From Myxococcales bacterium (GTDB lineage: Bacteria > Myxococcota > Myxococcia > Myxococcales > 40CM-4-68-19), in NCBI GenBank assembly GCA_020201435.1, contig JAIVGS010000018.1, positions 1 to 42,583 on the forward strand: 42,583 nucleotides of DNA, read 5' to 3'. Position numbers and translations under genes: made by a program. The notes under the pieces were generated by a model. That model ran no database searches and was not told the origin of the DNA. It saw nothing but the letters and a program-made list of their open reading frames with translations. Below, piece by piece: positions 1 to 42,583 of the stretch; within the stretch, counting starts at the first letter, position 1, and every line of letters starts with the position of its first letter.

Positions 1-8
1 ACGCGGTC

Positions 9-734
9 GTGACTACGCGGGGTGACCTGCCCGACCCGCAGACGATCGTGCTCGGGCCGAACCTGCTCGCGCCCCATCACCTCCCGCTCGCGCCGGGGGC
101 GATCCTCTACAACCTCGCGCAGGCCGGGGCGGCGCCGTGGTTCGAGAAGACGGTGATGGACCTCTTCCGGCGCCATCCGACGTGGGATTACAGCGAGAGA
201 AATGCTCGAAATATCGAGGCCTTGGATCTGCCGCGGCCGCGGGTGGTGCCGATCGGCTGGGCGCCCGAGCTGGAGCGGATCGCGCCGGTTTCCGAGGACA
301 TCGACGTGCTCTTCTACGGCTCCTTCAACGCCCGCCGCTCGCACGTGCTCGACGAGCTGCGCGGGGCCGGCGCGCGGGTCGAGGCGGTCTGCGGCGTCTA
401 CGGCCCGCAGCGCGACGCGCTCATCGCCCGATCGAAGATCGTCCTCAACGTGCACTACTTCGACTCGAAGGTCTTCGAGATCGTCCGCGTCTCATATCTA
501 TTGTCGAACGGGCGGGCGGTGGTCTCCGAGCGCGGCGCGGCGCCGGAAGAGGAAATGCCGTTCGAGGAGGCGGTGGCGTTCGCCGACTATGATGGCCTGA
601 CGCGCGCCTGCCTCGAGCTGTTGCAAAAGCCGAAGGAGCGGGCGCGGCTGTCGGAAGCGGGCCGGCGCGTCATGCGCGCGCGACCGGAGACCGCGTATCT
701 GAAGGAGGCACTGTGGGCATCAGCGCTTGCATGA
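9..734 (+). CDS. CgeB-like glycosyltransferase, possibly 5'-truncated by the window edge
   Basis: The C-terminal half resembles glycosyltransferase group 1 domains of the CgeB type: a strand reading DVLFYGSFNARRS, a Rossmann-like segment ending SKIVLNVHYFDSKVFEIVR, and a helix with VSERG and an acidic EEEMPF, where such enzymes bind the nucleotide sugar. It would transfer a sugar to an unknown acceptor in the cytoplasm. The listed start is a GTG at base 9, but the frame is open to base 3, so the true start may lie outside the window. Its 3' end overlaps the next glycosyltransferase by 22 bases, so the two are probably co-translated and act in one glycan or protein glycosylation pathway. The acceptor cannot be read from the sequence. 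Confidence 0.7.
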   Translation: MTTRGDLPDPQTIVLGPNLLAPHHLPLAPGAILYNLAQAGAAPWFEKTVMDLFRRHPTWDYSERNARNIEALDLPRPRVVPIGWAPELERIAPVSEDIDVLFYGSFNARRSHVLDELRGAGARVEAVCGVYGPQRDALIARSKIVLNVHYFDSKVFEIVRVSYLLSNGRAVVSERGAAPEEEMPFEEAVAFADYDGLTRACLELLQKPKERARLSEAGRRVMRARPETAYLKEALWASALA

Positions 735-1693
735 TCGTGCGCGACGAGGAGCGGCTGCTCGCGCGCTGCCTCGAGAGCTTCAAGGACGCGTACGACGAGC
801 TGAACATCGTCGACACCGGCTCGAAGGACCGGACCGTCGAGATCGCGACGGGGTTCGGCGCGCGGCTGCGATCGTTCACCGACTGCAACGGGCCCGATGG
901 CCGCATCCAGGATTTCGGGCTCGCGCGCAACGTCTCGCTCGACATGGCGACGCAGGAGTGGCTCCTGTGGATGGACGCCGACGACGTCCTCCAGCCGGGC
1001 GGCGCGGGGCGGTTGCGGCAGCACGCGGCGAAGGGCGGATTCGCGGCGCTGAACGTGACCATCCAGTGGGACGCGCACACCTGGCTGCAGCGGCGGCTTT
1101 TGAAAAACGACAAGCGCAACCGGTTCATCGGGCGGATCCACGAGTACCCCGACGCGCACGGGCCGATCGTCGACGACCGCGAGATCCGCGTCCTGCACCT
1201 GCCCGACAAGCGCGGGAAGGAGCCGTCGAACGATCGGAATCTGCGGCTCTGCGAGCTGGTCGCGCGCGAGAATCCGACCGACCTGCACAACCTCTTCTAT
1301 TACGCCAACTGCCTGCGGCTGGCGGGCCGGTTCGACGAGGCAATTCTTCAGTACATGCAATACCTTGCGCTCGGCGGCGCGTTCCTGAACGAGAAGTTTC
1401 TCGCGGCGTTTTTTCTCGCCCAGTGCCACTTCGCGAGGCGGCGGTGGCGCGACGCGATCGACGCGGGGTTCAACGCGGTCCGGATCGACCCGCGGTACGC
1501 CGAGGCCCACTGCCTGATCGCCGATTGCTACGGCGAGCTGCGCGAGTACGGGTTTGCGCGGCAGTGGTATCGGAGCGCGATGGCGTGCCTCGCGCCGCCG
1601 CCCGACGCGATCCTGTTCGTCGAGCCGTCGAAGTACGGCGACTATCCGCGGCGCGGCATCGAGATCTGCGACGAAAAGCTGAAAGGAACGTAG
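713..1693 (+). CDS. Family 2 glycosyltransferase with TPR-like C-terminus
   Basis: The first 110 residues form a GT-A fold: ISACMIVRDEERLLARCLESF at the start, VDTGSKDRT for nucleotide binding, and the metal-binding acidic motif in LLWMDADDVL. The rest is helical with TPR-like periodicity (residues about 185-300), as in the SunS-like group that glycosylates peptides or proteins. A GTG start at 713 is preceded by GGAGG at 704-708, which supports it, and it lies inside the preceding glycosyltransferase gene. Acceptor unknown; protein or peptide glycosylation is an inference from the TPR tail. Full length. Confidence 0.82.
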   Translation: MGISACMIVRDEERLLARCLESFKDAYDELNIVDTGSKDRTVEIATGFGARLRSFTDCNGPDGRIQDFGLARNVSLDMATQEWLLWMDADDVLQPGGAGRLRQHAAKGGFAALNVTIQWDAHTWLQRRLLKNDKRNRFIGRIHEYPDAHGPIVDDREIRVLHLPDKRGKEPSNDRNLRLCELVARENPTDLHNLFYYANCLRLAGRFDEAILQYMQYLALGGAFLNEKFLAAFFLAQCHFARRRWRDAIDAGFNAVRIDPRYAEAHCLIADCYGELREYGFARQWYRSAMACLAPPPDAILFVEPSKYGDYPRRGIEICDEKLKGT

Positions 1694-1698
1694 AGGCA

Positions 1699-1831
1699 CG
1701 CGTACCCGGTCTCCCGTTGGAGTTGTGGTCCCGGTTCGGGTTCAGGGGCGCGCTCGAGTTCGAGTACGCGACCCCGAACCCACCCGTGAACCCGAACGCC
1801 AACCACAACCGCAACCCGAACGGGGTACGCG
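1699..1831. repeat. 133-bp imperfect palindrome of GGTTCGGGTT-type words between convergent genes
   Basis: The left arm starts CGCGTACCCG and contains GAGTTGTGG and GGTTCGGGTTCA. The right arm, read on the other strand, starts CGCGTACCCCG and contains GGTTGTGG and GTTCGGGTTCA in the same order and spacing. The two arms could form a hairpin of about 60 bp with scattered mismatches. It fills the gap between the 3' ends of the glycosyltransferase (ends 1693) and the minus-strand coiled-coil gene (ends 1840), so it may act as a two-way terminator. No U-tract is seen. Confidence 0.8.
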
Positions 1832-1839
1832 AGCCTTCT

Positions 1840-2499
1840 TTATCGGCGTCCGAAGAGTTTGCCGAAGAACCCGCGCGACGGTTCGGGCGGCGCTGGGCTT
1901 TCCCGAGCGGGCACCGGCGCGTCCACGACGGGTGGCGCTGGTTGCGAAATGGGCGGCGGCGCGCTGGTGGCGGCGGCGCGTTTTTCCAGCTCCGCCTTTG
2001 CCTCCTCGAGCGCGGCTCTTGCTTGCGCCTGGGCCGACTGCAGTTGCGACAAGGACGCGCGATGCGTATCTGCTGCGGCTCGTGCAGCGGTCAGCTCGGT
2101 TTGTGCGGCCGAAAGCTTCTTGCGCAGCGCTGCGATCTCGGAGCGCGTCTCTTCCAGCTCTTTCTCCAGCTCGGAGACCTTTTCGTTCTCCTCTTCGTTC
2201 CCCTTTTCCTGCTTCCGCTTCTTCGGCGAGGCGATCTCGGCCCGGGCCGCGTCGAGCTGCATCCGCAGTGCGTCACGATCGCGGCGCGCCTCCTTCAGCT
2301 CCTCCGAATGGGCCAGCGCGTGCTGCGACGCGCGCCGCTTCTGCTCGACGAGCTCGAGCCGGGCGGCTTCGAGATCGCGCTGGGCGCGCATCAGCTCGCC
2401 ACGAACCGCCTGCAGCGGGTCTGCGGTGGCCGGCTCCGAAGGCCGTTCCTCGTCGCGATCGTTTCCCTTCCGGGCAGCATCTTTGGGAGTCCGGGGCAT
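1840..2499 (-). CDS. Coiled-coil protein of unknown function
   Basis: This 219-residue protein is not a recognised family. Residues about 30-170 are a long, highly charged coiled coil rich in Glu, Lys, Arg and Ala. A Pro/Ala linker follows (about 175-205), and the protein ends in a short amphipathic tail, GFFGKLFGRR, which could contact a membrane or partner. There is no signal peptide or membrane segment, so it is probably cytoplasmic. The ATG at 2497-2499 overlaps, on the other strand, an alternative ATG of the neighbouring cyclodeaminase-family gene. It runs convergently into the palindrome at 1699-1831. A structural or scaffolding role is possible but not shown. Confidence 0.7.
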   Translation of the reverse strand: MPRTPKDAARKGNDRDEERPSEPATADPLQAVRGELMRAQRDLEAARLELVEQKRRASQHALAHSEELKEARRDRDALRMQLDAARAEIASPKKRKQEKGNEEENEKVSELEKELEETRSEIAALRKKLSAAQTELTAARAAADTHRASLSQLQSAQAQARAALEEAKAELEKRAAATSAPPPISQPAPPVVDAPVPARESPAPPEPSRGFFGKLFGRR

Positions 2500-2557
2500 G
2501 CGGATTCGGAGCGTACCGGCCGATACGGGTGTTGTACAGATCGCTTACGATGTCCCG

Positions 2558-3412
2558 GTGCTGACGCTGACCCGGGCGGACGTCGAACGGCTGCTCGATC
2601 TCGACCAGCTCGTCTCGGCGCTGGAACGCGGGTTCGTCGACTACAGCGCCGGCCGCTGCGACGTGCCGCCCCGGACCGCCGCCCGCGCCCCTGACGGCCT
2701 GCTCGGGTCCATGCCCGGCTACGTCCCGGGGAGCGGCCTCGCCGTCAAGCTGGTCTCGGTGTTTCCTCGCGCCGAGCCGTCGCACCAGGCGCTGATCGCG
2801 ATCTTCGACGAGAAGGACGGCACACCGCTGGCCGTGATGGACGGCACCTACATCACCGCGATGCGCACGGCCGCAGCATCGGCCATCTCGGTCAAGGCTC
2901 TCTCGCGACCGGATGCGGCGGTGCTGGCGGTGATCGGAGCGGGAGTGCAGGGAAAGTCGCACCTCGAGATCGTCCCGCGGGTGCGGAAGTTCCGCGAAAT
3001 CCGCGTCGCGTCGCGCAGCAAGCCGGGCCTGACATTCGAAGACGCCGTCCGCGGCGCGGACGTCGCCTGCCTCTGCACCGACGCGCCCGAGCCGGTCATC
3101 CGCGCTTCCTGGCTCTCGCCGGGGTGTCACGTCACGTCGGTCGGCGTCCATCGTGAGGTCGGCCCGGATCTCGTCGGCGCCGCGTCGATCTTCGTCGAAT
3201 GGCGAGGGGCGGCCGCCCTGCCCTTTCCTGCCGGCGCGAACGAGATCCAGGGCTGTGAGGTCACCGAGCTGGGCGAGGTGCTCGCGGGAACCCGGCCCGG
3301 ACGGCGGTCCGATCAGGAGATCACGTTGTACAAATCGACAGGCTTCGCGATGGAAGACGTCGTCGCGGCCGGGCTCGTCCTCAAGCGTGCCCATGCCGGT
3401 GCCCGTTTTTGA
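2558..3412 (+). CDS. Ornithine cyclodeaminase/mu-crystallin family protein, short form
   Basis: The N-terminus LTLTRADVERLLDLDQL is the family's usual beginning, so the GTG at 2558 was chosen; an in-frame ATG at 2498 would add about 20 unrelated residues. The NAD(P)-binding motif VIGAGVQGKSH and the downstream AVRGADVACLCTDAPEPV, EVLAGTRPG and EITLYKSTGFA motifs are present. Members reduce ketimines, deaminate ornithine or make unusual amino acids; the substrate is not evident. At 284 residues it is shorter than the usual 310-330: about 15 residues are missing between REIRVASRS and the next helix of the Rossmann fold, although the frame is kept. The last codons lie in a palindromic repeat (3385-3526). 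Confidence 0.8.
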   Translation: MLTLTRADVERLLDLDQLVSALERGFVDYSAGRCDVPPRTAARAPDGLLGSMPGYVPGSGLAVKLVSVFPRAEPSHQALIAIFDEKDGTPLAVMDGTYITAMRTAAASAISVKALSRPDAAVLAVIGAGVQGKSHLEIVPRVRKFREIRVASRSKPGLTFEDAVRGADVACLCTDAPEPVIRASWLSPGCHVTSVGVHREVGPDLVGAASIFVEWRGAAALPFPAGANEIQGCEVTELGEVLAGTRPGRRSDQEITLYKSTGFAMEDVVAAGLVLKRAHAGARF

Positions 3413-3526
3413 GCACGTGGACGTGCCGGTGCCCGCTGTCGAGCACGTAAACGTGCATGGGCCCGTGCTCGAAAACGGGCACCGACACGGGCGCCTGCTC
3501 GAAAACAGGGACGGGCACGGGCACGC
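3385..3526. repeat. 142-bp palindrome made of four 30-bp units
   Basis: Two 30-bp direct repeats on the left (GCCGGTGCCCG at 3395 and at 3425, each followed by GAGCACGT) face two inverted copies on the right (CTCGAAAAC at 3468 and at 3498). The whole element pairs as a hairpin of about 60 bp starting GCGTGCCC on both strands. It supplies the last nine codons of the cyclodeaminase-family gene and stops four bases before the stop codon of the convergent outer-membrane gene. It may terminate both transcripts. Confidence 0.85.
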
Positions 3527-3529
3527 TTT

Positions 3530-5209
3530 TCAGAATGCCTCTTTGATCGCCAGCGCGAGCCCCATCCGCGACGGGCTGCCGTCGGTCGCCCAGCCGACGC
3601 CGTAGAAGGCGTCGATCTGCAGCTCGTCGAAGACGAAGAAGAACGCGCCGAGTCCGGTCGACCCCGCGAGCTCAGGCGACATCTTCGGATCGTCCCGCGG
3701 CAGATGCTGCCAGATGCCGGCGTCGGTGAAGACGCCGATCTTCATCTTGTCGCGCAGCAGAGAGTAGCGGAACTCGAAGCTCAGGCTGCCGGCGCGCTGG
3801 GTGAACTTCTGCAGGCCGAAGCCGATCCTCAGGTGCGACTCGAGCGGGATCTCGTCGACGAACCAGACGTCGCCGGCCTCGCCGCTGATGTGCCCGCCGA
3901 GGCGGACCTCGTGCCAACCCAGGAAGAAGAGCTGGTGGCCCTGCACATCGAATCGGAAGAAGCCGCGGTCGCCGGAGACGGGCCGGAAGGCGTCGAGCTG
4001 CAACGTCGCCCCGTTGCGCAGGTCCTGGCGCAGCTCGTCGGGGTTGAAGATGTAGCCGGAATTCATCCGTAAAAATGCGCGGTTGGAAACCGTCGGCACC
4101 TTGGCGACGTCGGCCGCCAGCGGATAGGGCGATAGGGTCGGCGGCAGGTTGAGCGGATTGCCCGCGTTCTGGACGTCGAAGATCCAGCGCCGCTGCAGGC
4201 CGAGCGTGAAGTAGAGCGAGAATTCCGGCGTCATCTGCGAGCCGGCGCCGGTGCCGAGCTCCGCGGTGCCGATCTTGTACTGCTCGACGTGAAGCATCGC
4301 GTCGCCGCGCTGCAGCGTCCAGATCTCGGCGTGCGGCGCGATCGTCATCCGCAGCCCGCTCGCGGTGCCGTCCCACGAGCGCGACAGCCAGCGGGCGGTG
4401 ACGTAGTCGTTCGAGTTCACCGGATAGCTGCCGCTCCCGTCGAGATGGCTGCGGAACGCGCCGCCGACGCGGAAGTGCATCTGCCAGCGGTCGCCGTCCT
4501 GGATCAGGTCCTTCCAGCGGTATCGGCCGCCCGCGCCGTAGCCGATCGATCCGCCGAGGAGGATCTCCGGCGAGAAGCCGGTGCCCCACGCCTCCCCCTT
4601 GGTGAAGATGCGCAGCTCGTATCCGCGCGCGGGCCGGATCATCGGCATCGCCCGCAGCTCCTCGACCTGGTCGAGGGTGCCGGCGTTGTCGTCGTCGATG
4701 AGGTGCACCGGCCACAGCTCGAAGGTGTAGTTGGAGAGGCCGAACTTCTTCTGCAGCTTCGGCATCTGCGCCTCGAAGAGGCGGCGGTTGAAGACGTCGA
4801 GCGGCAGGTTGAGGGTGGCGCGGAAGCGCAGGGCGGTGATCCAGCCGGCGCCGACGAAGATGATCTTGTCGAGGGCGCCCTCGTCGATCTCGACCTCGAT
4901 CTGATCGCCCTTGACCTGCGCGCGGACCTTGGCGAGCTCGTAGCCCGCCTCGCGCAGGAAAGCCGCCACCTCGGTGGCCACGAGGCGGGCGGTCTGCGTG
5001 TTCGCGGCGGCCTCGGGCGGCAGGCTGACGACCGCCCGGTAGACGAACTCGTTGAGCAGCATCGAGCCCTTGAAGACGAGCAGGTCGTGGCCCGCCGATG
5101 CCGCGACCTGGCTGCTCGAGCCGCGGAGGACCGGGGTCTCCTTGTTCGTCGCCGCTTCGGCCCGCGCGGACACCACGGCCAGCAGAAGCAGGCTCCCCCC
5201 GAAACGCAT
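3530..5209 (-). CDS. Outer-membrane beta-barrel protein with POTRA-like N-terminus (Omp85-like)
   Basis: This 559-residue protein starts with a signal peptide (MRFGGSLLLLAVVSARAEA). Residues about 60-190 look like POTRA repeats: an LREAGYELAKVRAQVKGDQIEVEIDEG stretch, then a segment with FNRRLFEAQMPKLQKKFG, then a further strand-rich region. From about residue 205 there are alternating amphipathic strands (EILLGGSIGYG, GLRMTIAPHAEIW, FSLYFTLGLQRRW, KMKIGVFTDAGIW), and it ends in MGLALAIKEAF with the terminal Phe expected for outer-membrane insertion. It resembles surface-antigen/Omp85 proteins but is distant from BamA. It probably secretes or inserts a polypeptide, or is a porin-like barrel; the partner is unknown. 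It is divergent from the phosphoesterase lipoprotein gene. Confidence 0.75.
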   Translation of the reverse strand: MRFGGSLLLLAVVSARAEAATNKETPVLRGSSSQVAASAGHDLLVFKGSMLLNEFVYRAVVSLPPEAAANTQTARLVATEVAAFLREAGYELAKVRAQVKGDQIEVEIDEGALDKIIFVGAGWITALRFRATLNLPLDVFNRRLFEAQMPKLQKKFGLSNYTFELWPVHLIDDDNAGTLDQVEELRAMPMIRPARGYELRIFTKGEAWGTGFSPEILLGGSIGYGAGGRYRWKDLIQDGDRWQMHFRVGGAFRSHLDGSGSYPVNSNDYVTARWLSRSWDGTASGLRMTIAPHAEIWTLQRGDAMLHVEQYKIGTAELGTGAGSQMTPEFSLYFTLGLQRRWIFDVQNAGNPLNLPPTLSPYPLAADVAKVPTVSNRAFLRMNSGYIFNPDELRQDLRNGATLQLDAFRPVSGDRGFFRFDVQGHQLFFLGWHEVRLGGHISGEAGDVWFVDEIPLESHLRIGFGLQKFTQRAGSLSFEFRYSLLRDKMKIGVFTDAGIWQHLPRDDPKMSPELAGSTGLGAFFFVFDELQIDAFYGVGWATDGSPSRMGLALAIKEAF

Positions 5210-5374
5210 GCCCCAGACGGTCGCAGACAACCGGGGTAGGTGCAAGCAGGCGCCTGTAAGTGTCGGGGACATGGCAGCAGGGCACGAATGCGCCGCTCGG
5301 TGTCCCAGTGCCCGCCGGTCGAATAAGCCGGAGGCCCCCTTGGTTTGGCACCGGACAATCAAGAGGAGTCGCCC

Positions 5375-6676
5375 GTGCATCTTCGCTCGATCAGCCAGCC
5401 AGCCGCCGTGCGCTCGGTCGCCGTGCTCTTCGCCGCGGTTGCCGTCGCGTGCAGCGGAGGCCAGACGCCGCCGCAGAAGACCACGACCCCGCCTCCGCAG
5501 ACCGACGGAGGCCCGGTCAGCGTCGGCGATCCCGGCGGCCAGGTCCCGCCCGGCGAAGACGCCGGCACGCCGATCGATCCGCCCCCGGTCAAGACGACGC
5601 TGAGCGTCGCCAGCGGCGCGGTGGTGGCGGCGGCGGTGCCGGTGGCGGCGACCGTTCCGGACGGCACGAGCAAGGTCGAGTTCAGGCTCGACGGCGCGGT
5701 CCTCGCGACCGTCACCGCGCCGCCCTTCTCCACCACCTGGGACAGCTACTCTGCCGGCAACGGCGCGCACACCATCGCCGCCGACGCGATCGCCGCCAAC
5801 GGCACGGTGACTCCTTCCGACCCGGTCCCGGTCACGGTGAGCAACCACATCAACCACGTCTTCATCATCGTGATGGAGAACCACGACTGGTCGCAGATCA
5901 AGGGGAGCTCGTCGGCCCCGTACATCAACCAGACGCTGCTCGCGCAGGGCGCGCACGCCGAGAAGTACATGAACGTGCCGGGCTTACATCCAAGCCTGCC
6001 CAACTACATCTGGCTCGAGTCAGGCGGCAACCAGAACGTGTGGGACGACGGCGGACCCTCCTCGCACGTGCTCAACGTGCAGCACCTGACCGGCCTGCTC
6101 GAGAAGGCGGGCGTCTCGTGGAAGGCGTACCAGGAGGACATCCCCGGCACCAACTGCCCGCTCGACCCGGTCAACAAGTACTTCCCCAAGCACAACCCGG
6201 CGCTCTACTTCACCGACGTCAACGGCGGGCTGGACTACAACTCGACCGGGTGCATCTCGCATGTGCGGCCGTACACCGAGCTGGCCAACGATCTCGAGAC
6301 CGGCAAGGCGCCGCAGTACAGCTTCATCACGCCGAACATCTGCAACGACATGCACGACAACTCGGGCTGCCAGAGCTCGGACGCGATCAAGAACGGCGAC
6401 ACCTGGCTCTCGCAGGCGGTGCCGCAGATCCTCGGGTCGAGCGCCTACCGGAACGGCGGCGCGCTGTTCATCACCTGGGACGAGAGCGAGGGTGGAGACG
6501 TGCCGATCGGGTTGATCGCGCTGTCGCCGATGATCAAGCCGGGCTACTCGAACACCGTCTCGTACACGCACAGCTCGACGCTGCGGTCGATCGAGGAGAT
6601 CTTCGGGGTGTCGCCGATGCTGGGCGGAGCGGCGGCGGCGACCGACCTGGCCGATCTGTTCAAGGTGTTTCCTTAG
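5375..6676 (+). CDS. Secreted phosphoesterase (phospholipase C/acid phosphatase family) lipoprotein with an Ig-like domain
   Basis: The GTG at 5375 is preceded by GAGGAG (5363-5368), which supports it over an in-frame TTG at 5345. An N-terminal signal ends in a lipobox, VAVAC, so the protein is lipid-anchored. A Pro/Thr/Gly/Asp linker follows, then a bacterial Ig-like domain (about residues 75-155: VEFRLDGAVLATV, GNGAHTIAADAI). The catalytic domain starts HVFIIVMENHDW and contains SLPNYIWLESG, ITPNICNDMH and ALFITWDESEGG, typical of the phosphoesterase family (PF04185). It likely cleaves phosphate esters outside the cytoplasm; substrate unknown. The DGG/DAG-rich linker is like lipoproteins of Myxococcota. 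Confidence 0.85.
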   Translation: MHLRSISQPAAVRSVAVLFAAVAVACSGGQTPPQKTTTPPPQTDGGPVSVGDPGGQVPPGEDAGTPIDPPPVKTTLSVASGAVVAAAVPVAATVPDGTSKVEFRLDGAVLATVTAPPFSTTWDSYSAGNGAHTIAADAIAANGTVTPSDPVPVTVSNHINHVFIIVMENHDWSQIKGSSSAPYINQTLLAQGAHAEKYMNVPGLHPSLPNYIWLESGGNQNVWDDGGPSSHVLNVQHLTGLLEKAGVSWKAYQEDIPGTNCPLDPVNKYFPKHNPALYFTDVNGGLDYNSTGCISHVRPYTELANDLETGKAPQYSFITPNICNDMHDNSGCQSSDAIKNGDTWLSQAVPQILGSSAYRNGGALFITWDESEGGDVPIGLIALSPMIKPGYSNTVSYTHSSTLRSIEEIFGVSPMLGGAAAATDLADLFKVFP

Positions 6677-6751
6677 AGGAGCACCAAGGTCGGAGTGCAA
6701 TTCGGCACCCCTTGTGATCGACAGCGAGGGTGGCGCTAGCGTTCCGTTCCG

Positions 6752-8473
6752 ATGGAGGTGCAGCTCCTCGTCGCGGAGTTGAAGCGGCGGCGCGTCATCC
6801 GGGCGCTCGTCGCGTACGGGATCCTCGCGTTCGCGATCCTGCAGGTCATCGAGCCGCTGATGCACGGGCTTCGCTGGTCCGACTCGGTCCTGTCCAACGT
6901 CATCGTGGCGCTGGCCGCCGGATTCCCGGCCGTCGCCATCCTCGCCTGGATCTACGACGTGAACGCCTGGCGGATCGAGCGGGCGACGCCATCGACGAAC
7001 GTGCGCGGCGGGCTCCTTGCGGCGGTGCTCGTCGCCATCGGCGTGCTGGCGGCGGCGCCTGGACTCTTCGTCTACTTCGTCGTCCTCGGCGGTCGAGCGC
7101 CGGTGCGCGGCACGCAGTCGATCGCCGTGCTGCCGTTCGTGAACATGAGCGCCGAAAAGGAGAACGAATATTTCTCGGACGGGATCACCGAGGAGGTCAT
7201 CGATGCGCTGGCGAATGTCGACGGCCTTCGCGTCGCATCCCGCACCTCGGCGTTCACGTTCAAGGGCAAGGACGTCGCGATCCCGGCGATCGCCGAGACC
7301 CTGAACGTCGCCTACGTGCTCGAGGGCAGCGTGCGGCGCAGCGGCAACGACGTGCGCGTGGTCGCACAGCTGATCGAGGCGGGCACCGGGTATCACATCT
7401 GGTCGAGGACCTACGAGCGTGAAGTCCGCAACATCTTCGAGGTCGAAAACGAGCTGGCGAGGTCGATTGCCCAGGCGCTGAAACCGCGGCTGCTGCCCAT
7501 GACGGCGAGCCTGGTGCCGGCGCGGACGCAGAGTGTGGAAGCCCATGATCTCTATCTCCAGGGCCGGTTCCTCTGGAACCAACGCACTCCCGCGGCGTTG
7601 AAGAATGCGACGGCCCTCTTCGAGCACGCCATCGAGCGCGACGACAAATTTGCGCTCGCCCACGTGGGTCTTTGCGAATCGCTGATCGTCCTCCCCGCGT
7701 ACGGATGGATTTCGGTTCCCGAGGTCCTCCCGCGGTCGAGCGCGGCGGCGATGAACGCGCTGGAGATCAATCCGGAATCGGCGGAAGCTCATTCGTGCCT
7801 CTGCCTCGTCCGGGTGCGCTCGTTCGACTGGAGGAGCGCGGAACAGGAATGCCGGCGCGCGATCGAGCTGCGGCCCGACTACGGAACCGCCCATCAATGG
7901 TACGCGATCATGTTGCATAGCGTCGGGCGCGTGTCCGAAGCGTTGGCCGAGGCGCGGCGCGCCCAGCAGCTGGAGCCGCGATCGGCCGTGATCAACAACT
8001 TCGTCACGATGGAGCTGTACCTGGGGAGGTCGTACGACGCGGCGCTCGCCGAAGGGCTCAAGACGCTGCAACTGGACCAGAAGTTTTCGCTCGCTCATTC
8101 GTTCCTTGCCCTCACCTATCTGCAGCTGCACCGCGATTCTGATGCGCTCGGCGAGCTGGAACCACTGGCGGGCCAGTCGTACCGATACGACGGTGAGCGC
8201 GGTTACGCCTACGGCATCAGCAGGCGGCGCGACGACGCTCTCCGGTTGCTCGCGCAGATGGAAGAGCGTTCAAGGCGCGAGTACGTGGCTCCGTCCGCCC
8301 GCGCGTTGGTGCACATCGGGCTGGGCGACAATGCCGAGGCGCTGTCCTGGCTCGAGAAGGGCTACTCCGAGCTCGACTGGCGGCTCATCTATCTCAAGAG
8401 CGATCCGCTCTTCGATCCATTGCGCGGCGATCCGCGGTTCCACGCGATCCTGCGCCGCATGCACGTCGAGTGA
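6752..8473 (+). CDS. Membrane-anchored TolB-N/TPR protein
   Basis: The protein opens with MEVQLLVAELKRRRVIRALVA, a start common in proteins with a membrane-anchored FlgO/TolB-like domain. Three hydrophobic segments lie at about residues 17-37, 48-68 and 88-112. The next domain holds SIAVLPFVNMSAEKENEYFSDG, LNVAYVLEGSVRRSGNDVRV and AGTGYHIWSRTYERE, the TolB N-terminal-like signature that often follows adenylate-cyclase or winged-helix domains. From about residue 245 it is TPR-like (for example ELRPDYGTAHQWYAIMLHSVG). There is no cyclase or kinase catalytic domain. It is probably a signalling or scaffolding protein; the partner is unknown. It ends one base before the convergent kinase-like gene. 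Confidence 0.8.
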   Translation: MEVQLLVAELKRRRVIRALVAYGILAFAILQVIEPLMHGLRWSDSVLSNVIVALAAGFPAVAILAWIYDVNAWRIERATPSTNVRGGLLAAVLVAIGVLAAAPGLFVYFVVLGGRAPVRGTQSIAVLPFVNMSAEKENEYFSDGITEEVIDALANVDGLRVASRTSAFTFKGKDVAIPAIAETLNVAYVLEGSVRRSGNDVRVVAQLIEAGTGYHIWSRTYEREVRNIFEVENELARSIAQALKPRLLPMTASLVPARTQSVEAHDLYLQGRFLWNQRTPAALKNATALFEHAIERDDKFALAHVGLCESLIVLPAYGWISVPEVLPRSSAAAMNALEINPESAEAHSCLCLVRVRSFDWRSAEQECRRAIELRPDYGTAHQWYAIMLHSVGRVSEALAEARRAQQLEPRSAVINNFVTMELYLGRSYDAALAEGLKTLQLDQKFSLAHSFLALTYLQLHRDSDALGELEPLAGQSYRYDGERGYAYGISRRRDDALRLLAQMEERSRREYVAPSARALVHIGLGDNAEALSWLEKGYSELDWRLIYLKSDPLFDPLRGDPRFHAILRRMHVE

Positions 8474-8474
8474 G

Positions 8475-9449
8475 TCAGAGCCCGAACAACCCCTGCAGGA
8501 TCTCGTTCTGCAGCGCGAGATCCTCGTCCCACCGCGGCTGCGACGAGAGCCGCGAGACCTCGAAGTCGATCCAGTGGAGGCGGCCGGTCGCCGAGCCGCG
8601 GATGAAGTTGCCGAGCTTGATGTCGAGCGGAGCCACGCCGCGCGCGTTGATCTCGCGGGTCATGGCCGCGATCTCGCGGCGGAAGTCGCCGCCGGTGCCG
8701 GCCGCGTCGAGCAGCGCCACTTCGCGCCGGTCGAGCTCGGCGCCGGTGAGCTGGGCGAGAGCGGTGTCGCCGGCCAGGTCGTGGTCGTGGACCGGCGCCC
8801 CGCGGCTGGCGGCGAGGTGGCGCAGGCTGTCGCCGGCGACGCAATCGACGTAGATCGCGCGGTCCGCGAAATCGATCCGGCGCAGCTTGGGGATGAAGGG
8901 CAGGTCGTGCAGGCGCAACAGGGCGGCGGCCTCGTTGTAGAGGAACAGCCCGGCCGAGGTCCACAGCTTGCGCCGGACCCATTCCATCGGCGGCACCGAG
9001 CGCGTTCCCCAGCGGCGGGCGCCGAGGCGCAGCGGCCGGAACTGCTTGCGGACGCAGACGCGGCCGTCCACCAGCGCGACGTGGACCGCGTTCTGCGGCC
9101 GCCGCCGCCGGTGCGCGCGCCGGTCGAAGAACGGCCGGTCGATCGGATCCTCGGCGAACGCGAATCCATCCTGATCGATCTCGGCCAGCAGCCGGTCCTC
9201 GCGGCGCCCGCGCGCCACCGACGGGATCTCGTCGGGGCGCACCGCGTCATCGAGCGCCGGCGCGGAAGGGACGGCTCCGCCCGCGTTGCGCACGCGGGCC
9301 TCTACCTCGGCCCTCGCATAGAAGAGGTTGAGGAGGCCATCGCCGGTAAGTCGTCTCAGCAGCGCTGGAACAGGCGTCCCGGCGAGGTAACCCGCGCCGA
9401 GTGCCTCGCCTACGACAAAACCGAGTGATTCCGGCGCCTTGTCGTTCAT
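8475..9449 (-). CDS. Protein-kinase-like protein (possible LPS or RIO-type kinase fold)
   Basis: The C-terminal half carries a kinase-like catalytic core: a lysine in CVRKQFRP (about residue 133), the catalytic-loop pattern APLDIKLGNF (D-x-K-x-x-N, about residue 280), and WIDFE in place of the usual DFG (about residue 300). This arrangement is seen in atypical kinases such as the Kdo/WaaP, RIO and ABC1 groups. The N-terminal 120 residues are Arg-rich and unrecognised. It could phosphorylate a sugar lipid or a protein; no substrate is evident. It converges with the TolB/TPR gene, one base apart. Confidence 0.6.
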   Translation of the reverse strand: MNDKAPESLGFVVGEALGAGYLAGTPVPALLRRLTGDGLLNLFYARAEVEARVRNAGGAVPSAPALDDAVRPDEIPSVARGRREDRLLAEIDQDGFAFAEDPIDRPFFDRRAHRRRRPQNAVHVALVDGRVCVRKQFRPLRLGARRWGTRSVPPMEWVRRKLWTSAGLFLYNEAAALLRLHDLPFIPKLRRIDFADRAIYVDCVAGDSLRHLAASRGAPVHDHDLAGDTALAQLTGAELDRREVALLDAAGTGGDFRREIAAMTREINARGVAPLDIKLGNFIRGSATGRLHWIDFEVSRLSSQPRWDEDLALQNEILQGLFGL

Positions 9450-9560
9450 GGTGTTCGATCACCCCGCGGTTCCGGATCCGCCGTCGGCTGAAGCTAGCAA
9501 TTGAGCCTTGGCCCGGCCGGGACTGTCGAAAACCGAACGGGACCTACCACCAGAACCCCG

Positions 9561-9968
9561 TTACGCCGGGGACGGACTGGGCATGGTAGCGAGCGGATCG
9601 CAGTACCGCTTCACCGCCGCGATCAGGTCGTCGATGTTGAGCGGCTTCCGCAGGAAGTCGGTGATCTTCATCCGCGCCTGATCGGCGATGTCGCGGTACG
9701 CCGTCACCACCACTACCGGGATCGAGGCCAGGTCCGGCGACTTGAGCTGCTCGTCGCGGAAGGTGGCGCCGTCCATCACCGGCATCATCAGGTCGAGCAC
9801 GATCAGGCACGGCTTCTCTTCCTCGGGCGCGGCCCGCAGCTTGTCGAGCGCGTCCTTCCCGTTGATCGCGCCGACCGCCTCGAAGCCGTGATCTTCGAGC
9901 ACGTCGATCAAAGCGGCACGGATGTCGACGTCATCGTCGACGACGAGGACCGAATGTGTGTCGGGCAT
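9561..9968 (-). CDS. Single-domain response regulator
   Basis: A 135-residue stand-alone receiver domain. VLVVDDDVDIRAALI supplies the acidic pocket, LIVLDLMMPVMDG the phospho-acceptor Asp, VVVVTAYRD the switch Thr, and FLRKPLNIDD the conserved Lys. It has no output domain, so it would act by binding a partner or passing phosphate on. Its ATG overlaps the TGA of the upstream histidine kinase by one base (9968), so the two are translationally coupled and probably form a pair. Confidence 0.92.
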   Translation of the reverse strand: MPDTHSVLVVDDDVDIRAALIDVLEDHGFEAVGAINGKDALDKLRAAPEEEKPCLIVLDLMMPVMDGATFRDEQLKSPDLASIPVVVVTAYRDIADQARMKITDFLRKPLNIDDLIAAVKRYCDPLATMPSPSPA

Positions 9969-11467
9969 CAATGCAATTCCCCCCTGCTTTGTTGTGCTTC
10001 GGCCGTCAGCGGCAGGCGGACGGTGAAGATCGCGCCGCCCTCCGCGGCGTTGGCGGCCGCGACGCTGCCGCCGTGGGCATCGACGATCTGGCGGGTGACG
10101 TAGAGGCCGAGGCCCATGCCGCCGAAGTGACGCATCGAGACCGCGCGCTCGAAGCGGCCGAAGATGCGGTCCTGATCGACCGCGGCGACGCCGGGGCCGA
10201 AATCGCGCACCCGCAGGACCGCATCGCCGGCCTGCTGGGAGAGAGAAACGTCGACCCGGGCGCCGGCGCCGTACTTGAAGGCGTTGGAGAGCAGGTTCAC
10301 CAGGACCTGCTCGAGGCGCAGCCGATCCCACGCGCCGGTCAGAGGCCCCGGCGCGTTCACCGACAGCTCGCACCCGGCCTGGGTGGCGGACTCGCGCATC
10401 CGATCGACCACGTCGCGCATGCTGGTCGCGAGGTCGAACGTCTCGCGCCGAAGCTCGAATCGCCCGGTTGCGATGCGCGACACGTCGAGCAGCGCCTCGA
10501 TCAGATCGGCGAGGCGATCGCCGCTGCGGGTCGCGCGGGTCACTCTCGAAGCCAGCACTTCGTCGTGCTGCTCGACCTTGCGCCGCAGGCTCTGGAGCTG
10601 CAGCTGCATCGCGGTGAGCGGCGTCTTGAGCTCGTGCGAGGCGATGGAGAGGAACTCGTCGCGCAGCCGGACCGCCTCCTCGGCCTGGGCGAGGCGCACG
10701 CGCTCCTCCTCGGTGCGGCGGCGCTCGGTGAGATCGCGGGTGACCTTGACGAATCCGATCAGCTTGTTCGAGGCGGAATCGCGCAGCGCGGTGATGATCA
10801 CGTTGGCCCAGAAGCGCGTGCCGTCCTTGCGAAGTCGCCAACCCTCGTCCTCGAAGCGGCCCTCGCTGGCGGCGACGCGGAGCTCGAGGGGCGGCTTTCC
10901 CGAGTCGATGTCCTCGCGCGGGTAGAACTTCGAGAAGTGCTGGCCGATGATCTCGTGGCTGCGGTAGCCCTTGATCCGCTCGGCGCCCGCGTTCCAGGTG
11001 GCGACGCGGCCGTCGGGCTCGAGCATGAAGATCGCGTAGTCGCGTACGCTGTCGACCATCAGCCGGAAGCGCTCCTCGCTGAGCCGCGCCTGATTCTCGC
11101 CGCTGCGGCGCTCAGTCAGATCGCGAGTGACCTTGGCGAAGCCGATCAGCTCGCCGTCGTCGGCGCGGACCGCGGTGAGGGTGGAGTTCGCCCACAGGCG
11201 CGAGCCGTCCTTGCGGACGCGCCACCCCTCTTCTTCGGATCGGCCCTGCTCGCGCGCCTCGCGCAGGGCGGCTTCGCCCTGAGAAACCTCCGGGTAGAGC
11301 GTGCCGAAATGTTTTCCGAGCGCTTCCTCCTCGCTGTAACCGAAGATTTGCTCGCCGCCGCGGTTCCAGCTTTCGATGATCCCTTCGGGGGTCAGCATCG
11401 CGATCGCGTAGTCGGCGATGCTTTCGAGCAGCAGCTTTCGTTGCTCGTCGGGAGACCAGCGGCTCAT
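9968..11467 (-). CDS. PAS-PAS sensor histidine kinase
   Basis: The ATG at 11467 was chosen over a TTG at 11521. Two PAS domains lie at about residues 10-130 and 135-255; both carry a WNRGGEQIFGYS/WNAGAERIKGY motif and a PAC motif ending IGFAKVTRDLTERR or IGFVKVTRDLTERR. A HisKA helix follows with FLSIASHELKTPLTAMQ, then a HATPase_c domain with NLLSNAFKYG (N box), RDFGPGV (G1) and GGMGLGLYV (G2). There is no membrane segment, so it is a soluble cytoplasmic kinase sensing through PAS. The following receiver gene is its likely partner. Confidence 0.93.
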   Translation of the reverse strand: MSRWSPDEQRKLLLESIADYAIAMLTPEGIIESWNRGGEQIFGYSEEEALGKHFGTLYPEVSQGEAALREAREQGRSEEEGWRVRKDGSRLWANSTLTAVRADDGELIGFAKVTRDLTERRSGENQARLSEERFRLMVDSVRDYAIFMLEPDGRVATWNAGAERIKGYRSHEIIGQHFSKFYPREDIDSGKPPLELRVAASEGRFEDEGWRLRKDGTRFWANVIITALRDSASNKLIGFVKVTRDLTERRRTEEERVRLAQAEEAVRLRDEFLSIASHELKTPLTAMQLQLQSLRRKVEQHDEVLASRVTRATRSGDRLADLIEALLDVSRIATGRFELRRETFDLATSMRDVVDRMRESATQAGCELSVNAPGPLTGAWDRLRLEQVLVNLLSNAFKYGAGARVDVSLSQQAGDAVLRVRDFGPGVAAVDQDRIFGRFERAVSMRHFGGMGLGLYVTRQIVDAHGGSVAAANAAEGGAIFTVRLPLTAEAQQSRGELH

Positions 11468-11563
11468 CGGGGGCGTCCCTGTACACGCACTGGTCTGATT
11501 TTGCAGCAAGAATTTCCTCAATTGAACGGACGGCGTCCGAATTGTCGACCCCCGGACAGCCGA

Positions 11564-12625
11564 TTAGCGGAGAGTGGCCACGATTACGACGAAAAGCGCG
11601 AGCGCGGGCTCGAGCAGTTGCTTGTTCGTACGGACCCATCCGTGCGCGCGCGGATGCTCGACGAGCAGCTCGGCCCCCGCGAGGTTGACCAGCGGGTAGG
11701 CGGGAAAGACGTAGCGGACCGCGCGGCGGGACATGAACGACAGCAGCGCGACCCAGGCGGCGGCCGGCGCGAGCGACTTCCAGGGAGCCCGGCGGCGGCG
11801 GATGCCTTCGATCAGGAGCACCACCGAGCCGGGGAGCGCGAACCAGGCGATGGCGCCGAGGTAGTAGAACGGATTTCCGAGCTTGTGCCAGAGTCCGAGG
11901 CGTTCGCCTTCGATCACGCCGGGCAGCTGGTGGTGGAGATAGCCGGCGACGAAGCTGGTGCCGGCGGCGCGGCGGTATGCGATCTCGTAGAGGACGACGA
12001 AGCCCGCCGACAAGAGGGCGCCGAGGAGCAGCCCGTAGAGGTCGGCGCGCCGTCTGCGGCCCGCCGCGATAGCGGCGAGGCAGGCCGGGAAGATGGCCAG
12101 GCCGAGGCCGCCCTTGATCGCGATCGCGACCAGGACGAATCCGGCGAGGGCGAACGGCCTCGGCCGTTCGGAAGCGATGCACCACAGGGCGCCGAGGACA
12201 CCGCAGGCGAGCGCCGGCTCGTGGTTCGCGCGCACCAGGTACTGCACGCCGATCGGCGAGACCGCATGGAAGAAGACCGCCACCCAGGCGGTCTCGACGT
12301 CGGCGACCGCGCGCGCAAGCCGGAAAAGCAACGCCCAGGAGAGGAGAACCCAGAGGAAGTTCGCCGCCAGCGCCCCGCGCAGGCCGAGCCTGCCGAGCGC
12401 GGCTGCCGGCCAGAAAAAGACCGCGAAGTGCTCCTGGAAGAGGCCCTGCTGGGTCGGCCAGGTGGGCGGAAACCGGGGCGCGATCCACTCCGACAGCGGG
12501 CGGATCTCGAGGGTGCGCGCGATCCACTCGTAGAGCATGGAATCGGGATCGCGCAGCACGTAGCCGCGGGTCACGTAACAGACCGCGGCGAAGCACGTCC
12601 CCCAGATCAGCGCGCGCCGCACCAT
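11564..12625 (-). CDS. Polytopic membrane protein, glycosyltransferase-like (PMT/ArnT superfamily)
   Basis: A 353-residue protein with about 8-10 predicted membrane segments, for example LIWGTCFAAVCYV, FLWVLLSWALLFRLA, FALAGFVLVAIAIKGGLGLAI and LLLGALLSAGFVVLYEIAY. The early WIARTLEIRPLSEW stretch and loop architecture recall GT-C enzymes that use a lipid-linked sugar, such as dolichyl/undecaprenyl-phosphate mannosyltransferases, but no decisive motif is seen. An inner-membrane sugar transferase is a plausible but unproven role. The frame is open further upstream; the ATG at 12625 was chosen because the protein start is hydrophobic and the divergent lipoprotein begins at 12653. Confidence 0.6.
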   Translation of the reverse strand: MVRRALIWGTCFAAVCYVTRGYVLRDPDSMLYEWIARTLEIRPLSEWIAPRFPPTWPTQQGLFQEHFAVFFWPAAALGRLGLRGALAANFLWVLLSWALLFRLARAVADVETAWVAVFFHAVSPIGVQYLVRANHEPALACGVLGALWCIASERPRPFALAGFVLVAIAIKGGLGLAIFPACLAAIAAGRRRRADLYGLLLGALLSAGFVVLYEIAYRRAAGTSFVAGYLHHQLPGVIEGERLGLWHKLGNPFYYLGAIAWFALPGSVVLLIEGIRRRRAPWKSLAPAAAWVALLSFMSRRAVRYVFPAYPLVNLAGAELLVEHPRAHGWVRTNKQLLEPALALFVVIVATLR

Positions 12626-12652
12626 GGCGGCGAGGCTATTACACTGCAGGTC

Positions 12653-13009
12653 ATGATGCGCCTTCTCCTCTTGCTGCTTGCGGGCTGCGCGATCGGGCAG
12701 TGGGAATCGGTGCCGGCGGAAAAGCCGGCGACCGTGGCCGAGCTCGCCGCCTGGCCGCTGAGCGTGCGCGACCCGGCGCTGGCGGCCGACTTCGAGCGGG
12801 CCGGATTCAAGGTCGTGGATCGGCCGCCGTACAAGGGCGAGCTCGAGCTGCGGGTGCAGGGCGGCGTCTACACGCTGCGCAGCGACGGGTTCTTCGTCGA
12901 CGAGGTGAGCGGGGCGGACGCGGCGGTGCGGCTGGCGCATTCGCGGCGGGTCGCCGAGTTCGTGCGCAACAGCGGGCTGCCGCAACAGAGGATGCTGCCG
13001 GAGCATTGA
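12653..13009 (+). CDS. Small lipoprotein of unknown function
   Basis: The N-terminus MMRLLLLLLAGCAIG is a short signal with lipobox LAGC, so this 118-residue protein should be lipid-modified at Cys 12 and anchored to a membrane. The mature part is mixed alpha/beta and has no recognised family. It is divergent from the membrane protein at 11564-12625, with only 27 bases between starts, and it ends 10 bases before the convergent deacetylase-like gene. Adjacent ATG codons (12653, 12656) give two equivalent starts. Confidence 0.7.
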   Translation: MMRLLLLLLAGCAIGQWESVPAEKPATVAELAAWPLSVRDPALAADFERAGFKVVDRPPYKGELELRVQGGVYTLRSDGFFVDEVSGADAAVRLAHSRRVAEFVRNSGLPQQRMLPEH

Positions 13010-13019
13010 CGGCGCAGCT

Positions 13020-13943
13020 CTAGCCGTCGACCAGGTTCTCGATGTGAGCCGCGACCGAGCGGGCGAGGGCGTCGAGGTCGTAGCCCCCTTCGAGCATCGA
13101 GACCATGCGACCCTGCGCGGAACCTCTAGCAAAATCGCGGATTTGCTGCGTCACCCATCCGTAGTCGGAGTCGGTGAGGGCGAGCATCGCCATGACGTCG
13201 TCGCGATGCGCGTCGAAGCCGGCCGAGAAGAAGATCATCTGCGGCTGGAAGCGCTCGAGCGCGGGTAGCCACTGCCCGCTCACGACCGCGCGGAACTCGC
13301 GGCTCGCGCTGCCGGCGGGAAGCGGGACGTTGACCATCCGCTCCGAGCGGCCCTCGACGCCCGAGCCGGGATAGAACGGGTGCTGGAAGATCGAGACCAT
13401 CAGGACTCGCGGCTCGTCGCGGAAGATGTCCTCGGTGCCGTTGCCGTGATGGACGTCGAAATCGACGATCGCGACCCGCTCGAGCCGATGATGCGCGAGC
13501 GCGTGGGCAGCGGCGACGGCGACGTTGTTGAAGAAGCAGAACCCCATCGCGCGGCTGCGTTCGGCGTGGTGGCCCGGCGGCCGGACGGCGCAGAACGCGG
13601 CCTCGGCTTTTCCTTCGACGACGAGGTCGGTCGCCAGAACGCCCGCTCCGGCCGCTCGCAGCGCGGCCGGCCAGGTGTGTGAATTCATTGCAGTATCTGG
13701 GTCGAGCTGGACGTAGCCGTCGATCGGCGCGAGCCGCTCCAGCGCGGCGATGTACGCCGCGTCGTGGACGCGGAGCAATTGCTCGCGCGCCACCTCGGGC
13801 GCCTGGTAGCGAACGACCAGCTGCTCGAGGCGTGAGGCGATGAGCTTGTCCTCGATCGCCGCCAGCCGCTCGGGGCGCTCGGGATGGCCCTCGCCCATCT
13901 CGTGCAGCGAGCATTCCGGGTGGGTGATGAACGCGAGGCTCAC
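13020..13943 (-). CDS. Histone deacetylase-like (acetoin-utilisation type) amidohydrolase
   Basis: Clear class II-like histone deacetylase fold. VRPPGHHAERSRAMGFCFFNN carries the tandem catalytic histidines, VDFDVHHGNGTEDIF the zinc-binding Asp-x-His, FSAGFDAHRDD a further zinc Asp, and MLEGGYD the C-terminal signature. It would remove acetyl groups from lysine, polyamine or another amide; bacterial substrates vary. The start was placed at GTG 13943 (VSLAFITHPECSLHEMG), where family members normally begin; an in-frame TTG lies at 13976. It is divergent from the DUF2807 gene and soluble. Confidence 0.9.
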   Translation of the reverse strand: MSLAFITHPECSLHEMGEGHPERPERLAAIEDKLIASRLEQLVVRYQAPEVAREQLLRVHDAAYIAALERLAPIDGYVQLDPDTAMNSHTWPAALRAAGAGVLATDLVVEGKAEAAFCAVRPPGHHAERSRAMGFCFFNNVAVAAAHALAHHRLERVAIVDFDVHHGNGTEDIFRDEPRVLMVSIFQHPFYPGSGVEGRSERMVNVPLPAGSASREFRAVVSGQWLPALERFQPQMIFFSAGFDAHRDDVMAMLALTDSDYGWVTQQIRDFARGSAQGRMVSMLEGGYDLDALARSVAAHIENLVDG

Positions 13944-13982
13944 CGGGCGAAAGATTAACGTGAAACCGGCGTGCAAGAGCGG

Positions 13983-15488
13983 TCACTTCGATGGCGGGAG
14001 GTCGTCATGCGCCTGGCTCTGGTTGCGGCACTGGTTTCGACGGCGGCGGTGGCTCGCGGCGAAGATCGCGATGTTCCAGCGTTTTCTGCTGTGCACATCT
14101 CGTCGGGGATGAAGGCGAACATCAGCATCGGCCCGCGCAAGGCGGTCCACATCGAGGCCGACGAGGAGACGTTGGCGCTGATCGAAACGCCGGTCGAGGA
14201 CGGTACCCTCGAAGTGCGCTTCAAGAGCCACACCCGGTGGCGCGGTGAGCACGACGTGCGGCTGACGATCCAGACGCCCGAGTTGCACGGGGTGGGCGCG
14301 AGCGGCGGGTCGATCGTGCGTGCGGTCTTCTCGCGCGGCCAGCGGAGCGAGATCGAGGCGAGCGGCGGCAGCGAGATCACGGTGCGCGGCATCGACGCGG
14401 CCGAGGTCGACGCGCAGGCGTCGGGCGGGTCGATCCTCACCATCGACGGCAATGCCGACCGGGTGACGCTGCAGCTCTCGGGCGGCTCGCAGCTGCACGG
14501 CCGGGACTTCTCGGCCCGGGAAGGTGGCGAGCCAATGCTCGCCCTCGTAGGAGCCGCTGGCGACGTGGGGGAGCGTGGCTTCGGCGTGCTGGTCGGCAAG
14601 CCTTGCGAGCTTCGCGTCGCCGAGGGCTTTGGACAATTGATAGAGCGCGTCGGCGCGGCTCAGGTTCAGGCCGTCGAGGTGGACGATCTTCGGATCGGTC
14701 CGATCGGAGACGACAGCCGGCTCGAGCTTCAGCGGTTTCGGTAGAAACCGCGCGAACCAGCGGCGGAATTCGGCCGGCGGCAGCACCTTGGCCATCAGCG
14801 CGGCCTCGGTGAGCGCGGGCGAGAGGAAATCCTCCCCGCCCGGCTCCCACGAGATCGGGACGTCGCGGTCGTTGCCGAAATACGTTCGGGCGCGCTCGTC
14901 GATCAGCTTCTCGAACGCCTGGTCGTGGGCCGCGCGCGCGTAGTCGAGCGCGAGGCCGAGCGAGAACGCGGTGTTGGGATGGACGCCGGTGCGGATCGGG
15001 TACGTCTGCTTGGGCAGAAAGTCGTTGAGCGCCCGGATTACGCGGTCGGCGAGCGGCTGCACCTGCTCGCCCCATTTGGTCCCGCGCAGCTCCGCGGCGA
15101 GCTCGAGCAGCCACGCCCAGCCGTAGGTTCGCTCGAAGCTCTTCCGGTTCGGCTGGTCGAAGTACGCGACTTCAGTAGCGATTTTGTCGGACGCCAGGTT
15201 CTCGTCGAGGACTTCGCGGATCTTCGCGGCCTCGGGCAGGTCGGGAAATTTCCTCAGCAATCGCGCGAGCATCCAGTGGCCGTGGACGCAGGAGTGCCAG
15301 TCGAAGCAGCCGTAGAACGAGGGGTGCATCGTCTTCGGCGAGAGGACATCTTGATGGCCGTTCATCACGTGGTCGAGCTTGTTCGGGTACTCCTGGCGCA
15401 CGCATTTCAAAGCGAGCTGCGCGAAGCGCGACGCGGCGGCCTGATCGAGCGCGAGGGCCATGGCAAGGACGATCATCATCGGTATCAT
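13983..15488 (-). CDS. DUF2891 family protein read through into an antisense extension
   Basis: Residues 1-324 match the DUF2891 family (function unknown): a hydrophobic signal-like start (MIPMMIVLAMALAL), HPSFYGCFDWHSCVHGHWML, ERTYGWAWLLELA and SGSYEGEHWLATF. The homologous part ends near base 14515. Translation then runs about 177 codons through the antisense strand of the DUF2807 gene to a stop at 13983, with an Arg/Ala-rich composition that looks like shadow frame. So the original C-terminus and stop codon have probably been lost by a deletion (see findings). Starts at 15488, 15479 or 15476 are all possible. It is divergent from mutH, 6 bases away. Confidence 0.6.
   Translation of the reverse strand: MIPMMIVLAMALALDQAAASRFAQLALKCVRQEYPNKLDHVMNGHQDVLSPKTMHPSFYGCFDWHSCVHGHWMLARLLRKFPDLPEAAKIREVLDENLASDKIATEVAYFDQPNRKSFERTYGWAWLLELAAELRGTKWGEQVQPLADRVIRALNDFLPKQTYPIRTGVHPNTAFSLGLALDYARAAHDQAFEKLIDERARTYFGNDRDVPISWEPGGEDFLSPALTEAALMAKVLPPAEFRRWFARFLPKPLKLEPAVVSDRTDPKIVHLDGLNLSRADALYQLSKALGDAKLARLADQHAEATLPHVASGSYEGEHWLATFPGREVPAVQLRAARELQRHPVGIAVDGEDRPARRLRVDLGRVDAAHRDLAAAARLDLAPLAAREDRTHDRPAARAHPVQLGRLDRQPHVVLTAPPGVALEAHFEGTVLDRRFDQRQRLLVGLDVDRLARADADVRLHPRRDVHSRKRWNIAIFAASHRRRRNQCRNQSQAHDDLPPSK
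14007..14744 (+). CDS. DUF2807 (head GIN/autotransporter-adhesin-like) protein, C-terminus replaced
   Basis: The ATG at 14007 follows GGGAGG (13996-14001). A signal peptide (MRLALVAALVSTAAVARG) is followed by DUF2807 beta-repeats: HGVGASGGSIVRA, EIEASGGSEITV, VDAQASGGSILTI and LQLSGGSQLHG, which build a short beta-solenoid outside the cytoplasm. The homology stops at about residue 170 (base about 14510), where family members usually have more repeats. After that the frame runs antisense through the DUF2891 gene to 14744 and is unlikely to be real protein. This is the other half of the same fusion joint. It is divergent from the deacetylase gene, 63 bases away. Confidence 0.6.
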   Translation: MRLALVAALVSTAAVARGEDRDVPAFSAVHISSGMKANISIGPRKAVHIEADEETLALIETPVEDGTLEVRFKSHTRWRGEHDVRLTIQTPELHGVGASGGSIVRAVFSRGQRSEIEASGGSEITVRGIDAAEVDAQASGGSILTIDGNADRVTLQLSGGSQLHGRDFSAREGGEPMLALVGAAGDVGERGFGVLVGKPCELRVAEGFGQLIERVGAAQVQAVEVDDLRIGPIGDDSRLELQRFR

Positions 15489-15494
15489 GCTGCA

Positions 15495-16115
15495 ATGGAA
15501 CCGCCGCGGGACGAAGCGGAACTTCGCGAGCGCCTCGGGCGCCTTGCGGGGCGGCGGCTCATCGACCTCGCCGCGGATCACGGCGTGGCCTTGAAGGCGA
15601 ACAAGGGGTGGGCGGGGATGCTGGTCGAGAAGGCGCTGGGGGCGACGGCGGCGTCGCGGGCGGAGCCGGACTTTCCGCGGCTCGGGATCGAGCTCAAGAC
15701 GATCCCGATCGACGAGCGCGGGCGGCCGATCGAGTCGTGCTTCGTCGCCTCGCTCGATCTCGGGACGTTCGATCTGCGCTGGGAGACCTCGCCGGTGCGC
15801 AAGAAGCTCGAACGGGTGGCGTGGGTGCCGGTGGAGGCGTTCGGCGAGCGGCGGTGCGGCATCGCGTTTCTCTGGAGCCCGTCGGACGAGGAGCGATCGA
15901 CGCTGCAGGGGGATTACGAGGACATCGTCGATCTGCTCGGGGTCGGCGCGCGGGTCACGGCGCGCACCGGGACATGGCTGCAGTTGCGGCCGAAAGGACG
16001 TGATTCCAGGCACTTACGGTGGGCGCTCGACGAGGAGGGTGGCCTCTCGCGGGCCCCGCCGCGCGCGTTCTACCTGCGGCGGTCGTTCACCGCTGCGCTC
16101 CTCGCAGCGCGTTGA
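15495..16115 (+). CDS. mutH: MutH, mismatch-repair strand-nicking endonuclease
   Basis: A 206-residue protein that follows E. coli MutH along most of its length: KGWAGMLVEKALGA, EPDFPRLGIELKTIPIDERG, WETSPVRKKLERVAWVPVE, LWSPSDEE, TARTGTWLQLRPK and [13 protein letters not shown]. The metal-binding triad D-x6-E-x-K is intact (Asp59, Glu66, Lys68, matching Asp70, Glu77 and Lys79), as is Glu45, matching E. coli Glu56. In E. coli it nicks the unmethylated strand at hemimethylated GATC after MutL activation. It is divergent from DUF2891 (6 bases) and overlaps the 3' end of the convergent thioesterase by 29 bases. MutH is mostly known from Gammaproteobacteria, so its presence here stands out. Confidence 0.93.
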   Translation: MEPPRDEAELRERLGRLAGRRLIDLAADHGVALKANKGWAGMLVEKALGATAASRAEPDFPRLGIELKTIPIDERGRPIESCFVASLDLGTFDLRWETSPVRKKLERVAWVPVEAFGERRCGIAFLWSPSDEERSTLQGDYEDIVDLLGVGARVTARTGTWLQLRPKGRDSRHLRWALDEEGGLSRAPPRAFYLRRSFTAALLAAR

Positions 16116-16521
16116 GTCCGGCGCGGATCGTCTCCGGAATCACGACCGGCTTGCGCGAGGCGCTGTCGACGAAGACGTGGACGAAGTGGCCCAAGGCGCA
16201 CAATTCCTCACCCCGGAAGATGCCGATCTCGTAGCGGACGCTGCTGGTGCCGAGGCTTTCGACGCGAAGGCCGGCTTCGATCGGCTCCGGGAAGGCGATC
16301 TCGCGCAGGTAGCGGCAGCCCGATTCGACGCAGACGCCGATCGCTTCGCCGTCGAGCTTCAGGCCGTGGTCGATGAGGTAGCGGTTGATGACGGTGTCGA
16401 AGTACGCGTAGTAGACGACGTTGTTGACGTGGCCGTAGACGTCGTTGTCGTCCCAGCGGGTCTGGATTTCGGCGAGGTGTGGAAAGTCGCGCCGCGTGTC
16501 GGTGGGCGCCGGCGGCTTCAC
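16087..16521 (-). CDS. Acyl-CoA thioesterase, hotdog fold (4-hydroxybenzoyl-CoA type)
   Basis: A 144-residue single hotdog domain. [22 protein letters not shown] carries the family motif with the catalytic Asp in DxDxxGHVNN form; [23 protein letters not shown] and [23 protein letters not shown] form the beta sheet. It hydrolyses an acyl-CoA thioester in the cytoplasm; the chain is not evident. The GTG at 16521 overlaps the stop of the dehydrogenase gene by four bases (GTGA), so the two are translated together. Confidence 0.9.
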
Positions 16522-17768
16522 CAGTACCTCAGCGCGGCGGTGAAGATGCCGCCGAGATCGGCCTCGCTGACGTCGCGCGGCGAGTTCCCGAGCAGCCGCT
16601 GCTGGACGAACGCGCCTTTGGTGAGCGCGCTCAGGTCGTTTCCGGTGTAGCCGACGGCGCCGATGCCGTTTGGGACCCGCGTCGCCTGCATCGCCTTCTC
16701 GAGCGCGCGGGCGACGAGCTCGCCGGCATCGTTCGGCGTCGCGCCGCGGAGGTCGGCGCCGAGAAGCGCCGCTGCTTCGAGATGCCGCTCGGGACACGCG
16801 CTCGCGGTGAACCGGAATGCCGCCGGCGCGCTGACGACGACCGAGACGCCGTGCGGGACCATCGGCTCGTCCTGCGGGTACCCGGACATGCGGAACTCGC
16901 GCACCAGGCCGGCGACCGAGTACGCCATCGCGTGCGGCACGTGGACGCCGGCGTTGCCGAAGGCGATCCCGGCGAGCGTGGCGGCCCACGAGAGCTTTTC
17001 GCGCGCTTGCAAGTCGCCCTGGACTGCCTCGACGAGGTGCGCGCCGCAGAGCCGGAGCGCCTCGCGGCTGCCCATGTCGCTCCACGGGTTCGCGCCCTGG
17101 CTCATCGGCCGAGGGCCTTTCGCCCGGGCGGTGAACGGCCGCGCGGTGTACGACTCGAGCGCGTGGCAGAGGACGTCGAAGCCGCTCGCGGCGACGACTT
17201 CAGCCGGGAGGGTCGCGGTGCACGACGGATCGACGAGCGCGAGCGTGGGCCGCAGGCGGGGCGAGGCGATGCCGGTCTTGGCTCTCAGCGAAAGGACGTC
17301 GCAGACCGCGATGCCGGTGGTCTCGCTGCCGGTGCCGCACGTCGTCGGGCAGGCGATGTGCGGCGGCAAGGCTCCCGGTACCGGCGCGCCCTCGCCGACC
17401 GGCTTGTTCACGTACCTGAGGAATTCGGCCGGATGGGTCGCGTAGAGCGCGGCGGCCTTGCAGGTGTCGATCACCGAGCCGCCGCCGACCGAGATGTAGC
17501 CGTCGAACCTGCCTTCGGCCGCGAAGCGGGCTGCGTTCCTGAACGAGACGTCGGTCGGCTCGACGTTGACCTCGGCGTAGACCTCCGCATCGACTTGCCG
17601 GAGCACCGCGGCCACGTGCGGCGAGTCCTTCAGGCGCGGGTCGGTGAAGAGCGCGACGCGCTTGCAGCCGAGGGCGCGCGCATGATCGCCGGCTTCCGAG
17701 AGCGCGCCGTGGCCGAAGACGATGCGCGGCGCCTCGATCGCGAATGCCGTCTCGTGCCAGCACGTCAT
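16518..17768 (-). CDS. Iron-containing alcohol dehydrogenase, hydroxyacid-oxoacid transhydrogenase-like
   Basis: A 416-residue type III Fe-dependent dehydrogenase. [16 protein letters not shown] binds the nucleotide, TCGTGSETT contacts it, and metal ligands appear in [17 protein letters not shown] and in the later [16 protein letters not shown]. The C-terminal [15 protein letters not shown] and [24 protein letters not shown] match mitochondrial ADHFE1-type transhydrogenases, which couple 4-hydroxybutyrate oxidation to 2-oxoglutarate reduction. The exact substrate is inferred. The ATG at 17768 gives the natural start [15 protein letters not shown]; another ATG lies six codons upstream. It is coupled to the thioesterase gene. 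Confidence 0.85.
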
Positions 17769-17774
17769 GCCCGC

Positions 17775-17920
17775 TCGTACTACCATGCGGCAATCGCCGC
17801 GACGAATTGGCAGGAGAAGGTCGATCCCGGCGAGACACAGCGGTTCGAGCGCTACGCCGAGCAGCTGCGCGAGATGCGGCGGAAGAACGCGCGCGGAGGA
17901 GTCCCGTCGGCAACATGATG
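17775..17920 (+). pseudogene. Possible gene fragment, unrecognised
   Basis: Between the dehydrogenase and tesB genes the plus strand can be read as [19 protein letters not shown] followed by a charged helix ending [10 protein letters not shown] and a TGA. The composition is protein-like, unlike most shadow frames here, but no start codon sits just upstream and no family was recognised. It may be the N-terminal stub of a lost gene. Otherwise the 17,769-17,980 gap shows nothing. Confidence 0.25.
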
Positions 17921-17980
17921 CGCAACCCGGCGTATCGCGTCTCGACGCGAGGAACGCCACGCCGCGCCGGAGCCGGCCGG

Positions 17981-18850
17981 CTACCGCGAAGCTTCGCGCA
18001 TCAGACCTTCCTGGGCGACGCTGGCGACGAGGCGGCCGGAGCGGTCGTAGATCGCGCCGCGCGCGAAACCGCGAGCGGCCTGCGCGGTCGGCGAGTCCAT
18101 CACGTAGAGCAGCCAGTCGTCGACGCGCGCGTCGCGGTGGAACCACATCGCGTGATCGATGCTGGCGACGATCATCTGGCCGCCGTACCAGCTCTTGCCG
18201 TGCGGGCGCAGCGCGGTCGGGATCAAGTTGTTGTCGGAGGCGTAGGCGAGAAGGCAGCGGTGCAGCATCGGGTCGTCGGGCACCTTGTCGATGGTGCGGA
18301 ACCAGACCGATTGCGACGGCGCGCTCCTGCCCGGCTTGAGCGGGTTCCACGGCTCGATCGGGCGGAAATCGATCGGCATCGGCCGGCGCACGGCTTCGCG
18401 GATTTTTTCGGGCAGCTCGCCCGCCTCCGTCAGCCAGCGCTCGCGCAGCTCGGTGCTCGACGGCAGGTTCTCGGGCGGCGGCGCCTCCGGCATCGGCGGC
18501 TGATGCTCGAGGCCCGGCTCGGGCACCTGGAACGACGCGATCATCGAGAAGATCGGCCGGCCGTGCTGGATCGCCTGTACCCGGCGCGCGCTGAAGCTGC
18601 GGCCGTCGCGGATGCGGTCGACCTCGTAGACGATCGGCGCGGCCATGTCGCCGGGGAGGAGGAAATACGCGTGCAGCGAATGCGCGACGCGGCCCTCGAC
18701 CGTGCGGCCGGCGGCCACCAGCGCCTGGCCGATGACCTGTCCGCCGAAGACGCTCTTGCCGCCGAGATCGGCCGACTGGCCGCGGAAGAGGTTCACCTCC
18801 AGCGGCTCGAGATCGAGCTGGTCGATCAGCTCCTCGAGGGTCTTTTCCAT
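17981..18850 (-). CDS. tesB: Acyl-CoA thioesterase II (TesB)
   Basis: A 289-residue double hotdog protein of normal TesB length. The N-terminal domain holds [21 protein letters not shown] and [12 protein letters not shown]; the second holds [19 protein letters not shown], with the catalytic Asp of the family, and [20 protein letters not shown], and ends in GLMREASR. It hydrolyses medium- and long-chain acyl-CoA to free acid and CoA. Its ATG lies two bases after the stop of the upstream quinone oxidoreductase, so the two share a transcript. Confidence 0.95.
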
Positions 18851-18852
18851 GC

Positions 18853-19821
18853 CTACGGAACGAGTAACAGCTTCCCGGTCGTCTTGCGCGAGGCGAGAAG
18901 CTCGTGGGCCTCCTTCGCGTTCTCGAGCGGGAAGCTCTTTTCGATCCGCAGCTTCAAGTCGCCGCGCTCGATCGCGCCGAGGACCGCGCCCGCGCGGGTG
19001 ACGAGCTCGTCGCGCGTCAGCACGTACGTCTGGAGCGTCGGGCGGGTCAGGTAGAGCGAGCCGCCGCCGGACAGCAGCTGCGCATCGATCGGCGGGATCG
19101 GCCCGCTGCTCTGGCCGAACAGGACCAGCATGCCGCGCGGGCGCAGGGACTTGAGCGATTTCTCCCAGGTGTCCTTGCCCACCGAGTCATAGACGACGTG
19201 CACGCCCGCGCCGCCCGTCAGCCGCTTCACCTCGGCCTCGAAGTCCTGCGAACGGTAGTCGATGCACTCGTGCGCGCCGGCCTCTTTCGCAAGCTTCACT
19301 TTTTCCGGACCGCCGGCGGTGCCGATCACCTGCGCCCCGGCGCGGCGCGCGAGCTGGCAGAAGAGCTGTCCCACTCCGCCGGCCGCGGCATGGATCAGGC
19401 AGGCGTGGCCGGGGCGGAGCGGGAAGGTGTCGGTGACGAGGTAGTGCGCGGTCATGCCCTGCAGCATCGCGGCCGCGGCGCTCTTCGAGTCGAGCCTCGA
19501 CGGCACCGGCACGAGCCTCGCCGCGGGGATCGCCTGGTGCGACGCGTACGAGCCTATCGGCCCTGCCCACGCGACCCGATCGCCGGTCTTCACTTCAGTG
19601 GCGCCCGGGCCGACCGCCTCGACGACGCCGGCCCCTTCCTGACCCTGCGTGAACGGCAGCGGCAGCTTGTACACGCCCATGCGCTGGTAGATGTCGATGA
19701 AGTTGACGCCGATGGCTTCGATACGGACCAGCGCCTGCCCCGCGCCCGGCTGCGGCGCGGGCGCCTCGACGAGCTTCATCACTTCCGGACCGCCGGGGGA
19801 CTCGATACGGATGGCTTTCAT
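18853..19821 (-). CDS. NADPH:quinone oxidoreductase, zinc-free medium-chain dehydrogenase
   Basis: A 322-residue MDR enzyme. The N-terminus [19 protein letters not shown] and the segment [14 protein letters not shown] are typical of the Qor group; [19 protein letters not shown] is the dinucleotide-binding motif. The catalytic-zinc cysteines of alcohol dehydrogenases are absent. It reduces quinones or enones with NADPH. It is the first gene of a leftward pair with tesB. Confidence 0.93.
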
Positions 19822-19908
19822 GCCGCCTTCACGCCACTAGAACGGGCGTTCGTCAAGGCTTGCGCGCGCCGGGAGTTCGTCCCGGCGCGCGCGACGTGCG
19901 ACGTGCGA

Positions 19909-20142
19909 CTACCACCGGTCGCGCAGGTACCCGTGGCGCAGCAGCCACAGCCGCCGCATCCGCTCGCGGCGCAGGCGCTCGAACCGCTGGTGCGCGCGGA
20001 ATTCGCGGCCGTAGCGGCCGTCGCGGTATGCCATCGCCGGCTGCTGGTAGTACCCCTCGGCGTGCGCCGGGGCGGCGGCGAGGGTGAGCGCCGCGGTTCC
20101 TGCGGTGACTGCGGTGAGAATGCCGAACACGATGCGCTTCAT
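19909..20142 (-). CDS. Small secreted basic protein
   Basis: A 77-residue protein with a signal peptide (MKRIVFGILTAVTAGTAALT, cleaved after PAHA) and a short mature part rich in Arg and Tyr (YYQQPAMAYRDGRYGREF). No family recognised. It stands alone in the gap between the quinone oxidoreductase and aminotransferase genes. An AGGAGG-type site lies about 6 bases before the ATG. Periplasmic or outer-membrane location is inferred. Confidence 0.65.
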   Translation of the reverse strand: MKRIVFGILTAVTAGTAALTLAAAPAHAEGYYQQPAMAYRDGRYGREFRAHQRFERLRRERMRRLWLLRHGYLRDRW

Positions 20143-20178
20143 GGCTTCCTCCTGGTTGATGGAGGAGAGACCGGCGGC

Positions 20179-20211
20179 TCGGTTCGGTTATTTGCCTTTG
20201 CAACGAACCGA
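20179..20211. terminator. 8-bp inverted repeat downstream of the aminotransferase gene
   Basis: TCGGTTCG at 20179-20186 pairs exactly with CGAACCGA at 20204-20211 across a 17-base loop. It lies between the 3' end of the aminotransferase (minus strand) and the start of the small secreted protein gene, so it could end the first transcript or bind a regulator of the second. No U-tract. Confidence 0.4.
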
Positions 20212-20215
20212 AACA

Positions 20216-21406
20216 TCAGGCAGCGGCGGCGGAAAGACGCCTTTCCGCGCAGGCGCCGACGATCGACATGCCCTTCGCGATCAGCTCCGGCGGACGATTG
20301 GAGAAATTGAGCCGCAGCGTGTTGCGGCGCGGCTCGTGCGGATAGAACGGCGCGCCGGGGACGAAGGCGACCTTCTCGCGCATGGCGTCGTCGAGAAGCT
20401 GGGCGGCGTCGATGCCGGTGGGAAGCTCCGCCCAGACGAAGAGCCCGCCCTCCGGCCGCGTGTAGCGGGTGCCCTTCGGGAAGCTGCGCTCGATCGAGGC
20501 CAGCATCGCCGCGCAGCGCTCGCCGTAGACTCCGCGCAGCTCGCGCAGGTGCCGCTCGTAGTCGTAGGTCTCGAGCATCCGCGCCACCGCGCGCTGCGAG
20601 AGGACGCCGGTGTGGAGATCGGCGGCCTGCTTGGCGATCACCAGAGCCTTGACGGTCTCCTCGTCGGCGATCGCGTACCCCAGCCGCAGTCCGGGCGCGA
20701 GCGTCTTGGAGAAGGAACCGAGGTGGATGACCGGCGCGTGCCGGTCGAGGCCGGCGAGCGGCGGGAGCGCGACGCCGGAGTAGCGCAGCTCGCCGTAGGG
20801 ATCGTCCTCGAGGATCGCGACGCGGTGATCGCGGGCGAGCCGGACCAGCGCGAGGCGCCGTGCGAGCGTCAGCGTCGTGCCGCGGGGATTCTGGAAATTC
20901 GGCACCAGGTAGATGAAGCGTGCGCGCGTCTGCCGCAGGAGCTCCTCGAGCTGGTCGACGCGCATCCCTTCCTCGTCGGTGCCGACCACCGCGAAGCGCG
21001 CGTCGTAGATGCTGAAAGACTGCAGCGCCGCCAGGTACGACGGCTCCTCGACCACCACCACGTCGCCCGGATCGATCAGCGCCTTGCCGACCAGGTCGAT
21101 GCCCTGCTGCGATCCGGCCGTGATCAGCACCTGCTCCGGATCGCAGGCCAGCCCCCGCTGCGTCATCCGCTCAGCGACCCACGCGCGCAACGGGCCGAAT
21201 CCCTCGGTGGCGCCGTACTGCAGCGCGCTCGCTCCCTCTTTCGCGAGGACGTCGGCGTGCGCGCGGGCCATCGCTTCCACCGGAAACATCTCCGGCGCAG
21301 GCAGGCCGCCGGCGAACGAGAGGACGTCGGGCCGTTCGGTCACCTTGAGCATTTCGCGGATCGGCGAAGTGTGGACGCGCGACATCCGCCTGGCCAGCTC
21401 GATCAT
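20216..21406 (-). CDS. PLP-dependent class I aminotransferase (2-aminoadipate/aromatic type)
   Basis: A 396-residue fold-type I aminotransferase. SFAGGLPAPEMFPVEAM is the N-terminal signature of the LysN/aromatic group, EEPSYLAALQ and VPNFQNPRGTTL are the conserved PLP-domain segments, and IHLGSFSKTLAPGLRLGY holds the PLP-binding Lys. It moves an amino group between an amino acid and a 2-oxo acid. Its ATG overlaps the stop of the upstream Lrp-type regulator (ATGA, 21403-21406), which suggests that the regulator controls it and senses the related amino acid. Confidence 0.93.
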   Translation of the reverse strand: MIELARRMSRVHTSPIREMLKVTERPDVLSFAGGLPAPEMFPVEAMARAHADVLAKEGASALQYGATEGFGPLRAWVAERMTQRGLACDPEQVLITAGSQQGIDLVGKALIDPGDVVVVEEPSYLAALQSFSIYDARFAVVGTDEEGMRVDQLEELLRQTRARFIYLVPNFQNPRGTTLTLARRLALVRLARDHRVAILEDDPYGELRYSGVALPPLAGLDRHAPVIHLGSFSKTLAPGLRLGYAIADEETVKALVIAKQAADLHTGVLSQRAVARMLETYDYERHLRELRGVYGERCAAMLASIERSFPKGTRYTRPEGGLFVWAELPTGIDAAQLLDDAMREKVAFVPGAPFYPHEPRRNTLRLNFSNRPPELIAKGMSIVGACAERRLSAAAA

Positions 21407-21867
21407 GACGCCTCCTGCAGCGGCACGGCGGTGGTCTCCTTGACCGTCGCCAGCACGATGGTGGTGGTGGTGCGGGTCACGCCGGCCAGCCGGCGCAACG
21501 TGTTCGACAACAGCTCGTCGAGCGCGCCGGTGTCGCGGGCGACGACCTTGAGCAGGTAGGAATCGAGCCCGGCGACCCGGTGACACTCGAGCACTTCGGG
21601 GATCTGCTGGATCTTCTTCGTGAACACGTCGTGATGGCGCGGATGGGCGATGCGAACGCCGATGAAGGCGCGGATGTCGTTGCCCAGCGCGCGCGGGTTG
21701 AGGCGGGCGACGTATCCCTGGATGGCGCCGCTCGCGTCGAGCTTGCGGATCCGGTCGGCGACCGAGGGTTGCGAAAGGCCGACTTCCGACGCGATCTGCA
21801 CCTGGGTGGTGCGCGCGTCGCGCTGCAGGAGATCGAGTATCCTATAATCTATAGGATCTAATTTCAT
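21403..21867 (-). CDS. Lrp/AsnC family transcriptional regulator
   Basis: A 154-residue regulator: an N-terminal winged helix (MKLDPIDYRILDLLQRDART, IASEVGLSQPSVADRIRKLDASGAI) and a C-terminal RAM/AsnC ligand domain (HRVAGLDSYLLKVVARD, TRTTTTIVLATVKETT). Such proteins form octamers that bind several spaced sites and respond to amino acids. It is coupled to the aminotransferase gene. Its own promoter region holds candidate binding sites, one of them within its first codons. The upstream transcript would be nearly leaderless. Confidence 0.95.
   Translation of the reverse strand: MKLDPIDYRILDLLQRDARTTQVQIASEVGLSQPSVADRIRKLDASGAIQGYVARLNPRALGNDIRAFIGVRIAHPRHHDVFTKKIQQIPEVLECHRVAGLDSYLLKVVARDTGALDELLSNTLRRLAGVTRTTTTIVLATVKETTAVPLQEAS
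21839..21857. promoter_or_regulatory. Palindrome in the first codons of the Lrp gene, candidate autoregulatory operator
   Basis: ATCCTATA and TATAGGAT form a perfect 8-bp inverted repeat around ATC. A further half site, TATAGGAC, lies at 21881-21888, 31 bases (about three helical turns) away on the same face, overlapping the -10 box. This AT-rich, helically phased pattern is what Lrp-family octamers bind. It is an outlier in an otherwise GC-rich sequence. Confidence 0.6.
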
Positions 21868-21878
21868 TTCACCATTTT

Positions 21879-21907
21879 GATATAGGACTTTGCCCCACAT
21901 TGTGCAA
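21879..21907 (-). promoter_or_regulatory. Sigma-70-like promoter of the Lrp gene
   Basis: Read on the minus strand: -35 TTGCAC (21907-21902), a 17-base spacer, and -10 TATATC (21884-21879). Transcription would start near 21872, only about five bases before the ATG. Both boxes overlap inverted-repeat half sites. Confidence 0.5.
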
Positions 21908-21919
21908 GTGGGCACAATG
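21898..21919. promoter_or_regulatory. Inverted repeat CATTGTGC-N6-GCACAATG in the Lrp/VOC divergent region
   Basis: A perfect 8-bp inverted repeat with a six-base spacer, overlapping the -35 box of the Lrp promoter and lying just before the VOC gene start at 21925. It is unlike the TATAGGA sites, so a second regulator may act here. Confidence 0.55.
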
Positions 21920-21924
21920 CGCCG

Positions 21925-22296
21925 ATGCACAAGAGCCGGCTGGCGACGTTCGTCATCGATTGCGAGACCGGGGATCTCGAGGCCGCGGCGCGATTCTGGA
22001 GCGCGGCCCTCGGGCGCGCGGTTTCGACCACCAACGATCCCGGTTATCTCGAGCTCGCCACCAGGGCCGAGGAGCCGCAGCTGCTGGTCCAGAAAGTACC
22101 CCACCCGAGCCGGGTCCATCTCGACATCGAGTCCGACGATCTCGAGGGCGAGGTGCGGCGGCTGGAGGCGCTGGGCGCAAAGCGCGTCGCGTTCGTCAAG
22201 CGCTGGTGGGTGATGGAGGCGCCGACCGGCCAGCGGTTCTGCGTGGTGAATCCGCAGCGCGGACCGCTGACGGATCGCGTGAACGAGTGGTCCTGA
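21925..22296 (+). CDS. Glyoxalase/VOC superfamily protein
   Basis: A 123-residue VOC protein of the glyoxalase_6 type: TFVIDCETGDLEAAARFWSAALG at the N-terminus, GYLELATRAEEPQLLVQKV, RVHLDIESDDLEGEVRRLEALGA, and MEAPTGQRFCVVNPQRG at the end, the usual betaalphabetabetabeta modules. The function is probably resistance or detoxification; the substrate is unknown. It is the first gene of a rightward run and divergent from lrp. Confidence 0.88.
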   Translation: MHKSRLATFVIDCETGDLEAAARFWSAALGRAVSTTNDPGYLELATRAEEPQLLVQKVPHPSRVHLDIESDDLEGEVRRLEALGAKRVAFVKRWWVMEAPTGQRFCVVNPQRGPLTDRVNEWS

Positions 22297-23156
22297 AGCC
22301 ATGGGCTGCGGAGCGCGCCGTCGACGCGGCGCTCGCGCGCGAGCTGATCGGCAGGCAATTTCCGCAGCTCGCGCGGGCGCGCGTCGAGCCGGTGGGCGAA
22401 GGCTGGGACAACACCGTCTTCAGCGTCGACGGAACCTACGTCTTCCGCTTTCCGCGCCGCCGGATCGCGGTGCAGTCGATCGAGCGCGAGATCGTCGTGC
22501 TGCCGCAGATCGCGGCGCGCTTGCCGCTGCCGATCCCGGTTCCGGAGATGATCGGCGCGCCGGAAGACCGCTTTCCCTGGCCGTTCGCCGGGTATCGGAT
22601 GCTGCCGGGACGCACCGCCGATCAGGCCGCGCTCTCCGTCGACCGACGCACTGCCGCCGCTCCGACACTGGCGAAATTCCTGCGAGCCCTGCACGCGGTT
22701 CCACTCGACGCAGGGCGCGATTCGATCGACCGCCTCGACGCGACCCGCCTGCGCGACCGCACCAGCGAGTGGCTGCGCGAGCTCGATCTGCCGCCGCCGC
22801 CGTGGTTCGAGGAGCCGGTGCGCGCGCCGGTGCCGCGCGCTCTGGTGCACGGCGATCTTCACGCGCGGCAGATCCTGATCGATTCCGCGGGCGCCGTCTG
22901 CGGCGTGATCGACTGGGGCGACGTGCACTTCGGCGATCCGGCGTGCGATTTCGCGGTCGCCTGGACGTTCCTTCCGCCGCAGGGCCGGGCGAAGTTTCGT
23001 TCGGAATACGGTTCGATCGACGACGAGACCTGGCGGCTCGCCCGGCTGCGCGGCCTCCATCTCTCCGCCGCCCTCGCCGTCTACGCGAGAGGCATCTCCG
23101 ACGAACAGCTGTTCCGCGAGGCGCTGGCCGCGCTCGATTTCGTGCGCATCTCTTGA
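22287..23156 (+). CDS. Aminoglycoside phosphotransferase (APH) family protein
   Basis: A 289-residue APH/choline-kinase-like fold. GEGWDNTVFSVDGTYVFRFP is the nucleotide-binding N-lobe, LVHGDLHARQILID the catalytic loop with its Asp (HGDLH), and GVIDWGDVHFGDPACDFAV the metal-binding Asp segment. Many members are not resistance enzymes, so the substrate is open. The GTG at 22287 lies inside the end of the VOC gene, so the two are co-translated; no better start was seen. Confidence 0.85.
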   Translation: MVLKPWAAERAVDAALARELIGRQFPQLARARVEPVGEGWDNTVFSVDGTYVFRFPRRRIAVQSIEREIVVLPQIAARLPLPIPVPEMIGAPEDRFPWPFAGYRMLPGRTADQAALSVDRRTAAAPTLAKFLRALHAVPLDAGRDSIDRLDATRLRDRTSEWLRELDLPPPPWFEEPVRAPVPRALVHGDLHARQILIDSAGAVCGVIDWGDVHFGDPACDFAVAWTFLPPQGRAKFRSEYGSIDDETWRLARLRGLHLSAALAVYARGISDEQLFREALAALDFVRIS

Positions 23157-23198
23157 GCGCGGCGCGCATCCAACCGCGACACTTCGGAGGTCTCGCAC

Positions 23199-23791
23199 AT
23201 GAAGCTCTACGTCAAGCCGGGCGCCTGCTCGCTCTCTCCCCACATCGTCACCCGCGAAGCGGGGTTTAATGTCGACGTCGTCCGCGCGGATACGAAGTCG
23301 GCGGATTTCCAGAAGATCAATCCGAAGGGCTACGTGCCGGTCCTGCAGCTCGACGACGGGCAGACGCTGACCGAGGGCGTGGCGATCGTGCAGTACCTCG
23401 CCGACCACAAGCCCGAGGCGCAGCTCGCGCCGAAGAACGGGACGCTCGAGCGCTACCGGCTGCAGGAGTGGCTCAACTACATCGCGACCGAGATGCACAA
23501 GGGCTTCTCGCCGCTGTTTCGCAAGCCGCCGGCCGAGTTCAAGCAGGTGCTGATCGACGGCCTTTCGCAGAAGCTCGCCTTCCTCGACGGGCATCTGCAG
23601 AAGAACCAGTTCCTGATGGGCGAGCGGTTCACCATCGCCGATGCGTACCTGTTCACGATCCTGACCTGGGCGCCGGGGCAGGGCCTCGAGCTGTCGCGTT
23701 GGCCGGCGTTGAAAGCGTACTTCGACCGGATCGGATCGCGGCCGGCGGTGAAGACCGCGCTGGAGACCGAGCAGAAGCTGAGGGCGACGGC

Positions 23792-23795
<4 letters not shown>
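23199..23795 (+). CDS. Glutathione S-transferase
   Basis: A 198-residue bacterial (beta-class-like) GST. The N-terminal thioredoxin fold reads [21 protein letters not shown], with Cys 10 in the CSLSPH motif that beta-class enzymes use, and [21 protein letters not shown], which holds the cis-Pro and glutathione-binding residues. The helical C-terminal domain ends with [17 protein letters not shown]. It conjugates glutathione to electrophiles. GGAGG precedes the ATG. Its stop overlaps the next gene by four bases (GTGA). Confidence 0.95.
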
Positions 23796-24784
<989 letters not shown>

Positions 24785-24789
24785 TCGAA

Positions 24790-25224
24790 TTGATCGTGCT
24801 CATCGGGCTTCCCGCCTCGGGGAAGACCAGCTTCCACCGCGAGCGCTTCGGCGCGACGCACGCGCTGGTGAGCAAGGATCTGTTGCCGCGCGGCGCCCGG
24901 CAGGGACCCGAGCTCGAGCGGGCGCTGGCGAAAGGCGCCTCGGTCGTCGTCGACAACACCAATCCGCGGGTGGTCGATCGCCAGCCGCTGATCGCGCTCG
25001 CGCGCCGATTCGGCGCGCGCGTGATCGGTTACTTTTTTCCCCCCGACGTCGGCGAGAGCCTGAAACGCAACCAGGCGCGCACCGAGAAGCGGATTCCCAA
25101 GGTCGCGATCTTTCTCGCCGCCAAGCGGATGCAGCGACCGTCTCTCGTCGAGGGATTCGACGAGCTCTACGAGGTACGGCTCGCCGGCGGCGGCGGCTTC
25201 GAGGTCCGCAGCCTGACCACCTGA
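24790..25224 (+). CDS. P-loop ATP-binding kinase-like protein
   Basis: A 144-residue single-domain P-loop protein of the polynucleotide-kinase/zeta-toxin-like type. GLPASGKTSFHRERF is the Walker A motif, VVVDNTNPRVVDRQPLI the conserved Asp-Asn-Thr-Asn segment, and later KRIPKVAIFLAAKRMQRPS the lid region. It probably phosphorylates a small molecule, nucleotide or nucleic-acid end; not determined. It starts with TTG (or GTG at 24796) directly after the aldo/keto reductase. Confidence 0.78.
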   Translation: MIVLIGLPASGKTSFHRERFGATHALVSKDLLPRGARQGPELERALAKGASVVVDNTNPRVVDRQPLIALARRFGARVIGYFFPPDVGESLKRNQARTEKRIPKVAIFLAAKRMQRPSLVEGFDELYEVRLAGGGGFEVRSLTT

Positions 25225-25285
25225 TCGGCGATCACGACTTGCCGCCGCCCACGAAGACGATGCTTGTTTGTGCAATAGTGCGCCG

Positions 25286-26203
25286 GTGCGCGTCTACACC
25301 GGTCTCGACGTGCAGTCCGACTTCGGCGGGCGCTTTCCCTGGAAAAGCCGCCTGGTCGAGGTCGATCACGGCATCCGCCAGGCAGTCGTCGACGAGGGGC
25401 CCCGCTCCGGCTTGACCTTTCTGCTGCTGCACGGCAATCCGACCTGGGGCTTTCTGTATCGAAAGTTCATCGAGCGCCTGTCGAAGAGCTACCGCGTCAT
25501 CGCTCCCGATCACGCGGGTTTCGGCCGCAGCGACAAGCCGCGCGATCCGCGGTGGTACACGCTCGATCGCCACATCTCGAATCTGGGCAAGGTGGTCTCC
25601 GCCCTCAAGGCCGACCGCATCGTCCCGGTGATGCAGGATTGGGGCGGACCGATCGGGATGGGCTGGGCCATCCGCAATCCGGAAAAAGTCGCCGGCGTGG
25701 TGGTGCTCAACACCGCCGCGTTCGTGCGCGATCCGCCGGTGAAGCTGCCGTGGATCTTCAAGTTCCTCGTCCTCGGCAAGGGCGGCTGGAAGCGCGCCAC
25801 GCAGTCGAACATCTTCGTCGAATTCCTCCTCGCGCGCGGAGGGCCGCGGAAGCTGACCGACGAGGAGCTGGACCCTTATCGCGCTCCGTTCCCGACCCCC
25901 GACGATCGGGTCGGCATCGCCCGCTTTCCGCAGCTGATCCCGGAGACCAGGAAGCAGGGGCACGAGTCGTGGGCGACGATGGCCCATGTCGAGGACGGGC
26001 TCGTGCGCCTGAGGGAAAAGCCGGCGTTGATCTGCTGGGCGCTCAAGGATCGTGCCTTCCGCAAGGCTGCGCTGCAGCGCTGGCAGCACGTCTTCACGCG
26101 CGTCGACGGACCGCATCTCTTGCCGCACGCGGGGCACTTCCTGCAGGAAGACGCGCCGGGGGCGATCCTCGACCAGATCGAGCGCTGGGCCGCGACGCTT
26201 TGA
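25286..26203 (+). CDS. Alpha/beta hydrolase, haloalkane-dehalogenase-like
   Basis: HGNPTWGFLYRKF is the oxyanion-hole motif, PVMQDWGGPIGMGW the nucleophile elbow with Asp followed by the halide-site Trp, CWALKDRAF the probable acid, and HAGHFLQEDAPG the catalytic His. The nucleophile is Asp, not Ser, so it is in the dehalogenase/epoxide-hydrolase group. HLD-III members such as OleB are now known as beta-lactone decarboxylases, so dehalogenase activity is only one option. The GTG at 25286 gives the best start; TTG at 25268 is the alternative. Confidence 0.85.
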   Translation: MRVYTGLDVQSDFGGRFPWKSRLVEVDHGIRQAVVDEGPRSGLTFLLLHGNPTWGFLYRKFIERLSKSYRVIAPDHAGFGRSDKPRDPRWYTLDRHISNLGKVVSALKADRIVPVMQDWGGPIGMGWAIRNPEKVAGVVVLNTAAFVRDPPVKLPWIFKFLVLGKGGWKRATQSNIFVEFLLARGGPRKLTDEELDPYRAPFPTPDDRVGIARFPQLIPETRKQGHESWATMAHVEDGLVRLREKPALICWALKDRAFRKAALQRWQHVFTRVDGPHLLPHAGHFLQEDAPGAILDQIERWAATL

Positions 26204-27099
26204 ACTTCGACGAGCAGGCGCGCATGCTCGCCAACCGCGCGCGGAAGAATTTTCACCGGCTCCACCCGCGGTTCGAGGAGCGCGGGATCGGCACCTTCCG
26301 GGTCTACGATCGCGACATCCCCGGTATTCGCGCGGCGATCGACTGGTACGAAGGACACCTCGTGGTCGCCGAGTATGCCCGCGAGCAGACCGCCGGCTTG
26401 CCGTGGCTGGAGACGATGGCCCGGGCCGCTGCGGAGGCGCTGGCGGTGCCGTGGGAGCGGGTGCACCTGCGCAAGCGGCGAGCGGGCGGGAAGTACGAGC
26501 GGCTGGCGTCGAGAGGCGAGCGGATCGAAGTGCGCGAGCGCGATCTCCGGTTCCTCGTCAACCTCGACGACTACCTCGACACCGGCCTGTTCGCCGACCA
26601 CCGCGAGACGCGCGCGCTGATCCGCAAGGAAGCGCGCGGCAAGTCGTTCCTCAATCTCTTCGCGTACACCGGCAGCTTCACCTGCGCGGCGCTGAAGGGC
26701 GGCGCGCGCTCGTCGGTGAGCGTCGACGCTTCGCCGATCTACCTCGAGTGGGCCCGGGACAATCTGGCGCTGAACGGGCTCGAAGGCGCGCTGGTGCGCG
26801 GCGACGTGCGCGAATTTCTCGCGGCGGCGAACGAGCGGTGGCAGCTCTGCGTCCTCGATCCGCCGTCGCGCTCCGACCACGGCGGGCGGATGTTCGACGT
26901 GCAGCGCGACCATCGCTCGCTGATCGAGAAGACCCTCGCCGTGCTCGAGCCGCGCGGCGTCCTCTGGTTCTCGACCAATCACCAGCGGTTCGAGCCGCGG
27001 CTCGAGGGTCTGCGCTGCACCGAAATGACCGGGCAGACCGTGCCCGAGGATTACCGAAATCGCGCGGTGCACCGATCGTTCCGGATCGTCAACGGATGA
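26200..27099 (+). CDS. SAM-dependent RNA methyltransferase (RlmK/RlmI-type)
   Basis: A 299-residue enzyme like the C-terminal domain of RlmKL (YcbY) or RlmI. LANRARKNFHRLHPRFEERG, FRVYDRDIPGIRAAIDWYE, FLNLFAYTGSFTCAALKGGA (SAM site) and LCVLDPPSRSDHGGRMFDVQRD (catalytic motif) are all clear. Family members methylate guanosine or cytidine in 23S rRNA. It probably starts at TTG 26200, overlapping the stop of the hydrolase gene by four bases (TTGA); ATG 26224 is the alternative. Confidence 0.9.
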   Translation: MNFDEQARMLANRARKNFHRLHPRFEERGIGTFRVYDRDIPGIRAAIDWYEGHLVVAEYAREQTAGLPWLETMARAAAEALAVPWERVHLRKRRAGGKYERLASRGERIEVRERDLRFLVNLDDYLDTGLFADHRETRALIRKEARGKSFLNLFAYTGSFTCAALKGGARSSVSVDASPIYLEWARDNLALNGLEGALVRGDVREFLAAANERWQLCVLDPPSRSDHGGRMFDVQRDHRSLIEKTLAVLEPRGVLWFSTNHQRFEPRLEGLRCTEMTGQTVPEDYRNRAVHRSFRIVNG

Positions 27100-27371
27100 A
27101 ACGCTTCGTCAACTGGGCGCGGACCGCGTCGTGCACGCCCGCCGGGTTGAATTTCGTCGTCGAGCTGCGCTTCGTCGCCGCCGATCAGGCGTGGATGAGC
27201 CCTGCCTTTGGACGCGTGCTGCGTACGTCGGCGCGTACATGGCGCGCGCCCCGGGCATCGAGCGCTACTTCGCCGCGTTCGAGCGCGAGATGCTCGCCCT
27301 CGGCGGCCGGCCCCACTGGGGCAGGGCTCTTCGACAACGCATTCCTCCGCCGCGTCCTCGACGGACTATAG
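27096..27371 (+). pseudogene. Remnant of an FAD-linked sugar-lactone oxidase (C-terminus, frameshifted)
   Basis: Pieces of the C-terminal domain of a D-arabinono-1,4-lactone-oxidase-like protein can be read in sequence: LRFVAADQAWMSPAFG in one frame up to about 27215, then AYVGAYMARAPGIERYFAAF and ALGGRPHWG in a second frame up to about 27320, then GLFDNAFLRRVLDGL in the first frame to a TAG at 27371. The middle part of about 30 residues between the last two pieces is missing. A small shift at about 27215 and a deletion at about 27320 explain this. The N-terminal FAD domain is absent. It is a dead relic. Confidence 0.75.
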
Positions 27372-29992
27372 TGCCGCGCGTGCGCAGCTCGATGGCGCCT
27401 TGGGCCGCACTGGCCGGCTCGCTCGCCCTGACGCTCGCGGCGGCGGCGTTTCTCTTTTCGACCGCTCAGGCGCGCGATGGGTCCCGCTTTGCCCGCGCGG
27501 TGCGCAGCGCCGAGGATCGGATCGCCAGCCGGCTGGACGATCAAGCCGCCCTTCTCCGTGGGGTCGCCGGCCTCATCGCCGCCCGGCCCGATACGACCGC
27601 GGCCGAGTTTCAGGCCTTCGTCGGCCGGCTTCAGGTCGCCGCCCACCATCCCGGGATCCAGGGCATCGGCTTCGCGCGCCGCGTGCGCCGCGCGCAATCG
27701 GGCGCGGTCGAGGCCGACCTCCAGTCGCGCGGTTTCGCTGGCCTGCGGATCTGGCCCGATCTCGGCCGCGAAGAGCGCAGCGCGGTCGTCTGGCTGGAGC
27801 CGCTCGACGCGCGCAATCGCGCCGCCGTCGGATACGACATGTTCACCAATCCGGTGCGCCGGGAAGCGATGGAGCGCGCTCGCGACTCGGGCATGGCGGC
27901 GCTCTCCGGCAAGGTCACGCTGGTGCAGGAGATCGACCCGCGCCGCCAGCCCGGTTTCCTCCTCTACGTTCCCGTCTACCGCGGCGGCGGGATTCCGGCG
28001 AGCGTCGAGGAACGCCGCGAAACGCTGCTCGGCTGGGCCTACAGCGCGTTCCGCGGCGACGATTTCTTCAACGCGCTCTTCGCGGCGGAAATCGATCCGA
28101 CGGTCGACTTCAGCATCTACGACGGGGACGCAGTCGATCCCGACCGCCTGCTTCACGAGGCGCGCCGCGGCGCTCCCGGCCGGCGCGCGCTCAACGAGAC
28201 GGTGCGGATGCAGCCGGCGGGCCGTGCCTGGACGCTTTTGTTCGCCGCCCTGCCGGCGCTGGAGAGCGGCCTCACCGCTGCGCTCGGCGTGCTGATCATC
28301 GGAGCGGCCGTCTCTGCGCTGGTGTTCCTGCTTTCGCGCCGCGAGGTGCTGGCGCGATCGCGCGCGGAACATGCGCTCGACGAGCTGAAGCGGTCGCTGG
28401 AAGAGCGCAGCCAGTTCGAGGAGCGCCTGCGCGAGGAGGGGCGGGTCAATTCGATCCTCCGGCGACTGGGGATTTCGCTGGCTGCCGAGCTCGATCCGGA
28501 CCGCGTCGCGCAGCTCGTCGTTGACGAGGGCGCTGCGCTCACCGGCGCGGAGCGGGGTGCGATGTTCGACGGCGGCGCGGCCCATCGGCTGCTGGCGGTG
28601 GCGGGTGGCGAGCGGACGATCGCGCTGCAGCCGGGAAGCGAGCTCGTCGCCCGTACGTTCCGCGGCGAGCGCGCCGTGCGCGTCGCCGACGTCGGCGCCG
28701 AGACGCCGTTCTCCGCCGAGCCGGTCAAGGCCTGTCTCGCGGCGGCGGTCGTTTCGCGCACCGGCGACGTGCTCGCCGGCCTCTTCTTCGCCCACCCGGC
28801 GCCGGGCCACTTCACCGAGCAGCACGAGCGGCTGCTGCTCGGCCTCGCCGCGCAGGCTTCGATCGCGCTCGACAACGCGCGGCTGCTGCGCGATCTCCGC
28901 GAGGCCGATCGACGCAAGGACGAGTTCCTCGCCGTCCTCGGCCACGAGCTCCGCAATCCGCTCGCGCCGATCGTCACCGCGCTCGAGGTCGCCGGGCGCG
29001 ATCCCTCGTCGGCGGCGCGGCAGCTGGGGATCATCGGTCGCCAGGCGCGGCACATGGTGCGAATCGTCGACGACCTGCTCGACGTCTCGCGCATCAGCCG
29101 CGGGAAGATCGAGCTTCGGAAGCAGCCGCTCTCGGTCAACGACGCGCTCGAGCGGGCGGCGGAGACGGTTTCGCCGCTCGCCCATGCGCGCCGGCAGAAG
29201 TTGATCGTGACGCGGCCGCGGGAGCCGCTGTCGATCGAGGCCGACCCGGTCCGGCTCGAGCAGATCCTCGGCAACCTGCTCACCAACGCGATCAAGTACA
29301 CGCCCGAGCAGGGCGAGATCGAGCTCTCGGCGGCCGAGCGCGACGGCGAGCTCGAACTCCGGGTAAGCGACACCGGCATCGGGATCGCGTCCGACGCGCT
29401 GCGGACGCTGTTCGATCCGTTCGTGCAGGTGGCGGGAGCGAAGGACTACGCGACCGGCGGCCTCGGCATCGGACTGGCGCTCGTCCGCGGCCTCGTCGAG
29501 CTGCACGGGGGAACGGTGCGGGCGCAGAGCGCCGGCGCTGGCAGCGGGTCGACCTTCACCGTGCGGCTGCCGGGGGTTTCGAGCGGCGCCACGCCGCGGG
29601 AAGTCCGGAAGATGCAGCAACACGCCAACCGCGGACGAGTGCTGGTCGTCGACGACAACGTCGATGCCGCGCTGACGCTCGCCGAAGCGGTCCGGCTCGA
29701 CGGGCACGACGTGCGCGTCTCGCACGACGGGGACGCCGCCTTGAAGGATGCCGCTTCGTTCGCGCCGGAGGTGGTGCTGCTCGACATCGGGCTGCCGGGG
29801 ATGGACGGCTACGAGGTCGTCGCCCGGCTGCGCCGGATGCCGGAGCTGAAGCGGACGCTGATGGTCGCGCTGACCGGATTCGGCCAGGAGTCGGATCGCG
29901 TGCGCGCGCTGGCGGCGGGATTCGACGAGCACCTGGTGAAGCCGGTCGATCTCGATGTCGTGCACGGCGTGCTGCGCCGGCGCCTCGGTTGA
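27371..29992 (+). CDS. CHASE-GAF hybrid histidine kinase with receiver domain
   Basis: An 873-residue membrane sensor. A first membrane helix ([18 protein letters not shown]) and a second at about residue 300 ([22 protein letters not shown]) bracket a periplasmic CHASE domain ([34 protein letters not shown]). A coiled-coil linker, a GAF domain (about 380-510), a HisKA helix ([20 protein letters not shown]), HATPase_c ([29 protein letters not shown]) and a C-terminal receiver ([39 protein letters not shown]) follow. The GTG start at 27371 overlaps the relic's stop; ATG 27392 is the alternative. It converges with the MFS gene, 7 bases apart. Confidence 0.95.
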
Positions 29993-29999
29993 TGAACGT

Positions 30000-31166
30000 C
30001 TACGTCGCCAGTTCGGGATGCCGTCGCAGCGTCCCGAGCGAGAGCTGACCGGCGGCGATCAACGCGCCGAAGCCGATGCAGCTGGTCCACAGCGCGTTGG
30101 CGCCGTAGCGCCCCATCACCTGCGATCCGATCATCGGCCCGAGCAACGCCGCGGCGCCGATCGCGCCGTGGAACAGGCCTTGATACGCGCCGCGCAGCCG
30201 CGGCGGGGCTGCGTCCGCGGCGACCGCCGGACCGATACCCGCCATCACGATTTCGCCGAGCGTCCACACCGCGATCGAGAGCGCGAATCCCCGCGCGGTC
30301 TGCATCACTGCCGTCAGGCCGAAGCCCGATCCGACCAGCAGGCCCGCGAACGCGAGGACACGGTGCCGCGCGAATCGCGACAGGGCGCGGGCGACGAACG
30401 GCTGCAGCGCGAAGATCAGGACCCCGTTCAACGCGATCAGCGAGCCGTACGTCGACGGCTCGATGCCGTGGTTGTGCATGTCGATCGGCAAGGTGGTCCA
30501 GACCTGGAAGAACATCATCCACACCAGCATGGTGAGGAAGCAGAAGGCCACGAACGGCGCGTCGCCGAGCGGCGCCCACGGCGGCGGGCGGGAGGTTGCC
30601 TCGCTCGCGTGCTGGGTCTCGGGAATCCTGAGCCAGACGATCGCGGCGTAGGCGAGCGTCGTCGCCGCATCGCCGAAGAAGAGCAGGTACCAGCCGCGCG
30701 CCGCGAGGGCGCCGCCCAGCGCGCTGCCGACGGCGAAGCCGAGGTTGACCGCCCAGTAGAGAAGTCCGTAAGCGCGGACGCGATCCTGCGAGGGAACCAG
30801 ATCGGCGACCGCGGCCGAGACCGCGGGCCGATACAGATCGCCGAGCAGGCCGAGCAGGAAGGTGGCGATGGCGATGTGCGCCGGCGCGCGCGCGAAGGCG
30901 AGGTGCAGCATCGCCAGCGCGCCGAAGACCAGGGCGGCGATCAGCGTCCGCCGCCGTCCGATTCGATCGGCGAGAAAGCCGCCCACTGGACCGGCGCAGA
31001 GCGCGCCGGCGCCGAAGAGCGTGAGCACCAGGCCGACCTGTTCGACCCGCAGCCCGCGCGGCCCGCTCAGGTAGAGAGCGAGCAGCGGCATGACGAATCC
31101 CCCGAGCCGGTTGATCAGCGCGCCGGTCCAGAGGATCCAGTAGGTCTTGGGCAGCCCGGAAAGCAT
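30000..31166 (-). CDS. Major facilitator superfamily transporter
   Basis: A 388-residue membrane protein with 12 predicted helices. The loop between helices 2 and 3 holds the family signature GGFLADRIGRRRT. The N-terminus GLPKTYWILWTGALINRLGGF and the order of helices are those of the multidrug-efflux type. It probably exports a small compound with proton exchange; the substrate is not evident. It converges with the hybrid kinase gene, 7 bases apart. Confidence 0.93.
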   Translation of the reverse strand: MLSGLPKTYWILWTGALINRLGGFVMPLLALYLSGPRGLRVEQVGLVLTLFGAGALCAGPVGGFLADRIGRRRTLIAALVFGALAMLHLAFARAPAHIAIATFLLGLLGDLYRPAVSAAVADLVPSQDRVRAYGLLYWAVNLGFAVGSALGGALAARGWYLLFFGDAATTLAYAAIVWLRIPETQHASEATSRPPPWAPLGDAPFVAFCFLTMLVWMMFFQVWTTLPIDMHNHGIEPSTYGSLIALNGVLIFALQPFVARALSRFARHRVLAFAGLLVGSGFGLTAVMQTARGFALSIAVWTLGEIVMAGIGPAVAADAAPPRLRGAYQGLFHGAIGAAALLGPMIGSQVMGRYGANALWTSCIGFGALIAAGQLSLGTLRRHPELAT

Positions 31167-31199
31167 GAGCCGCGCAGGATAGCGCGGCTCACGCCGCGA

Positions 31200-31385
31200 T
31201 CACTCGTCGAGGTCGGAATTGGGGACGCTCCGCGGTGGAACCGGCTTCTTCCCGACGGCCTGACCGACGGTGTCGCCGACGTCCTGGTTCAGCTCCTTGC
31301 CGCTGTCCTTGTTGAGGTCGTGCTTGGTCTGTTCCCAGTCCCGCTTCAGCGCCTCGCCCGGCTTGCTCTTGTCGTCGTTGTCCAT
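31200..31385 (-). CDS. Small hydrophilic protein
   Basis: A 61-residue charged protein (MDNDDKSKPGEALKRDWEQ, then NKDSGKELNQDVGDTVGQAVGKK). No domain recognised, though its composition recalls CsbD-like or other small stress proteins. Start at ATG 31385. It is upstream of and parallel to the MFS gene, with 33 bases between. Confidence 0.55.
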   Translation of the reverse strand: MDNDDKSKPGEALKRDWEQTKHDLNKDSGKELNQDVGDTVGQAVGKKPVPPRSVPNSDLDE

Positions 31386-31464
31386 GCGGGAAAATCTGCC
31401 TATGGGACTTCGCACGCGCACCGAGTTGGCGGGCATGCGCGGGCAAGGTTAGTGTGCCGCCGAC

Positions 31465-32439
31465 ATGCCAGCCGCCCGCAAGCGTCCCGTCACGAAGTCC
31501 GGCAAACCGCGCGCCCGCAAGGGAGTGAAGCTCAAGCCCACCGACCTCACGCCGGGGCAGTTGAGGCTCGCCGAGGTCCCGGAGAATCTGCGGGAGCTGG
31601 CCGCCGCCGTCGAGGCGGACGGGGGATCGGTGCTCGCCGCGTATCGCGAGCCGCTGGGTGGAAACGCCTTGCTCTTTTGCGCGCTGCCCGTCGACAAGGT
31701 CGAGCCGACCGCCTTCCAGCGCGACGTCTCGGACGCCCACGTGCTCAAGCTGACCCGCGCGATGGACAAGACGCGCCGGTATCTGGATCCGATCATCGCC
31801 GTACGGGAAGAGGGCGGATTCCGCACGCCGAACGGCGGCCACCGGCTGACGGCGCTGAAGGAGCTGGGCGCGAAATCGATCCTCGCGCTGGTCGTGCCCG
31901 AGCGCGAAGTCGCGTACCAGATCCTCGCCCTCAACATCGAGAAGGCGCACAACCTGCGCGAGAAGGCGCTCGAGGTGGTGCGGATGTACCGCGATCTCGC
32001 GGCGCTCGGCGCCGATCGCAAGGAGAGCGACTACGCGCTGGAGTTCGAGGAGCCCTCGCTGGTCACGCTCGGATTCGCGTATGAAAAGAAGGGGCGGTTC
32101 TCCGGCGGCGCATACTCGGCGGCGCTCAAGAAAGTCGACAAGTATTTCGAGAAGCCGCTTGGCGACACGGTTCCCGAGCGCGAACGTCGCGCGCAGAAAC
32201 TGCTCGAGCTCGACGAGGCCGTCAGCGCCGCGGTCGACAAGTTGAAGGAGCGCGGGCTGACGTCGCCGTACCTGAAGGCGTTCGTCGTGGCCCGCGTGAA
32301 TCCGCTGCGGTTCATCAAGGGCGAGCCGCCGTCGTTCGACGACCTGCTGGACACGATGACCAAGCGGGCGCGGGGCATGGATCCGGCGCGCGTCAAGACC
32401 GACGACCTCGCGCGCAGCGGCGGGCCGCCCGAAGAGTGA
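31465..32439 (+). CDS. ParB-like nuclease-domain protein
   Basis: A 324-residue protein with a basic N-terminus (RKRPVTKSGKPRARKG) and a ParB/sulfiredoxin-like domain: LPVDKVEPTAFQRDVSDAHVLKL, YLDPIIAVREEGGFRTPNGGHRLTALKELGA, where GGHRLTAL is the nucleotide-binding motif of ParB N-domains. The C-terminal half is helical without a clear helix-turn-helix, so it is not a normal chromosome-partition ParB. No parA is nearby. A CTP- or DNA-binding role is possible. Confidence 0.75.
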   Translation: MPAARKRPVTKSGKPRARKGVKLKPTDLTPGQLRLAEVPENLRELAAAVEADGGSVLAAYREPLGGNALLFCALPVDKVEPTAFQRDVSDAHVLKLTRAMDKTRRYLDPIIAVREEGGFRTPNGGHRLTALKELGAKSILALVVPEREVAYQILALNIEKAHNLREKALEVVRMYRDLAALGADRKESDYALEFEEPSLVTLGFAYEKKGRFSGGAYSAALKKVDKYFEKPLGDTVPERERRAQKLLELDEAVSAAVDKLKERGLTSPYLKAFVVARVNPLRFIKGEPPSFDDLLDTMTKRARGMDPARVKTDDLARSGGPPEE

Positions 32440-32487
32440 GAATCTTTCCCGTGACGCCCTGCATCCTAGGGGCGAGGAGGCAACCGA

Positions 32488-32868
32488 ATGGGCGCGGTGG
32501 CGATCGGGATGAAGGATTTCCAGCAGACCGTGGAAAAGGGCGGGATCGTGCTGGTCGACTGGTGGGCGCCGTGGTGCGGTCCCTGCCGGTCGTTCGCGCC
32601 GACGTATGAGGAGGTGGCGGAGGCCAACCCGGACGTGGTGTTCGCCAAGGTCAACACCGACGAGGAACAGGAGCTGGCAGGCGCGTTCCAGATCCGCAGC
32701 ATCCCGACGCTGATGGTGTTCCGCGACAAGGTGCTCCTCTTCGCCCAGGCCGGCGCGCTGCCGAAGTCGGTGCTGGAAGAACTGCTCGCCAAAGTGCGCG
32801 CGCTGGACATGGAAGCCGTCCGCGCCGAAATCGCCAAATCCGAAGGCGCCAACCCGCAACCGGGCTAA
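32488..32868 (+). CDS. Thioredoxin
   Basis: A 126-residue protein with one thioredoxin domain; WWAPWCGPCRSFAPTYEEV holds the CGPC active site and SIPTLMVFRDKVL the cis-Pro. A short extra C-terminal tail follows (about 15 residues). It is cytoplasmic and reduces disulfides. GAGGAGG at 32474-32480 precedes the ATG. It faces the SelW-like gene across a 75-bp palindrome; both are redox proteins. Confidence 0.95.
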   Translation: MGAVAIGMKDFQQTVEKGGIVLVDWWAPWCGPCRSFAPTYEEVAEANPDVVFAKVNTDEEQELAGAFQIRSIPTLMVFRDKVLLFAQAGALPKSVLEELLAKVRALDMEAVRAEIAKSEGANPQPG

Positions 32869-32885
32869 AGGCAAGAGCAGAATCT

Positions 32886-32960
32886 CACCACGGAGGCACG
32901 GAGGACACGGAGATTGGCCTTACAAAACGAAAACTCCGTGCCCTCCGTGCCTCTGTGGTG
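32886..32960. repeat. 75-bp palindrome of CACGGAGG words, two-way terminator candidate
   Basis: Left arm 32886-32912 (CACCACGGAGGCACGGAGG...) pairs with right arm 32934-32960 at 25 of 27 positions, with a 21-base AT-rich loop. It lies between the 3' ends of the thioredoxin and SelW-like genes. Repeats of this word are widespread in environmental bacteria, so this copy is one of a known type. Confidence 0.85.
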
Positions 32961-32965
32961 TGCCT

Positions 32966-33190
32966 TTAAAGGTCGCCGAGTCTCGCGCGGACCGCCGAGA
33001 CGATCGCGTCTTCGGAGGGGAAGTCGCGCTCCTTGCGGGCGACCACGTCGCCGTCGACCTTGACGATGAACTGGCCCGGCGCGCCGACTTCGATCTCGGC
33101 CTTCACGCCCAGCTCCTTCTCGAGGACAGCCGCCGCACGGACGGCTCGAGGCTTGTACCCTCAGGAGTTGCAGTATTCGATCTTGATCAT
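32966..33190 (-). CDS. SelW-like (Rdx family) selenoprotein with in-frame UGA
   Basis: Reading from ATG 33190, MIKIEYCNS is followed by TGA (33163-33161), then GYKPRAVRAAAVLEKELG, GQFIVKVDGDVVARKERDF and VSAVRARLGDL to TAA at 32966. The Rdx/SelW family has the redox motif CxxC or CxxU in this place; here it is Cys7-x-x-Sec10 if UGA is read as selenocysteine. The downstream half keeps the family's GQFIVKVDGDVVARK core, which would not persist if the gene ended at UGA. A plausible SECIS hairpin lies just after the UGA. The protein is probably a cytoplasmic glutathione- or thioredoxin-linked thiol oxidoreductase, 74 residues. Selenoprotein machinery is not in this window. Confidence 0.88.
33119..33163 (-). 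promoter_or_regulatory. Candidate bacterial SECIS hairpin after the UGA
   Basis: In the minus-strand RNA, the six-base stem GCCGUC/GGCGGC has loop CGUGC (33135-33139), 21 bases after the UGA, within the 16-37-base window known for SelB-dependent elements. A lower stem CUCGA/UCGAG joins it with a five-base bulge on the 3' side. The fold was drawn by eye. Confidence 0.5.
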
Positions 33191-33240
33191 GCCGCAAGGA
33201 TAGCAGCGAATCGGGCGGCGCGCTTTGGCATCAATTCCCC

Positions 33241-33939
33241 ATGATTACTCCGCGCAAGGCCGCCGATCGCTTCCACAGCCAGATCGGCTGGCTCGACAGC
33301 TGGCATACGTTTTCTTTCGCCGATCATTACCATCCCGACTGGCTCGGCTTTTCGGCGCTGCGGGTGATCAACGACGACACCGTCGCGCCCGGCCAGGGCT
33401 TCGGCGCGCACCCGCATCGCGACATGGAGATCGTCACCTACGTCCTCTCCGGCGGCGTGCAGCACCAGGACTCGAGCGGCGGCGGCGGCGTGATTCGCCC
33501 CGGCGACGTCCAGCGGATGAGCGCCGGAAGCGGCGTGGTGCACAGCGAGTTCAACGCCTCGCGCGAGGAGCCGGTGCACTTCCTCCAAATCTGGATCGTG
33601 CCCGACACCCGGGGCCTCCCCCCGCGCTACGAGCAGAAACATTTCGCGCCGGCCGAGCGCCGCGGAAAGTTTCGGCTGCTGGCGTCGAAGGGGGGCCGCG
33701 ACGGATCGGTCGACATCCACCAGGACGCGTACGTCTGGGGCGCCCTCCTGGACGGCGACGAGAAGATTTCGTTTGAGCTCAAACCATCGCGGAAAGCCTG
33801 GCTGCACGTCGCGCGCGGCTCGCTGCAGCTCAACGGCATCGAGCTCGGCGCGGGCGACGGAGCCGCCATCGCCGACGAGCGCCTGCTCCAGCTCTCCGGG
33901 GGACGCGACGCCGAGGTGCTGGTGTTCGATCTGCCGTAG
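33241..33939 (+). CDS. Pirin family protein (quercetin 2,3-dioxygenase-like)
   Basis: A 232-residue double-cupin protein. GFGAHPHRDMEIVTYVLSGG holds the metal histidines, and QRMSAGSGVVHSEFN completes the site. The second cupin is shorter. Members can oxidise quercetin or act as redox-sensing cofactors; the role here is not evident. It is transcribed divergently from the SelW-like gene, 50 bases apart. Confidence 0.93.
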   Translation: MITPRKAADRFHSQIGWLDSWHTFSFADHYHPDWLGFSALRVINDDTVAPGQGFGAHPHRDMEIVTYVLSGGVQHQDSSGGGGVIRPGDVQRMSAGSGVVHSEFNASREEPVHFLQIWIVPDTRGLPPRYEQKHFAPAERRGKFRLLASKGGRDGSVDIHQDAYVWGALLDGDEKISFELKPSRKAWLHVARGSLQLNGIELGAGDGAAIADERLLQLSGGRDAEVLVFDLP

Positions 33940-33957
33940 CGTGCCCAGCTTGTCCGC

Positions 33958-34719
33958 ATGACCGCCCTGCTCTTGTCGGCATTGCTCGCCGTCGCTCCTC
34001 ACGGGCGCGAGGGCGATGCCCAGGCCTTCACCGCCCTCACCGACGCGCAGGGCAAGCCGATCGCCGACGCCCGCTACGCGCAGTGGGTCATCGGCGACGT
34101 CCTCCACGTCGAATCGCGCGCCGACTTTCCCGACGGCCGCTCGATCGTCGAGCAGACGGCGCTGCGCCTGCACCCCCGGATCGAGCAGCTGAGCTGGACC
34201 TGGACCGAGCACAACGGCGAGTTGCTGGTGCGCGAATACACCATCGACTTCGTCAAGAAGAAGGCGATCGCGACCCGCGTCGATCAGCGGAAGCGCTGGA
34301 AAGAGGACGTCGACGTCGAGCCGGGAAAGTCGTTCGCCGGGATCGGGTTCATGACGGTCGTGAAAGCGCTGCGCGGGCAGCTCAAGCCCGGACAGAGCGT
34401 GGAGCTGCAGGCGGTGGCGATGACGCCGAAGCCGCGGACCGTGACGGTCACCGTGCGGCGCGACGGCGCCGACCCGGTGCACATGGCGGGCCGGACCATC
34501 GAGGCCGATCGCTACACCATCCATCCCGAGATTCCCGCGATCGCCAAGCTGTTCGTCTCCGCGCCGGACGAGCACATCTGGTTGATCGGCCGCGACCCGG
34601 CCGCGTTCCTGCGCTTCGAAGGCCCGCTCGTCGAGCCGGGCGATCCGGTGATCCACATCGATCTGATCCCCAGCGCGCCGGTGCGGCCGCAGGCCCGCGC
34701 TCCACATCGCCACCGCTGA
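33958..34719 (+). CDS. Secreted protein of unknown function (possibly DUF3108-like)
   Basis: A 253-residue protein with a short signal (MTALLLSALLAVAPHGREG). The rest is mostly beta-strand-like (VIGDVLHVESRAD, LSWTWTEHNGELLVREYTID, AGIGFMTVVKALRGQLKPGQ) and may belong to a DUF3108-type or lipocalin-like fold; no catalytic motif is seen. It starts 18 bases after pirin and ends 17 bases before the GAF kinase gene, so they may share a transcript. Confidence 0.6.
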   Translation: MTALLLSALLAVAPHGREGDAQAFTALTDAQGKPIADARYAQWVIGDVLHVESRADFPDGRSIVEQTALRLHPRIEQLSWTWTEHNGELLVREYTIDFVKKKAIATRVDQRKRWKEDVDVEPGKSFAGIGFMTVVKALRGQLKPGQSVELQAVAMTPKPRTVTVTVRRDGADPVHMAGRTIEADRYTIHPEIPAIAKLFVSAPDEHIWLIGRDPAAFLRFEGPLVEPGDPVIHIDLIPSAPVRPQARAPHRHR

Positions 34720-34736
34720 ATGGTACTCTTTCGCGA

Positions 34737-36407
34737 ATGGGGGATCGGCGTCGCGACGCCTTGCTGCAGATCGGTCTCGCGATCGGCAGCACCGTCGACA
34801 TCGACGACCTGCTGAACGTGGTGATGGGCCACGTGACGTCGCTCTTGTCGGCGGAGCGGTCGACCCTCTATCTCGTCGATCTCCGCCGCGGCGAGATTTG
34901 GTCCAAGGTGCTGCAGGGCGGCGGCCTGCGCGAGATCCGACTGCCTCTCGGCAAAGGCGTCGCCGGCGACGTCGTCGCCACCCGCGCGATCGCCAACATC
35001 CCCGACGCATACGCCGACGCGCGCTTTCAAGCGGACTTCGACAAGCAGTCCGGTTTTCGGACCCATTCGATCCTCTGCGTCCCGGTGACCGGCAAGGACG
35101 GGGAAGCGCTCGGCGCGGTCCAGGTGCTGAACCGCGCCGATCGCCAGCCCTTCGACCCGGACGACGAGCGCGCGCTGGCCGCGGTGGCAGCGCAGATCGC
35201 GGTGGCGCTGGAGAATGCGCGCCTCTTCGCCGCCGAGCGCCGCAAGGTGAAGGAGCTCGATCTGCTCTACAGCGTCGAGCGCGAGCTGGCGCACGCCGGC
35301 GACGCCAGCGCGCTGCTCGACGTCGCATTGACCCGCGCGACCGAGCTGTCCAACGCCGAGGCCGGCTCCGCGCTGCTGCTCGACGAGGAGAAGAGCGAGC
35401 TGTTCTTCAAGAACGCGCTGGGCGGCGCCGGCGCGGCGCTCCTCACCGCCCGGGTGCCGATCAACGCCGGCATCGCCGGCCAGGTCGCCGCCGACGGAAT
35501 CCCGCGCATCGTCCACGACGTCGAGCGCGAGAGCCCCGTGGCGCGCGAGCTGGCGCAGCGGTTCGGATACCGATCGCGATCGCTGTGCGCCGCGCCGATC
35601 CAGAGCGAGGGCAAGATCCTCGGCGTGCTGGAGCTGATCAACAAGCGGGACGGCGACTTCGGCGACGACGACGTCAAGCTCCTCACCATGCTCGGCGGGC
35701 AGACGGGGCGCGCGCTGCGGCTCGCTCGCGATCGCGCCGCTCGCGAGCGCGACGAGCGGCTGCGGCTCCTCGGGCAGACCATCGCCAGCGTGCTTCACGA
35801 TCTCCGCTCGCCGCTGACGGTGGTGCAGAGCTACGCCGAGCTGATGGCGGACGAGCCGGACGTGAAGCAGCGGCGCGAATATTCGGAGCTGGTCGCGCGG
35901 CAGGTCCTCGGCATCGAGCAGATGACGCGCGAGGTGCTCGCGTATCTGCGCGGCGAGAGCGGTTTTTTGCCCACCCAGGTGCACCTCGATCGCTTCCTCG
36001 GCGAGGTGCGCGAAGTGCTGACGCGCGAGCTGACGCCGAAGAACATCGAGCTGCGCGTCGAGCAGCGGACGCAGTGCAAGATCCGCATCGACGAGGGCAA
36101 GGTGAAGCGGGCGGTGATCAACCTCGCGCGCAACGCCGCGGAAGCGATGCCCGGAGGCGGGACGTTCACCATCTCGGCGTGGAAGGACGCCGGACGGATC
36201 GTGCTCTCGTTCGCCGACACCGGTGCGGGCATTCCCGAAGCGATCAAGGACAAGGTCTTCCAACCCTTCGTCACCGAGGGAAAACGCGACGGCACCGGGC
36301 TCGGGCTGGCGATCGTCAAGCAGGTGATCGAAGCCCACGGCGGCGAAGTGCGCTTCGAGAGCACGCCGGGCAAAGGCACGACGTTCACGTTTTCATTGCC
36401 GGCATAG
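34737..36407 (+). CDS. GAF-GAF soluble histidine kinase
   Basis: A 556-residue cytoplasmic kinase. GAF 1 spans about residues 10-165 (LSAERSTLYLVDLRRGEIW, GKGVAGDVVATRA), GAF 2 about 180-335 (NAGIAGQVAADGIPRIVHDV). A HisKA helix, IASVLHDLRSPLTVVQSYAEL, holds His; HATPase_c has NLARNAAEAMPGG (N box), DTGAGIPE and GTGLGLAIVKQVIEAHGG. Start at ATG 34737. No receiver gene is next to it. It senses a cytoplasmic ligand or redox state by GAF. Confidence 0.93.
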   Translation: MGDRRRDALLQIGLAIGSTVDIDDLLNVVMGHVTSLLSAERSTLYLVDLRRGEIWSKVLQGGGLREIRLPLGKGVAGDVVATRAIANIPDAYADARFQADFDKQSGFRTHSILCVPVTGKDGEALGAVQVLNRADRQPFDPDDERALAAVAAQIAVALENARLFAAERRKVKELDLLYSVERELAHAGDASALLDVALTRATELSNAEAGSALLLDEEKSELFFKNALGGAGAALLTARVPINAGIAGQVAADGIPRIVHDVERESPVARELAQRFGYRSRSLCAAPIQSEGKILGVLELINKRDGDFGDDDVKLLTMLGGQTGRALRLARDRAARERDERLRLLGQTIASVLHDLRSPLTVVQSYAELMADEPDVKQRREYSELVARQVLGIEQMTREVLAYLRGESGFLPTQVHLDRFLGEVREVLTRELTPKNIELRVEQRTQCKIRIDEGKVKRAVINLARNAAEAMPGGGTFTISAWKDAGRIVLSFADTGAGIPEAIKDKVFQPFVTEGKRDGTGLGLAIVKQVIEAHGGEVRFESTPGKGTTFTFSLPA

Positions 36408-37406
36408 CAAAGGCTCGAGCGTAGCCCCTAAGCGGCCTCCGGCGGCCGGAACTAGAGCTCGAGCGCGCGCCACATGTACCAGGAAGCCACGGTGCGATAC
36501 GGGCGCCAGCGCTCGCCGTACTCGAGCAGGTCCTGCGGCTTCGGCAGCTCCTCGCGCCCCAACAGTTTCGAAAAGCCCTTGCGGACGCCGTAGTCGGTCG
36601 CGGGCAGGACGTCGGGGCGGGCGAGACGGAAGATCAGCAGCATCTCCACCGTCCAGCGGGCTCGCCTCGAGGATGTCCTGCGGCCGCGGAAAGGGGCGCG
36701 GGTTGAAGAGCGCGATCATCCGCGCGGTGATCGTCGCGGCCGCCTTTCCCGAAAGCTGCTGGTAGAGGATCGATTCGGCGAGCGCCTCGAACGTGCTCTG
36801 CAGCTCGGCAGGCCGGAGACGGAACGCGATGCACTTGTCCATCAGCCGCGCCAGCTTCCGGTCGCGCTCGCGCAGGTGCGTCACCGCTTCGAGCGGATCG
36901 AACGACAGTCCGTGATCGACGGCGATCGTCACCCCCTCGAGGGCGAGGAGGCGCTGCTTGGCGATCACGCCGCCCGGGGCGGAGAAGCCGCCGGCCGCGC
37001 CGCCCGCCGCGAGGACGCGGTGGCACGGCACCGCGACGAGAAACGGGTTGCGCCCGAGCGCCTGGCCGACCGCGCGCGAGGCGCCGGGCTTGCCGAGCTT
37101 GTCGGCGATCTCGCCGTACGTCGCGGTGCGGCCGGGCGGCAGCGCACGCACCGCCTCGTACACCTCGCGCTGGAAAGGCTTCAGCACCGAGAGATCGAGC
37201 GGCAGCTTCGAGAGATCCTGATGAGCTCCGGCGAGATGCGCCTTGAGCGCACGCGCCGCGTCGTGGACGAAGCCGGGCGCGCCGTCCTTCTGCTCGAGCA
37301 GCTCGGCGCGCAGCTGGCGCGGCGAGAGCTCCGGCATCTCGATGGCGGTGATGCCGCGGTCATTCCAGCGCAGGCGCAGCGGACCGGCCTTGGTGTCGAA
37401 CAGCAT
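36393..37406 (-). CDS. O6-alkylguanine-DNA alkyltransferase with a frameshifted AlkA extension
   Basis: Residues 1-155 form a complete Ogt/MGMT-type alkyltransferase: QREVYEAVRALPPGRTATYG, then NPFLVAVPCHRVLAAGG with the acceptor Cys128 in PCHR. It moves an alkyl group from guanine or thymine to itself. Residues 160-249 are the first part of an AlkA-like glycosylase, as in natural fusions of the two. At about 36,659 the frame breaks and the remaining codons to 36,393 are out of frame. The alkyltransferase half should work; the glycosylase half is broken (next entry). Confidence 0.85.
   Translation of the reverse strand: MLFDTKAGPLRLRWNDRGITAIEMPELSPRQLRAELLEQKDGAPGFVHDAARALKAHLAGAHQDLSKLPLDLSVLKPFQREVYEAVRALPPGRTATYGEIADKLGKPGASRAVGQALGRNPFLVAVPCHRVLAAGGAAGGFSAPGGVIAKQRLLALEGVTIAVDHGLSFDPLEAVTHLRERDRKLARLMDKCIAFRLRPAELQSTFEALAESILYQQLSGKAAATITARMIALFNPRPFPRPQDILEASPLDGGDAADLPSRPPRRPARDRLRRPQGLFETVGARGAAEAAGPARVRRALAPVSHRGFLVHVARARALVPAAGGRLGATLEPLLCRQ
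36411..36461. terminator. Short hairpin between the GAF kinase and glycosylase 3' ends
   Basis: CGGCC (36433-36437) pairs with GGCCG (36444-36448) across a six-base loop, flanked by two copies of GCTCGAGC. It lies between two convergent genes. A weak two-way terminator is possible. Confidence 0.35.
36452..36940 (-). pseudogene. DNA-3-methyladenine glycosylase (AlkA) half, broken by an internal deletion
   Basis: Upstream part: FEALAESILYQQLSGKAAAT and PRPFPRPQDILEAS, in frame with the alkyltransferase. Downstream part in another frame: RWTVEMLLIFRLARPDVLPA, DYGVRKGFSKLLG, GERWRPYRTVASWYMWRALEL, ending at TAG 36452, which keeps the catalytic-Asp region. The roughly 40-50 residues between, which hold the helix-hairpin-helix in intact relatives, are missing and the junction is out of frame. 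Confidence 0.8.
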
Positions 37407-38142
37407 CGGCTGATTCTAGCAGCGACGAGAGGGCGATCGCGTCGTGGATCGCGTGGCCGAAGGTGTCGTTGTTGAAATAGACGTAGGCGTCGCCGCGATC
37501 GGCGAGCAGATCGCGCGCCACCCGGCGCAGCGCACGTTTTCCATAACGCCCTCGATACTTTCCGGTTGCGCCGTGAAAGCGCAGATAGCGGAATCCGCCC
37601 GTCAACCGCGGCGGGTTCGCCCGCACCAGGTCGTGCTCGCAGAAAGCCGCGCCGAACGAATCGAGCACGTCGCATACCTCGTCGACGTACCAGGCGTCGC
37701 TGCGGAACTCGAGCGCGTGACGCAGGCCATTGGGACGCGGCAGTTTCTCCAGGAACCGGACGAGCCGCTCCGGATCGGCCTTGTTCATCTGCGGCGGCAG
37801 CTGCCAGAGCACGACCGAGAGCTTGCGACGCAGGCGCAGGATCAGATCGAAATACTTTTCGATCCCCGGCCCCGCGTCCTTGAGCCGCTTCATGTGCGTG
37901 AGATAGCGGCTGCCCTTCGCGGCGAAGACGAATCCCGCCGGCGTTCCCTCGCGCCAGCCGTCGACCGCGGACGACGTCGGCAGCCGATAGAACGTGGCGT
38001 TGAGCTCGACCGTCGAAAAGACGCGCGCGTAGTGCTCGAGCCAGCGCTTCGTCGGCAGGCCGCGCGGGTAGAAGAGGTGGCGCCAGTGGTCGTAGACGTA
38101 GCCGCTGGTGCCGAGATGGATCACGGCAGTGAATATCGTCAT
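37360..38142 (-). CDS. DUF72 (YecE-like) protein
   Basis: A 260-residue TIM-barrel-like DUF72 protein: IHLGTSGYVYDHWRHLFYP, FSTVELNATFYRLPT, FVFAAKGSRYLTHMKRLKD, LWQLPPQMNKADPERL, LRHALEFRSDAWY, GFRYLRFHG and AYVYFNNDTFGHAIHDA all match. The family's function is not established. The 3' end overlaps the start of the alkyltransferase gene by 47 bases. ATG 38142 lies three bases from the divergent udgX start; GTG 38124 is an alternative. Its place beside udgX and an alkyltransferase suggests DNA repair, by context only. Confidence 0.88.
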   Translation of the reverse strand: MTIFTAVIHLGTSGYVYDHWRHLFYPRGLPTKRWLEHYARVFSTVELNATFYRLPTSSAVDGWREGTPAGFVFAAKGSRYLTHMKRLKDAGPGIEKYFDLILRLRRKLSVVLWQLPPQMNKADPERLVRFLEKLPRPNGLRHALEFRSDAWYVDEVCDVLDSFGAAFCEHDLVRANPPRLTGGFRYLRFHGATGKYRGRYGKRALRRVARDLLADRGDAYVYFNNDTFGHAIHDAIALSSLLESADAVRHQGRSAAPALE

Positions 38143-38145
38143 TGC

Positions 38146-38772
38146 ATGGAACACCAACAGACGGCCGCCCCGCTGGTTCCCTCGCGGCTCTCGCTGACGA
38201 CGCTGCGCAGCGCCGCGGCCGGCTGCACCGCGTGCGATCTCTACAAGACCGGCACGCAGACGGTCTTCGGCGAAGGGCTGGAGACCGCGCGGGCGATCTT
38301 TCTCGGCGAGCAGCCGGGCGATTCCGAGGATCGCGCCGGCCGGCCGTTCGTGGGACCGGCCGGCAAGCTGCTCGACCGCGCGCTCGAGCAGGCCGGCATC
38401 GATCGCAAGCTGGTCTACGTGACCAACGTGGTGAAGCACTTCAAGTGGACCCCGCGCGGCAAGCGCCGGCTGCACGAGAAACCGAACGCGCGCGAGATCG
38501 GGGCGTGCCGGCCGTGGCTCGAGGCGGAGCTGAGGCTCCTTCGTCCGGAAGTGCTCGTCTGCCTCGGCGCGACCGCCGCGCAGGCGCTCCTGGGAAAGAG
38601 CTTTCGTGTGACGAAGATGCGCGGGCAGATCCTGCGGCAGGCGGACTACGCGATCATGGCGACCGTGCATCCGTCGTCGATCCTGCGCGCTCCCGACGAG
38701 GAAAGCCGCCACTCCGAGATGGAGCTCTTCATTCGCGATTTGAAGACGATCGCGCCCCTGCTGCAGCACTAG
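38146..38772 (+). CDS. udgX: UdgX, uracil-DNA-binding glycosylase superfamily
   Basis: A 208-residue uracil-DNA glycosylase-superfamily protein. GEQPGD (residues 54-59) is motif A, and HPSSILRAP near the end is the second active-site motif. The insert GKRRLHEKPNAR (KRRLH at 106-110) is the mark of UdgX, in which the His (His110 here) forms a covalent bond to the abasic site. N-terminal Cys27 and Cys30 with Cys121 and a later Cys could hold the 4Fe-4S cluster. It excises uracil and stays attached to DNA. Start ATG 38146; it overlaps the convergent iron-permease-like gene by 44 bases. Confidence 0.93.
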   Translation: MEHQQTAAPLVPSRLSLTTLRSAAAGCTACDLYKTGTQTVFGEGLETARAIFLGEQPGDSEDRAGRPFVGPAGKLLDRALEQAGIDRKLVYVTNVVKHFKWTPRGKRRLHEKPNAREIGACRPWLEAELRLLRPEVLVCLGATAAQALLGKSFRVTKMRGQILRQADYAIMATVHPSSILRAPDEESRHSEMELFIRDLKTIAPLLQH

Positions 38773-39181
38773 CCGCCTTGCGCGTCGCGGTCTCGTGCGG
38801 GAGGCCCTTGGCCCGCAGCGCCTTGAACTCCTCGGCGAACTCCTTCAGCTCCTCGTCGCTCGCATGTTCGAGATCGGCGAAGACGTTGCGCGCGCTCTTT
38901 TGCGCCCGGATCAGCTCGTCGAGCTTGAGCTGCACTGCCTTGCCGTCCTTGTTCTGCGTCGCCTGGATGAGGAACACCATCAGGAAGGTGACGATGGTGG
39001 TGCCCGTGTTGATCACCAGCTGCCAGCTGTCCGAGTAGTGGAACATGGGGCCGGTCACACCCCAGACGATCACGACCGCGAGCGCGACCAGGAACGCCCA
39101 GTGCGACCCGACCCTCTCCGCGACCGCGCAGGAAAAGCGCCGGAACCAGCTGTCCTGCTTGCGCGCCACTCGGAGAAACAT
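38729..39181 (-). CDS. Low-affinity iron permease-like membrane protein
   Basis: A 150-residue protein of the Fet4-like family (PF04120). Two hydrophobic segments (SHWAFLVALAVVIVWGVTG and LVINTGTTIVTFLMVFLI) are followed by the family motif IQATQNKDGKAVQLKLDELI. The C-terminal tail is helical and charged. Iron transport is the family name, but the small bacterial members are poorly tested. It shares 44 bases with the end of udgX. Confidence 0.85.
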   Translation of the reverse strand: MFLRVARKQDSWFRRFSCAVAERVGSHWAFLVALAVVIVWGVTGPMFHYSDSWQLVINTGTTIVTFLMVFLIQATQNKDGKAVQLKLDELIRAQKSARNVFADLEHASDEELKEFAEEFKALRAKGLPHETATRKAASAAAGARSSSNRE

Positions 39182-39190
39182 GCGTCCGTT

Positions 39191-39850
39191 CTAGCAGGGG
39201 CGGAAGTGCTCGAACGCTACCGACACGCCGCTCGACCAGTGAGCGAGCGCCGGCTCGCCCAGCGGCGCGAGGCCCGCCGCCGCGGACAGGTCTTCGTGGA
39301 TCTCGACGACCCGCGCCGGGATCAGCGGCCACGGCTCGTGTCGCACCGGACCGCGCCAGAGGACGCGGCCGAGCGCCGGCGAATAGAGCGCGTACCGCTC
39401 GCAGAGGAATTCCTCCAGCGAACCGGGCGCAGCGCGGAGCTCCGCGCCGGAGACCGTCCAGCGGGCGTCGAAATGTCCGTGCGCCAGGGTGCGCTCGCTG
39501 CGGTACCAGCCGTCGCCGCGCTCCATCCGCGCCGGAAAATACGGCAGGCGCGCCGAGAGCCGGGCGGCGGCGACTGCCAATGGATTGGCAGCGTCGAGGC
39601 TGAAGAACCAGATCCCCGGCACGTCGCCGATGGTCACATAGGTGCGAAAATTCAGCTCGTGGAAATCAGGCAGCGGCGGAAGCCCGCGCAGCCGGCCGCG
39701 GCGGAGCGTGAAGGGGGTCATCGAGACCCAGGCGCTGCCGTCGCGCTCGTCGATCGAGAGGCGTGGATGGACCCGCGGCCGCAGCGTTTCCAGAGGCACG
39801 CGCCAGTGGATGAAGAGCAGCTCGCGCCACTCCTGGTATCCGATGATCAC
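39191..39850 (-). CDS. DUF2071 (YqjF-like) protein
   Basis: A 219-residue protein of the YqjF family: YQEWRELLFIHWRVPLETLRP at the start, GSAWVSMTPFTLRRGRLRGLPP, FHELNFRTYVTIGDVPGIWFF, and a C-terminal lipocalin-like strand region. The biochemical role is unknown. The GTG at 39850 overlaps the TGA of the upstream response regulator (GTGA), which decides this start over GTG 39868. Confidence 0.88.
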   Translation of the reverse strand: MIIGYQEWRELLFIHWRVPLETLRPRVHPRLSIDERDGSAWVSMTPFTLRRGRLRGLPPLPDFHELNFRTYVTIGDVPGIWFFSLDAANPLAVAAARLSARLPYFPARMERGDGWYRSERTLAHGHFDARWTVSGAELRAAPGSLEEFLCERYALYSPALGRVLWRGPVRHEPWPLIPARVVEIHEDLSAAAGLAPLGEPALAHWSSGVSVAFEHFRPC

Positions 39851-40218
39851 ACCTGCGCCCGGCGCCACGCCTTGCGCGCGACCGCGGCGAGCTCTTTCGG
39901 TTCGACCGGCTTGACCAGCGCCTCGACCGCGCCGAGCTCTCGCGCCGCGCGCAACCGGCTGCCGACGGCGGACACCGCGATCACCGGCAGCCGCACGCCT
40001 TGCATCAGCAGCTTCTCGATCAGCTGCAGCCCGTCGAGCACCGGCATGATCAGATCGGTGATGACGACGTCGGGATGCGTTCGATCGATCGCGTCGAGCC
40101 CTTCGCGGCCGTCGTGCGCGACGGTGACGTCGAGGCCCTCGAACTGCAGCGCAGTTTGCATCACCTCGCAGAGATCGCGGTCGTCCTCGACCAGAACGAC
40201 GCGCAGCTTTTCAGCCAT
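39847..40218 (-). CDS. Single-domain response regulator
   Basis: A 123-residue receiver: VVLVEDDRDLCEVM (acidic pocket), VVITDLIMPVLDGL (phospho-Asp), VIAVSAVGS (switch Ser) and ALVKPVEPKEL (Lys). No output domain, and no kinase next to it on the same strand. It is coupled to the DUF2071 gene and divergent from the gas-vesicle operon, about 400 bases away. Confidence 0.92.
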   Translation of the reverse strand: MAEKLRVVLVEDDRDLCEVMQTALQFEGLDVTVAHDGREGLDAIDRTHPDVVITDLIMPVLDGLQLIEKLLMQGVRLPVIAVSAVGSRLRAARELGAVEALVKPVEPKELAAVARKAWRRAQV

Positions 40219-40615
40219 CCGTGGAACATGCGTCCGGTCCCCGCGCGCGGCGAAGCTTCAGCGCGCGAAGCTGTTCGGTCCACGACGGCGCGCGCGCCGC
40301 CACCGGCGGCAACGAACATCATCACTGCGAGTGGAAAAAGCTTCTCATGGTCCGGTACGCGACGCGTCGTACGTTCCGGGTATGTTTATGTAGTGGAAGG
40401 TAGGTGTCTCGATCGGGATCGAGATCGTAGACTGTCGTTTTCATTGCGCTTCGGGTCGCGGCATCGGCGACCAGGAACCCTGCCGTCAAAGCCAGGTTGA
40501 ACTACCCGTCAAATACAGAATGTTCGTAGGTGAACGGAACTGCTGTTGATTTTGCGCCTACGTGCGGCCGGGGCTTGCGCCTTCTCCCCCGAAGGGGGCT
40601 ACAAAGGAATCCGGC
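40219..40615. other. Non-coding region between a response regulator and the gas-vesicle genes
   Basis: About 400 bases with no credible gene, less GC-rich than its surroundings in places. It holds a palindromic stretch at 40352-40379 (CCGGTACGCGACGCGTCG...), an inverted repeat at 40407-40424 and a hairpin (CCCCC-GAA-GGGGG) at 40586-40598 just before the gvpJ ribosome-binding site. It probably carries both divergent promoters. Confidence 0.6.
40407..40424. promoter_or_regulatory. Perfect inverted repeat upstream of gvpJ, candidate operator
   Basis: TCTCGATC-GG-GATCGAGA, an exact 8-bp inverted repeat with a two-base spacer, about 190 bases before gvpJ and 190 bases before the divergent response regulator. 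The size suits a dimeric helix-turn-helix regulator. Confidence 0.45.
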
Positions 40616-40972
40616 ATGGCATCCGAAATTCAGCTTGGCAGACATCAGGCGAGCGGTCTCGTGGACGTCCTCGACCGCGTGCTCGACAAGGGCCTCGTCA
40701 TCGCCGGCGACATCAAGGTGTCGCTCGCTGAAGTCGAGCTGCTCACCGTCCGGATCCGGTTGATCGTCTGCTCGATCGACAAGGCGCAGGAGATCGGCCT
40801 CGACTGGTGGCGTTATGATCACCACCTGGCGCCGGGCCGCGCGCCGTCGCAGCTCGAGAACGAGCAGCTGCGCGAGCAGGTCCGCCTGCTCGAGCGCAAG
40901 GTCGAATCCCTCACCCGCAGGACGCCGGGCGCGAGGCGAAACAAGGGCGCAGCGCACGGCAACGGAACGTAA
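40616..40972 (+). CDS. gvpJ: Gas-vesicle protein GvpJ-like
   Basis: A 118-residue GvpA/J-family protein. [20 protein letters not shown] and SLAEVELLTVRIRLIVCSID, then EIGLDWWRYDHH, match GvpJ: the GDI and IDWW features separate it from GvpA. A charged, coiled-coil-like tail follows (about 45 residues). GvpJ is a minor shell or assembly protein that caps or nucleates gas vesicles. AAGGA precedes the ATG. gvpA follows 15 bases downstream. Confidence 0.9.
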   Translation: MASEIQLGRHQASGLVDVLDRVLDKGLVIAGDIKVSLAEVELLTVRIRLIVCSIDKAQEIGLDWWRYDHHLAPGRAPSQLENEQLREQVRLLERKVESLTRRTPGARRNKGAAHGNGT

Positions 40973-40987
40973 TCCAAGGAGCAACGC

Positions 40988-41302
40988 ATGCCGGTTGAAC
41001 GAGCAGCAGGTGGTGCAAGTCTCATCGACGTCCTCGACCGTGTGCTCGACAAGGGCATCGTGATCGATGCCTGGGTGCGCGTCTCCCTCGTCGGAATCGA
41101 CTTGATCACCGTCGAAGCGCGGGTGGTGGTCGCGTCGATCGACACCTACCTCAAGTACTCCGAGGCGGTGGGCGAGATGCCCTCGATGTCGGCGAAGGGC
41201 GTCGACGTCAAGGCGCACCAGGCGCTGCTGGCGGAGAACGCGGCGCTGAAGGCGCAGATCGCGCAGACGACGGCATTGAGCAAGCGAAGGCGCGCGGAGT
41301 AA
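40988..41302 (+). CDS. gvpA: Gas-vesicle shell protein GvpA with an extended C-terminus
   Basis: [20 protein letters not shown] and [20 protein letters not shown], followed by [14 protein letters not shown], are the GvpA core that polymerises into the gas-vesicle wall. At 104 residues it is longer than the usual 70-75: a helical tail ([19 protein letters not shown] to the end) adds about 35 residues. AAGGAG at 40976-40981 supports the ATG. It is three bases before the next gene, so it is the middle of an operon. Confidence 0.92.
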
Positions 41303-41305
41303 TTC

Positions 41306-42583
41306 GTGGGCGCGGCGTCGGTTCCGACGCATCCCCGGCACGCGCCGCAGACGGCGCGCGACGGGTTTGCGGCAGCGCGGCTGGCGTTGGCTGAGCTGTT
41401 CATGCTCAGCGACGACCCGGCCGAGTGCGCGCAGGCCGCCGTCGACTGGCTGGGCGATCACGCCGGCGCCCGCCGCGCGATCTGCGCGCTGATCGACGTC
41501 GAGTCGGGACGGATCGAGAACATCGTCGCCCGCGGAGTGCCCGAATCGCAGCTCGACTCGCTCAGTCTCGCGCTCGACGAGCCGGACCATCCGCTGGTGT
41601 TCGCGCTGGCCGGCCAGGACGCGGTTGCGGTGCCGCGCAACGGCAAGAAGAGCGATCTCTGGCGCAACGATTTCCTCGCGCTGCCGCTCCCGCTCTCGGA
41701 GAAGCGCGAAGCCCGGCTCGGGCTCCTGCTGGTGAGCCCCTCGCGCGCCGGCGCCGATGCGCGCTGGGCGGCGGAATTCCTCGGGCAAAAGCTGGCGCGG
41801 CTGCGCACCTCGATCGCGCTGGTCGAGGGCGAGCACCGGCTGCAGCGCGAGCGCGAGCTCCTGCTCAACATCATCAACGCCTCGCCGGACCCGATCCTGC
41901 TCACCGATCCGGAAGGCAGGATGATCATCTCCAACGCGCGCGCCGACGCGCTCTTCACCGCCAAGGAAGGCGAGAGCGAGGGTCGGCACCGCGCGGTGGC
42001 GTTGAACAACATGCTCTTCTCCGCGGCGCTGTCGCAGCAGGCGATCGACGAGGCCGGCGCGTCGCGGCGCGAGCTGCTCCTCGTCTCGCCGAGCGAGGGA
42101 AGCGATCTCCTCTTCGAGCTCCTGTCGTCGGTCGTGCAGCATCCGCGCGAAGGCACCTGCGTGGTCAGCATCTTGAGAAACGTCACCGACCTGCGCGCCG
42201 CGACCGAGCAGATCGAGGAGAACTATCGCCGCCTGAAAGTCGCCGAGGCCGACGTGCGCGCCGAACGCGACCGGCTGGACCTGGTCATCGACTCGGCGGC
42301 CGATCCGATCCTCGTCACCGATCCGGGCGGCAAGATCCTCCTGATGAACGCGCCGGCCGAGCGGCTCTTCACGGCGCCGGAGAACACGGCCGACACCGCC
42401 GCCGACGCCGAGCGCGCGGTGCGCAGCAACGACGCACACTTCTCGTCGTTCGTCTCCAACCTCTTCCTCACCGGCACCGGCCTTCGCTGGCGCGGCGAGA
42501 TCTCGCTGACCGATCCGCACACGCTCCTGCCCCTGCCGGTCGAAGCGGTGGCGGGCAAAGTGCTCAGCGAGCACGGCGAAGTG
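41306..42583 (+). CDS. GAF-PAS-PAS sensor protein, cut by the window edge
   Basis: The GTG at 41306, three bases after the gvpA stop, opens a frame that stays open for 426 codons to the window end. Residues about 20-180 look like a GAF domain (AELFMLSDDPAECAQAAVDW, ICALIDVESGRIENIVARGV, LGLLLVSPSRAGADARW). A coiled-coil linker then leads to PAS 1 (LLNIINASPDPILLTDPEG, about 190-310) and PAS 2 (LVIDSAADPILVTDPGGKIL, from about 325). Such proteins usually end in a histidine kinase, but that part is not in the window. Tight linkage to gvpA is unusual. Confidence 0.8.
   Translation, partial: MGAASVPTHPRHAPQTARDGFAAARLALAELFMLSDDPAECAQAAVDWLGDHAGARRAICALIDVESGRIENIVARGVPESQLDSLSLALDEPDHPLVFALAGQDAVAVPRNGKKSDLWRNDFLALPLPLSEKREARLGLLLVSPSRAGADARWAAEFLGQKLARLRTSIALVEGEHRLQRERELLLNIINASPDPILLTDPEGRMIISNARADALFTAKEGESEGRHRAVALNNMLFSAALSQQAIDEAGASRRELLLVSPSEGSDLLFELLSSVVQHPREGTCVVSILRNVTDLRAATEQIEENYRRLKVAEADVRAERDRLDLVIDSAADPILVTDPGGKILLMNAPAERLFTAPENTADTAADAERAVRSNDAHFSSFVSNLFLTGTGLRWRGEISLTDPHTLLPLPVEAVAGKVLSEHGEV

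Follow-up and report, generated by a model that had tools for sequence, protein, structure and literature searches.

The gene studied here lies at positions 33190 to 32966 on the minus strand of a 42,583-nucleotide stretch of DNA (called 'the window'). It is a selW-like selenoprotein gene of 75 codons including the stop, with an ATG start, a TAA stop and one in-frame TGA at codon 10 (33161..33163). When the TGA was translated as selenocysteine (Sec, U), a product of 74 residues was obtained (MIKIEYCNSUGYKPRAVRAAAVLEKELGVKAEIEVGAPGQFIVKVDGDVVARKERDFPSEDAIVSAVRARLGDL, followed by TAA), and this translation confirmed the frame and the TGA position given in the original prediction. The protein scored 43 bits against Pfam Rdx PF10262 (E 5e-11, cut-off 22.6) and 38.5 bits against TIGR02174 (CXXU_selWTH, cut-off 34.2), and because both cut-offs were exceeded the read-through frame was regarded as non-chance. 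Against the Campylobacter-type SelTWH equivalog NF041051 it reached 62.6 bits, below the cut-off of 88. The TGA occupied the second position of the CxxC/CxxU motif and was read as Sec10 of CNSU; the C7-N-S-U10 motif followed strand E2-6, and both C7 and U10 were invariant across the alignment. The SelW/Rdx identity and CxxU position proposed earlier were thus supported by both family models and by the motif. The gene was the only Rdx gene in the host genome, and the stop codon that stands for its selenocysteine had kept it from view. Two standard-code frames overlapped selW, one of 94 aa antisense to it (32960-33244) and one of 110 aa on the same, minus strand (32865-33197).

A thioredoxin gene (32488..32868, plus strand; TIGR01068, 104 bits) was situated tail to tail with selW and adjoined it in most of the window's family, in which the order pirin, selW, thioredoxin, ParB-like protein was mostly kept as well. 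The name ParB-like is a provisional label for 31465-32439, for which there was no Pfam match; no thioredoxin match was found in the neighbourhoods of two loci (L028 and L037). Since the thioredoxin gene is convergent to selW, the two are not co-transcribed, and thioredoxin was rejected as an operon partner; the neighbouring thioredoxin is a candidate partner of the selW protein. At the selW stop, between the two convergent genes, was a dispersed palindromic repeat of 87 nt (32881..32967, not assigned to a strand), a near-perfect palindrome (CACCACAGAGGCACGGAGG...CCTCCGTGCCTCCGTGGTG) with 30-nt arms that were 90% complementary and with a fold of -55.8 kcal/mol (z -9.6). Some 40 copies of the repeat are scattered over the genome (79 matches when both strands are counted), and the copy here may act as a terminator for both selW and the thioredoxin gene. 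Rfam miRNA models matching this flanking palindrome were discarded as chance matches.

Upstream of selW, a possible -10 box (TATCCT; 33191..33210, minus strand) was located a few bases 5' of the ATG, without a Shine-Dalgarno sequence, and a TTATC/TATCNT-like motif was found closely 5' of the ATG in most same-family relatives (upstream regions of L026-L033). In contrast, the Myxococcus orthologues carried a Shine-Dalgarno sequence (AGGAGG), which the window's family apparently lacks. A -10 box directly 5' of the ATG and no Shine-Dalgarno sequence would point to a leaderless or near-leaderless message, and the start of selW is possibly leaderless in the window's family. In a tentative extension of this reading, which we consider rather doubtful, a ribosome that has only just started elongation would have to insert Sec at codon 10 of a leaderless or near-leaderless selW mRNA, and the SECIS element would lie no more than about 65 nt from the 5' end of that transcript.

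The structure of the selW protein was modelled by AlphaFold, with 11 homologues as input besides the window protein (mean pLDDT 92.9; E2-6, H13-27, E31-35, E41-45, E48-52 and H60-73), and the model is predicted to adopt the thioredoxin-like b-a-b-b-b-a fold, the pattern described for SelW/Rdx proteins (PMC3527542). In a structure search the best PDB match was 3dex (TM 0.87), and the matches came in the order of SelW-related bacterial proteins, mouse SelW and MIEN1, and thioredoxins; by sequence, the PDB entries 3dex and 2ljk were matched, and mouse SelW (2npb) gave a weak match. The fold and the position of the CxxC/CxxU motif were shared with SAV_2001 (3dex), 2oka, 2fa8, 2ojl, mouse SelW (2npb) and human MIEN1 (2ljk), although the hosts and sequences of Rdx proteins of known structure were otherwise distant (about 20-34% identity). 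In the alignments, 3dex and 2ljk have Cys at the position where selW of the window has TGA.

Downstream of the TGA, the apical hairpin of a bacterial SECIS element was identified (33128..33146, minus strand), consisting of a 7-bp stem (33146-33140 with 33134-33128) and the loop CGUGC (33139-33135). The stem began 14 nt past the UGA, the UGA-to-loop distance was 21 nt, and the 33-nt element had a folding energy of -13.6 kcal/mol. By direct comparison, the hairpin fell within all published bSECIS limits (loop of 3-9 nt, stem of 4-16 bp, 16-37 nt from the UGA, MFE <= -7.5 kcal/mol, and G among the first two loop nucleotides; PMC13188914). Taken alone, and because the region is rich in GC, the window hairpin showed no extra stability relative to dinucleotide shuffles (z about 0) or to synonymous recodings, 37% of which reached it; an Rfam scan of the selW gene at a loose threshold returned no SECIS family. 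As folding of the single sequence did not speak for the hairpin, the evidence was sought in a comparison of homologues.

The same hairpin (7 bp, loop C-G-U/G-G-C, 21 nt) recurred in 32 scanned loci besides that of the window, which together make 28 distinct sequences, and every close homologue had it in the same position. Over 23 distinct sequences, a count that leaves out L024 and L035 with their different hairpin, all 161 cells were standard pairs; shuffles averaged 96.3%, and none of 500 reached 100. Compensated changes were observed at two stem pairs (G-C to A-U, and C-G to U-A), and pairing fell to 24-75% when the stem partner was shifted by 1 to 3 columns. The loop Arg codon was CGT in 23 and CGG in 5 of the 28 distinct genes, and CGC in none, against an Arg codon usage in the window of 60% CGC and 4.5% CGT; the following Ala codon was GCG in 28 of 28. 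This codon choice shows a strong synonymous-codon constraint at the hairpin. The hairpin of suitable size and distance named in the original prediction thus proved right by comparison of homologues, while one sequence alone gave no evidence for it. Two more distant Rdx genes (L024 and L035) had UNY, not UGY, after Sec, and a hairpin almost equally far from it whose loop was GGUC or GUC, respectively; since these loops differ, the SECIS sequence has changed while Sec was kept by the gene. An 8-bp hairpin in the same place in the Cys homologue (L023) was reached by synonymous shuffles 56% of the time, and a fossil SECIS is not claimed there.

The host, judged by the matches among relatives and by kinship labels, is a myxobacterium-like soil bacterium of Myxococcales type. 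Its genome (4.76 Mb, 96% complete, 363 contigs) encoded SelA (480 bits), SelB (310 bits) and SelD (354 bits), and one tRNA-Sec (73 bits, anticodon UCA). The search for selA-selD and selC, proposed earlier as the check on which the gene would stand or fall, did not refute it: it found selA, selB, selD and tRNA-Sec (UCA) all in the window's own genome, so that gene, TGA, conserved hairpin and a full Sec pathway are, in sequence, all in place. In-frame TGA codons were found in two further genes of the host: selD (L018), in the segment SHGSGUACK, which corresponds to the usual Sec/Cys site of SelD as in E. coli, and the gene of a formate dehydrogenase (L077:885), in RVUHGPTV. With TGA also in these two genes, the host genome likely has at least three selenoprotein genes including selW. 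For selD, a simple hairpin finder gave no clear classical SECIS.

Among 40 genomes of order-level relatives, the window's own included, 14 had an Rdx match. One TGA was present in 13 of these 14 matches, including that of the window, and selB was present in all 13 genomes. The sole Cys form came from a genome (G018) without selB and without tRNA-Sec, and the codon of the homologue in this sole Sec-lacking relative was TGC. The TGA of selW aligned to the TGC of L023 and to the Cys of 3dex, giving a Sec/Cys pair. Three draft genomes (G001, G004 and G010) contained a TGA-selW and selB; no tRNA-Sec was found in them, the weak hits being read by ARAGORN as tRNA-Ser, tRNA-Leu or tRNA-Arg, and the missing gene, being short, likely fell into gaps of the draft assemblies. 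Second tRNA-Sec hits in some relatives were dropped, as ARAGORN identified them as tRNA-Ser, tRNA-Leu or tRNA-Arg cross-matches. That codon reassignment or a generic readthrough puts some other amino acid, such as Trp or Cys, in the place of Sec has nothing particular in its favour and is on these data very improbable: TGA still serves the host as an ordinary stop, ending 7 of the 13 confident genes in the window, selA, selB and selD are present along with a cognate tRNA-Sec (UCA), the presence of the TGA tracks that of selB, and the SECIS hairpin is kept.

An evenly drawn sample of 193 Myxococcota genomes yielded 99 Rdx matches, located in 98 of the genomes; these matches are non-independent and mostly from one family. 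Exactly one TGA was contained in 96 of the 99 and no stop in 3 (by a count of stops within each match), and TAA or TAG occurred in none of the 99. Read codon by codon, TGA at selW codon 10 was present in 30 distinct loci, including the window; this count leaves out four loci missed by the motif filter (L041, L049, L053 and L056). Named hosts of TGA-selW were Myxococcus, Pyxidicoccus and Archangium species, along with 'Deltaproteobacteria' MAGs, the nearest at 80% identity; the gene of Myxococcus xanthus is locus L054. In one genome (G117, contig C44, 127685-128259), an Rdx gene with a TGA adjoined a second Rdx gene that had no stop, and the two may be a Sec/Cys tandem pair. A search of viral contigs found no relative.

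A Cys-coding TGC or TGT that had turned into TGA, in a pseudogene or through a sequencing error, would give the same picture if only one genome were at hand: one stop, with the frame intact elsewhere. A base-calling error is very unlikely, since the same codon is TGA in independently assembled relatives, and the whole alternative, to which we attach next to no probability, is already refuted in practice by the cross-species conservation of the TGA. The 30 distinct loci come from separate assemblies, their proteins in the aligned set are 46-78% identical to that of the window, and the frame is intact on both sides of the codon; exactly one TGA is also present in 96 of the 99 phylum matches. The overlapping 94-aa and 110-aa frames are both mechanically open, but it is hardly conceivable that either is the real gene in place of selW, as neither has a Pfam match whereas the TGA-containing frame has one, and the residues and codon pattern of the latter are conserved across the order.

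The frame at 33190-32966 is therefore almost certainly best described, from the comparisons above, as a working selW gene whose UGA at codon 10 would be read as selenocysteine. SelB with Sec-tRNA(UCA) would bind the hairpin whose stem starts 14 nt past the UGA, and would deliver Sec at UGA codon 10 in place of termination. The product would be a 74-residue thioredoxin-fold protein in which C7 and U10 cycle between selenol/thiol and a reversible selenenyl-sulfide. By analogy with its family, the selW protein is most likely a small thiol-disulfide (seleno)oxidoreductase; its expression, Sec insertion and redox activity are inferred from the family.

Bacterial SelW-like selenoproteins have been on record since 2005, when they were the most abundant selenoprotein family in the Sargasso Sea set (PMC1088965), and the original prediction was right in calling the family known. 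A 2006 study gives SelW for Desulfotalea and Geobacter, and the Anaeromyxobacter set that it lists is without it (PMC1794560); in Epsilonproteobacteria some SelW genes were in 2015 found to have been completely missed by annotation (PMC4607533). The window gene agrees with these bacterial proteins in family, CxxU motif, UGA-encoded Sec and a SECIS directly 3' (PMC1088965, PMC1794560, PMC4607533); they are often left unannotated, and selW of the window differs by host lineage only. Its orthologues with TGA in Myxococcus, Archangium, Pyxidicoccus and soil Deltaproteobacteria (L025-L061) are 44-80% identical to it and share the TGA, the hairpin and the spacing. No paper on SelW in Myxococcus was found in the open literature. 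The suggestion that novelty lies in the host is weak, since Myxococcus, Archangium and Pyxidicoccus have the same TGA gene, as do almost all of the sampled Myxococcota that bear an Rdx gene, and because its relatives carry the same gene the find is sound but ordinary. As SelW is known in bacteria and known to escape annotation, the gene will not surprise a specialist but is useful for annotation. The find leaves the present picture of selenocysteine decoding and of the SelW family as it was; it adds a sound selenoprotein gene that is probably unannotated, and the 96 of 99 Myxococcota Rdx matches with a TGA support reading the TGA-split Rdx genes of this phylum as selenoproteins.
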